Shown piece by piece: positions 1 through 45,579 of a stretch of DNA of 45,579 nucleotides (positions are counted from its first letter, which is position 1; each line of letters starts with the position of its first letter). The stretch spans positions 1 to 45,579 of the forward strand of contig SHLP01000015.1 of assembly GCA_004283055.1 (NCBI GenBank), read 5' to 3'. The notes beneath the pieces are model-generated. The model had not been told where the DNA came from, ran no database searches, and was given only the letters and a program-made list of their open reading frames with translations. The DNA is from Deltaproteobacteria bacterium (GTDB lineage: Bacteria; Myxococcota_A; Polyangia; Polyangiales; Houyiibacteriaceae). Position numbers and translations under genes: made by a program.

Positions 1-48
1 CGCAACGGCGTCGATCCCCCCAGCTGCCAGTCCGGAAGCGCACCTTAA
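1..48 (+). CDS. Possible 3' end of an upstream gene (partial)
   Basis: The first frame is open from the window edge to a TAA at 46-48 and encodes 15 residues; its third positions are GC-rich as in the real genes here. A second frame is also open and ends at the TGA that overlaps the GTG start at 58. Frame 1 is preferred on GC3, and its stop overlaps the AAGGAGG ribosome-binding site of the next gene. Too short to name. Confidence 0.3.
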   Translation, partial: RNGVDPPSCQSGSAP

Positions 49-57
49 GGAGGCAAC

Positions 58-2493
58 GTGAAAACCCCAGCCCTAACCCCCTATCTTCTATTTGCTTTGG
101 CGGTCGCGCTGCCGGCTTGCCAGAAAGACGAACCGACTTCTACGAACGGGAGCTACGCGTCATTGATATCGCCACCGGCATCCTGCGGACCCGAAGATCC
201 AACCTGCAATGCCACCGCCGATTTCCCTGTGCAGGCCGACCTCACGACTGCCAATTCGCAAAACGTACTCTTCTCCGCGACCGACGGTGCCCTCACGCTT
301 CAGGCGGGTAGCGGCACCTTGGTTGACACCGACGGCGACGGGGTGCCCGATCCGGCAGACGAGTGCCCCGGGCCCGGTTGGAAGCTTCCCTGTGACGGTG
401 ACCCCAGCAACGATGGCATCTATCAGACCCTCTACTTCAACAGCGATACCGACGTCACCGTCCGCACGGACATCGAGATCGCCGGCACCATCGAGAGTGC
501 CGACGCGTACATTCTGATGGACGCCACCGGTTCGATGGGTGGCGAGCAAGTGCAGCTGGTCAACAGCCTTACCTCGGGGACGCTCGTCTCCGATCCGGTC
601 GCGTGTCCGGGCGGGGTGGGAACGGGCCTCATCGGCGCGCTGCGCTGTGCGATTCCGGATCTCTGGCTCGGCGTCGGGGACTTCAAAGAGGTGTCATACC
701 TCCCGCACAACAATCGCTTCGACATGGCGCCGTATCACCACTACCTCGACATGACCGACAATGCTCAGCACGTCGCCGATGCGGTCTCGACATTCCGGGC
801 CGACAACAACAAGGATTACCCGGAAGCGACTAGCCAGGCGCTCTACTCGGTCGTCACGGGGCAAGGCCTCGGGGATTTGGTTCCTAATCGAGGCTCCTGT
901 CCTTCGACGCCTGCCGGGCGCTGGGGTTACCCTTGCTTCAGACCGACCACGCTTCCCATCATCGTCCTGATCACCGATGCGGACATGTGGAACGGCCCCG
1001 TCAACAATGGGCACACGTACGGAAATCCGCCGTTCAACGGGACCTTGGGTCTCGGAACTCGACTGCCACCGGTCGAGCAGTCCCCGAACGTGCTCTACTC
1101 GAGCGATCCGTTTACCGCGTGGGATCTGGGTGACCTCGCCGGCCGGTCGCTCACCATCATGGGAAGCAACACCAACCTCGGAAACGATGCGCAAACCTGG
1201 GACAAGGGAGCATGCCTCCAGTGTAGTGGCCCCGACTGCTGGACCGACGGACGGGACGCGTTCCTCAAGTTCTCGCTCAGCGGCCCTGCCGACCTGTTCT
1301 TCAGTGGCGAAGGAACGGCATACCACACGACAAATACGGCCCTATTCGATGCGGCGCTTGGCGCGGTGGACTGCAATCCGGGTCCCGGCGGTGGCGACTT
1401 CTGGGGCCGGTTTGGACGAACGGTGCCCGCAGGGGATTGGTATGCGGTCTCGGATGCATCGGTGGGCGTCAGCAATTCGGTCTGGCAAAGACGAGGAAAC
1501 TTCCAGCTTCGCATTCACAACCAGACCGCCGATCCGGGGGGTCACCCGAGCTGGCAGACGGCAGACCTACCGCTCACCTGGACGCAGGTCGAAACCGCGC
1601 TGCTCGCGACCGGCGTGAAGTTCGTCAACGTCGTCAGTCCCAACGCCAAAGGCTTGATCGCGATTCCCGACGTCACACAGCTGGCGATCGACACGAACTC
1701 GCTCGACCAATTTGGCAACCCTTTCATCGAGACGATCAACGCCGACGGCACCGGTCTTTCGACCGCGATTCTCGACGCCGTCCGGTCTTTGGTCGGGGAC
1801 ACCCGCCGCGACATCAGCCTCGTTCCAGAGGACGTCGTCGCAACTGTGGGCGTGGACGAAGCGGAATTCGTCAAGGCGGTTACGGCAACCGAATGTCCGA
1901 CCACCGGCCTCAACAACTGCCTTGGCGGGCAGGGTACCAGCGTCTGTCAGGGCTGCCTCCAGGACACGGAGATCGAGTTCTCATTCCGCCTTGGTAATGC
2001 CATCGTCGCACCGAGCGGATCTCCGCAGGTCTTCGACTTCGACATGGTTGCGTTCGCGGACGGCACCGTAGAGCTTGGCCGCATTCCGGTCCGGGTCATG
2101 GTGCCGGAGACAGGTGGCTCTTATGGCGCTGGTTTCTACGAGAACACGTACGATGCCGACGTCGTGTGCGAAATGCCGCCGGAACGGCCCGATTGGGGTA
2201 ACCTGATCTGGACGGGTTCGACGCCTTCGGACAGCAGCGTCACGTTCGAGTTCTTCACGGCCGATACGATGGCAGATCTCGACACGGTGATTCCCGTATC
2301 GGTCACCTACGCCGACCCAACGGATCTGGACTCTAAAACGTACGACATCGGGACCCTGCTGATAGCCGGTGGAGAACCCAACTACAGGCCGTACCTCCGG
2401 GTGCGCGCAAGACTCGAGGCGTCTACCGACACGTTCAGCACTCCGGTGTTTGCCGGCTGGTCGATGCAGTTCAACTGCGTCCCAATCGATTAA
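58..2493 (+). CDS. VWA-domain lipoprotein with calcium-binding-type repeat
   Basis: An 811-residue exported lipoprotein starting at GTG with a strong AAGGAGG site at 47-53. The N-terminus is a lipoprotein signal with lipobox LPAC (Cys21), so it should be anchored to a membrane, probably the outer one. Residues about 89-103 (DTDGDGVPDPADECP) match a thrombospondin type-3-like calcium loop. A von Willebrand factor A-like domain starts near residue 148, with the metal-site motif DATGS (Asp155, Thr157, Ser159) and a later strand IVLITDAD. The rest is Cys-rich beta-type sequence with no family I recognise. VWA domains bind ligands through a divalent metal; adhesion or surface protein complex assembly is an inference. 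It is convergent with the next gene and shares the stop tetranucleotide TTAA (2490-2493). Confidence 0.85.
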   Translation: MKTPALTPYLLFALAVALPACQKDEPTSTNGSYASLISPPASCGPEDPTCNATADFPVQADLTTANSQNVLFSATDGALTLQAGSGTLVDTDGDGVPDPADECPGPGWKLPCDGDPSNDGIYQTLYFNSDTDVTVRTDIEIAGTIESADAYILMDATGSMGGEQVQLVNSLTSGTLVSDPVACPGGVGTGLIGALRCAIPDLWLGVGDFKEVSYLPHNNRFDMAPYHHYLDMTDNAQHVADAVSTFRADNNKDYPEATSQALYSVVTGQGLGDLVPNRGSCPSTPAGRWGYPCFRPTTLPIIVLITDADMWNGPVNNGHTYGNPPFNGTLGLGTRLPPVEQSPNVLYSSDPFTAWDLGDLAGRSLTIMGSNTNLGNDAQTWDKGACLQCSGPDCWTDGRDAFLKFSLSGPADLFFSGEGTAYHTTNTALFDAALGAVDCNPGPGGGDFWGRFGRTVPAGDWYAVSDASVGVSNSVWQRRGNFQLRIHNQTADPGGHPSWQTADLPLTWTQVETALLATGVKFVNVVSPNAKGLIAIPDVTQLAIDTNSLDQFGNPFIETINADGTGLSTAILDAVRSLVGDTRRDISLVPEDVVATVGVDEAEFVKAVTATECPTTGLNNCLGGQGTSVCQGCLQDTEIEFSFRLGNAIVAPSGSPQVFDFDMVAFADGTVELGRIPVRVMVPETGGSYGAGFYENTYDADVVCEMPPERPDWGNLIWTGSTPSDSSVTFEFFTADTMADLDTVIPVSVTYADPTDLDSKTYDIGTLLIAGGEPNYRPYLRVRARLEASTDTFSTPVFAGWSMQFNCVPID

Positions 2494-4721
2494 CGGCTGC
2501 CGCCCCGGATCAGCGTGAGCATCGGCTTGGGCGCGTAGCCTGCGAGGTAACCGCTCTCCTCGGCGACGTAGACCCAGCCGCGTTCGTCGACGCGCATCAG
2601 GTCGGGGACTAGGTCGCAGGGCAGGCTGGCGGAGAGCTTCTGCCCGTCCGCGGGGCGCACGACATGGACCGACGATGCCGGCACGAAGAGGGCGCCGCCC
2701 CGCAGCACGGGCTCGAGCCGGCGCGGAATTTCGTCCGCGAGCGCATCGGCGAGGTTGGTGTTCCAGCGTAGGCTGCCCGAGCGGACGTCGAGCGCGCTGA
2801 GCTGGCCAAACGGGGCGTTGACGATCCAGGTCTCGTCGAAGGTGAGGCCCGCTCCGCCGATACCCAGGCCAGGGTCCTTGGATTCCCACAGAGACTCGCC
2901 GGTTTGCAGGCAGTGCGCGCCCAGCATCGCCTGCTCGCCGGCGATCGAAACCAGCGCGACGTCGGCGGCCACACAGGGGTCTGAGGTTGGTGGGCCCGGA
3001 AGCTCGCGCTTCCAGCGAAGCTGGCCGCTGTAGAGATCGATGGCGAAGAGCGCGCCCTCACGCCGGCCGCGGACGGCGGCCGCGATGACCGTTTCGCTGC
3101 TGATGAGTGGCTTGAACCGAAAACAGCCGCGCTCCGCGAAGCGCCAAACGTCTTCGCCAGTGGCGATATCGAGCGCGTGGATGGCGTCTTCCCCACAGGT
3201 CACCAGCAGCAGCCGGCCGACTTTCGTCATCCGGAATTCGCCGCCGCTGCGCGACGCAAAGCGCCAACGTGGCTCACCCGTGCGAACGTCGATCGCAACG
3301 AGCCGGTGGCTGCTCTCGGTCACCACGGCGACGGGCGGGATCTTGTCGCCGCCGGCCATCAAGCCTATCGGAGGACCGCCGATCCGCGGACTGATGTGGG
3401 TCGAACAGTAGGGCTCTCCGTCCTCGACATCGCAGAGATCGACCTCTCCGTCGGTCGAAAGCCGGACCAGGACCGAGCCAAACATCATCGTCGTCGACGC
3501 AGGACCAGGCCGTGCCCAGAGCACCTTGCCGTCGTCGCGTGACACCGCGACCACATGTGTTTGCGTCGCGATCACGAGTCGATCGCCGCACATGAAGACC
3601 GAGTTTGCGTCGAGCCCTTCGAGGCAAATCCGCCATCGTTCGTCGAATTGAAGTGAAGGAAGCGTACTCGGCGCCTTGGATGGCTCCGGCGCGCCGTCGT
3701 GGTGCATGCGGAGGCGATCCGGATCGAGGTTGACGAAGCTGTCTGCGGTCCGGCGCGAGCGAATTTCTCTTCGAAGCGCACGGACTTCCTGCCGAAGGGC
3801 ACGAACCCGTAGATTTCGGCTCTGACCGCGGTCAGAGGCGACCAGGCTTCGAAGCAGGTCGCTTGCCAACTTGAGAATGGGGAGAGCAGCCTCCGCGATC
3901 GTGAGCGAGGTCGCGGTCAGGTCTCCCCGGCCGTCCGCGGAAAGCTCGACGCTGACGAGCTGGTGAGACGACTTTCTCAAGGCGATCTGAAAGCCGCCGG
4001 CGCGGAGACGTACATGCGTCGGGCGCGCGCTGTCCCAGGCGTCGACGAGCGTTCGCACCGCAACGACCATCCGGTGGGCGGCCAACATGATGGGGCCGCG
4101 GGCCAGGGAGAGTCGGCGTCCGCGCACGAATGCCCAGAGATGTCCTTCAAACAGAAGCGCGTGTACGTCTGCCCGCGCCGACCGACCCTGGGAAGCGGCC
4201 GATGAAGGATAGACGGCCGCTTCGTACCCGAATGCAAGCGGCACGTGCTCTCCCGGCGCATCGAGCTCACCTCCGCGTTGGTTGATCGGCGACGCGGGGC
4301 CCTCGGGATCCGCAGTGATCTTCGTTGCCAGCGCTCGTTCGGCGACGCGGATCGCGATCTGACGAGCGGTCGGGTCCAGCTCTTGACCTGCCATTTCGAG
4401 CATCGACTGCGCACAGGTGTCGAGGAGGCGTCGAAGCGGGACCGCGTGATCGAGCTGATAGACGACAGGCGCGCTCGTGGTGCCGTAGCAGCTCACCAAG
4501 ACGGAATTGCCTCGTCGAACCAAGGCGTACTCGACGGCGGCGCTCGCGAGCGGGAGGAGCACCTTGGGTTTGGCGCCGATCGCAAGCGCCGCTGCGGCCG
4601 CCGTCAGCTCCGCCAAGGCCGGGGTTTCCACATCGACCTCACCACCGAGGAGAAGATGCTGAACACCGGAATGGGCACGTTTTCGGGCGTATGAAAGCGA
4701 TTCGTCCAAGTGGGCGACCAT
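2490..4721 (-). CDS. Cytosolic PQQ-type beta-propeller protein with unknown N-terminal domain
   Basis: A 743-residue protein. The reading frame stays open upstream to 4895, but that extension runs into the divergent NUDIX gene and has shadow-like composition; ATG at 4721 (MVAHLDES) is the better start. Residues about 390-743 contain repeated blades of the PQQ/BamB type: DDGKVLWARPG, RTGEPRWRFA, ATGEDVWRFA, YSGQLRWKRE, QTGESLWES, RSGSLRWNT. The first roughly 340 residues are not recognised; they end in an Arg-rich helical stretch (about 300-325) that could be a short coiled coil. No signal peptide is visible, so unlike BamB it is predicted to be cytosolic. Function unknown; propellers of this class scaffold protein complexes or bind PQQ, and I see no quinoprotein catalytic motif. 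Confidence 0.85.
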   Translation of the reverse strand: MVAHLDESLSYARKRAHSGVQHLLLGGEVDVETPALAELTAAAAALAIGAKPKVLLPLASAAVEYALVRRGNSVLVSCYGTTSAPVVYQLDHAVPLRRLLDTCAQSMLEMAGQELDPTARQIAIRVAERALATKITADPEGPASPINQRGGELDAPGEHVPLAFGYEAAVYPSSAASQGRSARADVHALLFEGHLWAFVRGRRLSLARGPIMLAAHRMVVAVRTLVDAWDSARPTHVRLRAGGFQIALRKSSHQLVSVELSADGRGDLTATSLTIAEAALPILKLASDLLRSLVASDRGQSRNLRVRALRQEVRALRREIRSRRTADSFVNLDPDRLRMHHDGAPEPSKAPSTLPSLQFDERWRICLEGLDANSVFMCGDRLVIATQTHVVAVSRDDGKVLWARPGPASTTMMFGSVLVRLSTDGEVDLCDVEDGEPYCSTHISPRIGGPPIGLMAGGDKIPPVAVVTESSHRLVAIDVRTGEPRWRFASRSGGEFRMTKVGRLLLVTCGEDAIHALDIATGEDVWRFAERGCFRFKPLISSETVIAAAVRGRREGALFAIDLYSGQLRWKRELPGPPTSDPCVAADVALVSIAGEQAMLGAHCLQTGESLWESKDPGLGIGGAGLTFDETWIVNAPFGQLSALDVRSGSLRWNTNLADALADEIPRRLEPVLRGGALFVPASSVHVVRPADGQKLSASLPCDLVPDLMRVDERGWVYVAEESGYLAGYAPKPMLTLIRGGSR

Positions 4722-4801
4722 GTTCTTTTTCCAACGCGAGCTGGAGCGAAAATGGTACTTGCTGCGTTCGATTGGGATCCAAAAAAAGGCGCGTCCGCCC
4801 T

Positions 4802-4807
4802 TATATT
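4802..4807 (+). promoter_or_regulatory. -10-like hexamer TATATT before the NUDIX gene
   Basis: TATATT (5 of 6 to TATAAT) ends 8 nt before the GTG at 4816, and there is no ribosome-binding site between. This fits a leaderless transcript starting at or near the GTG. No convincing -35 box at normal spacing. Confidence 0.4.
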
Positions 4808-4815
4808 GACAGCGA

Positions 4816-5235
4816 GTGGCGCTGATGGGCGAAGAATCAAGACAATGGGTTGCCGTGACGGTTCTCGTGTTTGACGAGGGCCGAATGCTGTCCATGCGGC
4901 GCGCGGCTCGCCAAGAGGCCGCGCCGGGGCTTTGGGAAGGCGTGTCCGGTCGGGTTCAGTCGGGTGAGGATCCGATCGCGGCGGCGCGCCGCGAGGTCTT
5001 GGAGGAGACCGGCCTGCGGGTCAGGATTCGCTCGCGCCCGCTGACGGCGTATGCGGCGCTTCGCCGCGGTGAGCCGATGACGGTGATCGTGTTTGCCGCG
5101 GAGCACCAGGGCGGTGAGGTACGCTTGTCCGAAGAGCACGATGAGTATCGCTGGTGCGAGCTCGAGGAGCTCAGTCGACTCGGAGTGCCGGCGCCGCTCG
5201 TCGAGGCGGCGCGTGCTGCTTGGCCCAAGCCTTAG
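4816..5235 (+). CDS. NUDIX hydrolase
   Basis: A 139-residue NUDIX-fold pyrophosphohydrolase. The full Nudix box (G-x5-E-x7-R-E-U-x-E-E-x-G-U) is present as GRVQSGEDPIAAARREVLEETGL at about residues 44-66, in which the REVLEE glutamates bind the catalytic metal. The family hydrolyses a nucleoside diphosphate linked to another moiety; the substrate cannot be told from sequence, and MutT-like sanitation is only one option. The start is GTG at 4816 if the -10-like TATATT just upstream gives a leaderless mRNA; ATG at 4825 is the alternative. The last 65 nt overlap the 3' end of the convergent glycosyltransferase gene. Confidence 0.9.
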   Translation: MALMGEESRQWVAVTVLVFDEGRMLSMRRAARQEAAPGLWEGVSGRVQSGEDPIAAARREVLEETGLRVRIRSRPLTAYAALRRGEPMTVIVFAAEHQGGEVRLSEEHDEYRWCELEELSRLGVPAPLVEAARAAWPKP

Positions 5236-6370
5236 CGACGCTACCCCCGAGCAAGTGACGCAGCGCCGTCGTGAACCACTCGGTCGAGTGGTGGACCGAA
5301 AGGTAGCGGCGAGCGCGATCGCAAAGTATCCGCGCGGCGCGCTCGTCCTCAAACAGGCTTTCGGCGGCCGCGGCCAGTGCCTTCGGTTCGTCATCGGGCA
5401 CGATGCGACAGACTTCCCGCAGTGCAAGCCCCGCGGTCGCGCGACGCATCGCGACGACGGGGAGGTCCCGCGCGAAGGCGTCGAGCATCTTGACTGGCAG
5501 GCCCCCTTCGGTGCGTCTGGGGACCCAGGCGAGGTCACTCGCGGCGTGTGCCAGCATGCGGGCGCGCTCCGATCCAAGGCTGGTAATCCGGACGGACCCC
5601 GCAACGCCGAGGCGAGCTGCGTGCCGTAGAGCGGGATCCGGGTCCGACGCGGTGGCGATGAGGAGTCGGGCGTTTCGACGACTGCGTCTCAGCACCGAAA
5701 TCGCCTCGAGTAGGTTCTCCCAGCCCTGGTACGGATCGAGGTTGCCTGCGTACAAGCAGACCTGCGCTTCGGGCGCGATCCCGAGCGCGAGCCGAGCGTC
5801 GTTTCGCGTCATGCGAGCGGAGACCGCCGACGATGACCAGGGGACCGGCAGGTACCGTGCGCCCTGGCCGAGAAGCGTGGCAAGCGCTGGGGCGACCGCA
5901 GCAACCCCAGCGGACCGTTCACAGACGTACCTCTCCAATCGTCGGGCAATGGAGCCGACCGGTCGAGCGGGAACTGGAGACATGTAGACAGGCAGCTCGC
6001 GCTCGAGCGACGTGTGCGCAATGTAGTAAACGGGAGCGACGCGCGCGGCCAGGGCCGAGAGCGCGGCCTCGATGTGATGGGCGATGATAGCGCTCGGCCG
6101 AAGGCGGCGCGCCAGCCGGCGAGTCTCGAGGACGCAGCGAGCATCGAGCGCGACCTTGCCCCAGGAAGGCCCGGAGCGAACGGAGCGCACTTTGGGAAAG
6201 TTGGGGATGCGATGAATCTCGTACGGCGCTTCTAGCTGATACGCCCCGTGCGCGTAGGCGAGCAAGTGGCTCGGCGGACCGATGCGGCTGGACGCCTCGA
6301 GCATGGAGGCGATCGCAGCCTGCGTGCCTTGATGGGTTGGGAACGGGAGGCAGGCGACGTGAAGAATCAT
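5171..6370 (-). CDS. Glycosyltransferase family 4 protein
   Basis: A 399-residue cytosolic or membrane-associated GT-B-fold glycosyltransferase. The frame is open to 6499 but the start is set at ATG 6370, where MILHVACLPFPTHQGTQ gives the typical N-terminal strand and Gly-rich loop, and where ATGA overlaps the stop of the upstream phosphodiesterase gene (translational coupling). The C-terminal half has the GT4 features: VCLYAGNLDPYQGWENLLEAI (first strand of the second Rossmann domain) and PRRTEGGLPVKMLDAFARDLPVVA (the E-x7-E-like nucleotide-sugar region, here reduced). Donor and acceptor are unknown. Last gene of a leftward cluster with two alkaline-phosphatase-superfamily enzymes, which suggests envelope glycan or glycolipid work. 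Confidence 0.85.
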   Translation of the reverse strand: MILHVACLPFPTHQGTQAAIASMLEASSRIGPPSHLLAYAHGAYQLEAPYEIHRIPNFPKVRSVRSGPSWGKVALDARCVLETRRLARRLRPSAIIAHHIEAALSALAARVAPVYYIAHTSLERELPVYMSPVPARPVGSIARRLERYVCERSAGVAAVAPALATLLGQGARYLPVPWSSSAVSARMTRNDARLALGIAPEAQVCLYAGNLDPYQGWENLLEAISVLRRSRRNARLLIATASDPDPALRHAARLGVAGSVRITSLGSERARMLAHAASDLAWVPRRTEGGLPVKMLDAFARDLPVVAMRRATAGLALREVCRIVPDDEPKALAAAAESLFEDERAARILCDRARRYLSVHHSTEWFTTALRHLLGGSVAKAWAKQHAPPRRAAPALRVD

Positions 6371-8091
6371 TCGATGTAGCCCAGTGCGCGGAGCCGAGAT
6401 TCGACGAGGGATTCGTTTTGCATCCTGCGAGGCGCGCGCCGGCTCGGCTCTGGAAGCACGACGGGTGGAACGCGGCCTTCGTCCTGGAGCGCCTCCCACA
6501 GAACTCGCCCAATGAACGAGGAGGGCACCGATAGGCCCAGCCTGCAGAGCAGAGTCGCGCTCAGATCGGCGATATGGGCGTCGATGCGACCTACGGGTTT
6601 CACGCTCGGCCCCGCCAAGGCCATGAAACCGTACGGGCGATGGCTCCCGGGCAGGCTTCGACCCTTCTTGCCGAGCTTTTCGTGCTCGGCGAGCCTGCGG
6701 AAAGGGCTCCCATCAAACGCGCGGGCGTCCATGAGGTTTTGTCGCCACCGGGCTGCGCGCGCCGGACGTTCGGGCTCGCTCGGCATCAGATTGTAGGAGT
6801 AGCCGTCATCGAGGTGGAGATCGACGAGGAGGTCTGGGGCGCGCTCCAAGCGCGGACCTTCAAAGATTTCCTCGCGGGGAATCAAATCGCGAAACACCGG
6901 CTTGCCGCTCCACGGATCGCGCGTCCCCAGCAAGGAAGCCCGAATGCGGAGAACGGTCTCGCGCTTCCGTTGCGCTTGGACGATGCCGCGCGGCTCGCGT
7001 CCGGCCAGGTTGAGGTGGATTCCCGGGAAGTAGTTCAGCTCATCGCTAAACGCCACCGTATGGGCCATGTCGATCCCGCCGAAGCGTACATTCGACTCCA
7101 AGCGGCTTGGGAGCCAGGCGTTGCCAAGGCGAAACATTTGCTCCCGCAGGCGCGGCGGAAACCGGCGCAGGGCGATTTCTTTCAAACCGGCCCCGCCGCG
7201 GCCCCTGCGGGCCCGAAAGCGTAACAAGCCGTGCTGCGCTAGGAGCCGATTGAGGTACAGGACTTTGTCCGACGAGCCACCGGAGCCGTGGTCGCTCAGT
7301 ACGGTCACCTCGGTTTCGGCGCCGCCTGCCGCTGCGGTCAGTGAGCCAAGCGCTTGGTCGAGCGCTTCGTAGACCCGTTGAAGCCCTTCGCGCTGCGCGA
7401 TCGGGACGTCGCCCGGGCTGCGCGGCGAATCGGGGTCGTGATGCGCCCACAGGTAGTGCGAAGCGGTGTCGCTTTCGCCAAAGTAGAGGGCAAAGACGTC
7501 CCAATCCTGCCGGTCGAGGAGCCATCGCGCCCAGTCGGCTTTGCGTCCGACCCGCTTCACGAGCGCGTCGGGCAGTCGCTCGATCCAACCGGGCGCATCG
7601 GCGTGGAACTCATCGACATCGTCGAAGGACGGAGCTCCAAACCGCTCGACCGTTTCGTCGTACAGGGAAGGAGGCCACATGAAGGAACGGTCGGCCTCGA
7701 AGGCAACCGGCGCATCCCAGCCGCTCACGAAGATCCCGTGCTCGAGCCTTTCTGGAGGCCAGGTGCCCGGAAAGCTCAGGCAAGCGCAGCGAAGCCCGAG
7801 CTGGTCGAGCTGCGCAAAGAGGGTCGTCGCCTCGCGAACGGTTCCCGCGGTGAACCGAACCCGGTACCCCTTTCGCGTCGTGAAATCGAAAACGCCGTGG
7901 CGAGCCGGGTCGACCCCGGTCAGAAACGTGGTCCAGTTGGGCAGCGTGGCCGGCGGCTGGACGGACCTCAGCGCGGCAAAGGCCCCGCGAAACATGAGCG
8001 CGTGCAGGTTCGGCAAACGCTCTGGGCCGAACTGCTGAACGAGCCCGAGGTCGAGCCCGTCCAACCCGAGCACCAACGCTTTCACCGCCAC
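6367..8091 (-). CDS. Alkaline phosphatase superfamily enzyme (type I phosphodiesterase-like), copy 1
   Basis: A 574-residue protein starting at GTG 8091. It has the nucleotide pyrophosphatase/phosphodiesterase layout: N-terminal strand ALVLGLDGLD with metal ligand Asp11, nucleophile motif PATLPNW (Thr49 as the likely nucleophile), TGVDPARHGVFDF, and the C-terminal metal motif VLSDHGSGG. No signal peptide is seen, so it may act in the cytosol or use an unrecognised export route. Paralogous to the next upstream gene (8124-9506), 32 nt away, and coupled by ATGA to the glycosyltransferase downstream. The substrate is unknown; phosphodiester or phosphoglycolipid bonds are possible. Confidence 0.85.
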   Translation of the reverse strand: MAVKALVLGLDGLDLGLVQQFGPERLPNLHALMFRGAFAALRSVQPPATLPNWTTFLTGVDPARHGVFDFTTRKGYRVRFTAGTVREATTLFAQLDQLGLRCACLSFPGTWPPERLEHGIFVSGWDAPVAFEADRSFMWPPSLYDETVERFGAPSFDDVDEFHADAPGWIERLPDALVKRVGRKADWARWLLDRQDWDVFALYFGESDTASHYLWAHHDPDSPRSPGDVPIAQREGLQRVYEALDQALGSLTAAAGGAETEVTVLSDHGSGGSSDKVLYLNRLLAQHGLLRFRARRGRGGAGLKEIALRRFPPRLREQMFRLGNAWLPSRLESNVRFGGIDMAHTVAFSDELNYFPGIHLNLAGREPRGIVQAQRKRETVLRIRASLLGTRDPWSGKPVFRDLIPREEIFEGPRLERAPDLLVDLHLDDGYSYNLMPSEPERPARAARWRQNLMDARAFDGSPFRRLAEHEKLGKKGRSLPGSHRPYGFMALAGPSVKPVGRIDAHIADLSATLLCRLGLSVPSSFIGRVLWEALQDEGRVPPVVLPEPSRRAPRRMQNESLVESRLRALGYIE

Positions 8092-8123
8092 GGGCTGAAC
8101 CCTAGCGCGTCATGGCGTCGCCG

Positions 8124-9506
8124 TCACAGCGTCCAGTCGCGACCCAGGATCCCTGGCGGCCGTGCCAGCCCGAAAGCCCCCAAGATCGTGGGCGTCACAT
8201 CGTAGATCTCGGCACCCTCGACGAATCCGCGCGCCGGCGCCCCGCCCCCTCTCATGACGAAGACGCCGTCCCAGTCGTGGTTGCAGCCGTCGGGGCCGCC
8301 GTCGTTTGCCTCCACCACGACGCGGCCACCTCCGACCGAGCCGATCGCGCGCAGGCTCAGTCCGTCGAAGTAGACCATCAGGTCGGGCGGGAACCCGCGA
8401 GTTTGCCTGTAGTATTCCTCAGGCGCGCGCACTAGAACGGGGACACGTTCTCCTCGCTCATCGCGGGCGTACTCGAGCTCCCGGCGGAGCTCATCGCGTA
8501 CGGCGCGTACATTGCTCGGCGCGACGGCTCCCGTCGGTTCGCGCCCCGCAACGTTGAGAAAGACCCTCGCGTAGTATCCGCCCTCCGCCCAGGCCGTCGT
8601 CCGCTGCCAATCGATGAGGCTGTGGTCGAGAGGGCCCGGTGTGGAAGGCGGCTCACGAAGGCTCAGGTACCCCTTGCCGATCAGCCATTCATTGATGCAG
8701 AAGCCGCCGCGCATTGCGCGGGCACCGTGGTCGCTGACGACCATGATGGCGGTATCTTCGCCGGCTGCCGCGCAGAGCCGCCCGATTCGCTCGTCCAACA
8801 GGCCGTAGTATTCCGGTCCGAGGTGCTTCCACGGGTTGTGCTCTTCATGGCGCGGGTGCTCCGGATCGATGTGACGCCAAAACGCATGGTGAAAGCGATC
8901 GAGCCCGATCTCCACCATCATCATGAAGTCCGGCTGCTTGGCCTCCCAGACCTGCTCCGCGATCTCGAAGTGCTGCTTGGTCATCGTCACGATGTCGCGG
9001 TAGATTCTGTCGAGGTCCTCTGCGCGGAAGCTCTCCACGTCTGCGCGGTACGGACCCACGCGATCGACGAGCTCGCTTTCGAGCTCGCGCGGGAAGCACC
9101 AGGGCGAATCGCCCCCCGGCCACATGAAGCCCGAAACCATCTGACCGCGCACCGGGGTAGGTGGCGAGGTCAGCGGTACGAAGAGCGGGGCGACTCGAAA
9201 GCCTTGCTCGCCCAGCCAGTCCCAGACGCGTTTCACATGGACGTCGCCCCCATCGACCAAACGCAACGCCGTCTCGTGAGGGACGCGATTTCGAAATCCG
9301 TACAGGCCCAACTCGCCCGCGTCGCGTCCCGAGAGCATGCATGTCCACGCAGGTACCGTGATCGGAGGCTCCGAGCTTCGAAGGCTTCCCCATGTCCCTG
9401 TGTCCATGAGGGCGGAGAGGTTGGGCATCGCGTGGCGATAGCGGTCGAACACCAAGCGAGGCGGCGCGCAGTCGAGTCCAATCACGATCATGCGCTTCGC
9501 TCCCAT
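8124..9506 (-). CDS. Alkaline phosphatase superfamily enzyme, copy 2
   Basis: A 460-residue paralogue of the 6367-8091 product. The start is ATG 9506, preceded by a good site (GAGGGGAG) a few bases upstream; ATG 9491 (MIVIGLD) is less likely. Conserved metal and nucleophile motifs: IVIGLDCAPP (Asp12), PPITVPAW (Thr50), SGRDAGELGLYGFRNR, and VVSDHGARAMRGGFCINEWL. The insert region is shorter than in copy 1. No signal peptide. The tandem pair follows the hybrid sensor kinase by 40 nt in the same direction, so the four genes from 11181 to 5171 could form one transcript. Substrate unknown. Confidence 0.87.
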   Translation of the reverse strand: MGAKRMIVIGLDCAPPRLVFDRYRHAMPNLSALMDTGTWGSLRSSEPPITVPAWTCMLSGRDAGELGLYGFRNRVPHETALRLVDGGDVHVKRVWDWLGEQGFRVAPLFVPLTSPPTPVRGQMVSGFMWPGGDSPWCFPRELESELVDRVGPYRADVESFRAEDLDRIYRDIVTMTKQHFEIAEQVWEAKQPDFMMMVEIGLDRFHHAFWRHIDPEHPRHEEHNPWKHLGPEYYGLLDERIGRLCAAAGEDTAIMVVSDHGARAMRGGFCINEWLIGKGYLSLREPPSTPGPLDHSLIDWQRTTAWAEGGYYARVFLNVAGREPTGAVAPSNVRAVRDELRRELEYARDERGERVPVLVRAPEEYYRQTRGFPPDLMVYFDGLSLRAIGSVGGGRVVVEANDGGPDGCNHDWDGVFVMRGGGAPARGFVEGAEIYDVTPTILGAFGLARPPGILGRDWTL

Positions 9507-9546
9507 CGCTCCCCTCTTAGCCGCTGGGCGCGACCGGGGCCCTCTT

Positions 9547-11181
9547 TCATCGAGGATCGACGATATCGGCGGCCTCGTAGATCGTACGCTCGAGGTGATT
9601 CAGGTCAAAAGGCTTTTCAATTCGAAGGTTTGGAACGCTCTGAAGGAAATCCCTGGCCCGCTGAGTGAAGGCCCCACCGGTCATGAAGACGATGCGGTCG
9701 TGGACGGGCGTGGCCCGCTGCAGGGCCGCACGATAGACGTCCATGCCCGTCATCTCGGGCATGATCAGGTCACAGAGGATCACGTCGTAGGCGTGTTGCC
9801 CCATCAAGGCGATGGCTTCGCGTCCGTCGTTGGCGGTGGTCACGTCGTGTTTGAGCAGCGCTTTCTGAATCAGCCGTGCGATCACCGGCTCGTCGTCGAC
9901 GACCAGGAGAGAGAGCTTGCCCCGGGCGGCGCGCCGAACCGCGCTCATCGAGGTGGGCGGCACGGAGAGCGGGCGTCGCGCGCGCGGAGCTTTGGGCAAG
10001 ACGACCCGAGCGACAGTGCCCTGTCCGGGGTGACTCTGAATTTCGATCGTTCCTTCGAGCGAATGAACGATGCGGCGGCAGATCGAGAGTCCCAGACCGG
10101 TCCCACGTCCGGCGGGCTTCGTCGTCACGAATGGGTCGAAGATCCTCCGTAGGAGTTGCGAAGGAATTCCGGGCCCGGTGTCCTGTACCTCTACGCAAAC
10201 GCGGTCTCCCTCGGTGCTCCGCGCTCGTATCGTCACCGCGTTTTGACCTCCGTCGCCGGGTTCGATGGCCTGCGCCGCATTGACGATCAAGTTCAAGAAC
10301 ACCTGGCCAAGACGCGTCCTCTGGCCTCGGATGTAGAGGTTGCGGGCCTCGTACTCTCGAACGACCGTCGCACGGTGCTGAAGCTCGGGCTGCGCCATCC
10401 GAATTGCGGAGTCGAGAACCTCCTGCACCTTGACCGTTTCGGTCTCGACGCTTTCGCCACCGTGCGATAAATGGTTGATTTCATTTGTGATAATTCGAAT
10501 GCGCTCCGAGCCCTCGTAGGCCTCGCGGATCAGCTCCGAGGCCTCGGGGGAGAGGGGCTCGGCGGAATCTCGGAGTGAGCGCAAATGGTTCCACACGAAG
10601 GTGAGGGGGTTCTTGACCTCGTGAATGATGCTCGCGGTGAGCGTTCCGATTGCGGACATGCGCTCGGCCAACATGAGCCGTTGCTCGAGCTCGTGTTCCG
10701 CGGTCATGTCCGCTACGGAGACGAGCGCTCGTTCGAAGTTGCCGCTCTCGTCTTCGATGAATCGCCAGTGGACACGGACATCTCTCGGCTCGCGCGAGCA
10801 GGTCATGATCGCCGTTTCCAGATGGACGTCGTGCTCGTTTCGGAAAGCGGCCATCAAGACGCGCAGAAAGTCCGCCTTCGACTCGGCGGTGAGAAGCTCT
10901 CGTGATCGGCGAATGCACTCCTCCTCGCTCGATGCACCCACCAGCGAAACGGCTCCCGCGCTCACCCGATGAATCCGTATTCGAGCTAGACATTCGCCGA
11001 GAGCATCGGGGTCGTTTCGAACCAGCTGTTTGAACGCGTCGGCATCGCGACATCCCCGCTCTTCAATCCATTCGAGAGGTCCGCGAAAGCTCAAATCCCA
11101 GACTGCGCTCGGAAGGAATTCCCAGACGCGTTCATCACGCTCGGGCGCTGGCTCTTTCGATGGACGGATGAGACGAACCAT
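9547..11181 (-). CDS. Hybrid histidine kinase with C-terminal receiver (PAS-HisKA-HATPase-REC)
   Basis: A 544-residue soluble hybrid kinase with no membrane segment. Residues about 45-165 look like a PAS/PAC-type sensor. HisKA has the phospho-acceptor His187 in ASIIHEVKNPL. The ATPase domain shows the N box (NLIVNAAQAI), G1 (DTGPGIP), F box (FDPFVTTK) and G2 (GRGTGLGL). The receiver at about 423-535 has acidic pair Asp429-Asp430, phospho-Asp471 (LCDLIMPEMTG), Thr501 and Lys523. All catalytic residues are intact. The fused receiver implies intramolecular phosphate transfer with output to another protein, or feedback. Its output partner is not adjacent; the next genes downstream are two phosphodiesterase-like enzymes and a glycosyltransferase. 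Confidence 0.93.
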   Translation of the reverse strand: MVRLIRPSKEPAPERDERVWEFLPSAVWDLSFRGPLEWIEERGCRDADAFKQLVRNDPDALGECLARIRIHRVSAGAVSLVGASSEEECIRRSRELLTAESKADFLRVLMAAFRNEHDVHLETAIMTCSREPRDVRVHWRFIEDESGNFERALVSVADMTAEHELEQRLMLAERMSAIGTLTASIIHEVKNPLTFVWNHLRSLRDSAEPLSPEASELIREAYEGSERIRIITNEINHLSHGGESVETETVKVQEVLDSAIRMAQPELQHRATVVREYEARNLYIRGQRTRLGQVFLNLIVNAAQAIEPGDGGQNAVTIRARSTEGDRVCVEVQDTGPGIPSQLLRRIFDPFVTTKPAGRGTGLGLSICRRIVHSLEGTIEIQSHPGQGTVARVVLPKAPRARRPLSVPPTSMSAVRRAARGKLSLLVVDDEPVIARLIQKALLKHDVTTANDGREAIALMGQHAYDVILCDLIMPEMTGMDVYRAALQRATPVHDRIVFMTGGAFTQRARDFLQSVPNLRIEKPFDLNHLERTIYEAADIVDPR

Positions 11182-11282
11182 GGGCTTGCGGTCAGGAGCT
11201 TTCTGCTAATCGAAGCCGAAGCGTAGCGAAGAGCGGGCTCCGCGCCTAGAAGGCCGCAAGCAGGGGAGCCTCCCCCTTGAAT

Positions 11283-12032
11283 TCAGGTCGGATCGTCATC
11301 GAGCGTCCGTCGGGCCTCCAGCACCAGCGCTTCGACCCTGGACCTCGCGAGCGTTGCGGCCGCCCGAGCGTCGAGGCCGTCGGGCAAGGGCTCCCCCAGC
11401 TGGACGGCGATCCGCGTGCGCTTTCGCGCTGCAATCTTTGCGATGTGACTGCCGAAGGACTCATCCCCGTACGCGACCGCCGGCGAGTAGGCGAGGCCGA
11501 CTGGAAGGACCGGAATGCCCAGAGCACGAACCGCTGCGAATGCCCCCGGATGGAATTCGTGTACCGAATCACCCGGAAAGGTCCGGCCCTCCGGAAACGC
11601 TACGACGGTGCGTCCTTCTTTCGCGCGTCTTCGAATCTCGCGCAGGGCGAGAGCGCCGCTCCGCCGATCTTCCCGGTCGACGAAAATCGTATCGCCGTGC
11701 TTGGCCAAACGACCAAGCAGCGGCCAATCGGCCACGTCGTGACGACTCACCAATACACCCTGAAACACCGAAAGCATCACTCCGATGTCGAGCGCGCTCT
11801 GATGATTCGCGACGACCAAGGCACCCCCGAGCCGTGCCCTCTCACCGTGCAGCATCAGGTCCGCGCCAAAGACCCGTAGAATTCCGTTGGTCAGGCGCGA
11901 ACGATACCGGTTGGCGAGCGCCGTCTGCCCCGGCGCCGACGTCATGACCCGCCGGGTTTCGTAGGCCGCGAGAATTCCTGCCGAGAAGCCGAAAAACGCG
12001 CCGGTACGCAAGACGGCACGGACTCTGCTCAT
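11283..12032 (-). CDS. plsC: 1-acyl-sn-glycerol-3-phosphate acyltransferase (PlsC type)
   Basis: A 249-residue membrane-associated acyltransferase making phosphatidic acid from lysophosphatidate and an acyl donor. The frame is open to 12155, but that overlaps the divergent yqgE gene; ATG 12032 (MSRVRAVLRTGAFFGF) is the family-like start with a short hydrophobic N-terminus. The catalytic HX4D motif is NHQSALD (His77, Asp82), and the glycerophosphate-binding motif is FPEGRTF (146-152). Length matches PlsC (about 240-260). The family also includes lyso-ornithine-lipid and other acyltransferases, so the exact acceptor is inferred. Confidence 0.88.
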   Translation of the reverse strand: MSRVRAVLRTGAFFGFSAGILAAYETRRVMTSAPGQTALANRYRSRLTNGILRVFGADLMLHGERARLGGALVVANHQSALDIGVMLSVFQGVLVSRHDVADWPLLGRLAKHGDTIFVDREDRRSGALALREIRRRAKEGRTVVAFPEGRTFPGDSVHEFHPGAFAAVRALGIPVLPVGLAYSPAVAYGDESFGSHIAKIAARKRTRIAVQLGEPLPDGLDARAAATLARSRVEALVLEARRTLDDDPT

Positions 12033-12090
12033 TGGAGAGACTCTCGAGTTAGGGCTCGCAGAGCTTTCGATTTGATGGCAGTCTTTGCTC

Positions 12091-12663
12091 GTGTCGGCAT
12101 CTCTCGCACCAGGGTTTCTCGTCGCCGCACCGTCGATGCGGTGCCCGTTCTTCAACCATACGCTGGTGCTCTTGATCGATCACGGCGACGAGGGTTCTTT
12201 TGGCTTCGTGGTCAATCGCGAGACCGATTTGGGCATCCAAGACGTCTTCGAAGAAGTTGGTGTCGCCGCGGACGCAGCGGCGAGTGTAGAAGCGCCGGTC
12301 ATGCTCGGCGGGCCGGTATCTCCGGAGTCGGGCTGGATCCTCTACGATGCACAGGGCGTACCCCAGCCGTCCACCGGTCAGACCATCGCGGTGACCCAGC
12401 GCATCGCATGCAGCGCCTCTCTCGAGCTCCTGGAGCGCCTCGCACGAGGCGACGGGCCCGACACCTGTGCGATGATCCTCGGCTACTCGGGTTGGGGCGC
12501 CGGGCAGCTCGAGAGCGAAATGAAGCAGGGGTCGTGGATTCCCGTAGACGTCGACTACCAGATTGTCTTCGACACGCCGATTGAGAAGCGTTGGGACGCG
12601 GCTCTCGCAACTCTCGGAATCGACCCCGCGCGCTTCATCGACACCCAGATCGCCAGCGCCTGA
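12091..12663 (+). CDS. yqgE: YqgE/AlgH family protein
   Basis: About 190 residues, the usual size for UPF0301. Family signatures: LAPGFLVAAPSM at the N-terminus, FNHTLVLLIDHGDEGSFGFVVNR, and MLGGPVSPESGWIL. The family is widespread in proteobacteria and its molecular role is unsettled; AlgH has been tied to transcriptional control of alginate genes in Pseudomonas, which should not be carried over here. GTG 12091 puts the conserved motif near the N-terminus; TTG 12085 is an alternative two codons upstream. Divergent from plsC with 58 nt between starts. Followed by bamD. Confidence 0.93.
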   Translation: MSASLAPGFLVAAPSMRCPFFNHTLVLLIDHGDEGSFGFVVNRETDLGIQDVFEEVGVAADAAASVEAPVMLGGPVSPESGWILYDAQGVPQPSTGQTIAVTQRIACSASLELLERLARGDGPDTCAMILGYSGWGAGQLESEMKQGSWIPVDVDYQIVFDTPIEKRWDAALATLGIDPARFIDTQIASA

Positions 12664-12731
12664 GTCGGGCGAGCTCAATGAAGGGTTTGTCACCTTGTTT
12701 TCAGCCGGACCAGAGGCTACCTCCCCCCGCA

Positions 12732-13532
12732 ATGCGATTGCGCCCTCACAGCTCGCTCTGGATCGCGCTTCTTCTGCTCAGCGTGGCCTGCAGCGGCGCC
12801 TCGGGAAGTCTGCAGAAGACGGGCCAAAGCTCGCTCGATCCCGACGACGATGCGCGCTCGGGCTATGAAAAAGCCTTGCTGGCTTTTCGCCGTGGCGATT
12901 GCCTTTCGGCCGAGCCCACCTTCCGCGAGATTCGGCGAGAGTTCCCCTACAGCCGTTTCGCCGCGCTCGCGGAGCTTCGTATCGGCGATTGCCAGTTCAA
13001 GAACGAGGCCTACCCGGAGGCGATCCAGACCTACCGGCAATTCGTGCGGATTCGTCCTTCACACAAAGAGATCCCTTACGCGCGATTTCGCATTGCCGAA
13101 GGGTACTACAATCAGATCCCCAGCGGCTGGTTCATGACGCCACCGTCGAGCGAGCGCGATCAAAGTGCCGCTCGGGATGCCCTGATCCAGCTTCGCCGAT
13201 TCGTGGTGGACTATCCGGACGACCAACGCGTACCCGACGCCAATGAGCTCATGGAGAAATGCATGAGCCTGCTTGCCGCGCACGAGCTCTACGTGGCGCG
13301 GTTCTATCTCGAGCGACAGGCGTACCGTGGCGTGATTTCCCGTCTCAGAGGCTTGCTGACTGCCTATCCGGGTGCTGACGTCGCGCCGCAAGCGCTTCTC
13401 TTGCTCGGGCAGGTCTACCTCAGGACCGAAGAGGTGGAAGCAGCCCGTCAGGCCTTCAGCGAAATCGTCGAGCGCTTTCCTGACAGCGATGAGGCCAGGC
13501 GCGCCAAGTCCCTGCTCGTAAAGATCGGCTGA
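12732..13532 (+). CDS. bamD: Outer membrane assembly lipoprotein BamD-like
   Basis: A 266-residue lipoprotein with a signal ending at LLSVACSG (lipobox Cys20). The body is a chain of TPR-like repeats of the BamD/YfiO kind: GYEKALLAFRRGDCLSAEPTFREIRREFPYSRFAALAELRIGDCQF, then AIQTYRQFVRIRPSHKEIPYARFRIAEGYYNQIP, which is the BamD signature region, then RFVVDYPDDQRVPDA. BamD docks on BamA in the periplasm during beta-barrel insertion. ATG 12732 is chosen because it gives a normal signal peptide; an in-frame ATG at 12678 would add 18 residues before it. No strong ribosome-binding site is visible. Confidence 0.88.
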   Translation: MRLRPHSSLWIALLLLSVACSGASGSLQKTGQSSLDPDDDARSGYEKALLAFRRGDCLSAEPTFREIRREFPYSRFAALAELRIGDCQFKNEAYPEAIQTYRQFVRIRPSHKEIPYARFRIAEGYYNQIPSGWFMTPPSSERDQSAARDALIQLRRFVVDYPDDQRVPDANELMEKCMSLLAAHELYVARFYLERQAYRGVISRLRGLLTAYPGADVAPQALLLLGQVYLRTEEVEAARQAFSEIVERFPDSDEARRAKSLLVKIG

Positions 13533-13575
13533 AGACCCGGTCGATTCCCTCAGTGCGGATTTCTGGCCAGCGATT

Positions 13576-13598
13576 GGGCCGATCGCTACCTTCGGCCC
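13576..13598 (+). other. Hairpin directly before the TPR gene start
   Basis: GGGCCGA (13576-13582) and TCGGCCC (13592-13598) pair perfectly around a 9-nt loop, ending one base before the ATG at 13600. No T-run follows, so it is unlikely to be a terminator. It would occupy the ribosome-binding region if transcribed. Confidence 0.4.
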
Positions 13599-13599
13599 C

Positions 13600-14307
13600 A
13601 TGGCTCCTTGGGCTCAACAGATCTTCGAGGCTGCGAACGAGCGCTACGATCGCGCTGAGTACGCCCTTGCTCAACCCTATTACGAGAAGCTCGTGCAGCA
13701 GGGCCTTCGCTATCCGGACGTGTTCAATCGCCTGGGCGTAATTTATCACCTGGGCGGCCGGCTGCCCGAAGCGCGCTGGTGCTTCCAGCAGGCGCTCGAA
13801 GTCAACGCGGGTTATCTCGAAGCCGCGCTGAACCTCACGGTGACCTGCAACGAGCTCGGGGAATACGGATCGGGGGCCCGCACGCTGGAGCGAGCGCAGC
13901 GCAGGTCTGACTCGTCGAACGACGCCTACCGACGCGGCAAGGTCGCGAATCTCCATCGATCGCTAGCCCGGGCCTACATCGACTTGGACCGCCCCGAGGA
14001 TGCGATGCACGAGTTTGGGCGCGCGCTGCGGCTTTGCCCGAAGTTCCACGACATCCGGCTCGAGCTCGCCAAGCTGCTCAGGCTGCGCGGCAACGCACAT
14101 GGGGCTCGCGAAGAGTTGACGCTCATCCTCCAGCTCGACCCCGAGCACCACGATGCCCGCGCGCTTCTTGGGGTCATTGAAATCGAGACCGGCGACCGCG
14201 GCGAGGGCCTTCGCCACCTAGAGGCCGTCGTTGCCCGATCGTCCGACCATCCGGTCGCGCGAGCCTACCTCGACAAAGCCGATTCGGAGCTTCAGCGAGC
14301 TTCCTGA
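13600..14307 (+). CDS. TPR-repeat protein
   Basis: A 235-residue protein with no signal peptide, made of tetratricopeptide repeats. Repeat cores seen: ALAQPYYEKLVQQGLRYPDVFNRLGVIYHLGGRLPEARWCFQQALEVNAGYLEAALNL, then LHRSLARAYIDLDRPEDAMHEFGRALRLCPKFHDIRLELAKLLRLRGNAHGAREELTLILQLDPEHHDARALLGVIEIETGDRGEGLRHLEAV. It sits 67 nt after bamD and 55 nt before a receiver/GGDEF-like gene. A scaffolding role is the family norm; the partner is unknown. No ribosome-binding site is seen, and the start is embedded at the foot of a hairpin. Confidence 0.85.
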   Translation: MAPWAQQIFEAANERYDRAEYALAQPYYEKLVQQGLRYPDVFNRLGVIYHLGGRLPEARWCFQQALEVNAGYLEAALNLTVTCNELGEYGSGARTLERAQRRSDSSNDAYRRGKVANLHRSLARAYIDLDRPEDAMHEFGRALRLCPKFHDIRLELAKLLRLRGNAHGAREELTLILQLDPEHHDARALLGVIEIETGDRGEGLRHLEAVVARSSDHPVARAYLDKADSELQRAS

Positions 14308-14325
14308 GGACGAGACCTGACCGCT

Positions 14326-14353
14326 TTGTGGCCGCTCGAATCGGTGCCACAAT
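14326..14353 (+). promoter_or_regulatory. Promoter TTGTGG-16-CACAAT before the phosphorelay gene
   Basis: TTGTGG (14326-14331) and CACAAT (14348-14353) are 16 nt apart, with TGC giving an extended -10. The -10 ends 9 nt before the GTG at 14363 and there is no ribosome-binding site, so the mRNA may be leaderless. Confidence 0.4.
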
Positions 14354-14362
14354 CTCCCCCAC

Positions 14363-16408
14363 GTGCCTCCAACCGTTCTTCTCCTCGACGACGACGCTCA
14401 GTTCCGTGCGGGCGTCACACCGGCCCTCGAAGCGGAGGGCCTCCGAGTCGTGGTCGCGACCAAAGGCAGCATTGCACGCGCCATGATCGAGGAGGAACCG
14501 CCGTCGCTGCTCGTCGTGGACGGCTTACTTCCGGACATCAACGGAATTACCTGGATCGAAGAGCTCCGGCGGGAGGGGCTCGAGACGCCCATCATTTTCG
14601 TCTCCGCCTTCTACAGGGACCTGCCCACCTTCCGGCACCTGACCCAAGAGCTCGACGTGATCAAAGTCTTTCACAAGCCGGTCACGGTCGATCGCTTCGC
14701 GCGCGCCGTTGCAGGGGTCGTCGCCGGCCTTCCAAGTCCCGCGCCGCCCTCTGCCGTCACGCCTCCGCCCGCCGTAGATGCCGCAGACGAAATCCTCTTC
14801 CCCGATGAGTCGTCCGAGCCACGAGTCGACCCCGAGAAGGCAAAAGCCGCATATCTGAGCCTGCTCCCGATTGCCGCGGACAACCTCACCGGTGCAATTC
14901 GCCGCGTTCATTCGGAAGCCGAGCGGAGCAGCGTGGTTTCGGACGCGCTTCGGCAGGTCCACGACCTGCGCAGCGCGTCGCAAACACACGGCTTCAACGA
15001 GATTTCGGACGCGGCAGGCCGGATCGAGCTCGAGCTTCGCCAGCTCCAAAAGTCCGGGCGCCTCGATTGGCCGACGATGTTCGAATCGATCGATTCGGTA
15101 CGGGCCTACGCGTCCGCGGCTTCGGGCCGTCCGAATGACACTCCATCGATGGCTGCGGCTCCGCCCTCGGTCACGCCCGCCGCGAGCTTCTTCTTGCATC
15201 GCCCCGTTCCGAAGGATTTCGTACCCACGCTGCTCGTACTCGAAGACGACCCGGCCATGATCGCATATCTGCGGTCCGCTCTGGACGAGGTGCTGGTGCA
15301 CCTGAGGCCCGTGTCGACCGTGGAAGAGGCGCTCAAGGTGGCCGGCCGCAATGCGCCGACCGCAGCCCTCGTGGGCTGGCCGCTTCAGGATCGCGAGGCG
15401 CTCTCCCAATTCGTCCCGTTGTTTCGCGGCTTGCAAGGCTGCGAGGAAGCGCCTGTCATCCTCCTCTCGGTCGACGACGACCCGCACACGCGTGCTCTCG
15501 CTGCCCAGCTCGGCGTCGACATCTTCTTGCCTCACCCGATCGAGCTCGTCCGATTGCATCACGCGCTGAGTACCGCCGTCCAGCGAGCGACGACCCCCCG
15601 TCCCAAAGTGGCTGTCCTTCGTGATCCCGATGCGGCCCGGATCGTCGAAGAGAACGGCATCGATTGCTTGCTCTTCTTCAGCCTCGAAGAGCTGCTGCGC
15701 GAAATCGACGTCCAGTGCCCCGACGCAATCCTTCTGGGGTCGAGCGTGACGGGCAAGCAGGTGCCGGCGATCATCAGCATGTCGGCCTGGGACTCGGAGT
15801 TTGCTCTGCTTTGCTTCGACGACTCCCCGCTGGCTGACGAACGCGAGATCACCGAATGCCTGATTCGATCTTCGGGTTGGCTGGTGCACCTGCACGGCGA
15901 GGCCGATCGCATGGCGCGGCTGCGCCGGCAGCAGCTCCGCTGCAGTCAAACCGGCCTGCTCACTCGCCCCGGAGCGGTAGCCGCCCTGGATGTGGGGCTT
16001 TCCTCCGCGCAGCGTCACGGGCGCACCTATTCGATTGGCCTTCTGCAAACGACCGGCCTCGACGGGTTCGATCATGTCCAGGCGCGGCGCCTTCGAACGT
16101 ATCTGGGCCGCCTCGTCTACGGTCGATTCCGCCGCGAGGACGTTCGCGGTCGCTGGGATGAGGACACCTTCGTCGTCGGTTTCGATGGAGCGAGCGCCCG
16201 TGCCGTCGTCGAGGTGGTCCGCAGGCTGCAGGCCGAGCTCGAGACACGTCGAATCCGGCAGCCAGAGGAGCTTTTCTACCTGCACATGGCGGTGGGCCTC
16301 GCCTCCTATCCGCTCGATGGTGACACCGCTCGTTCGCTCATTCTGGCTGCCCACGAGCGTCTCGAAACGGCGGTCGAACGCGATCCGGACGCCCTCGTTT
16401 GGCGCTAG
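14363..16408 (+). CDS. REC-Hpt-pseudoREC-pseudoREC-degenerate GGDEF phosphorelay protein
   Basis: A 681-residue cytosolic protein. Domain order: (1) receiver, 1-115, with Asp9-11 cluster, phospho-Asp53, Ser81 and Lys105; (2) Hpt-like helical domain, about 150-250, with HDLRSASQTHGF placing a phospho-His at 200; (3) second receiver fold, about 285-405, whose acidic pocket EDD remains but whose acceptor Asp is replaced by Gly338 (ALVGWPL); (4) a third receiver-like fold, about 412-520, also without acceptor; (5) a GGDEF-like fold, about 530-680, opening with GLLTR but with the catalytic signature changed to RWDED (597-601). The last domain is therefore unlikely to make cyclic di-GMP. Family knowledge: inactive receiver and GGDEF domains act as binding modules. 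GTG start; no ribosome-binding site. Confidence 0.88.
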   Translation: MPPTVLLLDDDAQFRAGVTPALEAEGLRVVVATKGSIARAMIEEEPPSLLVVDGLLPDINGITWIEELRREGLETPIIFVSAFYRDLPTFRHLTQELDVIKVFHKPVTVDRFARAVAGVVAGLPSPAPPSAVTPPPAVDAADEILFPDESSEPRVDPEKAKAAYLSLLPIAADNLTGAIRRVHSEAERSSVVSDALRQVHDLRSASQTHGFNEISDAAGRIELELRQLQKSGRLDWPTMFESIDSVRAYASAASGRPNDTPSMAAAPPSVTPAASFFLHRPVPKDFVPTLLVLEDDPAMIAYLRSALDEVLVHLRPVSTVEEALKVAGRNAPTAALVGWPLQDREALSQFVPLFRGLQGCEEAPVILLSVDDDPHTRALAAQLGVDIFLPHPIELVRLHHALSTAVQRATTPRPKVAVLRDPDAARIVEENGIDCLLFFSLEELLREIDVQCPDAILLGSSVTGKQVPAIISMSAWDSEFALLCFDDSPLADEREITECLIRSSGWLVHLHGEADRMARLRRQQLRCSQTGLLTRPGAVAALDVGLSSAQRHGRTYSIGLLQTTGLDGFDHVQARRLRTYLGRLVYGRFRREDVRGRWDEDTFVVGFDGASARAVVEVVRRLQAELETRRIRQPEELFYLHMAVGLASYPLDGDTARSLILAAHERLETAVERDPDALVWR

Positions 16409-16509
16409 CCATGCGGCTCGCCTCCTCGAGCTAGACAGGCTAAGCTTACGTCATCGAACCGACTGCGCAGCGCGGCCCCGCGGAGACCGATGTAGCCGCC
16501 GACATTGAA

Positions 16510-17457
16510 GTGGGCGATTCGGGCTTGTTGCTGCGGCTGACGGGCCCGGGGGGCTCGAATCTGCGTACGCTCGAAGCCGAGCTCGGGGTTTCGATGGGTC
16601 TGCGCGGCTCGACGATTCACATCCATGGACCGAACCGGGACGTCGAATTGGTCGAGCGCGTCCTTCACGAGCTGATCGACGCGCTTCAGTTCCGGGAGCT
16701 CAGCGCCGTCGAAATCGCGCGCGCCGCGCGCACCCTTCGCGCACATCCGCAGATGAGGCTTCGCGCGCTTCTGGACGACGTCGTGCTGACGACCTCGACC
16801 CGGCGTATCGTTTCGCCCAAGGGCGTTACCCAGCAGAGATACATTCAGTCGATCCGCGCTCACGACATCGTTTTCGGAATCGGGCCTGCTGGCACGGGCA
16901 AGACCTACCTTGCCATGGCGATGGCGATTCGCGCTCTTCAGGAGCGCCAGGTCAAGCGGATCGTCCTGACGCGTCCGGCGGTCGAGGCAGGCGAACGCCT
17001 CGGATTCCTACCGGGCGACCTCGCAGAAAAGATCAACCCCTACCTTCGACCGCTCTACGATGCCCTGCACGACATGATGGAGCCGGGACGGATTACCGCG
17101 TTGATCGAGCGGGGCACCATCGAGGTTGCGCCGCTGGCGTTCATGCGAGGCCGGACGCTCAACGACAGCTTCGTCGTCCTCGACGAGGCCCAGAACACGA
17201 CGCGGGAGCAGATGAAGATGTTCCTGACACGTCTGGGTTTCGACTCGAAGACCGTCATCACGGGAGACGTGACGCAAGTGGACCTGCCGGGGGGAGCGCA
17301 CAGCGGGCTTCGGCACGCCGAAAACGTGCTCTCACGGATCAACGGCATCGACTTCGTCTATTTCTCCCACACCGACGTCGTGCGTCACCCCCTGGTCCAG
17401 CAAATCGTCCAGGCCTACGATGTCCACGAATCGGGCTCTTCCAACGGTGACATCTAA
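16510..17457 (+). CDS. phoH: PhoH-family ATPase
   Basis: A 315-residue P-loop ATPase. An N-terminal KH-like RNA-binding-type region (about 1-60) is followed by the PhoH core: Walker A GPAGTGKTYLA, LTRPAVEAGERLGFLPGDLAEKINPYLRPLYDAL, Walker B SFVVLDEAQNTT, and VITGDVTQVDLP. In many bacteria phoH is followed by ybeY and linked to rRNA maturation; here the next gene is a cysteine synthase instead. The start is GTG 16510, the only usual start codon after the in-frame stop at 16441; family alignments begin slightly earlier (IEVGDSGLLL), so an ATT start at 16504 is conceivable. Confidence 0.93.
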   Translation: MGDSGLLLRLTGPGGSNLRTLEAELGVSMGLRGSTIHIHGPNRDVELVERVLHELIDALQFRELSAVEIARAARTLRAHPQMRLRALLDDVVLTTSTRRIVSPKGVTQQRYIQSIRAHDIVFGIGPAGTGKTYLAMAMAIRALQERQVKRIVLTRPAVEAGERLGFLPGDLAEKINPYLRPLYDALHDMMEPGRITALIERGTIEVAPLAFMRGRTLNDSFVVLDEAQNTTREQMKMFLTRLGFDSKTVITGDVTQVDLPGGAHSGLRHAENVLSRINGIDFVYFSHTDVVRHPLVQQIVQAYDVHESGSSNGDI

Positions 17458-17474
17458 GCTCTCCCTGGTATGCT
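17447..17474 (+). promoter_or_regulatory. Promoter GTGACA-16-TATGCT for the cysteine synthase gene
   Basis: GTGACA (17447-17452, 5 of 6 to the sigma-70 -35) and TATGCT (17469-17474) lie 16 nt apart, with TGG before the -10 giving an extended element. It overlaps the end of phoH. The -10 ends 9 nt before the ATG at 17484, so the transcript has little or no 5' leader. Confidence 0.55.
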
Positions 17475-17483
17475 AGCCGCCAC

Positions 17484-18392
17484 ATGAACGAGCGAATCTA
17501 CGACGGTGCGTTGGAGCTTATCGGCCACACGCCCTTGGTGCGGCTTGCGCGCATCAGCGATGAAAAGGGCGCGGAGATCTGCGGGAAGCTCGAGTCGCAC
17601 AATGTCGCCGGCTCGGTCAAGGACCGGCCTGCGCTTTCGATGGTCCTGGCCGCCGAAGCGTCGGGAGAGCTCCGAGAGGGCTCGACGGTCGTGGAAGCCA
17701 CCAGCGGCAACACGGGGATCAGCCTCGCCATGATCTGCGCCGTTCGCGGGTACCGCTGCCTAATCGTGATGCCTGAGGACATGAGTGTGGCTCGCCGTCA
17801 CTTGCTCAAATCCTATGGTGCCGAGGTGGTCCTGACTGCGTCCGAGGACGGAATGGCGGGCGCCGTCGAGCAAGCGGAGCGCCTGCTGCGGACGACTCCA
17901 AACGCGATGATGTGCCGCCAGTTCGAAAACCCGGCCAACCCGGCGGTTCACTCCGAGACGACCGCAGAGGAAATCTGGGAGGCAAGCGGCGGCAAGGTCG
18001 ACGCTTTCGTCGCTGGCGTCGGTACGGGCGGGACGCTCACGGGGGTCGGGCGCGTCCTCAAAGAGCGCAATCCGGACATTCGCTTGGTAGCGGTCGAACC
18101 GCGCGCGAGCGCCGTACTTTCTGGCGGCAAGGCGGGCCTGCATGGGATTCAAGGCCTTGGAGCCGGCTTCGTTCCGGAGGTGCTCGACACCGAGCTGCCA
18201 AACGAGGTGCTGACGGTCACCGACCTCGCCGCAGAGCGTATGACGAAGCGGCTAGCCCGAGAAGAGGGACTTCTGCTCGGTCCTTCCGCCGGCGCGAACG
18301 TTCATGCGGCGCTCGAGGTCGCACGCCGTTTGAAGCCGGGGCAGCGGGTCGTCACGATTTTGTGCGATGGCGGCGAGCGCTACCTCTGCTGA
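17484..18392 (+). CDS. cysK: Cysteine synthase (O-acetylserine sulfhydrylase)
   Basis: A 302-residue PLP enzyme of fold type II that makes cysteine from O-acetylserine and sulfide. The PLP Lys is Lys46 in AGSVKDRPA, the substrate loop is EATSGNTGIS (about 71-80), the phosphate-binding loop is GVGTGGTLTGVG, and the C-terminal active-site Ser lies in GPSAGANVHAAL. The KDRPALSM region resembles CysM and the IQGLGAGFVPEVLD region resembles CysK, so sub-family assignment is moderate. It ends at CDGGERYLC, shorter than the usual tail after ERYLS. It has its own strong promoter, and the SMUG1-like gene follows after 6 nt. Confidence 0.92.
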   Translation: MNERIYDGALELIGHTPLVRLARISDEKGAEICGKLESHNVAGSVKDRPALSMVLAAEASGELREGSTVVEATSGNTGISLAMICAVRGYRCLIVMPEDMSVARRHLLKSYGAEVVLTASEDGMAGAVEQAERLLRTTPNAMMCRQFENPANPAVHSETTAEEIWEASGGKVDAFVAGVGTGGTLTGVGRVLKERNPDIRLVAVEPRASAVLSGGKAGLHGIQGLGAGFVPEVLDTELPNEVLTVTDLAAERMTKRLAREEGLLLGPSAGANVHAALEVARRLKPGQRVVTILCDGGERYLC

Positions 18393-18398
18393 CCCCCC

Positions 18399-19112
18399 AT
18401 GAGCGAGCTCGTCAAAGCGTCGCGCGCGCTCAGCCGCGTCATCTCCGAGCTCGAGTTCAGCGAGCCGGTGACCCACGTCTACAATCCTCTCGAGTACGCG
18501 CGGCGCCCGCACGAGCTTTATCTGAGCCGATTTGGCTCTGGCTCCAAAGAGGTGGTCCTGGTGGGAATGAATCCCGGACCCTTCGGGATGGCGCAGACGG
18601 GTGTCCCGTTTGGCGACGTCGGCTTCGTCCGCGATTGGATGGGAATCGAAGCGTCGGTCGATCATCCGGGCGAGGAGCATCCAAAGCGCCCAGTGCTTGG
18701 TTTCCACTGCGAACGGTCGGAGGTGAGCGGCTCCCGTGTCTGGGGCTGGGCGCGTGAGCGCTTTGGCACGCCAGAACGGTTCTTTTCGAGATTCTTCGTC
18801 CTCAACTACTGTCCCCTCCTTTTCCTGGAATCGACCGGGCGGAACCGCACGCCAGACAAGCTAAGGGCCGATGAGCGGGCCGCGCTCCTGCCTGCCTGCG
18901 ACCAGGCACTGCGCGATGCCGTTGGCATTCTCTCGCCGTCCCTGGTCGTCGGGGTGGGGGTCTGGGCAACCAGGCGCGCGCGCGCGGCGCTCGGCGACGA
19001 AAGCCCGGCAATTGGCAGCATCCTCCATCCAAGCCCGGCAAGCCCGAAGGCCAATCGCGGTTGGGCTCCGCAGGCCGAAAGCGACCTGCGCGACTTGGGC
19101 GTCGACATATAG
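18399..19112 (+). CDS. smug1: SMUG1-type uracil-DNA glycosylase
   Basis: A 237-residue base-excision repair enzyme removing uracil and oxidised pyrimidines from DNA. It carries the SMUG1 signature almost unchanged from animals: GMNPGPFGMAQTGVPFGDV with catalytic-type Asn58, LNYCPLLFL followed by SGRN/TGRNRTPDKL, LVVGVGVWA, and the C-terminal HPSPASPKANRGW with His210. Length and motif order match SMUG1 rather than the Ung, MUG or bacterial family 4/5 enzymes. It starts 6 nt after the cysteine synthase stop and is probably co-transcribed with it. SMUG1 is patchy in bacteria, so transfer is possible, but base usage here is like its neighbours. Confidence 0.94.
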   Translation: MSELVKASRALSRVISELEFSEPVTHVYNPLEYARRPHELYLSRFGSGSKEVVLVGMNPGPFGMAQTGVPFGDVGFVRDWMGIEASVDHPGEEHPKRPVLGFHCERSEVSGSRVWGWARERFGTPERFFSRFFVLNYCPLLFLESTGRNRTPDKLRADERAALLPACDQALRDAVGILSPSLVVGVGVWATRRARAALGDESPAIGSILHPSPASPKANRGWAPQAESDLRDLGVDI

Positions 19113-19161
19113 GCGCGCGCCCCGCACCCATGCGCTATGCTACCGCCCGGGGTTCGACGAA

Positions 19162-19437
19162 ATGCGGAGCAAAGCCATCCAAGTAGCCGCCATCGCGGCG
19201 CTCGTTTCAGGTTGCGGACACGAGTCCGCCGCCACACAGCAGATACGGAGTGCGGCGGCAGTCGATTTGGACTGTGACGCCTCGCTGATCGAGCTCGTGG
19301 ACGACGCGGCCATGCAAAAGCGAGTCAGCGGATGCGGCCGTACGCTGACCTACATGTACAAGTGCACGTCGACCGCGGGCGGCGGCAAGGACTGCCGCTG
19401 GAAGCCGGTCCGCGACGATACGAACAAGCTCGACTAG
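19162..19437 (+). CDS. Small Cys-rich lipoprotein
   Basis: A 91-residue exported lipoprotein starting at ATG 19162. Signal with lipobox ALVSGC (Cys15), then a short mature part with paired cysteines (LDCDASLIEL, VSGCGRTLTYMYKC, KDCRWKPV). I recall similar small Cys lipoproteins as common in Polyangia-type myxobacteria; their role is not known. A -10-like TATGCT (19136-19141) lies 20 nt upstream. The last four bases (CTAG) are shared with the convergent kinase gene stop. Confidence 0.78.
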   Translation: MRSKAIQVAAIAALVSGCGHESAATQQIRSAAAVDLDCDASLIELVDDAAMQKRVSGCGRTLTYMYKCTSTAGGGKDCRWKPVRDDTNKLD

Positions 19438-20678
19438 CCGCCGTCGGCCTGCAGCGCGCGCACCTGCTCCTGCAGCTCGCCGATATCGGGGTTGTTTGGG
19501 TCAAAAGAGCTCGCGCGTTCGAGCGCGGAAGTTGCTCCCGCGAGGTCTCCGTTTGCGAGGGCCGCGCGCGCATTCGCAAGCTCGTCTTTCGCCGCCTCCT
19601 CGCGTTCATGCGGAGAAAGAGCGTCGGGACCAGCATCGGTCTCGGCCGCGGTGGCGGCGTCCATTGCGGCGCCGCTGTCAGCGCCAGCGTCCGCCAAAGC
19701 GGCGGCCTTGGTCCCGGCACCGCCGTTCGAGTCTCTCGAGTTGCAGTTCTCGACCGCAAACCACAGGGCCAGGAGGAGCCCGATGGTCGAGGTCATGGCG
19801 AACGGAAGGCTGGTGCTTCGACGTCTCGACCTGGGCGGGCGGCGTCCCTCGTACGCCTGCCTGAGCGCCGATGCGAAAGTTCGGGCGCTCGCGTACCGGT
19901 CGGAAGGGCGCTTGCGGAGCGCACGAAGGATGGCGGCGTCGAGCGCGCTCGGGATGGCTGCGCCCCGATTGGCCTCGCTTGGGGGCACAGGGTCGGTGCT
20001 CATGACCTTGTGCGCTACGGCTAGTGCCTCCGAGCCCGGAAAGGCGCGCTCGCCGCACGCCGCCTCGTAGATGACAGCCCCAAAGGAGAACAGGTCGCTC
20101 TGCTCACTGTACTCACCGCTACGAAGCGTCTCCGGCGCGGCGTAACACGGAGTTCCGAGGAACTGCCCCTCCTTCGTCAGCTCTGCGTTGGGGATTCGAG
20201 CGATCCCGAAGTCGGCGAGCTTCACCTGGCCGTTGTTGGTGATGAGCAGATTCTCGGGCTTGAGGTCGCGGTGGATCACGCCGGCCATGTGCGCCGTCGT
20301 CAGAGCATCGGCGACCTGCTGAGCGAGGTCGAGGAGCTCGTCGCGGGACAGCACACCGCGCTTTTTGAGCGCCTGCTTCAGGGTGTGCCCCGGGACGTAC
20401 TCGAAGACCAGATAGGGGCCGACGTCCGGATCGTCCCCAACATCGAATATCTGAACGATATTGGGATGTTGGAGACGAGCCGCCGCACGGGCCTCGTTTT
20501 GGAAACGGCTGAGAAAAACCTCGCGCGTCTCGGGATCCAGCGCAAGGTCACGCAGCGTTTTCACGGCGACCGGGCGATCGAGATCTGCATCATGCGCCAG
20601 ATAGACGTTTCCCATCGAGCCTGCCCCGAGGAGCCGGTCGATGCGGTAGCGGCCGATCTGTTGCGGCAGTTCTTCCAT
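19434..20678 (-). CDS. Hanks-type Ser/Thr protein kinase with TM and TPR-like tail
   Basis: A 414-residue PknB-like kinase. Catalytic domain about 10-275: Gly loop LGAGSMGNVY, ATP-anchoring Lys40 (VAVKTL), HRDLKPEN with catalytic Asp138, DFG at 156-158, and the APE-like APETL. A basic juxtamembrane run (RRPPRSRRRS) is followed by a transmembrane helix (about 293-312). The outer part is Ala/Asp-rich and ends in one TPR-like repeat (NARAALANGDLAGATSALERASSFDPNN). Kinases of this plan phosphorylate cytosolic targets; the ligand of the outer part is unknown. 62 nt separate it from pyruvate kinase upstream on the same strand. Confidence 0.95.
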   Translation of the reverse strand: MEELPQQIGRYRIDRLLGAGSMGNVYLAHDADLDRPVAVKTLRDLALDPETREVFLSRFQNEARAAARLQHPNIVQIFDVGDDPDVGPYLVFEYVPGHTLKQALKKRGVLSRDELLDLAQQVADALTTAHMAGVIHRDLKPENLLITNNGQVKLADFGIARIPNAELTKEGQFLGTPCYAAPETLRSGEYSEQSDLFSFGAVIYEAACGERAFPGSEALAVAHKVMSTDPVPPSEANRGAAIPSALDAAILRALRKRPSDRYASARTFASALRQAYEGRRPPRSRRRSTSLPFAMTSTIGLLLALWFAVENCNSRDSNGGAGTKAAALADAGADSGAAMDAATAAETDAGPDALSPHEREEAAKDELANARAALANGDLAGATSALERASSFDPNNPDIGELQEQVRALQADGG

Positions 20679-20740
20679 GGGCGCGATCTAGTCCATGCGG
20701 GAGGACGGGGCCAGAGAGGACGAGAGCCGAGCAGAGAAGA

Positions 20741-22150
20741 CTAGAGACGATGGAGCTTCAGGGTATTGGTGCGCCCGGAAGGAGGCCAGCCAAGGACCAT
20801 CGCGAACGCCTCGCCGCGTTGGCAAAGTTGCTCCCGCACCAGCAGAGAAGAGGCGATCCGCAGTGTCTCATCCAGCGACTCCGGGGGCACTTCGATTCGC
20901 GGAATCACCCCCCATTCGAGCGCCAGCCGTCGTGCGACGCGCGTGTCGCTGGTGATGGCCAAGATTGGCGCGCGAGGGCGATGCTCTGCCAGTAAGCCGG
21001 CCGAGCGACCGTCCTGGGTAAACACCACGACCGCCTTGAGAGGCAGATGCGTGGTCAACTCCGCTGCGGCGCGCGCCGCTGCATTTGCAAACGACCAGTC
21101 CTCCTCGACGACGCTTTTGAGCTCGCGGAACTCCCGCGAGAGATCTTCGACGTAGTCCGATTCGACCTCGCGGACGATCGCATCCATCATCTGCAGCGCC
21201 TGCAGAGGGTAGCGACCTGCTGCCGTCTCCCCGCTGAGCATGACGGCATCGGTTCCGTCCATCACAGCATTGGCCACGTCGGCAGCTTCGGCCCGCGTCG
21301 GCCGTGGGTTTCGAATCATCGAGTCCAGCATCTGTGTTGCGGTGATGACGATTTTTCCATGTGCGTTGGTTTCCCGGATGATCCGCTTCTGAATCATCGG
21401 CACCTTCTCGGCACCCAGCTCGACGCCGAGATCTCCGCGGGCAATCATGATGCCGTCCGCCGCGTCGACGATTTCGGAAAGAACCTCGATCGCCTCTGGA
21501 CGCTCGATCTTCGCGATGACCGGCACATCGCCGGCCAGAGCCTTGGCCTCTCGCACGTCATCGGCGGCTCGAACGAACGAGAGCGCCACGTAGTCTGCCT
21601 CGAGGGTGGAAACCGCGAAGGCCAGGTCCTCCCGGTCCTTTTCAGTCAGGGCTGGTCCGGTGATCGAGACGCCGGGCAGGTTGAGGCCCTTGTGGTCGGA
21701 AAGGTTGCCGCCGTCCTCGACAATCGTGTGGACGGTGTTGCCTGCGACACGATCGACGCGAAGCCGAATGAAGCCGTCGTCAAGCGCGATTGCATCGCCA
21801 GGCTTCAAGTCGGCGCCCAAGGACTCGTGGGTGACCGAAACGATGTCCTGGTTCCCCTCGACCTCGTTCGTCGTCAGGGCGAAGTGGTCACCCTGCTTGA
21901 GGTCGATCGGCCCCTGCGCAAACTTTCCGACGCGCATCTTGGGGCCCTGCATGTCGGCGAGAATGGCCATCGGCCGGCGTGCATCGGCAGCGGCCCGGCG
22001 GACCAGCTTCGCCATCTCGGCATGCGACGTGTGGTCGCCGTGCGAGAAATTGAGTCGAGCGCAGTTCATCCCCGCTCGGACGAGCTCGTCGAGCTTCGCC
22101 TTGGTGTCGCTTGCGGGCCCGAGCGTGCACACGATCTTGGTGCGTCTCAC
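20741..22150 (-). CDS. pyk: Pyruvate kinase
   Basis: A 469-residue glycolytic enzyme converting phosphoenolpyruvate and ADP to pyruvate and ATP. Motifs: RTKIVCTLGPASD at the start, MNCARLNFSHG, MQGPKMRVG, the metal/PEP region MIARGDLGVELGAEKVPMIQK, TATQMLDSMI, and the C-terminal regulatory fold VFTQDGRSAGLLAEHRPRAPILA. Full length for the family. GTG start with an AAGGGCGAA site immediately upstream. The exported-protein gene upstream on the same strand ends in the opposite order (36 nt away), so the two may be co-transcribed. Confidence 0.97.
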   Translation of the reverse strand: MRRTKIVCTLGPASDTKAKLDELVRAGMNCARLNFSHGDHTSHAEMAKLVRRAAADARRPMAILADMQGPKMRVGKFAQGPIDLKQGDHFALTTNEVEGNQDIVSVTHESLGADLKPGDAIALDDGFIRLRVDRVAGNTVHTIVEDGGNLSDHKGLNLPGVSITGPALTEKDREDLAFAVSTLEADYVALSFVRAADDVREAKALAGDVPVIAKIERPEAIEVLSEIVDAADGIMIARGDLGVELGAEKVPMIQKRIIRETNAHGKIVITATQMLDSMIRNPRPTRAEAADVANAVMDGTDAVMLSGETAAGRYPLQALQMMDAIVREVESDYVEDLSREFRELKSVVEEDWSFANAAARAAAELTTHLPLKAVVVFTQDGRSAGLLAEHRPRAPILAITSDTRVARRLALEWGVIPRIEVPPESLDETLRIASSLLVREQLCQRGEAFAMVLGWPPSGRTNTLKLHRL

Positions 22151-22186
22151 TTCGCCCTTGTAGCCGGGTTCGATGCGCCGGCCAAG

Positions 22187-22831
22187 CTAGCGGTGACGGT
22201 AGCGGTCCGGTTCCCAGCGGCTCAAGCTCGACTTGAAGCCCAGACGCACCACAAACGTCGTGTACAGCGTCCACTGGCTCCGGTCGCTCGTCGCCTGGGT
22301 GTTTCGAAAAGATGGATCGCTGTTCACATGACGCGCGGCGATTCGAAGCCAGAGGCCGCGGAGCGTTTTGAGCGGCCGGTAGAGCGGCAGGCCGAAGCCA
22401 AAGCCGACACCGAGCCCGGTGCTTCGTCTGCCGTCGAGGGCAAAGGCGGGCCCGATCTCGAAAAAAATCGACTGCAACATCAGGTCCACGAACTCGACCC
22501 AGGTTTGCTTGGAGAGAAAAAAGAGCGCGGGGAAGAGCGGACGGAGATCGACACCCACAAACAAGTGTTGCCCGGAATCGGGACCCCATCGTCCCGAAAG
22601 AACGAGCCCGGCGACGTCGGCGACCAGGAAGCGTGCCTCTCCCACGACGTTGGGGTCCGCCGTTCGATCGAGCCACGTGGCCCCAGCCCCAGCGCCGAGC
22701 GCGAGGCTGAGCCCGCGATCCCAGCGACCATAGAGCCCGTCCCCCTTGCGCTGCGCGCTTGAAGAGGCGGCAAACGACGACAGGACGAGGATCGAGCCGA
22801 CGATCACCCCCAGACGGGCGCCTCGTGTCAT
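22187..22831 (-). CDS. Exported barrel-like protein of unknown function
   Basis: 214 residues from ATG 22831, which has a GGGGGA site just upstream. The frame runs on to 23416 but that part is antisense to the kinase gene and is not coding. An N-terminal signal peptide (MTRGARLGVIVGSILVLSSFAASSSAQ, cut near AQ) precedes alternating strand-like segments with Gly/aromatic content (GLSLALGAGAGATWL, LFVGVDLRPLFPALFF, GLGVGFGFGLPLYRP, WTLYTTFVVRLGF) ending in an aromatic-rich strand, as in small outer-membrane barrels. I do not recognise a named family. Confidence 0.75.
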   Translation of the reverse strand: MTRGARLGVIVGSILVLSSFAASSSAQRKGDGLYGRWDRGLSLALGAGAGATWLDRTADPNVVGEARFLVADVAGLVLSGRWGPDSGQHLFVGVDLRPLFPALFFLSKQTWVEFVDLMLQSIFFEIGPAFALDGRRSTGLGVGFGFGLPLYRPLKTLRGLWLRIAARHVNSDPSFRNTQATSDRSQWTLYTTFVVRLGFKSSLSRWEPDRYRHR

Positions 22832-22879
22832 GATTCCCCCATGCACCGGCCTGCGTGGCGGGTCAAGAGATTGAGGCGG

Positions 22880-22885
22880 TAGACT
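22880..22885 (+). promoter_or_regulatory. -10-like hexamer TAGACT before the sensor kinase
   Basis: TAGACT (4 of 6 to consensus) ends 6 nt before the ATG at 22892, and no ribosome-binding site is present, so the mRNA is probably leaderless. No clear -35. Confidence 0.35.
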
Positions 22886-22891
22886 GTACGC

Positions 22892-24262
22892 ATGGGGCGT
22901 TCGTTCGGCTTGGGGCTTCGAAGCCAGCTCATGCTCGCGCTCATCGTAGCGTTTGGGGCCGCGTTCGTATTGCTTAGCCTCGTGACGGCGAGGCTCGACG
23001 AGAGTGAGAGCGCCGAAGAGCAGCGGACGCGCGCAGAGGGACTTGCCCAGGCGCTCAGTGCAGGGGCCGGCGCCGAAGGGGAAGGGCTGCGTGAGGAAGC
23101 CATGGGTCGAATGCTGTCGGAGGGACTGTTTCGACGCGTTGAAATCCACACCGCGGGTGGCTTGTCCGAGAGCTGGGGGGTCCTCGAGGGCAAACCCGAC
23201 GCAGTTGTCACCACGGTGGACGGCTTGGAGCTGCGAGTTTGGGTGCCGGCGAGTTATCGCGGCGAAGCCGCGCGGCGAAGCTTGTTTCTCTTCTACCTCG
23301 GCCTGACGGCGTCCACGGTGCTGCTGCTCAGCTATGTCCTGCTGACCTATTTCATCGTGCGACCGATCGATCGTTTGAGGTTGGCCTCCGAGCGCCTCGC
23401 CGCCAACCGTTTGCACACTCGTGTTCCCGTGCAGGGTGCCGCCGAGGTCGCACGCCTTGCTGCGACCTTCAACGAGATGGCCGCGCAGCTTCGAGATGAT
23501 CGAGCGTCGCTACAGCAAAGACTCGAAGAGCTCGAGCAGACCACCGCCGAGCTCACGACGGCTCAGGAGCAGGTCATCCGGAGCGCGCGTTTGGCGGCTG
23601 TCGGACGCCTCTCCGCCGGCGTCGCACACGAGATCGGAAATCCACTCGCGGCGATTCGCGGCTTGCTCGACTTGATGCAGCTCGGCGACCTCAATCGCGA
23701 TGAAGAGAAGGAGTTCGTCACTCGGATCCAGCGAGAGACGGAGCGAATCCATCACACGATTGCCGACTTGCTCGACTTCTCGAGGGACGATTCTGGGTCG
23801 GAGCCGCGAATCGAAAGCTCCGCGGACCTTGCAGAGGTGGTTTCCGACACGGTCAAGCTGATCGATCGTCAGAGCCGTTTTCGTGACATCGAGCTGGCCC
23901 TTGCGCTCGAGGACGGGCTTTCCCGCGTGCGCGGGGACCACGAGCGGCTGCGACAGCTCCTCCTCAACCTGCTTTTCAACGCGGCGGACGCTCTCGGCGG
24001 CAAAGGCCGCATCGAGGTCCACGCTCGCGATGCGGCCGGAGTCGTGGAGCTGATCGTCGAAGACGATGGGCCTGGGATAGACAGCGAAATTATCGACCAG
24101 GTGTTTGATCCCTTCGTCACCACGAAGGCGGCGGGGCAGGGAACCGGCCTCGGGCTTGCCGTCTGTTACACGATCGTCGAGCGGCTCGGCGGAACGATCG
24201 AGGCCTCCAATCGGACGCAGGGCGGGGCGTCATTCGAAGTGCGTTTGCTCGCAGCACGCTGA
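22892..24262 (+). CDS. Membrane sensor histidine kinase (TM-periplasmic-TM-HAMP-HisKA-HATPase)
   Basis: A 456-residue inner-membrane kinase. TM1 is about residues 10-30, a roughly 95-residue periplasmic loop follows, TM2 is about 131-153, then HAMP (RPIDRLRLASERLAANRLHTRVPVQGAAEVARLAATFNEMAAQL), a short coiled coil, and HisKA with His246 (VAHEIGNPL). ATPase boxes: NLLFNAADAL, DDGPGID, FDPFVTTK and GQGTGLGLA. All catalytic features are intact. No response regulator lies next to it, so it is an orphan whose partner is elsewhere. Divergent from the exported-protein gene, convergent with uvrC. Confidence 0.94.
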   Translation: MGRSFGLGLRSQLMLALIVAFGAAFVLLSLVTARLDESESAEEQRTRAEGLAQALSAGAGAEGEGLREEAMGRMLSEGLFRRVEIHTAGGLSESWGVLEGKPDAVVTTVDGLELRVWVPASYRGEAARRSLFLFYLGLTASTVLLLSYVLLTYFIVRPIDRLRLASERLAANRLHTRVPVQGAAEVARLAATFNEMAAQLRDDRASLQQRLEELEQTTAELTTAQEQVIRSARLAAVGRLSAGVAHEIGNPLAAIRGLLDLMQLGDLNRDEEKEFVTRIQRETERIHHTIADLLDFSRDDSGSEPRIESSADLAEVVSDTVKLIDRQSRFRDIELALALEDGLSRVRGDHERLRQLLLNLLFNAADALGGKGRIEVHARDAAGVVELIVEDDGPGIDSEIIDQVFDPFVTTKAAGQGTGLGLAVCYTIVERLGGTIEASNRTQGGASFEVRLLAAR

Positions 24263-24277
24263 GCCGGACCTGGCTCG

Positions 24278-26194
24278 CTAGTCGGGCTGGAAGGCATTCT
24301 CGATAGCCGTTTCTTCCGCTTCCTCTGCTTTCGCTGCGGCCTCGGTCTCGGGCGCAATCTGTGACCCGTCGCCTAACGCCGCTTTGATTGCAAGCGCCTG
24401 CCTTTTCGTCGCTCCTGCCTCGATCAGCTCCTCCTCGCTCGCCGCCAAAACATCGCGGAGCGAACCGAGGTTCCTCAAGAGCTTTCCACGCGTCTTTGGG
24501 CCGACTCCGGGGACGTCGTCGAGCTCGCTTCGGAGCCGTCGCTTGCGACCGACCTTCTTGCGAAGCGCGTTGGACGCCCGGTGAGTTTCGTCGCGGGCGA
24601 GGAGCAGGAGCGAGAGCGCGGGGCTCCCGCGTACCGGAATCGCGTTCTTTTGGCCGGGCAAGAAGATGCGGTCCCCCTGTTCTTCGCCCGCTGCCGTGAG
24701 TCGGGGCTTCGCGACCGAGGCGATTTCGAGTTGGGGTAGGCCGATGTCTTCGCGGGCCCTTACGGCGACCCCGAGCTGACCTTTCCCGCCGTCGACGAGG
24801 AGGAGGTCGGGGAGCTCCCAGCCCTCCTCCTCGCGCTCTCCGCGCCGCAAGCGTCGCATCAGCACCTCGTACATTGCTCCGTAGTCGTCACCGCCGGCCA
24901 CGCCCTTCACGTGGAAGCTTCGATAGCGCTCCCTAGCGGGCGTTCCGTCCTGCAGCGCGACGAACACGGCGACCGTTTCCTCGCCCCCGCTGTGCGAAAT
25001 ATCGACGCACTCGATCCGGCGTGGGAGGACCGCCAGGCGAAGCTGAGTCTGAAGCTCCGCCAGCCGCGCCTCGACGTCTTCGCGCGCGCGCTCTTTTTCG
25101 TTGAAGGCGTGCTCCGCGTTCTCGCGTGCGAGCTCCAAAAGCTTTGCCTTTGCCCCCCGCTTTGGCTCAAGAATCCGGACGCGGCGTTTTCGATTCTCGC
25201 TCAGCAGCTCTTCGAGCCCCTCGCGCATCTCGATGCTGACGGACACGAGGATCTCGTCGGGCAGAGAAGGCCGATCCGCATAGTGCTGCATGAGAAACGC
25301 GCCGAGCATCTCGTCGTTCGGCACCGCCACGCGCCGAAGCGCGAAGGTTCGTACCGAGAAGATCCGGCCGCTTCGCATGCTGAGGACTGCGATTTCCACC
25401 TGATCGCCTTCACGGTGGAATCCAATTACGTCCTGGTCGGACTTGTGGACGCCGGCCACGCGCTGCTCCTCCCGGGCGCGCTCGACGGCGCGAATTTGAT
25501 CTCGATAGATCGCCGCCCGTTCGTAGTTGAGCCCGTGTGAAGCGGCCTGCATTCGTCCGTCGAGGTCGACGACGAGCTCATCATGGCGACCATCGAGAAA
25601 CCGAGCGACGTTCGCGACCTGTGCGCGGTACTCGTCGGTGTCCACCCGCAGGACGCAGGGAGCAGGGCAGCGCTTTATCTGATGCTGAAGACAGGGTCGC
25701 GACCGCTTGCGAAACTCCGTGTCGGTGCAGGTCCGAAGCTGGAAGTAGCGATTGACCAGCCGGAGTGTCTGCCGCGCCGCGGTCGCCGAGTGGTAGGGCC
25801 CGAAATACTGTGCGCCGTCAGGCTTGGGTCTGCGAACGACTTCGAGCCGAGGCCAGGGTCGTTTCGCGTCCAACCTCAAAGACAGGTACTCCTTGTCGTC
25901 CCTGAGCTTGACGTTGTACCTGGGCTGGTGTGACTTGATCAGCTGGTTCTCGAGCAGCGCCGCCTCTTTGTCGGTGTGTGTGACGAACGTTTCGATATCG
26001 ACCAGCTCGCGCTCCAGCCGGCGCACGAACGCGCGCACGTCGCTCGAGCCGGGTTGAAAGTAGCTCCGGACACGGCTCCTCAGGCTTCGAGCTTTGCCGA
26101 CGTACAGCGCTTTGCCGTCCACGCCCCGGAACACGTACACGCCGGGAGAGGCCGGAAGCTTGTCGAGCTTTCGCTGTGCTGCATCCACAACCAC
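24278..26194 (-). CDS. uvrC: Excinuclease ABC subunit C
   Basis: A 638-residue nucleotide-excision-repair nuclease that cuts on both sides of a lesion with UvrB. Domains: GIY-YIG nuclease (GVYVFRG with LYVGKA at 18-35, and LRSRVRSYF), UVR UvrB-binding helix pair about 195-240, the RNase H-like nuclease (CVDISHSGGEETV, LLLVDGGKGQL, and FLPGQKNAIPVRGSPALSLLLLARDETHRASN), and a helix-hairpin-helix pair (LDDVPGVGPKTRGKLLRNLGS, EAGATKRQALAI). An Ala/Glu-rich tail of about 30 residues extends past the usual end. GTG start, 6 nt after an extended -10-like TATAGG. Confidence 0.97.
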   Translation of the reverse strand: MVVDAAQRKLDKLPASPGVYVFRGVDGKALYVGKARSLRSRVRSYFQPGSSDVRAFVRRLERELVDIETFVTHTDKEAALLENQLIKSHQPRYNVKLRDDKEYLSLRLDAKRPWPRLEVVRRPKPDGAQYFGPYHSATAARQTLRLVNRYFQLRTCTDTEFRKRSRPCLQHQIKRCPAPCVLRVDTDEYRAQVANVARFLDGRHDELVVDLDGRMQAASHGLNYERAAIYRDQIRAVERAREEQRVAGVHKSDQDVIGFHREGDQVEIAVLSMRSGRIFSVRTFALRRVAVPNDEMLGAFLMQHYADRPSLPDEILVSVSIEMREGLEELLSENRKRRVRILEPKRGAKAKLLELARENAEHAFNEKERAREDVEARLAELQTQLRLAVLPRRIECVDISHSGGEETVAVFVALQDGTPARERYRSFHVKGVAGGDDYGAMYEVLMRRLRRGEREEEGWELPDLLLVDGGKGQLGVAVRAREDIGLPQLEIASVAKPRLTAAGEEQGDRIFLPGQKNAIPVRGSPALSLLLLARDETHRASNALRKKVGRKRRLRSELDDVPGVGPKTRGKLLRNLGSLRDVLAASEEELIEAGATKRQALAIKAALGDGSQIAPETEAAAKAEEAEETAIENAFQPD

Positions 26195-26200
26195 CGCGCA

Positions 26201-26206
26201 CCTATA
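26201..26206 (-). promoter_or_regulatory. Extended -10 TGG-TATAGG before uvrC
   Basis: On the minus strand TATAGG is preceded by TGG (an extended -10 layout) and ends 6 nt before the GTG start of uvrC. No good -35. It fits the same leaderless pattern as several other genes here. Confidence 0.35.
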
Positions 26207-26236
26207 CCACTGCAGCGGTCTTCGATCGCCCCGGGC

Positions 26237-26839
26237 TCACGCGGTGCGGATCACTCGCGAATCGGTGATGACCAGGTCGACCGAAACGTCGAACGGCTGC
26301 TCGGGCACTTCGGAGATCAGCTGGAAATCGTACGCGACCGCGCAGGTGCACGCGTTGCGGAGTCGTGGGATCAGTCGGTCGTAGTAGCCTCCGCCGTAGC
26401 CGATCCGGTAGCCGCGTGGATCGACCGCCAGCGCGGGAACCAGCGCGAAATCGACCTCGCCGGGCTCGATGCTTTCGTCGCCCTCCGCGGGCTCCGGTAC
26501 CGAAAATGCCCCGGGAGCAAGGCGGGATTCCGAGTCGACGAGATGCAGCCGCAGCTCGTCCCCGTGCACCCGCGGCAAGGCAATTCTTTTTCCAGCGGAC
26601 CGGGCCGCTTCGAGGATCGCCTGCGTGCGCACCTCCTTGCGAATCGAAGCGAAGGCGAGAACCGTCGCTGCACCTTGAAGCTCAGCCAAGTCCAAGAGGC
26701 GTTTCAGGATCTCGAGCGAGCGCGCTTCACAGGCGGATTGGGGAAGCGCATTGCGGACCATCCGCATTTGATTTCGCAGCGCCTGCTTGGCGCGTTGACG
26801 GAGCTCGGGATTGGAGTGACCCGCCTCGCCGCTGTTCAC
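26237..26839 (-). CDS. fau: 5-formyltetrahydrofolate cyclo-ligase
   Basis: A 200-residue enzyme that converts 5-formyl-THF to 5,10-methenyl-THF with ATP. The signature GYRIGYGGGYYDR is at about residues 143-155, with ALVPALAVDPRGYRIG and the basic helix near the N-terminus (RNQMRMVRNAL) typical of the family. GTG start overlapping the zapA stop (GTGA). The zapA-fau order is conserved in proteobacteria, where the 6S RNA gene often sits between them; here the genes overlap and leave no room. Confidence 0.95.
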   Translation of the reverse strand: MNSGEAGHSNPELRQRAKQALRNQMRMVRNALPQSACEARSLEILKRLLDLAELQGAATVLAFASIRKEVRTQAILEAARSAGKRIALPRVHGDELRLHLVDSESRLAPGAFSVPEPAEGDESIEPGEVDFALVPALAVDPRGYRIGYGGGYYDRLIPRLRNACTCAVAYDFQLISEVPEQPFDVSVDLVITDSRVIRTA

Positions 26840-27153
26840 GGCTCGATCTGCTGGGCGAGCTCGGCGTCCGCCTGCAGGCGCTCATCGATTCGCCGAATCG
26901 CCGTGTGCACGACCTGCCGCGTCTTTGCTTCGAGCTTCTCGCGCTGCCGTTCCGACGCCTCGAGATCTTCGGCGAGGCCGAGCGCCACGACTGCGAGCAG
27001 CTGAGCCGGGGTAGCCGCCCGGGCAGCCTTGGGCCCGAGGGCCTGGACGCGTTCATTCACGATTTCGGCGAGACGCTGAAGGTAGGTTTCGTCGGCGTCC
27101 GCGGACATGCGATAGCGGGCGCCGGCGATTTCGATCTGAACGGTTCGCTTCAC
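26836..27153 (-). CDS. zapA: Cell division protein ZapA
   Basis: A 105-residue FtsZ-ring-stabilising protein. Family-like N-terminus VQIEIAGARYRMSADADETYLQRLAEIVNERV, then the LAVVALGLAEDL helix and a C-terminal coiled coil (SERQREKLEAKTRQVVHTAIRRIDERLQADAELAQQIE). ZapA bundles FtsZ filaments at midcell. It overlaps the folate cyclo-ligase gene by 4 nt and is divergent from the zinc-ribbon/TPR gene across 156 nt. Confidence 0.93.
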   Translation of the reverse strand: MKRTVQIEIAGARYRMSADADETYLQRLAEIVNERVQALGPKAARAATPAQLLAVVALGLAEDLEASERQREKLEAKTRQVVHTAIRRIDERLQADAELAQQIEP

Positions 27154-27263
27154 GATTGTCGGGAAGGTAGTCCCGCAGCTCCCAGGGCGTCAAGGTAGGA
27201 CATCCACATCCATCCCCCTTCCGGTTCCGCTGCGATCGGAATCGGGCTATCAAGTTTATGAGA

Positions 27264-27296
27264 CCCGGGGCAGGCGTGTTATGTTTGATCCCCGGG
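27264..27296 (+). other. GC-arm inverted repeat around an AT-rich core
   Basis: CCCGGGG (27264-27270) and CCCCGGG (27290-27296) form perfect 7-bp arms around a 19-nt spacer that holds a -10-like TATGTT (27280-27285). It sits 13 nt before the ATG of the zinc-ribbon/TPR gene. It may be an operator over the promoter or a leader hairpin. Confidence 0.4.
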
Positions 27297-27309
27297 GGAC
27301 AGTGGGGTC

Positions 27310-30300
27310 ATGATCAACGTTGGTTGTCCGTCCTGTAACACGTCTTACGACGTGGACGAGGATCGCTTGCCCGAGGGCGGGCTTCGAATGCGCTGCCCGA
27401 AATGCAGCGAAAGCTTTCAGGTTCATCGCGACGGGTCTACCGCGAAGGTCGGCGGAGGAGCTGCGCCAGCCGCGTCTACGCCCCCGCGCGCGAAGAGAAC
27501 CAAAGTGGGTATGGGGCCCGCAGCCCCGCCCCCAAGCCCGGCAGCGCTGATTCGCTCGCAGCCTTCGGATTTGCCCGCTGCTGCCGATGACATCGATTTG
27601 CCGGCGCCATTCGGCGGCTCGGATTTCGCTGACCTACCCGTGCCCAAGACGGGCTCCCATGCGCTCGATTTGGACCCGTTCGCTGATTCCGGCTCGGCCG
27701 ACTTGCCTGCGCCGAAACACGAAGCGAGCCCCTCTGGCTTCGATCCGTTTGCCGATATCGACTTGCCCGCGGTTCGCGACTCGGCCGGTGGGACCGATCT
27801 CCCAGCGCCGCTCCATCGTTCCCCGTCATCCGATCCGGACTTGCCCGTCCTCAAGAGGGGCGGGGCAGGCGGTTCGGTCGGCACCTTCGGTGACGAGAGC
27901 GACTTGCCCATGGCGCTCACCGACGCCGAGCTTCCAACGCCGCGGAGGGGATCCGACATCCCTGCGCCGATTTCGCTCGACACCGATCTGCCAATGTCCG
28001 GCGAGCAAAAGGATCTTCCCGTCGCGCGGGACGACTTCATGGATCTGGATATCGAAGGTCCCGAGCGGGTGCACGGTGGAGGGCCCGTCGAGCTCGACCT
28101 CCCTGAAGGCGACGATATCGCGCTCGAAATGGAGCTCGATGCGCCGCCCCGGCCGCCAGCTCCACCCCCGCCCGTTGGGGCACCGGGGGCGCCACCGCCC
28201 GTCGGAAGGTCGGCGGAATCGGAAGTGCAGCGGGATTCTGCGGAGCTAGAGCTACCAGAGTCGGGCGATCTCGACCCCTCCGCCTTCCCCTCCGGAAGCG
28301 AGGGTGAAGTCCACCGCATGCCGCGCTTGGATGGTGACGGAGCCGAGGTCGCCGCCGCCGCCTCCCCTCGGCGTAAGCAGCTCCAGCTCAAGCGGCCTCC
28401 GTGGCTCATGAAGGCGCTCGCCGGCCTCACGGTCGTCACGATCATCATTGGCGCCGGAGTCTATCTCGGCACGACCAAGTACGGTCTCTTCGGCATGCAC
28501 CTGCTGGAGCCCATGCTTCCAGCCTCCGGCGATCCAGCCCTCGTCGCTCAAGCCATCGAAGACGCGGAGATAATCGCCGCATCGGACACCTACGCCGCGC
28601 AGCGCGAAGCGCTCGCAAAGCTACAGGCCGCACGAGGCGACGCGAGCCTCAACCGCTCTCTGGTCGCAAGGACACTGCTGCACCGGTCGTACAGTCTCGT
28701 TCGCTATGGTCCGGACGCAGAGAGCGCGAGCTTGGCCGATGCTCTGCGGGTCCACTTGCAGCGCCGGGGCGATGAGGCCCCTAGGATTCACGTTGCGCTG
28801 GCGGCTGATGCGCTGCGCAACGCCGATATCGAGACCGCGAAATCCGAGCTCGCGCTCGCCGCGCAAGACGACGCGACCGACCCCTACCTCGATCTGGTCG
28901 CGGGGGAGACCGCACTGAAGTCACGTGACGGTCAGAGCGCCGTCGACGCATTCGGCCGAGCCGTCCAGAAGAGCGGCAGCGCCCGAGCGCACTGGGGGCT
29001 CGCGCGTGGCCACCAAATCATGGGAAATGCAGAGGAAGCGGCCGCGGCGGCCGAGGCAACGTTGAAGCTCAGCCCCAACCACGCCGGGGCGCGTGTTGCA
29101 GTGGCCGGCCTATCGATCGAAGAAGGCCAGATCGAGAGAGCCCTCGAGCTGCTTCAAGTCCCGGCTGGTCTTGCCCCCGTCGAAGGCACCACTCTTCGGG
29201 TTTCGAAAGCGGACCGATCCGCAGCGCTCACCCTCGTCGCGCGCGTCGATGAGCAGCGGGGCCGCCTTGGAGCCGCGCGCGAAATGTACGAGAAATCCAT
29301 CGAGCTCGATACGAGCAACACGAACGCCGCCCTCGGGGCCGCGCGACTCGTGCTCCTCGAGGGCGCCTACGCGGACGCGTACGCTCGCTTCCAGACTGTG
29401 CTGGGCTCACAGGTACCCGCCGGCGCCGAATTGGACGCGACAGGTCAGCCGAAGGTCTCGGTTCAAGCGAAGCTGGGCGCGGCGGAGGCGCTCCTCGCCA
29501 TGAGCAAGGCGGAGGAGGCCAACGAGCTCTTGGCGGATCTTCGCACGGACGAGCCTGTAAATGCCGAGGTCGAGCTTTGGCAGGGCAAAGTCGCCGAAGG
29601 CCTCGGGCAGGGCAAAGTGGCCGTGAAGCACTTCCGAAACGCGATCAAGCTCGAGCCAAAGTCGATTCGCGCCTACATGGCGCTCGCTCAGCACTACACA
29701 TCGACCAAGCGACCGGGCGAGGCGGTCGGCGTCTTGGTCGAAGCGCAGAAAAACGTCGATATTACTGCCGAGGTGCGGCGCGTCCTGGGTTGGGCGGAGC
29801 TCCAGCGCAATCGCTTCGATGATGCGATCAAGCAGTTCACCGAGGCGCTCGAGATGGAGCCCCGTGATTCGTCGGCCCAGTTTGGGCTCGCCGTCGCCTA
29901 CCGGCGCAAGTGGAAGCTCGATGAGGCAGAGGCAGAGCTCGCGAAGGTCGAAGCGTTGGACGCGAAATTCCCCGGTCTGGCGCTGGAAAGGGGCCGACTT
30001 GCCGAGGCGCGTGGCGACATGGATGCCGCCACCGAGAGCTACCGCAAAGCGCTCGTCGAATCGCCGGACGACGCGGCGTTGAAGTCGCGGATGGGCGCGG
30101 TGCTGGTGCTCGCCGGCAAGCTCGAGGAGGCCGAGAAGCTCCTGCGCGAGGTGCTGGACGCACAGCCGTACTCGGCTGAAGCCGAGCACTATTTGGGACG
30201 CATCGAGCTCGAACGAGGGCAGCTCGAGGTGGCGCGCCAGCGATTTCTCCGCGCTGCGCGCCTCGAGGCCGAGAGCGGCCTCTATCGGATGTACGTTGGC

Positions 30301-30867
30301 TGGGCGGCGCTCGAGTCGAACGAGATGAGGACCGCACTGCGGGAGCTCGACGCCGCGTTGAAGCTCGATCCCACGCTCGGGGATGCCTACTGGCTTCGCG
30401 CGCGGATTCGGATTCGTGCCGGAACCGTCCGCGATGCCCTGGCGGATTTGAAAAAGGCGATCGAGCTCAACCCAAATCGGATCCAAGCCTGGGCGGCGAT
30501 GGGCGAAAGCCATTACCAGCTGGGCCAAATGAAGGAAGCCATTGCTGCCCTCGAGAAAGCGGTCGCCGGTGATCCCAGACAAGGGTACTGGTGGTACCGT
30601 CTCGGCCGCTTGCAGCTCGACGAGGGGCAGCGAGCAAAGGCGCTTGCCTCATTGAGCGAAGCGACCTCGATTGGCGACGAAGCGCCGAGCGGCAAGGCAT
30701 GGGTTGCAGACTCCCATCGGCTGACCGGAGATATCTACTACGCACAGAAGAAGCGGCAGGAGGCGATCGTCGAGTACGGTCGCTACCTGGAGCTCGCGGA
30801 CCGCGAGGCCATCGACCGTGCAGACGTCGAGAACAGACTTCGTCGGATCAGCGAAGGCCTGAACTAG
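27310..30867 (+). CDS. Zinc-ribbon (MJ0042 type), DLPxP-linker, TM and TPR protein
   Basis: 1185 residues. (1) N-terminal MJ0042-type zinc ribbon with Cys6, Cys9, Cys29 and Cys32. (2) A disordered Pro/Asp-rich linker, about 45-360, in which the motif DLPAP/DLPVP or a close variant recurs about twelve times between residues 84 and 240. (3) One transmembrane helix, about 365-385 (LAGLTVVTIIIGAGVYLG). (4) About 800 residues of TPR repeats, e.g. AIKLEPKSIRAYMALAQHYTSTKRPGEAV and ALEMEPRDSSAQFGLAVAYRRKWKLDEA. The zinc ribbon is predicted cytosolic and the TPR part periplasmic. This layout is typical of myxobacteria; zinc-ribbon/TM proteins of that kind include motility-complex subunits, but I cannot assign this one. 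Confidence 0.9.
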   Translation: MINVGCPSCNTSYDVDEDRLPEGGLRMRCPKCSESFQVHRDGSTAKVGGGAAPAASTPPRAKRTKVGMGPAAPPPSPAALIRSQPSDLPAAADDIDLPAPFGGSDFADLPVPKTGSHALDLDPFADSGSADLPAPKHEASPSGFDPFADIDLPAVRDSAGGTDLPAPLHRSPSSDPDLPVLKRGGAGGSVGTFGDESDLPMALTDAELPTPRRGSDIPAPISLDTDLPMSGEQKDLPVARDDFMDLDIEGPERVHGGGPVELDLPEGDDIALEMELDAPPRPPAPPPPVGAPGAPPPVGRSAESEVQRDSAELELPESGDLDPSAFPSGSEGEVHRMPRLDGDGAEVAAAASPRRKQLQLKRPPWLMKALAGLTVVTIIIGAGVYLGTTKYGLFGMHLLEPMLPASGDPALVAQAIEDAEIIAASDTYAAQREALAKLQAARGDASLNRSLVARTLLHRSYSLVRYGPDAESASLADALRVHLQRRGDEAPRIHVALAADALRNADIETAKSELALAAQDDATDPYLDLVAGETALKSRDGQSAVDAFGRAVQKSGSARAHWGLARGHQIMGNAEEAAAAAEATLKLSPNHAGARVAVAGLSIEEGQIERALELLQVPAGLAPVEGTTLRVSKADRSAALTLVARVDEQRGRLGAAREMYEKSIELDTSNTNAALGAARLVLLEGAYADAYARFQTVLGSQVPAGAELDATGQPKVSVQAKLGAAEALLAMSKAEEANELLADLRTDEPVNAEVELWQGKVAEGLGQGKVAVKHFRNAIKLEPKSIRAYMALAQHYTSTKRPGEAVGVLVEAQKNVDITAEVRRVLGWAELQRNRFDDAIKQFTEALEMEPRDSSAQFGLAVAYRRKWKLDEAEAELAKVEALDAKFPGLALERGRLAEARGDMDAATESYRKALVESPDDAALKSRMGAVLVLAGKLEEAEKLLREVLDAQPYSAEAEHYLGRIELERGQLEVARQRFLRAARLEAESGLYRMYVGWAALESNEMRTALRELDAALKLDPTLGDAYWLRARIRIRAGTVRDALADLKKAIELNPNRIQAWAAMGESHYQLGQMKEAIAALEKAVAGDPRQGYWWYRLGRLQLDEGQRAKALASLSEATSIGDEAPSGKAWVADSHRLTGDIYYAQKKRQEAIVEYGRYLELADREAIDRADVENRLRRISEGLN

Positions 30868-30877
30868 CGGCGTTCAG
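30859..30877. other. Hairpin across the convergent junction of TPR and cdd genes
   Basis: CTGAAC (30859-30864) and GTTCAG (30872-30877) flank a 7-nt loop spanning the stop of the TPR gene and the end of cdd. No T-run on either side, so any terminator function is weak or Rho-assisted. Confidence 0.25.
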
Positions 30878-31272
30878 TCGAGGTGGCCGCGACCGAAGGC
30901 ATCGGGCAGAAGGGCTGCGACCGCGTAGTCCGCGCACACCTCGCCTGCGTAGCTCCGTATCGCCAAGCCCGGGGCAAGCTCGGTCAGGCACTGTCTACAG
31001 ATGCCGCAAGGTGGGGTGGGGCTCTTTGCGCCAGTGGCGATGACCAGCGCTCGAAGCTCTCGCTCTCCGGCCGAAACGGCCGCCGCCAGAGCGGTGCGTT
31101 CGGCGCAGAGCGTAGCGCCGAAGCTCGCGTTCTCGACGTTGCAGCCGGCGAACACCCGGCCGGTCTCGCTCAGGATGGCGGCGCCAACGGTGAAGCCGGA
31201 GTAGGGCGCGTAGGCGTTCGCTCGGGCTCTCACCGCCGCGTGCTTCAACTCTGCCCAGTCGCTTTCGTCCAT
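30874..31272 (-). CDS. cdd: Cytidine deaminase
   Basis: A 132-residue zinc hydrolase converting cytidine and deoxycytidine to uridine forms. Motifs: NAYAPYSGFTVGAAI, CNVENASFGATLCAERTAL (Cys zinc ligand and catalytic Glu in CAE), and PCGICRQCL (two Cys zinc ligands). Size fits the homotetrameric bacterial class. ATG 31272 overlaps the stop of punA (TGATG), so translation is coupled; the upstream 42 residues of the open frame belong to punA sequence read in another frame. Confidence 0.96.
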   Translation of the reverse strand: MDESDWAELKHAAVRARANAYAPYSGFTVGAAILSETGRVFAGCNVENASFGATLCAERTALAAAVSAGERELRALVIATGAKSPTPPCGICRQCLTELAPGLAIRSYAGEVCADYAVAALLPDAFGRGHLD

Positions 31273-32081
31273 CAGATCGACTCCAATACACTCGATAGAA
31301 GCGCCTCGAAACGTGGCCGTACGCGGGCCGCTGTTTCGGTCACCTCCTCGTGGCTCACGGGGGTTTTGGAAATCCCTGCAGCGAGATTCGCGATGCACGA
31401 GATTCCGAGAACGCGAAGCCCCAGGTGGCGTGCGGCCAGCACCTCGAGCACCGTGCTCATCCCGACGGCGTCGGCGCCCAGCGTTCCGAGCATGCGCACT
31501 TCGGCGGGAGTTTCATACGCCGGCCCTAGGAGGCCGGCATAGACACCTCGGCGAAGCTCAAACCCTAGCCCCGTGGCGATGCCACTCGCGGTCTCGATCA
31601 GCTCGGGGTCGAACGCGGCGCTCATGTCGAGGAACCGCGGGCCTCGCCGATCGTCGTTTGGGCCGATGAGCGCGCTCGTCCCTGTGAGATTGATTTGATC
31701 TCGAATCGCCATCAGGTCGCCAGCCTCGAAGTCCGGGGCAATACCTCCGGCAGCGTTGGTGACGATTAAGGTCTCCGCGCCGAGCAGTGCCATCAGGCGC
31801 ACCCCGAACACGACCTCGCTCGGAGAGTTCCCTTCGTAGAGATGGGCGCGCCCTTGCATCGCAACGACCCGCTTTCCACCCCTGCTCCCCGACACGAGGT
31901 TGCCCGCATGCCCCAACACGCCCGATAGCGGCATGTGCGGAATCTCCGCATAGGGGATCGCAGACGCGCCCTCGAGGCTGTTTGCGTAGTCTCCCAGCCC
32001 CGATCCAAGGACCAAGGCCACATCGGCCTTCCCGGTCCGACTAGCGATCGCGCTCTTGGCTTGCTCCAGTGCCTCCATCAT
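31272..32081 (-). CDS. punA: Purine nucleoside phosphorylase
   Basis: A 269-residue trimeric-type PNP that splits purine nucleosides with phosphate. Motifs: ALVLGSGLGDYANSLE, GRAHLYEG, VTNAAGGIAPDFEAGDLM, GVYAGLLGPAYETPAEVRML, and DAVGMSTVLEVLAARHLGLRVLGISCIANLAAG. The base-binding Asn is in place but the residue before it is Ala where Thr is usual (CIAN rather than CITN). Two adjacent ATG codons (32081, 32078) open the gene. It is the first gene of a nucleoside-salvage pair with cdd. Confidence 0.95.
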   Translation of the reverse strand: MMEALEQAKSAIASRTGKADVALVLGSGLGDYANSLEGASAIPYAEIPHMPLSGVLGHAGNLVSGSRGGKRVVAMQGRAHLYEGNSPSEVVFGVRLMALLGAETLIVTNAAGGIAPDFEAGDLMAIRDQINLTGTSALIGPNDDRRGPRFLDMSAAFDPELIETASGIATGLGFELRRGVYAGLLGPAYETPAEVRMLGTLGADAVGMSTVLEVLAARHLGLRVLGISCIANLAAGISKTPVSHEEVTETAARVRPRFEALLSSVLESI

Positions 32082-32108
32082 TGCGCCCGCATTGTACGCT
32101 ACCTCGGC

Positions 32109-32114
32109 TATAGT
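32109..32114 (+). promoter_or_regulatory. -10-like hexamer TATAGT before the MopE-motif lipoprotein
   Basis: TATAGT (5 of 6) ends 9 nt before ATG 32124 with no ribosome-binding site between them, another leaderless-type arrangement. Confidence 0.4.
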
Positions 32115-32123
32115 GCCGGCCCG

Positions 32124-32762
32124 ATGATGAAACGAGCCGCAATCGCCGCTTTGGTCTGCTTGTCCGCGTGCTCGGGCCGAGGCGTAGACGGACCGGGAAT
32201 CGAAACGGTTCGCGAGACCTCTCAAATCATCGACATGCCTGGCCTCATCGAGCCGCCGGTCCTGGTCTCGATCGTCCCCATTGCCACCGCCCAAGAGATT
32301 CCACGAGATTGTTCTGCGCCGGTCGAGGAGTCTTGCAATGCGATCGACGACGACTGCGACGGCGTCATCGACGACGGCTGTGGGTACGGGACGGGTTTGC
32401 TACAGGTGACCGCATCCTGGGATACCGGGGCGGACATCGACCTGTACGTCACCGGACCGCTCGGCGACACCCTGAGCTTTCAGCGTCCTTCGACCCCGTC
32501 CGGGGCTCGCGTCGACCACTCGGGGCGAGGCGACTGTGTCGACATGCCGAACCCGCAGATCGAAAACATACGCTGGGTCGGCGCTCGTCCCATCGACGGC
32601 ATCTACGAGGTCGAGGTTCACTATTGGGGCGAGTGCCTCGGTAGCGGGGGGCCAACGCTGGTCACCCTCTCCGTTGGGGTTGGGCGACGGATCGCTGGCC
32701 AGTACCGCCAAAGCCTTCTTCCTGGCGAACGGATTCGCGTTTTGCGGTTCGTCATCCAATGA
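32124..32762 (+). CDS. Lipoprotein with MopE-type metal-binding motif
   Basis: A 212-residue lipoprotein; the start is one of two adjacent ATGs at 32124/32127. Signal with lipobox LSAC (Cys16 from 32124). A Cys/Asp-rich segment ESCNAIDDDCDGVIDDGCG matches the repeat motif seen in MopE-like proteins. The C-terminal part (ASWDTGADIDLYVTGPLGD ... GIYEVEVHYWGEC) is a beta-sandwich resembling the DUF2135/YfaP-type fold. Function unknown. It ends at 32762 overlapping the ATG of the membrane glycosyltransferase (ATGA), so the pair is co-translated. Confidence 0.85.
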   Translation: MMKRAAIAALVCLSACSGRGVDGPGIETVRETSQIIDMPGLIEPPVLVSIVPIATAQEIPRDCSAPVEESCNAIDDDCDGVIDDGCGYGTGLLQVTASWDTGADIDLYVTGPLGDTLSFQRPSTPSGARVDHSGRGDCVDMPNPQIENIRWVGARPIDGIYEVEVHYWGECLGSGGPTLVTLSVGVGRRIAGQYRQSLLPGERIRVLRFVIQ

Positions 32763-34057
32763 CGGTTCGCCGGGCGCGCGGCCTCTTGGTTGTTTGCCTC
32801 GCGGCTCTCGGATGCATACTCATCCTGCTCGCCCTTGCGGCACGCTCCGGCTGCCTTCCCTCTACGGTCGTTGCCGGATTGGCGATCTCGTTCATCCCCT
32901 ATGCGGGCTTGCTCTCCGCCGCCACCTCGCTCCGCAGGCTTCCTCCTCTGGGGCCGGCTGCGCTTGCCCTGCTGTGCGGCGCGCCGCTCCTGCTTGCGCC
33001 TCCCGTCTTGTCCGACGACCTCTACCGCTATCTTTGGGAGGGGCGAATGTGGATCGAAGGGTTCAACCCGTATCGACTCGCCCCCGAGGACCTCGCCCTC
33101 TCACCGCTCCGCGACGAGCTCTGGGCAAACATCAACAACCCCGCGATCGGCAGCATCTATCCACCGTTCTCTCAACTTCTGTTCGTGGTGGTGGCTTGGT
33201 TCGGGGGACAGGTCTGGATGCTCAAGCTCCTTGCACTGCTCGCTCATGTGGGCACGGCCGCGTTCGTCGCGCGAATCGTCCGGTCTCCGCGGGCGCAGCT
33301 CGCCATTGCCCTCAACCCGCTGCTGCTGAGCGAAGCTGCGCTCAACGGCCACCTCGATATCCTCTGCGGCCTCGCGCTTCTGGTCACGGCCTGGGCCCTC
33401 GCCCAGCAGCGCTACCTTCGAGCGAGCATTGCGGTCTGCGCGGCCGTTGGGCTCAAGCTGGTCGGCCTGGCGTTCCTCCCGCTGTTCGCTCGACGGCCCA
33501 AGATCTTCCTCGGCACGGCGCTGGCGTCCCTGCTCCTGCTCGTGCCGCTCGTCGCCGCGCGCGCTCCGGCCGATCCCGTCTCTGGGGCAGGGCAGTTCGC
33601 GAGCCGTTGGCGCGGGAACGATAGCCTTTTCGCGCTCGTCGATTGGGCTAGCGGTCTAGCCTTCGGGGATGCTTCCGCCGACTTGGCTGCGCGCGCGATC
33701 ACGGTGCTTCTATTCTTCGTGGTCTGCGCGCTCGTCGTGTACCGGCGCGTGCCGAGCTTCGCCGCTGCGCGAGCTCTGATTTGGTCGGTCCTGCTGCTCT
33801 CCCCGCAGGTCCACCCTTGGTACCTGGCCTGGCTGCTTCCGCTCGAGCTCCTCGCCGGCGGATCGGCGGGCTTCGTCTGGAGCGCAGCGATCCTCTGTGC
33901 TTACGCGCCGCTCGACCTCTGGGTCGGCCAAGGGGTTTGGCGGATGCCCCAGTGCCTCCAGGCCTTCGAGTATTCGATCGTCACCCTCGCACTGATCCTC
34001 GATCCCCGGCGCCCAACCCTCCAAGCGCAGCCCGAAGACAGGCAATTTCTTTTGTGA
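32759..34057 (+). CDS. GT-C membrane glycosyltransferase (polyprenyl-phosphate mannosyltransferase-like)
   Basis: A 432-residue polytopic protein with about 9-11 hydrophobic segments. The first outside loop has the GT-C acidic motif SDDLYRYLWEGRMWIEGFNPYRL (Asp86-Asp87) typical of family-87-like enzymes that take sugar from polyprenyl-phosphate carriers. NINNPAIGSIYPPFSQLLF and SPQVHPWYLAWLLPLEL are family-like. The donor is presumed to be polyprenyl-phosphate mannose, the acceptor unknown. It is translationally coupled to the upstream lipoprotein, which suggests that lipoprotein could be its partner or acceptor; that is inference. Confidence 0.83.
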   Translation: MTVRRARGLLVVCLAALGCILILLALAARSGCLPSTVVAGLAISFIPYAGLLSAATSLRRLPPLGPAALALLCGAPLLLAPPVLSDDLYRYLWEGRMWIEGFNPYRLAPEDLALSPLRDELWANINNPAIGSIYPPFSQLLFVVVAWFGGQVWMLKLLALLAHVGTAAFVARIVRSPRAQLAIALNPLLLSEAALNGHLDILCGLALLVTAWALAQQRYLRASIAVCAAVGLKLVGLAFLPLFARRPKIFLGTALASLLLLVPLVAARAPADPVSGAGQFASRWRGNDSLFALVDWASGLAFGDASADLAARAITVLLFFVVCALVVYRRVPSFAAARALIWSVLLLSPQVHPWYLAWLLPLELLAGGSAGFVWSAAILCAYAPLDLWVGQGVWRMPQCLQAFEYSIVTLALILDPRRPTLQAQPEDRQFLL

Positions 34058-34112
34058 TTCAGAGGGTTTGGGACAGGAGTGACGAGGTCATTCGCCGTCG
34101 TTTGGTTTTGGC

Positions 34113-34140
34113 TTGCAGGCAAGGCCGCAGCCCTTAGACT
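34113..34140 (+). promoter_or_regulatory. Promoter TTGCAG-16-TAGACT for rplU
   Basis: TTGCAG (34113-34118) and TAGACT (34135-34140) are 16 nt apart. It would give an mRNA with about 30 nt of leader holding the hairpin at 34145-34163 before rplU. Confidence 0.45.
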
Positions 34141-34144
34141 ACGC

Positions 34145-34163
34145 GCCCCTGAAGCCCAGGGGC
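34145..34163 (+). promoter_or_regulatory. Hairpin in the rplU leader
   Basis: GCCCCTG (34145-34151) pairs with CAGGGGC (34157-34163) around the loop AAGCC, ending 14 nt before the L21 start. Leaders of ribosomal-protein operons often carry such a structure for autoregulation; this one is too small to match a known class. Confidence 0.4.
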
Positions 34164-34177
34164 TGACGGATTCACCT

Positions 34178-34486
34178 ATGTACGCGGTCATTCAAACAGG
34201 CGGAAAACAGTATCGGGTTGCCGAGGGCGACACGATTCGCGTCGAAAAACTCAGCGGCGAAGTCGGCGCTGACGTCGAGTTCACAGACGTCCTCATGCTC
34301 GGTGGCGAGAAGGTCGAAGTGGGCAAGCCACACGTCGCCGGCGCCAAAGTGACGGCCGAAATCATCGCACAAGATCTTGCGAAGAAGATCATCGTCTTCA
34401 AGATGAAGCGCCGGAAGGGCTACCGGAACCGTCGCGGTCACCGGCAGCCGTACACCGAGCTCCGCATCAAGACCGTGAAAGGCTAA
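34178..34486 (+). CDS. rplU: 50S ribosomal protein L21
   Basis: 102 residues with the L21 opening MYAVIQTGGKQYRVAEGDTIRVEKL and the C-terminal KMKRRKGYRNRRGHRQPYTELRI tail that binds 23S rRNA. Standard length. The frame is open upstream to 34079 but the family N-terminus sets ATG 34178. It is followed 9 nt on by L27, as in most bacteria. Confidence 0.97.
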   Translation: MYAVIQTGGKQYRVAEGDTIRVEKLSGEVGADVEFTDVLMLGGEKVEVGKPHVAGAKVTAEIIAQDLAKKIIVFKMKRRKGYRNRRGHRQPYTELRIKTVKG

Positions 34487-34495
34487 GGAGGCGCC

Positions 34496-34756
34496 ATGGC
34501 ACATAAGAAAGGTCAGGGCTCATCCCGCAACGGCCGCGATTCCAAACCGCAGTACCGTGGCGTCAAAGTGTTCGGCGGCCAGAAAGTGCCCGCGGGCAGC
34601 ATCTTGGTTCGGCAGGTGGGTCAGACTTTCCACCCCGGCGCCAACGTGGGCGTGGGCAAGGACTACACGCTCTGGGCCAAAGTGGATGGCGTGGTGACGT
34701 TCGAGCGTCGCGGCCGCACCGGCAAGCGCGTCGCCGTCTATCCCGCCGACAGCTGA
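34496..34756 (+). CDS. rpmA: 50S ribosomal protein L27
   Basis: 86 residues; [29 protein letters not shown] is the conserved N-terminus, which reaches the peptidyl-transferase centre, and the rest ([32 protein letters not shown]) matches. It begins directly with MAHKK, so there is no firmicute-type N-terminal extension needing cleavage. Strong ribosome-binding site (AAGGAGG) 4 nt before ATG. Not followed by obgE, which is the usual third gene. Confidence 0.97.
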
Positions 34757-34764
34757 GCGACTCG

Positions 34765-36240
<1,476 letters not shown>

Positions 36241-36304
36241 CCAAGGGCTTGCGCGTCGGGTGGTCGTGCGGCTCGGAGGCGATGGGCTCGTGGGCGCAGA
36301 ATTA

Positions 36305-36335
36305 TTGTCCCGAGGCGCGCTCCCTTGTCTATACT
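36305..36335 (+). promoter_or_regulatory. Promoter TTGTCC-19-TATACT for the H1-like gene
   Basis: TTGTCC (36305-36310) and TATACT (36330-36335, 5 of 6) are 19 nt apart, slightly long. Transcription from here gives a leader of about 22 nt with a CGGAG ribosome-binding site before ATG 36364. Confidence 0.45.
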
Positions 36336-36363
36336 CCGCCCTTCATCCAAAACGGAGCGTGAC

Positions 36364-36822
36364 ATGGCGAAAGCGGCGACCAAGAAAGCCACCAAGAAGC
36401 GGGCGACCAAAAAGTCGGCGCCCAAGAAGAGGACCGTGAAGAAGGCGGCCAAGAAGCGCGCGACCAAGAAGTCGACGCCGAAAAAGAAGACCGTGAAGAA
36501 GGCGGCCAAGAAGCGCGCGGCGCCGAAGAAAACGGTGAAGTCCGAAGCGGCCGCGCTACGGAAGAAGGCTAAAAAAACGAGCGCGCAGGCTAAGAAGAAG
36601 CTCGCCAAAGCAAAGAAAGAAGCCGAAAAAGAGACAGCGGCTCTGAAGCGCAAGGCCAAGAAGAAGAGAACGGAGCTCAAGCGACGGCTCAACAAGGCCA
36701 AGAAGTCGGCCAGCAAGGCGATCGCCGATCTCGAGAAGAAGGGCGAGAAGGCCGTCAAAGAGCTGAAGGCCAAGACGAGCAAGAAGAAACCAGCGAGGCG
36801 AAAACCAGCCGCGAAGAAGTAG
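36364..36822 (+). CDS. Histone H1-like Lys/Ala-rich DNA-binding protein
   Basis: 152 residues, almost only Lys, Ala, Thr, Arg, Ser, Pro and Glu, like the C-terminal tail of eukaryotic H1 and the H1-like proteins of several bacteria. The first 60 residues hold two 19-residue units ([19 protein letters not shown] and [19 protein letters not shown], residues 11-48) plus a partial third. The rest ([30 protein letters not shown]) is helical and highly charged. Such proteins bind DNA nonspecifically and compact it; it could also be an RNA-binding or cytosolic charge protein. ATG 36364 has its own promoter and ribosome-binding site and a terminator follows. Confidence 0.85.
36394..36507 (+). repeat. 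Two tandem 57-bp repeats inside the H1-like gene
   Basis: The 57-bp unit coding for a 19-residue Lys-rich block occurs twice (36394-36450, 36451-36507) with a few synonymous and Thr/Ala, Arg/Lys changes, followed by a partial copy. Such repeats expand and shrink by slippage. Confidence 0.8.
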
Positions 36823-36877
36823 GCGCCGACGGTGGACGAGCCCCGCCTTCGTCTGCCCGCGCCCCCTCTGTACCGAC

Positions 36878-36920
36878 CACGGGCCCGGATCCTCTGCGAT
36901 CGCGGGCCCGTGCTCTTTTG
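36878..36920 (+). terminator. Rho-independent terminator after the H1-like gene
   Basis: CACGGGCCCG (36878-36887) pairs with CGGGCCCGTG (36903-36912); inside it GATC pairs with GATC, giving a long GC-rich stem, followed by CTCTTTTG. It is 55 nt after the stop of the H1-like gene. The rest of the 36823-37143 stretch holds the tRNA-Ala gene and nothing else I can identify. Confidence 0.7.
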
Positions 36921-36935
36921 CGTGTCGAAAGGGGG

Positions 36936-37008
36936 TGGAGCGACGGGGGATCGAACCCCGGACCCCCACACTGCCAGTGTGGTGCTCTCCCAGCTGAGCT
37001 ACCGCCCC
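36936..37008 (-). tRNA. tRNA-Ala (GGC anticodon)
   Basis: Read on the minus strand: acceptor GGGGCGG pairs with TCGCTCC, including the G3-U70 wobble that marks alanine tRNA; D arm TAGCTCAGCTGGGAGAGC; anticodon stem CCACA/TGTGG around loop CTGGCAG (anticodon GGC, reads GCC); T arm CGGGG-TTCGATC-CCCCG. It is 73 nt. After A73 the DNA reads CCC, not CCA, so the CCA end is added after transcription. Confidence 0.97.
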
Positions 37009-37143
37009 TAGAGGGACGCCGTTCTGCTTCGCGTCCCCCTGTTTGTCAATCGCTCGTCTTTGATTTCCCGCCGCCCCCTCCACGCGCAGAGTCGGCGCCG
37101 GAAATCTTGACCATTTCGCTGTCCCCGGCGAAAGGAAAGGACG

Positions 37144-38649
37144 ATGCGAGCGCTCGCTTTCTTGGTCATCTTGCTCGGCGCCTGCAGCGGGTACGACGAC
37201 CTCGCGCTGCTCGATGTGGAGAGCATCGAGCCCCCCGAGATCGAGACCGGTGGGACCCTGCGAATCCACGGTCACGGCTTCCCGCTCGGGCGAATTCCCG
37301 AGATCCGGCTGCGCGGCTCGATCTATCGACCCGGGGTGCGCGCGAGTCGCATCGATGCCCGCCTTGCCGGCGAGGTCCGCTCCGAGTCGCTCATCGAGAT
37401 CCCTGTCGTAGAAGAGCTCATCGACGCCCTCGGCGGCCGGGCCACCGTCGATGGGGAGCTGCGGGTCGGGTTTCGTGCAGCGGACGGGCGTCGAGACGTC
37501 TTCTCCGCCGAGCGGGTGCGGGTCGACTTCCTCCCCGACACGTCGTCACAGCTGCGCGCCGATGCGATCCGTGAGGAGCAGCCCTCAGCGCTACATGTCT
37601 CACAGAGCTTCGGCCTCGAGCTCTCGCCCGAAGAGCTCGGAACGGTGGGCGTCGAGGTCGTCTCAGTGGACCCCGACGGGATCGCGGCGCACCAGGGCGT
37701 AAAGCCGGGCGACCGGATCGTAGGGGTCGACGGAATGAGCCTTTATAGCCGGCGCGACTTCCTTCCCGACCCGAGCCGGACGGAGTCTACGGTGCTGGTC
37801 GCCCGGGACGGGCTTCGCGGCGTTCATGCGCTCCGATGGCCGCACGAGGCGACGCAGCCCTCCGCGGAGCCGGTTGCGATCGGTCTCTTCGTGCTGCTCG
37901 GGCTCTTGCTCGGCTGGCTCTCCCCTGCGACGCTTTGCCTACGCACCGGCCGTTCCGAGGGCTCGCTCTCTACATGGCTCACCCGCGCGACCCTGGTTGC
38001 GATCTTTGCGGCGCTCCTCGTCTTCGTGCCGGCTCTTCAATGGACGACGATGTGGATCTTGGGATTGGGCACGTTCGCTGCGCTCTTCACCTTGGCCGGC
38101 AGGGATCGAGCCGGAGCGTCGAGCTTTTCCTTCGCCGTGATTGCGACGCTCACCGTGATGCTGCTCGCGCGGACCGCCAGCCTGTCGCTCATCATCTCCG
38201 CACAGCATCCATCGGTCCTGCGCTGGTATCTGTTCCAGTCTCCGGCTTCGTTCTTCGCCTGTGCCGCGTATCTCTACGCGCTGCGTGCGGTCGGCGTGCG
38301 GGCCAGCGCCTCCGCATCGCTCTACTCAGCGGCCGCTGCGACCTTCGGCGCGGCCCTGTTTCTCGGTGGGTGGCCCTTGGCGGGCTCCATCGCGGGGATC
38401 GCCGCCTTCGCCGTAAAAGCCGCCCTGCTGATGGCCGCTGCCGGCGCCTTCGGAATGGGCCCCAAAGCCGCCGCGGTATGCTCGTTACTCGGGGCCGGGC
38501 TCGCCCTCCTCGGGTTGGTCATCGACCTGGCCTCGCTCTTTCCCCAGTGGAGCGCGCTGTCGGTGGGCGCTGTGTGCGCACTTGCCATCCGCGCCATCGT
38601 GCCGCCGCTTCGGCGAGAAGCGGCGCCGGTCATGGCCGCGTCGTCCTAG
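37144..38649 (+). CDS. Lipoprotein with IPT/TIG-like and PDZ domains fused to a NuoH-like membrane region
   Basis: 501 residues, ATG 37144 with a GGAAAGG site. Lipobox LLGACS (Cys14). Residues about 26-130: IPT/TIG-like Ig fold (VESIEPPEIETGGTLRIHGHGF). About 150-232: PDZ (VVSVDPDGIAAHQGVKPGDRIVGVDG). About 245-495: seven or eight TM helices. This last part resembles complex I subunit NuoH: the stretch WYLFQSPASFFACAAYLYALRAVG lies where NuoH has a WxxFxQPLxFxxFxxAxxAExNR helix, and AALFLGGWP with an AFAVKAALLMAAAGAFG helix matches the NuoH LFLGGW and xxLLKxxLL region. The quinone-site Glu/Arg residues of NuoH are absent, so this is at best a non-catalytic relative. The location would be membrane-bound with N-terminal domains outside. 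Confidence 0.85.
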   Translation: MRALAFLVILLGACSGYDDLALLDVESIEPPEIETGGTLRIHGHGFPLGRIPEIRLRGSIYRPGVRASRIDARLAGEVRSESLIEIPVVEELIDALGGRATVDGELRVGFRAADGRRDVFSAERVRVDFLPDTSSQLRADAIREEQPSALHVSQSFGLELSPEELGTVGVEVVSVDPDGIAAHQGVKPGDRIVGVDGMSLYSRRDFLPDPSRTESTVLVARDGLRGVHALRWPHEATQPSAEPVAIGLFVLLGLLLGWLSPATLCLRTGRSEGSLSTWLTRATLVAIFAALLVFVPALQWTTMWILGLGTFAALFTLAGRDRAGASSFSFAVIATLTVMLLARTASLSLIISAQHPSVLRWYLFQSPASFFACAAYLYALRAVGVRASASASLYSAAAATFGAALFLGGWPLAGSIAGIAAFAVKAALLMAAAGAFGMGPKAAAVCSLLGAGLALLGLVIDLASLFPQWSALSVGAVCALAIRAIVPPLRREAAPVMAASS

Positions 38650-38990
38650 TCTGCCCGCTCCAAAAACTCCTCGAGCAGCTCGCGCTGGTCCGAGGACGGC
38701 GATAGAAACTGGAGCCCTGCCTCGAAGCCAAGCGCTCCGCGCGGCTTGCTCCAGCGGACCGATGCCGCACATTCAAACGGCAGACGGTCGGGATCCTCGA
38801 TGCCGTCCTCCGTCAAGAAGAAGCTGACCGTGACCACCTCGCCCGTCGTCACGGGACGCGCGAACACGATCGCAGCCCCACCGCTGCTGAGGTTTTTCAT
38901 CTCCGCATGGAGCCTTTGACCCGAGACGCTGAGCTCGCACGAAATCGAAACAGGGTAGCGTGGGTGCTGTCGCTTCTGAGTCGTCGTCAC
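38646..38990 (-). CDS. PilZ-domain protein
   Basis: A 114-residue single-domain protein. The cyclic di-GMP-binding motifs are present: RQHPR (RxxxR at 7-11) and NLSSGG (NxSxxG at 33-38), followed by the PilZ barrel (GEVVTVSFFLTEDG, CAASVRWSKP, GLQFLSP). It should bind cyclic di-GMP and act as an adaptor. GTG start 6 nt after a -10-like CATGAT, without a ribosome-binding site. Its stop shares CTAG with the convergent PDZ gene. Confidence 0.9.
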   Translation of the reverse strand: MTTTQKRQHPRYPVSISCELSVSGQRLHAEMKNLSSGGAAIVFARPVTTGEVVTVSFFLTEDGIEDPDRLPFECAASVRWSKPRGALGFEAGLQFLSPSSDQRELLEEFLERAD

Positions 38991-38996
38991 AGCTTC

Positions 38997-39024
38997 ATCA
39001 TGCGAGAGATCTCGCGTGGAGCAA
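38997..39024 (-). promoter_or_regulatory. Promoter TTGCTC-16-CATGAT for the PilZ gene
   Basis: On the minus strand TTGCTC (39024-39019) and CATGAT (39002-38997) are 16 nt apart; the -10 ends 6 nt before the GTG start, giving a leaderless-type mRNA. Confidence 0.4.
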
Positions 39025-39035
39025 AATTGCGAACG

Positions 39036-39683
39036 TCAGTGAACCTGCGTTCGGCGCTCCCGGGACTGCGCTCGTATCCCGTCGGCTTCAGCGCTCAGCT
39101 CTTGGTTCCCCGGCTCGTCGCGCAGCAGGGACGCGTAGATCGCAAGCGAGCGCTTGTAGTGCCCCTGGTCCGCGAGAATGCGGGCCATGGTGAGCGTAGG
39201 AAACGGTTCGTCGAACATGCTCGCAGTCTTCGAAAAGACACCGACCGGCGGACGGCTCGGCGGCCCGGACGCCGTCTCGAGCTCGGGCTCCGACTCGGGC
39301 TCTGGCACTGGCTCTGGCGCTGACGCTGGCGCTGGCTCTGGCGCTGACACTGGCTCTGGCGCTGACACCCCCCCGCCCACCGTGGGCAGGGGAGCCTCCG
39401 CGGGCCGCTCAAACCGCTTTGCCTCGCCCTGCTCGGGCGGCTGGCCCGGAGGAGGCCGCGAGGCCGTCGTTTTTCGAGGTTCTTCCTGTGCGGCCTTCAG
39501 CGCCCACTTGGCGAAGCCAAGCACTTTGCCCAAGAACCCGTCGGTTTCCTGTCCGCCGGCCCGGCTGCGAATGGCGTGAATCAGCTGCCCGCGACTCATC
39601 GCATAGGTATCGTCCACGCCCAGGCGCTCGGCTTCCTCGCGAAGCTCCGGCGTCGTCAGGTTGTAAAGTCGAGTCAGATCCAT
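39036..39683 (-). CDS. Rho_N-like domain, Pro/Glu repeat linker and TPR-like protein
   Basis: 215 residues. The N-terminus YNLTTPELREEAERLGVDDTYAMSRGQLIHAIRSR resembles the N-terminal helical domain of transcription terminator Rho (a nucleic-acid-binding fold). The middle (about 70-150) is a Pro/Glu/Ala repeat (SAPEPAPASAPEPVPEPE). The C-terminal part FPTLTMARILADQGHYKRSLAIYASLLRDEPGNQEL is a single TPR-like repeat. I know no named family with this order. It overlaps the 3' end of ribF by 10 nt, so it is co-transcribed with ribF. Confidence 0.78.
   Translation of the reverse strand: MDLTRLYNLTTPELREEAERLGVDDTYAMSRGQLIHAIRSRAGGQETDGFLGKVLGFAKWALKAAQEEPRKTTASRPPPGQPPEQGEAKRFERPAEAPLPTVGGGVSAPEPVSAPEPAPASAPEPVPEPESEPELETASGPPSRPPVGVFSKTASMFDEPFPTLTMARILADQGHYKRSLAIYASLLRDEPGNQELSAEADGIRAQSRERRTQVH
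39307..39366 (+). repeat. 18-bp tandem coding repeats (Pro/Glu linker)
   Basis: ACTGGCTCTGGCGCTGAC occurs exactly at 39307-39324 and 39349-39366, with a 24-bp variant between them. It codes on the minus strand for the Pro/Glu/Ala-rich linker of the Rho_N-like protein. Confidence 0.75.
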
Positions 39684-40645
39684 CGAACCAGCTCCGAATC
39701 CATCTGTTGTAGCGCGTTCTCGGCCTCATCGCAGTCCCGATCGATTTGCCGGCGGAGGGCGTCGAGACCGTCGAACTTGGTTTCACCGCGGATGCGAGCG
39801 ACGAAACCAACGCGCATACGCCTTCCGTACAGATCGCCCTCGAACCCGAGGAGATGTACCTCGATCGAATGCCCCGCTTCGAAGGTCGGCCGGTAGCCCA
39901 GATTCGCGACCCCGTGCTGCAATGCGGCGCCGGGCTCGTCGAGAACTCTAGCGACCACCGCGTAGACCCCGTCCTTGGGAAGCTGTAGTGGCTCGACGGC
40001 AAGATTTGCGGTCGGAAAGCCGAGCTGACGGCCACGCTGGTCGCCGCGCGTGACCAGGCCGGTGGTTTCGTGAACCCGCGTCATCATCCGCGCCGCGTCC
40101 CCGACGTTCCCGTCTTCTGCGAGCACTCGGCGAATCCGCGTCGAAGACACCGCCTGCCCCTCGAACATCACCGGCTGCACCAGCTGCACGGTGAATCCCT
40201 CGCGGTTTCCCCAGTCGCGCAGGGTACCGATGTTTCCGGAGCGCTTGTGTCCGAAATGGAAATCAGGACCCACGACCACACCCTTGGCTCGGCACGTGTC
40301 CAACAAGACCCGCTCGACGAATTGGTCCGGGGTCATTTTCGAAAACTCGCTGTCGAACGGCAGCACCACCACGTCGTCACAGCCGGCGCCCCGCAGAATC
40401 TCGACGCGGCGCCGCATGTCGGTCAGCAGCACCGGCGCCCGCTGTGGGGCCAGAACTGCCGTCGGATGGGGTTCGAAGCACATGGCCAGGGTTTGCCAGC
40501 CTCGGGCATCCGCCGTCCGCTTGGCCGCGTCGATGAGCGCCCTGTGCCCCAGATGTACGCCATCGTGGTTTCCAGGAGTGACGACAGAGTGGGTGCGGCG
40601 CATCAGCTCAGGAGCCCCGGAGCGGTGAACGTGCTCCTCCTTCAC
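39674..40645 (-). CDS. ribF: Bifunctional riboflavin kinase / FAD synthetase
   Basis: 323 residues making FMN and FAD from riboflavin. FAD-synthetase half: TPGNHDGVHLGHRALI (the consensus GNFDGVHLGH has His for Phe), MCFEPHP, and SSTRIRR. Kinase half: GDQRGRQLGFPTANL, DGVYAVVARV, GYRPTF, and EVHLLGFEGDLYGRRMRV. GTG 40645 is the only possible start (TGA lies just before it) with an AGGTGA site. It is divergent from xseB. Confidence 0.96.
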   Translation of the reverse strand: MKEEHVHRSGAPELMRRTHSVVTPGNHDGVHLGHRALIDAAKRTADARGWQTLAMCFEPHPTAVLAPQRAPVLLTDMRRRVEILRGAGCDDVVVLPFDSEFSKMTPDQFVERVLLDTCRAKGVVVGPDFHFGHKRSGNIGTLRDWGNREGFTVQLVQPVMFEGQAVSSTRIRRVLAEDGNVGDAARMMTRVHETTGLVTRGDQRGRQLGFPTANLAVEPLQLPKDGVYAVVARVLDEPGAALQHGVANLGYRPTFEAGHSIEVHLLGFEGDLYGRRMRVGFVARIRGETKFDGLDALRRQIDRDCDEAENALQQMDSELVRWI

Positions 40646-40737
40646 TCACCTACAGCGCCGTTCGAGACACTTCAACTCGAATGCGCCCGATATCCACGTT
40701 GATGACGTAGGGCTTTCGGTGCTGTATGGTTGAAAAC

Positions 40738-41004
40738 ATGGGGAAATCAAAGGGCGCAGCCGGTTCTGCCGAGGGTGCTCCATTCGAGGAGGTCATGGAC
40801 CGCCTCCAAACGGTCGTCGCGCAATTGGAAGAGGGAGATTTGCCTCTCGAGCAGTCTCTGGCGATGTTTGAGGAGGGAGTCCGCCTGTCGCGGGCCGGAG
40901 CGAAACGACTGGATGAAGCGGAGCGCAGAGTAGAGGAGCTCCTCGCAGCCGGAGACGAGCTGCAGACGAGTCCTCTCGACGAAAGCGAAGCGGGGGAGCA
41001 ATGA
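40738..41004 (+). CDS. xseB: Exodeoxyribonuclease VII small subunit
   Basis: About 88 residues. Family pattern: FEEVMDRLQTVVAQLEEGDLPLEQSLAMFEEGVRLSRAGAKRLDEAERRVEELL. XseB with XseA degrades single-stranded DNA. XseA is not in the window next to it. ATG 40738 is chosen because a -10-like TATGGT (40725-40730) overlaps the earlier ATG 40726; if that hexamer is not a promoter, ATG 40726 adds four residues. No ribosome-binding site in either case. It overlaps the next gene by ATGA. Confidence 0.93.
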   Translation: MGKSKGAAGSAEGAPFEEVMDRLQTVVAQLEEGDLPLEQSLAMFEEGVRLSRAGAKRLDEAERRVEELLAAGDELQTSPLDESEAGEQ

Positions 41005-42224
41005 GCCAAGTCCTCACGGTACCGACACACTTCAACGACATTGGAGAGCTCTCCGAGGGCTTCCTCGATCGCGTCGAACGAGACACCCTGATCCTCTACG
41101 GGCCCGTCGCCTACGAAGACGGTTCACCGATCGAGTTCGCGGTGCTGCTCGCCGACGGGACCGTGGCTCTCGAGGGTGCTGGCGTCGTCCGCGCCGCGGT
41201 GGATGGCGGCGCCGACCGAGTCCCGGAGACGCGCTACGACGTCGTCGTCGAGGCCTTGGAGCTCGACGGCCGATACGAAGTGGTGTTCGAGCGTCTGGTG
41301 CTCGCGCGCCAGGCCGTGTCCGAGCCACCTTCGCCTGATCCTGAAGAAAACGAACCCACCGGCGAGCTCGACGCCGCGCCCGCGACTGAGGAATCAGCCG
41401 ATGAGCCAAGCGCCGATCATTCCGCGCCAGACGAGGCGCGTGCATATGTCAACGACGTCGAGCTGGGCGCCGAAGAGATCTTCTCGCTTGCGCCCGGCGA
41501 GGTGCAGTCCGTCGCGCCCGATGAATCCGACTCTGGGCTCCCGGAAGAGTCCGCGGCCGAGACCGACCCGCCCGACGACCTCGACGACGACGAACCTGAA
41601 ACCTCGATCGAGCATGTCGAAGTCGAGGACGAGTTCGCAGACGAGGACGAGCTGGCCACGGTGGTTGCCGCAGTCGATCCCGAAGCGATGATGGCCGACG
41701 CGGAAGAGGCTCAGGAGGCAGAAGCGGCGGAAGCTCCCTCGGAAGAAACCGACGAAGACGGCGAACGAGAGTCCCAGCAAGGCGTCATCGAGGCCGGCAA
41801 GCTGGGAATCGACGCCGACTATGCCTTCGAGCATGGAATCGCACTCGAGCCGCAGGTCGGCATGCCGGTGCCCATCCCTTCGATGGCCGCGCCACCTGAG
41901 GCGCCCCCCGCTCCGCCACGATTGCGCCTGGCCGAGCCTCCGGACGGTCTCACTCGGCCCTCGCGCTCAAAAGCCGAAGAGCTCCCGTTCAGCACCGACG
42001 GAGAGGTCAGCGATGTCCATACCACCGGCCTTTTCGCTTACGAAGACGGGCTTCCGATCCCATCTCGGCCGCCGATGCCCGATCCCAGCGCCCGCCGATC
42101 TGCGTCGGTGAGTGAAGCTCAGGACGAGTCTGACGTCGAAGAGTCGGAGCCCCCGGAATCGAATGACGACGAGTATGAAGAAGTGCGCCTCAGCGATTTT
42201 GCCGGCGCGGTCGAAGAGGGCTGA
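41001..42224 (+). CDS. Acidic protein with PilZ-like N-terminal domain
   Basis: 407 residues, strongly acidic. The first 105 residues (VPTHFNDIGELSEGFLDRVERDTLILYGPVAYEDGSPIEFAVLLADGTVALEGAGVVRAAV) are a compact beta-domain reminiscent of atypical PilZ-like modules in myxobacteria, but without the RxxxR motif. The rest is a long Glu/Asp/Ala/Pro-rich low-complexity region (for example DDLDDDEPETSIEHVEVEDEFADEDEL) with no TM or signal. It overlaps xseB by 4 nt and is followed by a small secreted protein. No function can be assigned. Confidence 0.78.
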   Translation: MSQVLTVPTHFNDIGELSEGFLDRVERDTLILYGPVAYEDGSPIEFAVLLADGTVALEGAGVVRAAVDGGADRVPETRYDVVVEALELDGRYEVVFERLVLARQAVSEPPSPDPEENEPTGELDAAPATEESADEPSADHSAPDEARAYVNDVELGAEEIFSLAPGEVQSVAPDESDSGLPEESAAETDPPDDLDDDEPETSIEHVEVEDEFADEDELATVVAAVDPEAMMADAEEAQEAEAAEAPSEETDEDGERESQQGVIEAGKLGIDADYAFEHGIALEPQVGMPVPIPSMAAPPEAPPAPPRLRLAEPPDGLTRPSRSKAEELPFSTDGEVSDVHTTGLFAYEDGLPIPSRPPMPDPSARRSASVSEAQDESDVEESEPPESNDDEYEEVRLSDFAGAVEEG

Positions 42225-42228
42225 CGCG

Positions 42229-42537
42229 ATGAGCCGCGTCGCCGCCGTCCTCCTCTGCGCGCTGAGCCTGCTCGTCACCGCGCAGGTCAAAGCAGACGCC
42301 GTGGTGCACGTGAAGGTGCGCAGCGCGGACAACAAACCCGTCGACGGCCGCGTCGAGCTCAACGGCGCCGGCGGTACGTTCACCTGTACAACCAGTCAGG
42401 GCAGTTGCACCATGCGGTCGGTCCCCGGCGGGAGGTACGTGGCCGTCTTCAAGCCGGCGAGCGGAAGCGCGACCGCGCCTAAAAAGGTGATGATCCCGCC
42501 GGACGGCAAGGCGGATCTGCTCATCGCCGCGAAATAG
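42229..42537 (+). CDS. Small secreted protein with carboxypeptidase-regulatory-like fold
   Basis: 102 residues with a signal peptide (MSRVAAVLLCALSLLVTAQVKA) and a short beta-sandwich (AVVHVKVRSADNKPVDGRVELNGAGGTFTC...GSCTMRSVPGGRYVAVFKPASG) like the carboxypeptidase-regulatory/PEGA folds. GAGGG ribosome-binding site before ATG 42229. The frame is open upstream but that part is shadow of the acidic gene. Probable surface or periplasmic protein of unknown role, immediately before the OmpA-family gene, which carries similar folds. Confidence 0.72.
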   Translation: MSRVAAVLLCALSLLVTAQVKADAVVHVKVRSADNKPVDGRVELNGAGGTFTCTTSQGSCTMRSVPGGRYVAVFKPASGSATAPKKVMIPPDGKADLLIAAK

Positions 42538-42547
42538 CCACCTCATG

Positions 42548-42578
42548 TTGGCGCGGAGCGCCCGCAAAATGCCATAAT
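42548..42578 (+). promoter_or_regulatory. Promoter TTGGCG-19-CATAAT for the OmpA-family gene
   Basis: TTGGCG (42548-42553) and CATAAT (42573-42578, 5 of 6) are 19 nt apart, with a GCGAGGGG ribosome-binding site directly before ATG 42604. Confidence 0.45.
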
Positions 42579-42603
42579 TTCGGGTGGGGAATAGGCGAGG
42601 GGA

Positions 42604-44637
42604 ATGCGCAGGAGTTGGATACTGCCCTGTTTGGGGACCATTGTCGCATGGGCGTGCGCCGCGCCGATCCATGCCCAGTCCGATCCGACACCCGCTGTGG
42701 AGGCGCATGAGGCTCAGCTTACCGAGGTACAGAACAGTTTCAGCGGACCGACCGGAGGCATTCGCATCGTCGATGCCGCCTCGGGTCCGAAAGGCACGTT
42801 CCGCCTCGCGTTGAACACCGAGTTCTTCGTGACCAGCGACTACTTCGTCCCGACCGATCGGGCGCAGCACTTCGCAGGGAATCTCTCGCTCAGCGTGACG
42901 CCAAGCGAATTCCTCGAGGTATTCGCCTCCGCCGAGGTGACCTCCGCCTGGGACGACTCCAACGACCCCATGCTGATCCAGCGCGTCGCCGACGTTTTGC
43001 TCGGCCTCAAAGGCTTCTATCGGGCAAAGCCTTGGCTCGCCGTCGGTGGCGATGCGAGCCTTGCGTTCCTCAGCGGTGTCAGTAGCCCGAACGCGAGGCT
43101 CCGCGCCACCAGCTTTGGTTTCCGCGGCAACCTCGCATTCGACTTCCGAGAGCACGAGCGCCACGCGGCGCCCATCCTTTTGCGAGTCAACGCACAATAC
43201 TGGTTCGACAACTCCGCGAACCTCACTGCCGACATCGAAGACCAGCGATACGCGGCCTTCGGAGGCGACGTGCCCCGCTCGGAGGAGACCCGGCACCTGC
43301 TCACAGCGTTCGAGCGCTTTGCCTACGGCGTCAATCGGACGGACTTCGTGCGTCTTGCGACCGGGCTCGAGGCTCCTCTGAAGGCTCGAAAGGTAGGGCT
43401 CCATCCGATGCTCGAGTGGCGCTGGGGCATCCCGATCGACCGTCGAGGATTTCAGTGTGCGCCCGCGGCCGGTGCAAACGACGACCGCTGCCTCTCCGAC
43501 GAGGGAGTGAAGGCGTTTCCGATGGAGCTCAGCATTGGTCTTCGAATTCTACCGCCGCCTCGAGGGCTCGCGTTCACCGTGGCCGCCGACGTCGGGCTCA
43601 CCGGGACGCGACACTTCGTCCGGGAGCTCGCGCCGACCGCTCCGTACAACATCATCTTGGGGGTCGCGTATGCTTTCGACCCCCGTCCCGCTCCGCCGAT
43701 CGTTTCGGCACCGGCCGCCGAGCCCGTAGCGGACTCGGTTCCTATGGGGCAGCTGCGCGGCCGAGTCGTCGTGGAAGGAAGCGAAAGCCCGGTCTCCGGG
43801 GCCTTCGTCGGGATCATCGGCCAGGACGTCTCTCCGCTGCACACCGACACCGATGGCCGATTCGTGACCTACGGTCTCCCCGAGGGCGAGGTCCTGCTCG
43901 ACGTGTCGCATCCCGATTTCATCCGGACGCGGTGCAGCGCAGCCGTTCCGTCCGAAGTCGAGTGCCGGCTCGTGCCCGCCAGCCGTGACGGTCAGCTGCG
44001 TGTCGTCACGGTCGATCGTGCGGGCAACCCGGTTTCCAAGGTGCCGATCACCCTCCGGGGGCCCTCCGAGCACAGCCTCATTTCCGACGAAAGTGGTTCG
44101 GCGCAGGTCGATGCGCTCGCGGCGGGCACCTACACCGCCCATGTCGAGGATCCGATCTATCTCATCACTGTTGCCGCAGTCGAGATCCACGAGCGTCGCG
44201 AGACCACGCTGCAGCTTCGTGTCCTTCGCAAACCGTCTCGGCCAGGCGTCATTTTGAAGAACAAGCAGATCGCGCTCCGACGGCAAATCAGCTTCGCCAC
44301 GGGCAGCGACGAAATCCTGCCGAACAGTGAGCCTCTTCTCCTAGAGGTCGCGGACGTGCTCATTCGGAACCCCGACCTCGAGCTGGTGGAGATTCAGGGC
44401 CACACCGACAACCGAGGCGATCGCGCGCTCAACATGCGGCTGTCGCAGCAGCGCGCGGAATCGGTGAAGCGATGGTTGACTCAGCACGGCGTGGAAGAGG
44501 ACCGCCTGACCGCGAGGGGCTTTGGGCCGACACGCCCGCTCGCGCCGAACATCACGCAGCAAAACCGGGCGCGAAACCGGCGCGTTCAATTCAGGATCGT
44601 GCGCCGCGCCGAGCTGACCGCCGCCGCGTCACGGTGA
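42604..44637 (+). CDS. OmpA-family outer membrane protein with Ig-like repeats
   Basis: 677 residues with a signal peptide (cut after IHAQ). The N-terminal about 350 residues look like a beta-barrel (alternating strands such as TFRLALNTEFFVTSDYF, GLRILPPPRGLAFTVAADVGLTG and YNIILGVAYAFDPRP). Residues about 380-540 hold two or three carboxypeptidase-regulatory-like folds (LRGRVVVEGSESPVSGAFVGIIG; LRVVTVDRAGNPVSKVPITLRG). The C-terminal OmpA domain (about 560-665) has ISFATGSDEILPNSEPLLLEVADVL and EIQGHTDNRGDRALNMRLSQQRAESVKRWL, which bind peptidoglycan. Similar barrel-plus-OmpA designs occur in myxobacterial cell-contact proteins such as TraB, but I cannot claim this is one. Its last 47 nt overlap the convergent protease gene. 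Confidence 0.92.
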   Translation: MRRSWILPCLGTIVAWACAAPIHAQSDPTPAVEAHEAQLTEVQNSFSGPTGGIRIVDAASGPKGTFRLALNTEFFVTSDYFVPTDRAQHFAGNLSLSVTPSEFLEVFASAEVTSAWDDSNDPMLIQRVADVLLGLKGFYRAKPWLAVGGDASLAFLSGVSSPNARLRATSFGFRGNLAFDFREHERHAAPILLRVNAQYWFDNSANLTADIEDQRYAAFGGDVPRSEETRHLLTAFERFAYGVNRTDFVRLATGLEAPLKARKVGLHPMLEWRWGIPIDRRGFQCAPAAGANDDRCLSDEGVKAFPMELSIGLRILPPPRGLAFTVAADVGLTGTRHFVRELAPTAPYNIILGVAYAFDPRPAPPIVSAPAAEPVADSVPMGQLRGRVVVEGSESPVSGAFVGIIGQDVSPLHTDTDGRFVTYGLPEGEVLLDVSHPDFIRTRCSAAVPSEVECRLVPASRDGQLRVVTVDRAGNPVSKVPITLRGPSEHSLISDESGSAQVDALAAGTYTAHVEDPIYLITVAAVEIHERRETTLQLRVLRKPSRPGVILKNKQIALRRQISFATGSDEILPNSEPLLLEVADVLIRNPDLELVEIQGHTDNRGDRALNMRLSQQRAESVKRWLTQHGVEEDRLTARGFGPTRPLAPNITQQNRARNRRVQFRIVRRAELTAAASR

Positions 44638-45579
44638 GGCCTATCAGGGCAGCGAAGGTGGCCCAAAGAGCGCCGGCCGGGGTTTGGGTCGTGCTGCAGC
44701 TGCAGCCGCCGCTGCTGCTCGACGCGGCCCCGGGGCCATCGCAGGCGATTGGATTACCTGACGCAGTGGTTTCGCAGTTGAGCTGGAGCCCGCCGATGGG
44801 AATGGCGGTGCAGGTCTGGTCCAAGTTCCCGGGGGGGTAGATTTCGCACACCGCATCGATGTCGTCCGGCGCTAGACTGCGTTTGTCTACGGCGTTTCGC
44901 TCGGCCGAGGCGAACATGGTGGCCACGACGCACGGGTCGTCGGGGTCGTTGATGTTGTCGGGATTGCAATGACCGATGCCGATGAAGTGTCCGGCTTCAT
45001 GGGTCACGATGCCACGCAGGTCGGCGTCATTATCGAGGCAACCGCCTTCGCTTTCTGGGGGGCAGTCCGCGTAAGGGCCGCCGGCGCTGCGGCCAGGAAC
45101 GAATCGCTGATCGTTGATCATCATGTCCGCGTCGAGGATTTCGCCAGTGCTCGTGTTGTGCCAGACGATGGTCACCGCGAAGGCACGCGCGTCGTAAGGA
45201 TCGCCGCCGTCGTCGAGGCAAGGATCCTCCCATGGGTCGAGGAAGGCGATGGTGTTCACGTTCCCGACGTTGTTGAACTCGGCTCGCTTGCACGTGGAAG
45301 GCTGCATGGATGGCTTGAAAACCAGGTTTGGCGTGCCGCCCTCGGGGCATTCGGCAGTCTCCCAGGCCTCGAACGCGGCGTTGACCGAGTCCTCGATCTC
45401 GCTGAGGTCCATCCACACCGAGCCGCGTCCATCGACTGCGTACGACAGGCAGGTGTCGTTCCAGAAGAAGGGCTCCCCGATTTCGACGCAGGCCTGGTTG
45501 CCGACCTGTGCGCCGCCGCCGACCGTCATTCGACAGTACGCCGAGGCGTCGTTTGCCGCGAGAGCGGCCATGAGCGCGA
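44591..45579 (-). CDS. Matrixin-type metalloprotease with MYXO-CTERM tail (5' end cut by window)
   Basis: At least 326 residues; the visible start ATG 45571 (MAALAANDASAYC) reads like the end of a signal peptide, so the true start probably lies beyond the window. Zinc site HEAGHFIGIGH (His191, Glu192, His195, His201) with a following Met-turn (CVVATMFAS) marks a matrixin/metzincin. Many Cys pairs suggest an extracellular fold. The C-terminus SSGGCSCSTTQTPAGALWATFAALIGLTVTRRR is a MYXO-CTERM-like sorting tail with the GCSC motif, TM helix and Arg cluster, so it is likely cleaved and lipid-attached at the surface or released. Target unknown; predation or cell-surface turnover is inference. Confidence 0.93.
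   Translation of the reverse strand, partial: ALMAALAANDASAYCRMTVGGGAQVGNQACVEIGEPFFWNDTCLSYAVDGRGSVWMDLSEIEDSVNAAFEAWETAECPEGGTPNLVFKPSMQPSTCKRAEFNNVGNVNTIAFLDPWEDPCLDDGGDPYDARAFAVTIVWHNTSTGEILDADMMINDQRFVPGRSAGGPYADCPPESEGGCLDNDADLRGIVTHEAGHFIGIGHCNPDNINDPDDPCVVATMFASAERNAVDKRSLAPDDIDAVCEIYPPGNLDQTCTAIPIGGLQLNCETTASGNPIACDGPGAASSSSGGCSCSTTQTPAGALWATFAALIGLTVTRRRSARRGARS

Follow-up and report, generated by a model that had tools for sequence, protein, structure and literature searches.

The gene under study is located in the window, i.e., the entire stretch of 45,579 nucleotides analyzed here, and encodes a protein of composite architecture. The following features were assigned to the gene and its product:

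37144 to 38649, forward strand: whole gene, an open reading frame of 501 amino acids comprising a lipoprotein signal, an IPT-like domain, a PDZ domain, and a NuoH-derived membrane domain
37144 to 37185, forward strand: lipoprotein signal peptide containing the lipobox LGAC, whose Cys14 is invariant across the 41 aligned members of the family
37213 to 37536, forward strand: Ig/IPT-like beta-sandwich, residues 24–131, from fold prediction; shares homology with the N-terminal part of intact IPT-PDZ-NuoH proteins
37585 to 37842, forward strand: PDZ domain, residues 148–233, from Pfam; Gly157 and Asp190 invariant in a 42-row alignment
37849 to 38646, forward strand: NuoH-derived membrane domain, residues 236–501, with eight NuoH helices and a ninth, C-terminal helix
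38107 to 38109, forward strand: Arg322, aligned with the arginine of NuoH LRaaaQ and kept in 59% of the degenerate members
38203 to 38244, forward strand: retained periplasmic loop of NuoH, residues 354–367 (Q354, W361, P367), from alignment
38296 to 38310, forward strand: residues 385–389, left over from the otherwise deleted quinone-site loop that connects helices 5 and 6 in NuoH, from alignment
38359 to 38373, forward strand: retained FLGGW motif, residues 406–410, from alignment
38416 to 38418, forward strand: Lys425, the retained lysine of NuoH helix 7, from alignment

A divergently oriented tRNA-Ala gene is located upstream, and a PilZ-domain gene converges on the 3' end; rplU and the genes for a 5'-nucleotidase, a lysine-rich protein, and ribF lie farther away. 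The open reading frame beside the gene at positions 36361 to 36819 (forward strand) encodes a histone H1-like lysine/alanine-rich protein that obtained no Pfam match. The original prediction had recommended inspecting the surroundings for nuo genes, and none were detected nearby. Likewise, in the neighbourhoods examined within the window's order, the gene was never found beside nuo genes and is an orphan throughout. Clustering of the open reading frames of 40 neighbourhoods revealed no neighbour conserved family-wide, and no operon partner or pathway was indicated. Of 58 genomes from the window's own relatives, 49 carry the gene, and it is distributed over most of the order as well as parts of the class; a contig search with the single protein matched only metagenome-assembled genomes (MAGs) of uncultured Myxococcales/Deltaproteobacteria and similar organisms.

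For the N-terminal half, a lipobox, an IPT-like fold, and a PDZ domain had been proposed. The lipobox LGAC is real, its signal being MRALAFLVILLGAC, and the cysteine was identical in 41 of 41 aligned members. Residues ~24 to 130 were predicted by AlphaFold2 to form a well-ordered beta domain (pLDDT mostly about 90), but the IPT/TIG profile of Pfam did not recognise the window protein (E up to 10) or any of 42 family members (E up to 0.1), and a structure search with this domain retrieved only loose Ig-like matches. The label "IPT-like" therefore refers to the fold only. The PDZ domain scored above the Pfam cut-offs (PDZ_6, 31 bits vs. 27; PDZ, 26.3 vs. 23.2), and its structural matches were DegQ, DegP, and AlgW. 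The invariant Gly157 (motif FGLEL) is likely the residue of the carboxylate-binding loop. Both the structural matches and this glycine would suit an envelope quality-control adaptor, in which the PDZ domain takes the C-termini of exported proteins (DegS/RseP-type sensing) and the membrane domain passes them to a protease or translocase. Such a function is rather unlikely, since the protein has neither a protease domain nor a protease neighbour, and it would represent a special case of the receptor or adaptor role favoured below.

The C-terminal membrane domain descends from the complex I subunit NuoH, as originally proposed and as supported by profile–profile comparison, fold search, graded intermediates, and phylogeny. 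The stretches quoted in favour of this origin, RWYLFQSPASFF (residues 360–371), AALFLGGWP (~403–411), and AFAVKAALLM (~421–430), follow the NuoH order and align with AQ..pW.W..f..P, FLGGW, and F..K of NuoH, respectively. Searched as a single sequence in Pfam (E up to 10), the window protein obtained no match to PF00146, whose gathering score was not reached, as would be expected if an unrelated membrane domain resembled NuoH by chance. However, the profile of the 41-member family matched NuoH with 100% probability (hhalign, E 2e-41, 305 columns), whereas reversed and column-shuffled decoy profiles achieved at most 0.2%; with intermediates scoring up to 627 bits and the results of the fold search, the probability of a chance likeness is negligible, and this candidate was rejected on the basis of the decoys. 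A profile of only five sequences from the genus reached NuoH with 93.6% probability, intact NuoH proteins of outgroups were matched by the family HMM down to E 1e-26, and PF00146 matched 20 of 42 family members. When only degenerate members were used for structure modelling, the resulting model (pTM 0.73) retrieved, at PDB ranks 1 to 46 (Foldseek), chains of complex I and relatives, almost all of NuoH/ND1 type, with modest TM-scores of ~0.4 and no membrane-domain E-value below 1e-3; a search of the viral fold library gave no meaningful match. The profile and structure checks named in the original prediction found the single sequence silent in Pfam, while the family profile and the degenerate-only model both reached NuoH. 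Within the membrane half of the 41 members, Q354, W361, P367, G408, G409, W410, and K425 are invariant or highly conserved, and they represent, in order, the NuoH motifs AQ..W..P, GGW, and K.

Detailed analysis of the alignment revealed which parts of NuoH were given up. The quinone-site block AE.NR.PFDLPEAESELV.GY..EYSG is mostly deleted, leaving the remnant A382-V-G-V-R386 in the window protein; the replacement by Leu-Arg-Ala-Val proposed earlier was correct in essence, but its register was off by a few residues. The position of the SYE glutamate after LRaaaQ is occupied by Phe328, and all of the quinone-site and docking motifs GPNR, KED, SYE glutamate, AE.NR.PFD, E.ESEL, EYSG, and LPR.R are absent from the window protein. 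Degenerate members as a group have lost GPNR, LAD..K, KED, SNSK, the SYE glutamate, the loop FD.PEAESELV.GY..EYSG, and RWTLPR.R.DQ. From its sequence context, the invariant SYE glutamate would correspond to Glu157 of E. coli NuoH, a residue located where the quinone cavity ends (PMC8357420). Loops of ND1 on the cytoplasmic side contact NuoB, NuoCD, and NuoI (PMC9696053).

Positions conserved to at least 90% in functional NuoH (25 periplasmic and 81 cytoplasmic) were compared with 39 degenerate members, the faces being labelled from the known complex I topology through a distant alignment (~12% identity). Mean retention amounted to 0.58 on the periplasmic side versus 0.14 on the cytoplasmic side (P 4e-9). 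Particularly high kept fractions, given in reference-segment numbering, were obtained for G217 (0.90), Q228 (0.95), P232 (0.95), W235 (0.85), P241 (0.97), G309 (1.0), G310 (0.85), and K338 (0.79). Judged from the alignment, the losses would concern the cytoplasmic face, where quinone and the peripheral arm are bound, and the residues kept would lie on the periplasmic face, adjacent to the PDZ domain. Counting charges for an N-out topology yielded nine K/R inside versus two outside; these charges fit an outside N-terminus, and the PDZ domain and the conserved loops therefore share the periplasm.

Since most members are without any quinone-site motif, the protein could also be regarded as a non-functional relic, a pseudogene decaying after the loss of a second complex I. 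However, long open frames persist across the order, Q354, P367, G408, and G409 are near-invariant in 41 distant members, and the dN/dS values of the membrane domain range between 0.11 and 0.19, close to those of the PDZ domain. The membrane domain is therefore not drifting, simple decay is ruled out, and the pseudogene reading, rejected by dN/dS, is very improbable.

The search for the same fusion elsewhere, also suggested originally, was successful: the same architecture on an intact NuoH was detected in seven genomes of the class (G153, G105, G084, G066, G147, G062, and G058), with nuo genes adjacent in each of them. These fusions from other lineages of the class match PF00146 at ~1e-110, have a complete quinone loop, and start with a signal or lipobox followed by the IPT-like and PDZ domains; the fullest cluster reads nuoC-nuoD-[IPT-PDZ-nuoH]-nuoI-nuoJ-nuoK-nuoL. 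Their N-terminal halves are homologous to that of the degenerate family (E 5e-15). In a phylum sample of 284 genomes, the IPT-PDZ-NuoH profile was covered over its NuoH part only among the matches listed outside the class. The PDZ fusion predates the degeneration of NuoH. This order of events was missing from the original prediction: the fusion came first, and degeneration is found in genomes without the second complex I.

Several related proteins were observed alongside. Four loci (L085, L087, L079, and L086) encode an intact NuoH with an IPT-like secreted extension but without a Pfam PDZ match; two of them (L085 and L087) come from outside the class, and such proteins occur at three places on the tree. 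In two intact IPT-PDZ-NuoH proteins (L078:1420-3600 and L084:1453-3501), an EF-hand-like insert, LDANGDGNI, is located inside or adjacent to the PDZ domain (EF-hand_5, E 0.046 only) and might represent a calcium-responsive element of complex I. Finally, an open reading frame following nuoL, in the place of nuoM (L179:10709-12748, forward strand), has an apparent signal peptide and a secreted extension at its start; periplasmic domains may therefore be present on more than one subunit of the second complex I.

Within the window's order, the orphans form a graded series. The NuoH part is intact in 16 orphan genomes, while quinone-site motifs were lost in 54 others, the window's genome included. 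NuoH-profile scores range from 568 to 627 bits for intact orphans, whose NuoH motifs are complete or nearly so, through roughly 90 to 380 bits for intermediates, to 19 bits for the window protein. In a tree of 45 NuoH domains, all 21 orphan rows form one clade (100/100), and the five degenerating orphans it includes nest among intact ones (98/93). The orphans that have degenerated furthest, among them that of the window, were too divergent for inclusion in this tree, and their placement therefore follows from shared architecture and profile continuity. The ordinary NuoH proteins of the order are located in a distant clade, and the tree thus gave no support to an origin of the domain from the genome's own ordinary NuoH. 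The ordinary NuoH of the window genome (G000:C149, L031:1099-2514, forward strand) contains an insert of ~85 amino acids with hydrophobic stretches, which falls inside the conserved GP[NS]R...LADxxK quinone-loop region.

The state of the orphan coincides with the presence of a second complex I. A second-type NuoD elsewhere in the genome was found in 14 of 16 intact-orphan genomes versus none of 54 degenerate ones (Fisher 6e-13, ignoring phylogeny), and a second-type NuoI in 15 of 16 versus none of 30 (Fisher 3e-11, ignoring phylogeny); all 16 intact-orphan genomes hold one or both. Identity to the cluster type is 62–70% for the second NuoD and 45–53% for the second NuoI. Both states occur within genus g42, where G174 has an intact orphan and both partners, and G507 a degenerate one and neither. 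In G214 and G233, NuoI is present and NuoD absent, and such absences of either gene may be assembly gaps, because many of the genomes searched are fragmented MAGs. Cross-matching between several NuoL types made NuoL uninformative as a third marker. In the single-contig genomes G509 and G510, the genes D, H, I, and L of the second complex I are scattered over ~2 Mb without an operon (G510: H at 12.33, L at 12.39, I at 12.96, and D at 14.43 Mb). According to the simplest reading, loss of the second complex I freed this NuoH from quinone work.

An ordinary NuoD is kept in nearly all genomes searched, and the window genome retains an ordinary nuoGHI cluster. The protein might thus still be tied to complex I as an assembly factor, a dummy H subunit, or a regulator touching the ordinary complex from the periplasmic side, which is the very side of NuoH retained. 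This is nevertheless unlikely: the loops through which the cytoplasmic side touches NuoB, NuoCD, and NuoI in complex I (PMC9696053) are lost or degenerate, and the gene stands apart from nuo genes in the neighbourhoods examined within the order.

Taken together, the protein is probably an exapted NuoH remnant that now provides the stand-alone inner-membrane platform for a PDZ receptor or adaptor in the periplasm; its PDZ domain and the retained periplasmic face are consistent with such a present role. The ancestor would have belonged to a second, non-standard complex I as its H subunit, with an N-terminus extended by a secreted lipoprotein/IPT/PDZ part. The N-terminus of NuoH starts in the periplasm, and this extension would therefore face the periplasm. 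In the Polyangiales, the genes of the second complex I would then have become scattered and the complex lost from most lineages, while the IPT-PDZ-NuoH gene stayed, losing the cytoplasmic face for quinone binding and arm docking and keeping the periplasmic one. The PDZ domain, helped by the IPT-like domain, may recognise an envelope protein by its C-terminus or a misfolded protein by its tail, and the NuoH-derived bundle may, through its conserved periplasmic loops, position the PDZ domain and perhaps couple it to a membrane partner. It is possible, though doubtful, that a PDZ receptor was built onto a proton-pumping core subunit so that complex I answered envelope signals, and that, after loss of the complex, this receptor persisted as a stand-alone sensor on a membrane platform derived from NuoH.

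Few membrane proteins are as conserved as the core subunits of complex I, and no report of a NuoH with a PDZ domain was found in the open-access library searched. Among relatives within one order, the quinone machinery disappears in graded steps, with conservation persisting on the opposite face. This pattern distinguishes the NuoH residues required for quinone chemistry and docking of the arm from residues that serve something on the periplasmic side, a less understood part of NuoH. The proteins represent a candidate new receptor family that annotation would call "PDZ domain-containing protein".

Compared to known systems, the window protein is homologous to NuoH/ND1/Nqo8 (PF00146) over most of the membrane domain and keeps the Q..W..P loop, FLGGW, and the lysine; however, it has lost the quinone cavity, the SYE glutamate, and the arm-docking loops, carries the N-terminal lipoprotein-IPT-PDZ part, and is encoded alone. 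With the IPT-PDZ-NuoH proteins of the second complex I in the class, it shares the domain order, the N-terminal secretion signal, and the ninth C-terminal helix, whereas these proteins have an intact NuoH beside nuo genes and, in some cases, the EF-hand-like insert near the PDZ domain. NuoH relatives of the HycD/MbsM type (formate hydrogenlyase and MBS) have the same membrane fold (PDB ranks 44 and 29), but are without PDZ and belong to redox complexes. Similar to PDZ proteins of the HtrA/DegS/RseP type, the window protein presents a periplasmic PDZ domain anchored in the inner membrane; unlike them, it is devoid of a protease domain and uses a NuoH-derived helix bundle as its anchor.
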